Below, piece by piece: positions 1 to 10,678 of a stretch of 10,678 nucleotides of DNA. This DNA comes from Alphaproteobacteria bacterium. GTDB lineage: Bacteria; Pseudomonadota; Alphaproteobacteria; RS24. Every line of letters starts with the position of its first letter. Within the stretch, counting starts at the first letter, position 1. The DNA lies in NCBI GenBank assembly GCA_028816945.1, contig JAPPQG010000008.1, positions 1 to 10,678 on the forward strand, written 5' to 3'. A program made the translations under genes and the position numbers. Below the pieces are notes generated by a model. The model ran no database searches. It worked only from the letters and a program-made list of their open reading frames with translations, and was not told the origin of the DNA.

Positions 1-29
1 TATAAGCTGTAATTATAAATAGGGGCAAA

Positions 30-1409
30 ATGCACGACCATAATAAACATGATAAATTAGTGGCACAGATTGATGCGCTTATTGCACGCTATCAAACAAT
101 GCTAAATTTGAATGCTTTTACGCATTTTGACGCCGCCTATTTGCAGGCAGAAGCAGCCAAATTAGCGGCTCTTTCCGATGCAGAAAAAGCGGCCCTTCCC
201 CTTTATGGGATTCCTTTTGTTGTTAAAGATAATATAGACACAAAGTCTATGCCAAGCTCAGCTGGCACGCCCGCCCTCAAAGGCAAAACGCCCGCCCAAA
301 ATGCCCCCGCCATTGATAGGCTCTTGGAAAAAGGCGCGCTTTTAGCAGGCAAAACCAATATGCATGAATTAGCCTTTGGCATTACATCAAATAATGCCGC
401 GTTCGGGCCTGTGCGCAACCCCTATCAGTTGGATAAAATAGCCGGCGGCAGTACTGGTGGCACAGCGGCGGCCATTGCCGCGGGGCTTACTGAGATTGGA
501 CTTGGCACAGATACGGGCGGCTCAATTCGTATTCCAGCTGCGCTGTGTGGCATTATCGGCTTTCGGCCTACAATGGGCCGTTATGATAATCGAGGCGTGT
601 TACCGCTCTCCCATACGCGCGATACAATCGGCCTTATGGCAAAACAAATTGAACTGCTTGCCCGCTTTGATGAAGTGTTAGCGGGCGCGCAAGAGGCGGA
701 TGAAGCAGAGGTAAAAAGTCCCGACAAACTTCGTTTAGGTGTGCCGCAAGCTTATTTTCACGATATTTTGGACGAACAGGTCGCTGCCTGTTTCGAACAA
801 GTTAAAGCCCGCCTTGCGGACGCGCAAATTACATTAGTTGCGGCCGAGCTTGACAATGTCGCCCAGCTCAATGAAGCGGTTAGTTTTCCTATTGTGCTTT
901 ATGAAGTGATGCAGGATTTACCCGCTTATTTGGCCGCCCGCGGACAGGCTGATTTAGATGGATTGATTGCACAAATTGCAAGCCCTGATGTAAAAGCCAT
1001 TCTACAATCGCTTATGGGCGAAGGATCTATGCCACAAGCCGCCTATCAAGCCGCTATCGAGCAACACCGCCCCGCTTTGCAAGAAACTTACCGCGCTTAT
1101 TTTGACACGCATGAGCTAGATGCTATGTTGGTTATGACAACGCCTTTACCTGCTTGCGCGATTGGCGAAGATGAAACCGTCTCTTTGTGTGGCGAACAAG
1201 TGCCGACATTTAATAGTTTTATTCGCAATACAGACCCAACCAGTAATGCGGGCTATCCCGCCTTGACACTACCCGCGGGCTTATCGGCACAAGGCCTGCC
1301 GATAGGCGTCGAATTAGTTGCGCCCGCCCATAAGGATAGGCAATTACTGCAAATAGGGGCAGGCCTGATAAATATTTTAGGAACAATTCCGCCGCCTCCC
1401 ACCTCCTAG
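30..1409 (+). CDS. iaaH: Amidase-signature hydrolase, probable indole-3-acetamide hydrolase
   Basis: Predicted cytoplasmic amidase that would hydrolyse an aryl acetamide to the acid plus ammonia, the second step of the indole-3-acetamide route to auxin. The 459-residue protein has the full Ser-cisSer-Lys triad of the amidase-signature family: Lys66 in VVKDN, Ser141 in GGSTGG (GGSSGG is more usual) and Ser165 in DTGGSIRIPA. The stretch around residues 176-201, GFRPTMGRY followed by SHTRDTIG, is typical of the IaaH/mandelamide hydrolase branch rather than of GatA. Length matches known IaaH proteins (about 450-470). AGGGG at 21-25 lies 4 bases before the ATG. It converges on the iaaM-like gene, with the two stops 54 bases apart. 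The pairing with an amino-acid 2-monooxygenase is the main reason for the specific call; family is certain, substrate (indole- versus phenylacetamide) is inferred. Its promoter lies mostly left of the window. Confidence 0.82.
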   Translation: MHDHNKHDKLVAQIDALIARYQTMLNLNAFTHFDAAYLQAEAAKLAALSDAEKAALPLYGIPFVVKDNIDTKSMPSSAGTPALKGKTPAQNAPAIDRLLEKGALLAGKTNMHELAFGITSNNAAFGPVRNPYQLDKIAGGSTGGTAAAIAAGLTEIGLGTDTGGSIRIPAALCGIIGFRPTMGRYDNRGVLPLSHTRDTIGLMAKQIELLARFDEVLAGAQEADEAEVKSPDKLRLGVPQAYFHDILDEQVAACFEQVKARLADAQITLVAAELDNVAQLNEAVSFPIVLYEVMQDLPAYLAARGQADLDGLIAQIASPDVKAILQSLMGEGSMPQAAYQAAIEQHRPALQETYRAYFDTHELDAMLVMTTPLPACAIGEDETVSLCGEQVPTFNSFIRNTDPTSNAGYPALTLPAGLSAQGLPIGVELVAPAHKDRQLLQIGAGLINILGTIPPPPTS

Positions 1410-1425
1410 CAGGCGTCTTGCGCTA

Positions 1426-1465
1426 TTATAACTCGTTATAACTCGTTATAACGCGTTATTAACTC
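1426..1465. repeat. 10-bp tandem repeat between convergent genes
   Basis: Four head-to-tail units of consensus TTATAACTCG: two perfect copies (1426-1435, 1436-1445), one with a single change (TTATAACGCG, 1446-1455) and a degenerate fourth that runs into the stop codon of the - strand monooxygenase gene (1464-1466). It fills most of the short gap between the convergent iaaH and iaaM genes. No convincing hairpin plus T-run terminator is visible here. Confidence 0.8.
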
Positions 1466-3281
1466 ATTCGCCATTATCGGCTGTATAATTAAAGCGGGCA
1501 GGTGTGACTTTTGTCATGGGATTATTATCGGCACATGTTAATCGCCCCCCAGCACTTGTGATAATAGCGGCGGCCGCATTTAAGCCCGTTTGCAACGCCC
1601 CTTCAAGCCAACCCCCATTCCAAGAAGTGCAATCGCCAGCAATATAAACGCCACTATCCCTATTATGTTTTTTTTCTTTTGCTTTGGCAAAATCGCGAAA
1701 CATTTTATCTATAAAATAATCTTGCCCAGACCGCGCCAAAGCAAATGCGCCATAATAATGCTCCTGTGTGAGCCAATCTATTAACCTTGTATCGCGGGCC
1801 ATATCGCCCGTATAGGGTTCTATATGGTCGGCAAAGTCAGCAAAATCCGTATTGTGGGTGATTTTAGCAATTTCTGCTTTCACCAAATCCAAATATTTTT
1901 CCGCTGTATTAAAACTCGCCATTTTCAGCGAATCATCCTCCCAATTATATTGGCCTAAAACAACGCCACTTTCTGCCTCACCATAATCTAATGTGTATAA
2001 TTGCGGTAATTTTGTATCCGATAAAATTGTGCGGGGATATTTTTTATCTTGCCAAAATTTTTTGGTGCGAATGAAAAATTTATTTGCGGGAATAACATGT
2101 GTGCGATTGAGCGCTTCGGCTATATCGTGTTCGAGGGCGGCTTTTTGCTCTGGGTCGGGCAGGGTAAAATCGGTAAGTTCTAGCCCCAATTCCATAGCAC
2201 GGCTTGTCATGGCGACAATAACATAATCAAAATCCTGCCTCTCATCTGTGTCAAATTGAAGGGTAATTTTACCATTTTGCGTTGCTTGTGATTTGTCTGT
2301 GTTTTTACAACATTTAATATGTCTAATGATACGGGCTTGGAAATCCCCGCCCATTTTTTTGAAATTATTTATAAAATGGTCGAATAAAGTAGAAATGCCG
2401 GCGGGGATAAATAATTGATTATTTTCTAATTCATTTATCAATATGCGGTAAATATATAAAAAACTAACATCATAAAGCGGCGCAAACCCGCCTGAGCCAA
2501 TGCCTAATGTGCCAAATTTTGTAAAATCAAACTGATTCCATCTAACATTATGGCGTGTGCTATATGTTTTGCGCCCTTTGCCAAAAATTTTATACAGACC
2601 CGAATAAAAATTATCTGCTTCGAATAAATATAGATAAGTCTGCCATTGGCGCGTCACTTCATCTAATATGGTTTCATCTTGGGCTGAATGTTGCAATTTA
2701 GCCGATAGGCTTTGTGCTGAGGCAGCAATTTGCTTGCCGTTTAAGTCATAAATGCCATAAGTGAGAAAATCATGCATGCCCTTATAAACATTTTCAAAGC
2801 CAGCTGGCGGCGTGTTTATGTCCTGCCATATTTGCCCCTTGCCTTTATAAGAAATAAAACTTGGCACAATGCCCGGGTCAGGGAAAATATCATATGCGTA
2901 AATAGCGAATCGATTGAGATAATAAAATAATAATTCTTGGCTAGGCGGAAAACGCATCGCCCCCAATTCGGCAATATCTTTTGATATAGAGCCGTCAGCA
3001 TTTTTGAAAAAACTGCTATAACACCGCCCGCCATAATGGCCTTCTGGGGCAGAAAAAAGTGTCACCTGTGCGCCGCTTTTTTGTAATTCATAAGCCGCAC
3101 AACAGCCCGCCGCCCCCGCCCCAATCACTGCTACATTGGCCGCAAGGTCGCCAATTTTATCTTTTTTACGATGCGATTTTTGTAACCAATCAGCATATGA
3201 AAAGCCCGGCGTATCAATAAAAGCACGCCCGACAGGGCAAGCATTTTCAGAAAATCTTAAATTGGGCGCAAGTGTAAACAT
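1464..3281 (-). CDS. iaaM: FAD-dependent tryptophan 2-monooxygenase-like enzyme
   Basis: Predicted flavoprotein that oxidatively decarboxylates an aromatic L-amino acid to the acetamide (Trp to indole-3-acetamide), the first auxin-pathway step. In a 605-residue protein the FAD-binding IGAGAAG lies at 53-59, then ELGAMRFPPS (106-115, with the Arg that binds the substrate carboxylate in this family), FPDPG (133-137), LGIGSGGF (259-266), NKFFI with the conserved Lys401, WEDD (447-450), and the C-terminal FAD segment GGWLEGALQTGLN (556-568). These blocks occur in the same order in Pseudomonas savastanoi IaaM (557 residues). Phenylalanine 2-monooxygenase and general L-amino-acid oxidases are the main alternatives; the adjacent IaaH-type amidase favours a monooxygenase making an amide. 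Start: ATG at 3281 lacks a clear ribosome site; a TTG at 3320 (618 residues) has weak GGGA upstream but lies only 16 bases from an operator-like site. I prefer the ATG slightly. Confidence 0.8.
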   Translation of the reverse strand: MFTLAPNLRFSENACPVGRAFIDTPGFSYADWLQKSHRKKDKIGDLAANVAVIGAGAAGCCAAYELQKSGAQVTLFSAPEGHYGGRCYSSFFKNADGSISKDIAELGAMRFPPSQELLFYYLNRFAIYAYDIFPDPGIVPSFISYKGKGQIWQDINTPPAGFENVYKGMHDFLTYGIYDLNGKQIAASAQSLSAKLQHSAQDETILDEVTRQWQTYLYLFEADNFYSGLYKIFGKGRKTYSTRHNVRWNQFDFTKFGTLGIGSGGFAPLYDVSFLYIYRILINELENNQLFIPAGISTLFDHFINNFKKMGGDFQARIIRHIKCCKNTDKSQATQNGKITLQFDTDERQDFDYVIVAMTSRAMELGLELTDFTLPDPEQKAALEHDIAEALNRTHVIPANKFFIRTKKFWQDKKYPRTILSDTKLPQLYTLDYGEAESGVVLGQYNWEDDSLKMASFNTAEKYLDLVKAEIAKITHNTDFADFADHIEPYTGDMARDTRLIDWLTQEHYYGAFALARSGQDYFIDKMFRDFAKAKEKKHNRDSGVYIAGDCTSWNGGWLEGALQTGLNAAAAIITSAGGRLTCADNNPMTKVTPARFNYTADNGE

Positions 3282-3336
3282 TCTAATTTCATCAATCGAT
3301 TTGCCCCATATTTGCACCAATTTTATCCCACAGAAT

Positions 3337-3352
3337 TCAGGGAAAACCCTTA
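3337..3352 (-). promoter_or_regulatory. Operator-like inverted repeat upstream of iaaM
   Basis: Read on the - strand the sequence is TAAGGGTTTTCCCTGA: an AGGG/CCCT inverted repeat with a 4-base TTTT centre (core 3339-3350). The same 16 bases, with one change, occur at 4381-4396 upstream of the TonB-dependent receptor, also reading toward the gene. This repetition across two promoters flanking the LuxR-type gene makes it a candidate binding site for that regulator. A TATAAG at 3360-3355 (- strand) could be a -10 box, in which case the site would cover the transcription start. The assignment to a specific regulator is inference. Confidence 0.6.
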
Positions 3353-3409
3353 TTCTTATACTTTATTGTTTTTATTAAAACTTTATTTGCATATTATGTT
3401 ACAAAATAA

Positions 3410-3438
3410 TTGACCCAATATAAAAACAGCGATAATGT
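3410..3438 (+). promoter_or_regulatory. Sigma70-type promoter for the LuxR-type gene
   Basis: TTGACC (3410-3415) and TAATGT (3433-3438) are separated by exactly 17 bases, close to the sigma70 consensus. Transcription would start near 3445, giving a very short leader before the ATG at 3459, with GAAGG (3445-3449) and GTGAGA (3451-3456) as possible ribosome-binding sequence. The short leader is a mild weakness of the call. Confidence 0.5.
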
Positions 3439-3458
3439 AAGAGTGAAGGTGTGAGAAT

Positions 3459-4217
3459 ATGATTAATTCTACGCAGATAGAAAAAATCGCCTCTATCGGT
3501 TCTTTGGCTTGTGAAGCTTATGCCGATGATGATTTTGAGCGGCTTATTTTGCGCCAAATCCAAGCTTTGTTAGATACAGATGGTGGTGTTTTTTATAATA
3601 TAAGCGGCTTGCCCGCTGCGGTCACCTTTGGTGATAATTATTGTGTCGATATAGACCCTGAATATGCGAATTATTATAAAGAATATTATCACGAGCAAGA
3701 CCCGCTTTTGAATTATTTATTCAAACGCCCGCATAAATCTTTTTTTAGTTCAATTTCCACCCTGCATGCCATTGAAGATTTAGATGAATATCAAAATTCG
3801 GAATATTACAAAGATTTTCTACGCCCACAAAATATTCATACAAGCATTATTTTTACACTCGGCAATAATAATGGTTTAATGGGGCTGTTCGGTTTCCAAC
3901 GCCCTTTTAACAAAACACCCTATAATCGAGATAGTCATTTACTAGCACAATTACTTGCCCCTTATTTGATATTGGCTTTGGAAAGTCGGCAAATGCAACG
4001 CGCTAAAAGCCAAGTGCAATCAAATCTGTCTTTAACCAAACGGCAAATGGATATTGCAAAATATATTATAATGGGCTTACGCAATCATGAAATTGCCGCC
4101 CAATTAGGCATTAAGGTAAAAACAGTAGAATGCCATCTTACCAGCATTTACCAGCAAACCCATACACGCAATCGAGTTATGCTTGCCCGCGCTTTGGCGG
4201 ATATTTTACCTATGTGA
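3459..4217 (+). CDS. LuxR/GerE-family transcriptional regulator, LuxR solo
   Basis: A 252-residue DNA-binding regulator. Residues about 191-246 form a standard GerE/LuxR helix-turn-helix: LTKRQ at the start, NHEIAAQLGI (209-218), KTVECHLTSIY (221-231) and the NR pair at 238-239. The N-terminal 170 residues resemble an autoinducer-binding or GAF-like sensor fold; aligned by eye, Tyr72 and Asp81-Pro82 match the conserved Tyr and Asp-Pro of acyl-homoserine-lactone receptors, but both ligand-contacting Trp positions are replaced (Glu68/Tyr69 and Phe96). No phospho-receiver domain is present. No luxI-type synthase lies in the window. It is divergent from the iaaM-like gene and followed, same strand, by the receptor gene; matching operator-like sites lie upstream of both neighbours. 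Family is secure; an AHL ligand is doubtful, and a plant, algal or indolic signal is only a possibility. Confidence 0.85.
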   Translation: MINSTQIEKIASIGSLACEAYADDDFERLILRQIQALLDTDGGVFYNISGLPAAVTFGDNYCVDIDPEYANYYKEYYHEQDPLLNYLFKRPHKSFFSSISTLHAIEDLDEYQNSEYYKDFLRPQNIHTSIIFTLGNNNGLMGLFGFQRPFNKTPYNRDSHLLAQLLAPYLILALESRQMQRAKSQVQSNLSLTKRQMDIAKYIIMGLRNHEIAAQLGIKVKTVECHLTSIYQQTHTRNRVMLARALADILPM

Positions 4218-4325
4218 TAAGCTTATGTAATAGGCTTATGTAATAGGCTTATGTAACAGCACTATGTGATGTGTCTGTGTATCGCATTATGTAATAGCAT
4301 TATGTAATAGGGCTATATGTAATAG
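4208..4325. repeat. 13-bp tandem repeat downstream of the LuxR-type gene
   Basis: Consensus GCTTATGTAATAG. Copies: 4221-4233 and 4234-4246 (identical), 4247-4259 (one change), a degenerate CACTATGTGATG near 4260, then after a short interruption 4284-4297, 4298-4310 and 4311-4325 with small length changes. A related TATGTGATAAG at 4211-4221 includes the stop codon of the LuxR-type gene, so the array may have grown from the gene's 3' end. There are no unique spacers, so it is not CRISPR. Units contain TAA and TAG, and since 13 is not a multiple of 3 the array closes all + strand frames. Confidence 0.8.
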
Positions 4326-4380
4326 ATCTATATAAAAATTAACTATCAATATAATGTTTTTGTAAATATTTTTTAATAAT

Positions 4381-4396
4381 TAAGGGTTTCCCCTGA
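4381..4396 (+). promoter_or_regulatory. Operator-like inverted repeat upstream of the receptor gene
   Basis: TAAGGGTTTCCCCTGA, an AGGG/CCCT inverted repeat with a 4-base centre (core 4383-4394). It matches the site upstream of iaaM (3337-3352, - strand) at 15 of 16 positions. It lies about 145 bases before the receptor start codon, in the gap between the LuxR-type gene and the receptor. If it is an activator site, a -10 such as TAGCTT (4415-4420) would be suitably placed, but no convincing promoter is visible next to it. Confidence 0.6.
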
Positions 4397-4449
4397 TATA
4401 TTCCACCTGCTGATTAGCTTAAACCTCCTCTAACCTGCCTTAATAGTGA

Positions 4450-4518
4450 CGGCAAATAGTCTGCTAGATGATTTGTCTGTCTAAATTAAAGAGGCAATAA
4501 TTTGCCGCCCAATGGCGG
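4450..4518 (+). promoter_or_regulatory. Receptor-gene leader: inverted repeats and candidate promoter
   Basis: CGGCAAAT (4450-4457) and ATTTGCCG (4500-4507) form a perfect 8-bp inverted repeat with 42 bases between. A second hairpin, CCGCC-CAAT-GGCGG (4505-4518), overlaps the right arm, so the two pairings exclude each other. Between the first arms lies a possible promoter, TTGTCT (4473-4478), 17 bases, AATAAT (4496-4501). If that promoter is used, the inverted repeat is a DNA operator flanking it; if transcription starts further upstream, the two hairpins could switch in the RNA just before the ribosome site. I cannot tell which. Confidence 0.35.
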
Positions 4519-4528
4519 ATAGATAATT

Positions 4529-4533
4529 GGAGG
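4529..4533 (+). promoter_or_regulatory. Ribosome-binding site fixing the receptor start
   Basis: GGAGG lies 8 bases before the ATG at 4542. A longer reading from the TTG at 4527 would overlap this site, so the ATG is the start. Confidence 0.85.
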
Positions 4534-4541
4534 TTACTGCA

Positions 4542-6992
4542 ATGGCTTATGCTAAAATGAGAATGAATGTAAAAGAGCGTAACTTAAATAACAAGAAAGA
4601 GTCTTATATCCAGTCTGTAAAGACTTGTTTGGCTTTTACACTTTTTGCTTTTGTGTTCCAGCAATGTGTGAGTATGCAAATTGTGCAGGCGCAAACGGAG
4701 CCGTCTGATGAGGCTGTTATTGATGCCATTGTTGTGACAGCAACAAAGCGCGCCGAATCAATTCAATCTGTTGGTTTGAGTATTTCAGCCATTTCAGGCG
4801 AGGATTTGCAAGCGCGCGGGGCAGTGGATTTTGAAGATTATGCTTTGACTGTGCCAAATCTTGCTTTTGGCGCAACCGATGATGGTATTTTAGCCAATCG
4901 CACAATTTCTATTCGCGGGATTGAAGGGTTAAATACAACTGGTTTTTATATTGATGATGTGCCGATTGACGAATCAATCGACCCGCTTGTGCTAGATGTT
5001 GAGCGTGTTGAGGTTTTGCGCGGGCCGCAAGGCACGCTTTATGGAGCGCGTGGTCTTGGCGGGACTGTGCGGATTGTTACAAAACAACCAGAATTCGATG
5101 AAGTTTCAGGCCGCGTGCATTTTGGCCTCTCCAATACAGATGAAGGCGGGCTAAATTATGTTGTTGATGGGGCTGTCAATATCCCCCTATCGGAAAAATT
5201 CGCTATTCGTTTTACGGGCTATCAAAAATATGATGAAGGGATTTTTGATAAAATTGTCGGGCCGGCCTTAACGGCCCCGGGTGTATCGGGCATGGTTGGC
5301 GCGCCGGGCGCGATTAGTGGTGATAATGGGCCTTTATTTTTTGAAAATGTCGATGATAAAACGACCTTTGGCGCGCAGCTAGCTATGCGGTTAGAGGCAA
5401 GCGATAATTTAGAAGTGCTTGTTAAATTCCTTATGCAGAGGACAAAACTTGACGGCTTCCCATTAGCAGATTTTACCTATGATGCGGATAATCCGCCTAG
5501 ACAAATTGTTCTAAAAGCTGATGATTTCACACAAGAGCGGCTTTTCAACATTGCCGAAACAGGTGAAGATGAATGGTTCCAAACCAGTCTCACCCTCAAT
5601 TATGAAACGGACATTGGCAGGTTTAGTTCTTCAACGGGCTATTTTAGGCGCAAAACAGAAGAAGGCGAAGATTCAAGTGCATTTGTCTCCTTTACTTTGC
5701 CTGAGCGAACATTAGACCCTCAGCGAACAATAGGCCTTACACGCACAGCCGCGTCAGCGCCCATTTACCAACGGCTCAATTTTACAACCTTCGTCGAAGA
5801 ATTGCGCTTTGTCTCTAATTTTGAAAGTCCATTCCAAGTCACAACAGGGCTTTTCTATCAAGACACAGGCGATGATGAGGATTTCTATCCCCCTAATTAT
5901 GCACGCGGGGCGGGCGTTTTCCTCTCACAATTTATCGAAGCAGCATTTAATTTCCCTGCCGGTTCAGTACCCCCTAATGATTTAATATTTACCTCATTTC
6001 GGCCATCTGATGTCGAAGAATTAGGGGCTTATGCTGAAGTTTCTTATGATATTACCGACCAATTCACGGCTACACTTGGCGCGCGTTATTATGATACAGA
6101 AACCTCATTTAACGATACACGTGATGGATTTGCCAATGGTGGGCCGTCGACAACAGGTGTGCGCACACAGGCTGAAGATGGGGTTAATCTAAAAGCCCTG
6201 CTTGAATATCAAGCAAATGAAGATTTATATTTTTATACTTCAGCGGCGCAAGGGTTCAGAATTGGTGGCGCAAGTGGCGGTCTGCCTGCCGCCTTAGATT
6301 GCCCTGCGCAAGCCGCCCGCTTGGGCTTTTCAGTTGATGATGCGGGGTCTTATGATTCAGATGATTTATGGAGTTATGAATTAGGAGCAAAAAGCACATG
6401 GGCCGATGGCCGCGTTGTTTTGAATGGCGCTATTTTCCGTGTTGATTTTGACGATATTCAGCAAGTTATTTTACTCCGATGCGGTTTTCCTTTCACAACC
6501 AATGCGGGTGAAGCGCAAAGTGAAGGCTTTGAGATTGAAGCAAGTTTCTTGCTGACCGATAATTTATTCATTCAATTAGCGGCTGGTTATACGGATGCTG
6601 AATTTACCGAAGATGTTGCACAGCTTTTCAAAAGCGGTGATAAATTACAGCAAATACCAGAATGGACCTATTCATTTACTGCTGATTATGAATTTGATGT
6701 ATCAGCAAATTATAATGGTTTTGCAAGGGCTGATTTTTCTTATGTTGATGAAAGCATTAGCCGTGTTGTTGATCTAGAAAATCCCCGCATGCGCCCAGCT
6801 TATGAAATTCTTAATCTGCGTGCTGGTGTTCGAAGTTCAGATTATGAATTTTATGCTTTTATAGATAATGCATTGGATGAAGATGCTGTTTTTGCCGATA
6901 ATAGAACATTAGCGGCCGAAGCCACAGGCCGTCCCCGTGTTGTGCGCAATCGACCCCGCACAATCGGTGTCGGGTTAAGAGGTCATTTCTAG
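4542..6992 (+). CDS. TonB-dependent outer-membrane receptor, ligand unknown
   Basis: An 816-residue energy-dependent outer-membrane transporter. A long basic N-terminus precedes a hydrophobic segment (about 28-44) and a likely signal-peptidase site after VQA at 48-50. The TonB box is DAIVVTATKR (61-70). The plug domain includes TISIRG (121-126), FYIDDVPID (135-143) and the hallmark VERVEVLRGPQGTLYG (153-168) followed by GGTVRIVTKQP (173-183). The rest is a 22-strand-type barrel rich in aromatic/Asp/Asn turns that ends in GVGLRGHF with a C-terminal Phe, as outer-membrane proteins usually do. Length is normal for the family. The domain order resembles the large aquatic-proteobacterial receptor group, which includes many non-siderophore transporters, so the substrate cannot be read from sequence. 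An alpha/beta hydrolase follows 111 bases later, and an operator-like site upstream links it to iaaM; uptake of an amino-acid, indolic or conjugate precursor is speculation. Confidence 0.93.
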   Translation: MAYAKMRMNVKERNLNNKKESYIQSVKTCLAFTLFAFVFQQCVSMQIVQAQTEPSDEAVIDAIVVTATKRAESIQSVGLSISAISGEDLQARGAVDFEDYALTVPNLAFGATDDGILANRTISIRGIEGLNTTGFYIDDVPIDESIDPLVLDVERVEVLRGPQGTLYGARGLGGTVRIVTKQPEFDEVSGRVHFGLSNTDEGGLNYVVDGAVNIPLSEKFAIRFTGYQKYDEGIFDKIVGPALTAPGVSGMVGAPGAISGDNGPLFFENVDDKTTFGAQLAMRLEASDNLEVLVKFLMQRTKLDGFPLADFTYDADNPPRQIVLKADDFTQERLFNIAETGEDEWFQTSLTLNYETDIGRFSSSTGYFRRKTEEGEDSSAFVSFTLPERTLDPQRTIGLTRTAASAPIYQRLNFTTFVEELRFVSNFESPFQVTTGLFYQDTGDDEDFYPPNYARGAGVFLSQFIEAAFNFPAGSVPPNDLIFTSFRPSDVEELGAYAEVSYDITDQFTATLGARYYDTETSFNDTRDGFANGGPSTTGVRTQAEDGVNLKALLEYQANEDLYFYTSAAQGFRIGGASGGLPAALDCPAQAARLGFSVDDAGSYDSDDLWSYELGAKSTWADGRVVLNGAIFRVDFDDIQQVILLRCGFPFTTNAGEAQSEGFEIEASFLLTDNLFIQLAAGYTDAEFTEDVAQLFKSGDKLQQIPEWTYSFTADYEFDVSANYNGFARADFSYVDESISRVVDLENPRMRPAYEILNLRAGVRSSDYEFYAFIDNALDEDAVFADNRTLAAEATGRPRVVRNRPRTIGVGLRGHF

Positions 6993-7103
6993 CCGACTCA
7001 ATAATATATGGCTATTCATTCCCTGCTTATTAAATTTGCGCTGGTTTTAGTTACCAATCATAACGGGGCTTATTGTCGCACGCACTCATAATGGATAAAT
7101 ATT

Positions 7104-7919
7104 ATGGAAAATGCACAGATTTTAGATATTGGGGATGGGGTCGCCCTTTCAGTTATTGATTGTGGTGCGGGTGAGCCGATTGTTTTTATTAGCGGATTTG
7201 CATTTTCGAGTGATGTTTTTGAACATCAAATTGCCCCATTGGCACAAAAAAATCGTGTTCTTTTGGTTGAGCCGCGCAGTCATGGCCGCTCGCCGCATAT
7301 TTTAGAAGGCAATAATTATCCCCAACATGGCCGTGATTTAGACAGGCTTTTTACAAAATTAGAGCTGCAAAATATAAATCTTGTAGGTTGGTCATTCGGT
7401 GCGCTTTCTGCTTGGAGCTATGTCGCTTGTGCGGGATTGGATAGGGTGAAAAAATTTATTTGTATTGACTGCCCGCCCAAAATTTTATCAATAGGCGAAG
7501 CACAGGGCGATTGGGTGGAAGCCCCATTAGATGAAATTGCCACTCTTTATCACCAATTACTTGATTTTGAGAATTACAAATCCTTTATCAGCAATTATAC
7601 ACAAGAAATTATGCTCCAACGCGAATTGCAACCCCAAGAAGCGGCGCATTTTTTAGCTGCCCCCTTGCAAACCCCCCTACCCATTGTGAGAGATTTATTT
7701 GTCTCAGGCGTATTTAGCAATTATTTAGAGCTTGCTAAAAAAATAGATAAAGAGCGGGCGAACCTCTTTTTTATTGCCGAACATTGGTCTGAGATTGCCG
7801 TGCCTTATCTTAAAAAACATCTACCCAAAGCGCAAATTGAAGTTTTTGGCAACCATATGATGTTTTGGGAATATCCCGAGCGGTTTAATAAAATTATGCA
7901 AACATTTCTAACTGCATAA
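7104..7919 (+). CDS. Alpha/beta-fold hydrolase, substrate unknown
   Basis: A 271-residue single-domain alpha/beta hydrolase, normal length for the esterase/haloperoxidase-like group. Visible elements in order: an oxyanion-hole region FISGFAFSS (28-36), EPRSHGRS (56-63), the nucleophile elbow GWSFGA (95-100) with Ser97, a cap region (about 130-205), and the catalytic His251 in GNHMMFWEYPERF. The acidic member is less clear: at the usual place after strand 7 the sequence is FFIAEHWSE, so Glu226 would replace the common Asp; Asp122 (IDCPPK) after strand 6 is another candidate. No signal peptide, so cytoplasmic. Start ATG at 7104 has only a weak GGA upstream. It lies 111 bases after the receptor, same direction, without an obvious terminator between, and may be co-transcribed; hydrolysing an imported ester or amide would fit, but this is inference. 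Confidence 0.85.
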   Translation: MENAQILDIGDGVALSVIDCGAGEPIVFISGFAFSSDVFEHQIAPLAQKNRVLLVEPRSHGRSPHILEGNNYPQHGRDLDRLFTKLELQNINLVGWSFGALSAWSYVACAGLDRVKKFICIDCPPKILSIGEAQGDWVEAPLDEIATLYHQLLDFENYKSFISNYTQEIMLQRELQPQEAAHFLAAPLQTPLPIVRDLFVSGVFSNYLELAKKIDKERANLFFIAEHWSEIAVPYLKKHLPKAQIEVFGNHMMFWEYPERFNKIMQTFLTA

Positions 7920-8020
7920 TCCATATAGCTATAAATTAGGTCTCGTGCCTTTCATGCTAGCCGCGTGCTTTGGCTGACTATCCCCGAACTTTGGCAATAT
8001 ATTGGGGCCTCATCTACCCC

Positions 8021-8104
8021 CTATCAATGCGGTCAATAAATTTCGCTATTTAGGAAATGAGGGATGACAAGGCCCGCCCCATGCGGCTATAATGCGGTCA
8101 ATAA
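8021..8104. repeat. Duplicated 14-bp element at the sdh promoter
   Basis: AATGCGGTCAATAA occurs twice in direct orientation, at 8026-8039 and 8091-8104, 65 bases apart (about six helical turns). With one inserted base the identity extends left: CTATCAATGCGG versus CTATAATGCGG. A third partial ATGCGG is at 8081-8086. The right copy overlaps the -10 box and likely start of the sdhC promoter, which is what a pair of operators would look like. The rest of the 238-base gap between the hydrolase and sdhC shows no gene. Confidence 0.65.
8064..8093 (+). promoter_or_regulatory. Sigma70-type promoter for sdhCDA
   Basis: ATGACA (8064-8069, one change from TTGACA) and a perfect TATAAT (8088-8093) are 18 bases apart. 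Transcription would start near 8100, giving a leader of roughly 58 bases before the sdhC ATG. It is the best promoter match in the window and points at a housekeeping operon. Confidence 0.6.
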
Positions 8105-8109
8105 TAGGT

Positions 8110-8146
8110 AAGGACATATAAATAGGGCATATAGAATAGGGCATAT
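8110..8146. repeat. 14-bp short tandem repeat in the sdhC leader
   Basis: AATAGGGCATAT occurs at 8121-8132 and 8135-8146 (period 14), preceded by a degenerate copy AAGGACATATA (8110-8120). It sits between the predicted transcription start and the sdhC ribosome site, so copy-number changes could alter the leader. Confidence 0.6.
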
Positions 8147-8157
8147 GGGGATATATC

Positions 8158-8586
8158 ATGGCACATGACCGACAAGCAAAGCAGACAGCGCATATAATGG
8201 ACGCATCCCAGCGCCCGCTTTCCCCGCATATCCAAATTTACCGTTGGACTTTAACAATGGCTTTGTCAATTTTGCACCGTGCAACGGGTTTAGCCCTTTA
8301 TGCTGGCACGCTTTTATTTGTTGCTTGGCTGGTGGCCGTCGCTTTGGGGGAAACACATTATGTGCGCGCCCAAATGCTTGCGCATAGTTGGTATGGTGTT
8401 GTCATTTTATTGCTCTATGTGTGGGCTTTATTTCATCATATGTGTGGGGGCATTCGCCATTTTATTTGGGATATGGGCTATGGATTTAAGCTACGCCATG
8501 TAGAATGGCTGGCATGGTTTTCTGTCTTTATGCCGTTCGTGCTGACGGCATGTGTTTGCTATTTGGCAATGATGCGTGGGTCTTAA
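8158..8586 (+). CDS. sdhC: Succinate dehydrogenase cytochrome b556 subunit
   Basis: Membrane-anchor subunit of complex II that helps bind heme b and passes electrons from succinate to ubiquinone. The 142-residue protein carries RPLSPHIQIYRW (19-30), the quinone-site SILHR (37-41, Ser37 and Arg41 matching E. coli Ser27 and Arg31) and HHMCGGIRHFIWD (93-105), with His94 in the position of the axial heme ligand. Three hydrophobic helices lie at about 44-63, 76-97 and 115-137. GGGG at 8147-8150 precedes the ATG by 7 bases; an internal ATG (residue 14, MDASQRPLSP) would give a length nearer the usual 125-130 residues and cannot be excluded. First gene of the sdhC-sdhD-sdhA operon, 2 bases from sdhD. 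Confidence 0.95.
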   Translation: MAHDRQAKQTAHIMDASQRPLSPHIQIYRWTLTMALSILHRATGLALYAGTLLFVAWLVAVALGETHYVRAQMLAHSWYGVVILLLYVWALFHHMCGGIRHFIWDMGYGFKLRHVEWLAWFSVFMPFVLTACVCYLAMMRGS

Positions 8587-8588
8587 CG

Positions 8589-8960
8589 ATGATAGATAAT
8601 CATAAAAAACAAAAGCCACAAAAACCTATCGGGCAAGCAAGCCGTCATTTTATCTGGCAAAGGGTGACAGGGCTTGCCAATATCCCGCTTGTCGTTTTTT
8701 TCATTGCCTCTTTATTGATACATAGAGGGGCTGACCATGCGACCATTATTGCCTATTTTGGCCACCCGCTAATTGCCCTTATAATGCTTGTTTTCATTCT
8801 GTCTGCCCTATGGCATATGCGTTTGGGGATGGAAAATGTTATTGATGATTATATCCATCATAAAGCCTTCCATAAATTTGCCTATTTATTAAATCTTATT
8901 TTTACCCTATTTGTTGCTGTGGTCTGTATTTTAGCACTTGTGAAACTCACTTTAACCTAA
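8589..8960 (+). CDS. sdhD: Succinate dehydrogenase hydrophobic anchor subunit
   Basis: Second membrane anchor of complex II, 123 residues with three hydrophobic helices (about 28-44, 57-77 and 97-119). HFIWQRVTG (20-28) opens the first helix, and LWHMRLGMENVIDDYIHH (74-91) contains His76, aligned with the heme-ligating His71 of E. coli SdhD, and Asp87-Tyr88, aligned with the quinone-site Asp82-Tyr83. The frame is open upstream to 8505, but that extension overlaps sdhC and lacks family similarity; the ATG at 8589, two bases after the sdhC stop, gives the normal family length. The ribosome site (GTGGG) is weak and lies within the end of sdhC, suggesting translational coupling. Confidence 0.93.
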   Translation: MIDNHKKQKPQKPIGQASRHFIWQRVTGLANIPLVVFFIASLLIHRGADHATIIAYFGHPLIALIMLVFILSALWHMRLGMENVIDDYIHHKAFHKFAYLLNLIFTLFVAVVCILALVKLTLT

Positions 8961-9010
8961 TTGCCTTTATTATATTTCCTTTATCTATATTACCTTTATC
9001 ATATTGCTTT
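8961..9010. repeat. Degenerate 15-bp tandem repeat between sdhD and sdhA
   Basis: Units TTGCCTTTATTATAT (8961-8975), TTCCTTTATCTATAT (8976-8990), TACCTTTATCATAT (8991-9004) and a partial TGCTTTTAT. The array starts directly after the sdhD stop codon and fills most of the 69-base gap before sdhA. The units are imperfect, so the array is not recent. Confidence 0.65.
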
Positions 9011-9029
9011 TATAAGAGAGATAATCCCC

Positions 9030-10678
9030 ATGCCTGCTTATGAATTTACCGATCATTATTTTGATGTTGTCGTTATTGGGGCGGGGGGTTCAGGCTTGCG
9101 GGCAGCACTTGGCACGGCACAAGCGGGGCTAAAAACAGCCTGTATTTCTAAACTTTTCCCAACCCGTAGCCATACAGTTGCCGCACAGGGCGGGATTTCA
9201 GCCGCGCTTGGCAATATGGGCGAAGATGATTGGCGTTGGCATATGTATGATACGGTCAAAGGGGCGGATTGGTTGGGCGACCAAGATGCGATTGAATATC
9301 TGTGCCGCCATGCGCCACAAGCCGTCTATGAATTAGAACATTTTGGCGTGCCATTTTCGCGCACTGACGAGGGGAAAATTTATCAACGCCCTTTTGGCGG
9401 GATGACAACAAATTTTGGCGAAGGTATCGCCCAACGCACATGTGCCGCCGCTGACCGCACAGGTCATGCGATTTTACACACACTTTACGGCCAATCTTTG
9501 CGTTATGATACGGCATTTTTTATTGAATATTTCGCCCTTGATTTATTGATGAATGATGAGGGCGCATGTGTGGGGGTGGTGGCTTTATGCATGGCTGATG
9601 GCACGCTCCACCGTTTTCGCGCACACCAAACAATTCTTGCCACAGGCGGTTATGGGCGTGCTTATTTTTCTGCCACTTCGGCGCATTCTTGCACGGGCGA
9701 TGGCTCGGCTATGGTGTTGCGGGCGGGCTTGCCTTTGCAGGATATGGAATTTGTTCAATTCCACCCAACAGGCATTTATGGGGCGGGCTGTTTGATTACC
9801 GAAGGGGCGCGCGGCGAAGGTGGTATTTTAGTCAATGCAGAAGGTGAGCGTTTTATGGAACGCTATGCGCCGGCTGCCAAAGATTTAGCTTCCCGTGATG
9901 TTGTATCGCGTTCTATGACGATTGAGATTCGCGAAGGGCGGGGCGTTGGTGCTAATAAAGATCATATTTATCTCCATTTAGACCATTTAGATCCGTCTGT
10001 GTTGGCTGAACGACTGCCGGGTATTTCTGAAAGCGCGCGCATTTTTGCAGGTGTAGATGTGACCAAAGAGCCGATACCTGTTTTGCCAACTGTGCATTAT
10101 AATATGGGCGGCATTCCAACCAATTATCTGGGCGAAGTGTTAAATCCATCCACTGAGGACGAAGAGCGCATTGTGACGGGGCTTATGGCAATTGGTGAGG
10201 CGGCTTGTGTGTCTGTGCATGGGGCGAATCGGCTTGGCTCTAATTCACTGATTGACCTTGTTGTCTTTGGTCGTGCCGCGGCGCAAAGGGCGGCTGAACT
10301 GGTTGCACCCCAACAAACGCCGCATCCATTCGCACAAAATGAGGGTGAGGCGGCCATTGCACGGCTCGACCATTTCCGCCATGCCGCAGGGCAAACGCCA
10401 ACCGCTAATTTGCGGCTTGCTATGCAAAAGACCATGCAGGAAAATTGCGCCGTCTTCCGCACAGGCGAAGTGCTAGAACAAGGTTGCCGAGAAATCCAAC
10501 AAATTGTTGCCAATATGGCCGATATTGCCGTTTTCGACCGCTCTTTAATTTGGAATTCCGATTTAATTGAGACATTGGAATTTGACAATTTACTTATGCA
10601 AGCCATTGCCACAGTGGAAGGGGCTGCCGCCCGCAAAGAAACCCGCGGCGGCCATGCGCGTGAAGATTATCCCGACCG
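9030..10678 (+). CDS. sdhA: Succinate dehydrogenase flavoprotein subunit (3' end beyond window)
   Basis: Catalytic subunit of complex II; oxidises succinate to fumarate with covalently bound FAD. The window holds 549 codons of an expected roughly 600, with no stop or frameshift. Visible: dinucleotide fold [13 protein letters not shown] (14-26), [10 protein letters not shown] with His48, the FAD-linked residue, HPTG (His245), [11 protein letters not shown] (Thr257-Glu258), DLASRDVV with the proton-transfer Arg289, [10 protein letters not shown] (His356) and [10 protein letters not shown] (Arg401); these match E. coli His45, His242, Thr254-Glu255, Arg286, His354 and Arg399 with a near-constant offset of two to three residues. 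The last visible residues, [11 protein letters not shown], belong to the C-terminal domain. AGAGAGA before the ATG at 9030 is the likely ribosome site. sdhB would be expected beyond the edge. Confidence 0.97.

Follow-up and report, generated by a model that had tools for sequence, protein, structure and literature searches.

A 16-bp inverted repeat on both sides of a LuxR-type gene as candidate shared operator of iaaM and a TonB-dependent receptor gene in an alphaproteobacterium

The locus and the two 16-bp elements

Near-identical 16-bp inverted repeats lie on either side of a LuxR-type gene in an alphaproteobacterial contig, one upstream of an auxin-synthesis gene and the other upstream of an outer-membrane receptor gene, which raises the question of whether they are operators of one regulator, and of which. 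The window, by which we mean the whole stretch analysed (10,678 nucleotides), comprises positions 1-10678 of contig C222 (JAPPQG010000008.1, 12899 bases), the contig beginning at window base 1. A preliminary description had read the pair as the mark of a regulon, with two or more transcripts, under the neighbouring LuxR-type protein. The features are as follows.

30..1409, + strand: iaaH, indoleacetamide hydrolase (NF005688 above cut-off), convergent with iaaM
1464..3281, - strand: iaaM-like tryptophan 2-monooxygenase gene, 605 aa, start ATG 3281
3352 to 3337, - strand: site 1, TAAGGGTTTTCCCTGA, 6-N4-6 imperfect dyad in the divergent iaaM/luxR gap
3459..4217, + strand: luxR-type regulator gene, 252 aa, C-terminal GerE DNA-binding domain
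4381-4396, + strand: site 2, TAAGGGTTTCCCCTGA, 6-N4-6 imperfect dyad in the gap between luxR and the receptor gene
4542..6992, + strand: TonB-dependent receptor gene (plug and beta-barrel), start ATG 4542
7104..7919, + strand: alpha/beta hydrolase gene, 111 bp downstream of the receptor gene
8158-8586, after the hydrolase gene: Sdh_cyt (succinate dehydrogenase membrane subunit) gene

The iaaH product scores 560 bits against NF005688, an NCBIfam equivalog with a cut-off of 532, and just 29 bases of DNA lie upstream of its gene at the contig edge. The mechanical iaaM reading frame begins at TTG 3320; we take ATG 3281 as the start because the alignment with the nearest relative found (40% identity) begins at the first residue from that codon. 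The closest solved structure is tryptophan 2-monooxygenase 4iv9 (E 1.8e-87, residues 58-603 of the frame from TTG 3320), and this full-length similarity, together with the nearby iaaH, identifies the predicted product as an IaaM. The best plasmid relatives of the receptor are found in Novosphingobium and Sphingobium at about 30% identity, and the hydrolase gene is possibly co-transcribed with that of the receptor.

We find that TAAGGGTTTYCCCTGA matches at 3337-3352 (-) and 4381-4396 (+), that the two elements agree at 15 of 16 positions, and that they flank the LuxR-type gene, one in each gap (3282-3458 and 4218-4541), all as first described. These two are the window's matches to TAAGGGTTTYCCCTGA at up to three mismatches, where 0.14 are expected and 3 of 200 shuffles reach two. 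They are also its sole perfect copies of AGGG-N4-CCCT, again as first described, with four occurrences against 2.36 expected when one mismatch is allowed. Each element has complementary bases in five of its six outer pairs and a break in the second (A2-G15), and the half-sites read TAAGGG and TCAGGG. It is true that each element points toward its gene; however, this orientation is weak evidence, because A2-G15 alone gives the arms a direction. Site 1 is upstream of both its neighbours, with 63.5 bp from its centre to the likely iaaM ATG and 114.5 bp to the luxR ATG; the centre of site 2 lies 153.5 bp upstream of the receptor ATG (4542). Beyond the elements, no likeness between the flanking sequences is apparent by eye, and the two gaps hold no TNAGGG half-sites besides the elements' own arms.

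Two further features of the gaps were observed. Short tandem arrays with units of 10-15 bp occupy four intergenic gaps (1426-1465, 4211-4325, 8111-8146 and 8960-9013), that at 4211-4325 having a 13-bp unit in 8.8 copies and beginning within the final luxR codons. Of 12 further stretches of the genome that were scanned, most contain arrays of this kind, many in gaps abutting gene ends and some in reading frames; the arrays are perhaps a genome-wide habit. In the leader of the receptor gene (4430-4541), the stretch 4430-4560 folds better than its shuffles (z -3.1, 1 of 200 equal), and a CCGCC/GGCGG hairpin stands ahead of the likely ribosome-binding site.

Chance and rarity in the genome

The preliminary description held that chance was unlikely to produce such a match in the two promoter regions. 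As stand-alone evidence the 15/16 identity was dropped, since the window contains seven pairs of 16-mers at up to one mismatch, compared to a shuffled mean of 4.2 (maximum 10, 30 shuffles), and such identity is by itself ordinary. The joint placement is what upholds the claim: upon confining the comparison to the gaps 3282-3458 and 4218-4541, any pair at up to one mismatch arises in 22 of 4000 dinucleotide shuffles, and one that also forms a dyad with at least five of six pairs in 2 of 4000. This test is after the fact, the gaps having been picked once the sites were known, and is still the relevant one.

In the source assembly (1.33 Mb, 238 contigs, 69% complete), the full 16-bp element is found at 18 places at up to three mismatches, two of them at zero (sites 1 and 2) and 16 at exactly three, while the reversed control yields 11; no third copy within two mismatches is present in this 69%-complete assembly. 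A looser dyad, T[AC]AGGG-N4-CCCT[GT]A at up to one mismatch, occurs at 10 places against one in the control. Besides sites 1 and 2, these comprise five in mechanical reading frames (one of them, in C180, unsure owing to masked bases), two overlapping in a convergent gap of C176 and one in a gap of C167. The preliminary description had asked whether the element is scattered, including inside genes: the full element is not, at up to two mismatches, but the looser dyad partly is, with the five in reading frames. The dyad class is thus not confined to the iaaM/luxR/receptor locus, whereas the full element is, within the assembled 69%. Among the genomes of the family, several of the 28 being incomplete, the motif at up to one mismatch is absent from the 27 others and present in this one.

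Two of the outlying dyads were considered as regulon members and rejected. The perfect dyad in C176, the third in the genome, sits between convergent gene ends and overlaps a second dyad. The dyad in C167 lies upstream of the gene of a thiamine-diphosphate enzyme whose best family is NF006122, a "hypothetical protein" subfamily of acetolactate-synthase type; we do not link it to the regulon because it has one mismatch to the dyad and three to the full element, adjoins a hairpin and precedes an enzyme of uninformative family.

The regulator, its relatives and its neighbours

The window regulator matches PF00196 (GerE) with 50.4 bits against a cut-off of 23.5, which assigns it to the GerE/LuxR type. 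On its N-terminal part no Pfam family is found even at E values up to 10, three weak extra hits lying in the DNA-binding part, and the autoinducer-binding family PF03472 is likewise without a hit at E up to 10, so that Pfam does not identify the protein as a LuxR solo of the acyl-homoserine-lactone (AHL) type. Among its relatives, two (L047 and L048) have sub-threshold GAF hits, and a third (L045) has a GAF hit above cut-off and a sub-threshold hit to the autoinducer domain. A profile of 10 sequences of the regulator group aligns over part of RhlR, and this group may have a distant fold relation to the AHL-type domain.

The regulator is found in one of 28 genomes of its order and one of 97 relatives (E 1e-10), both times its own, and in the rest of the class draw its top matches have about 25% identity. 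A single-sequence scan of genome contigs matched 18 stretches, none of which was confirmed, and a plasmid search gave no match. With a three-sequence profile, 2 of 385 genomes of the class were matched, its own and G227; within the family of G227, one of five genomes was matched, G227 itself. The other genes of the locus are similarly sparse: iaaM is matched in 4 of 116 relatives at E 1e-20, this genome being the sole member of its family among them, the hydrolase in one of 28 family genomes (its own, E 1e-10), and the receptor, at a strict cut-off, in one of 289 genomes of the class, again its own. The gene group looks accessory and was probably acquired.

Next, we searched 84,980 species genomes for iaaM and examined the best 80 loci, detecting LuxR-type genes with a home-made GerE profile (E <= 1e-4, reading frames of at least 100 aa). 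Fourteen GerE reading frames were found in 12 of these loci. In at least three of the best 80, in Burkholderia (L083), Paraburkholderia phenazinium (L090) and Kistimonas (L106), the GerE gene is immediately divergent from iaaM; three is a lower bound, some loci having little upstream DNA, and the Burkholderia and Paraburkholderia loci, being closely related, represent a single event. By the profile, the remaining 77 of the best 80 have no such divergent gene. In a Flavobacterium locus (L105) the GerE frame is directly upstream of iaaM on the same strand, and the other ten frames lie farther from iaaM, eight of them in actinobacteria. A LuxR gene is also divergent from iaaM in Caballeronia SBC2, with agreeing hit coordinates in SBC1. 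These Burkholderia, Paraburkholderia, Caballeronia and Kistimonas pairs resemble the window in that a GerE regulator of similar length is immediately divergent from iaaM, but differ in regulator tree group and gap sequence. Within the class draw, neither the nearest iaaM outside the source genome (G286) nor two iaaM genes in G042 adjoin a LuxR-type gene recognised by eye.

Two side observations concern these pairs. Three betaproteobacterial gaps (L083, L090 and Caballeronia L067) keep TGCCGTTAA or GCCGTTAA and a TACACGG stretch. Relatives of the Caballeronia regulator were viewed in three further records of the 13 hit: in Thioclava the relative has an amidase gene beside it, in Acidovorax it lies about 2.5 kb from iaaH, and in Rhizobium rhizogenes K84 its neighbour is an arginase gene.

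In a tree of 14 regulators, the window protein groups with two proteins of G227 (96/94), whereas the four iaaM-adjacent LuxRs fall into a separate group of eight rows (99/98) that excludes it; the tree carries a long-branch warning, and the window protein is a long branch. In G227, which is of the same class, one regulator (L048) is divergent from a Pfam-confirmed receptor gene, and the other has a receptor-like frame (by eye) about 2.4 kb off. We also viewed nine plasmid regions with regulator relatives (H44, H45, H74, H84, H88, H89, H92, H93 and H94), seven of which come from the 50 records of one search. The regulator adjoins an annotated TonB receptor in four of the nine; a fifth has a gene of like length and order annotated as hypothetical, and four have none. 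In Sphingobium sp. TomTYG65 and TomTYG72, Novosphingobium sp. P6W and S. herbicidovorans MH, the GerE regulator adjoins the receptor gene on the same strand as in the window, with the regulator first in the two TomTYG strains, like the window, and the receptor first in the other two. These regulators are longer than that of the window (about 360-390 aa; that of TomTYG65 is 21.5% identical to the G227 LuxR query), and their loci, unlike the window, have no iaaM among the annotated neighbours and no matching motif. The window joins both recurrent pairings, LuxR with receptor and LuxR with iaaM, and its LuxR-iaaM pairing may have arisen independently. Elsewhere in the class, at four loci (L045, L046, L049 and L050) representing four genomes of two families, a LuxR-type gene is convergent with a frame resembling FAD-dependent oxidoreductases by eye, with an overlap of a few bases.

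Operator type and competing readings

The canonical 20-bp lux box has half-sites of the ACCTGT/ACAGGT type, and the half-sites of the elements, by reading, are not of this kind. A closer likeness is offered by ComA of Bacillus subtilis, a response regulator, although the window protein, unlike ComA, has no receiver domain in Pfam. According to the excerpt of PMC4797271 available to us, ComA is a GerE-domain protein whose dimer controls genes by binding upstream inverted TTGCGG hexamers, with an optimal spacer of 4 nt. Both sites have this architecture of inverted hexamers around a 4-nt spacer, with five of six outer pairs; the hexamers themselves differ, and no additional direct-repeat unit, such as most promoters under ComA possess, is seen in the two gaps.

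Partial precedents exist for each target. LesR of Lysobacter enzymogenes is a LuxR solo affecting TonB-receptor levels, an effect known from proteomics and not from an operator; in the excerpt of PMC4886534 that describes it, LuxR solos are defined by a classical AHL-binding domain, which is not recognised in the window protein. In Paraburkholderia phymatum the same auxin pathway is under transcriptional control, NifA repressing iaaMH; NifA belongs to another regulator class than the window protein, and the text of PMC9554594, as far as it was available, does not mention LuxR. PMC13273656, in its available part, concerns an IclR-type regulator and has no bearing on the operator question.

In 16 gaps examined next to distant pairs of LuxR with iaaM or with a TonB receptor, neither an exact AGGG-N4-CCCT nor the full element at up to three mismatches was present; two of the gaps, both in contig C319 of G227, have the dyad with one mismatch, which by our estimate is about the chance level. 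Because the gaps of these distant analogues show no match beyond chance, conservation among them appears neither to support nor to exclude control by the LuxR-type protein. Sigma-70-like promoter matches number 9 in the scan, against 6.1 +/- 2.8 expected, and give no common promoter spacing for the two sites. One of them (4373-4402) has site 2 between its -35 and -10, a position in keeping with a repressor, and by eye a TAAAAT 11 bp downstream of site 1 would place that element over the -35. With promoter matches at chance level, we do not choose between activation and repression.

From these comparisons, the elements are probably operators of the protein whose gene lies between them, a GerE-domain protein of the LuxR/NarL/ComA type. 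That they form a shared operator at all, as first proposed, is supported by their rarity in the assembly, their joint placement in the gaps flanking the regulator gene and the 6-N4-6 geometry that they share with the ComA box. Control by the neighbouring protein is plausible and is the simplest and best reading: the sites flank the sole recognised regulator gene of the window, the assembled 1.33 Mb contain no further site at up to two mismatches, and site and regulator are absent together from the 27 other family genomes. The shuffled gaps, the spacing of the ComA hexamers (PMC4797271, in excerpt), the LuxR genes divergent from iaaM in at least three of the best 80 loci and in Caballeronia SBC2, and the related regulators adjoining TonB receptors (L048, sphingomonad plasmids) all argue in the same direction. 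Against it stand the tree, in which the iaaM-adjacent LuxRs exclude the window's long-branch protein, the analogue gaps without the exact dyad, the 77 of the best 80 iaaM loci without a divergent LuxR, the missing common promoter spacing, and the looser dyads, half of them in reading frames.

Three other explanations account for part of these observations. The elements could be the shared operator of another regulator encoded elsewhere, perhaps in the roughly 31% of the genome that is missing, with luxR between them by chance. The distant LuxR relatives without the motif would fit this, as would the sigma-70-like match around site 2, a place commonly taken by repressors of other families; yet a regulator encoded at a distance should have its motif at further loci as well, none of which appears within two mismatches in the assembly, and a regulator gene stands exactly between the two sites, so that we consider this explanation unlikely. 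It is quite unlikely that two similar GC-rich dyads arose in AT-rich gaps by chance and without joint function. The ordinary frequency of 15/16 pairs, the ten looser dyads with five in reading frames and the choice of gaps after the fact speak for such a coincidence, whereas the 2 of 4000 gap shuffles that match both closeness and symmetry, and the lack of a further full copy at up to two mismatches in the assembly, speak against it.

That the elements act as RNA hairpins, as attenuators or terminators rather than DNA operators, is very improbable, and this reading was rejected. The C176 dyad pair between convergent gene ends does look terminator-like by eye, yet it folds only slightly above shuffles (z -1.3). 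Sites 1 and 2 fold about as their shuffles do (z -1.2 and -0.3, with 23 and 74 of 200 equal or better), neither is followed by a T run or listed by the terminator scan, and a terminator would make little sense at site 1, between divergent genes.

If the elements are operators of the LuxR-type protein, the target of a dimer would be TAAGGG-N4-CCCTGA, two hexamers in inverted orientation. Site 1 would control iaaM and probably luxR itself, and site 2 the TonB receptor and perhaps the hydrolase behind it; the N-terminal domain, not recognised by Pfam as one of the acyl-homoserine-lactone type, would receive the signal. Since site 1 also lies upstream of luxR, autoregulation is possible, and the "at least two transcripts" first proposed are better given as two or three, site 1 lying in the divergent iaaM/luxR gap.

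The architecture is that of an ordinary bacterial switch, and its target pair, auxin synthesis and an outer-membrane receptor, is unusual. A search of part of the literature by title and abstract found no report of a LuxR-type regulator of iaaM. A more far-reaching picture, which we regard as unlikely and in which host and compound are guesses, is that of a local host-dialogue circuit in a small-genome bacterium: a LuxR-type sensor with no recognised AHL domain would tie iaaM to the TonB receptor through one 16-bp operator. A compound from an alga or plant would be taken up by the receptor and processed with the help of the hydrolase, and auxin output would be set by the same signal. As a lead, the divergent LuxR-iaaM pair that recurs among beta- and gammaproteobacteria may reach wider than the motif. 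Binding of the regulator to both sites would provide a defined operator for the indole-3-acetamide pathway of auxin synthesis, tying that synthesis to uptake through one receptor.
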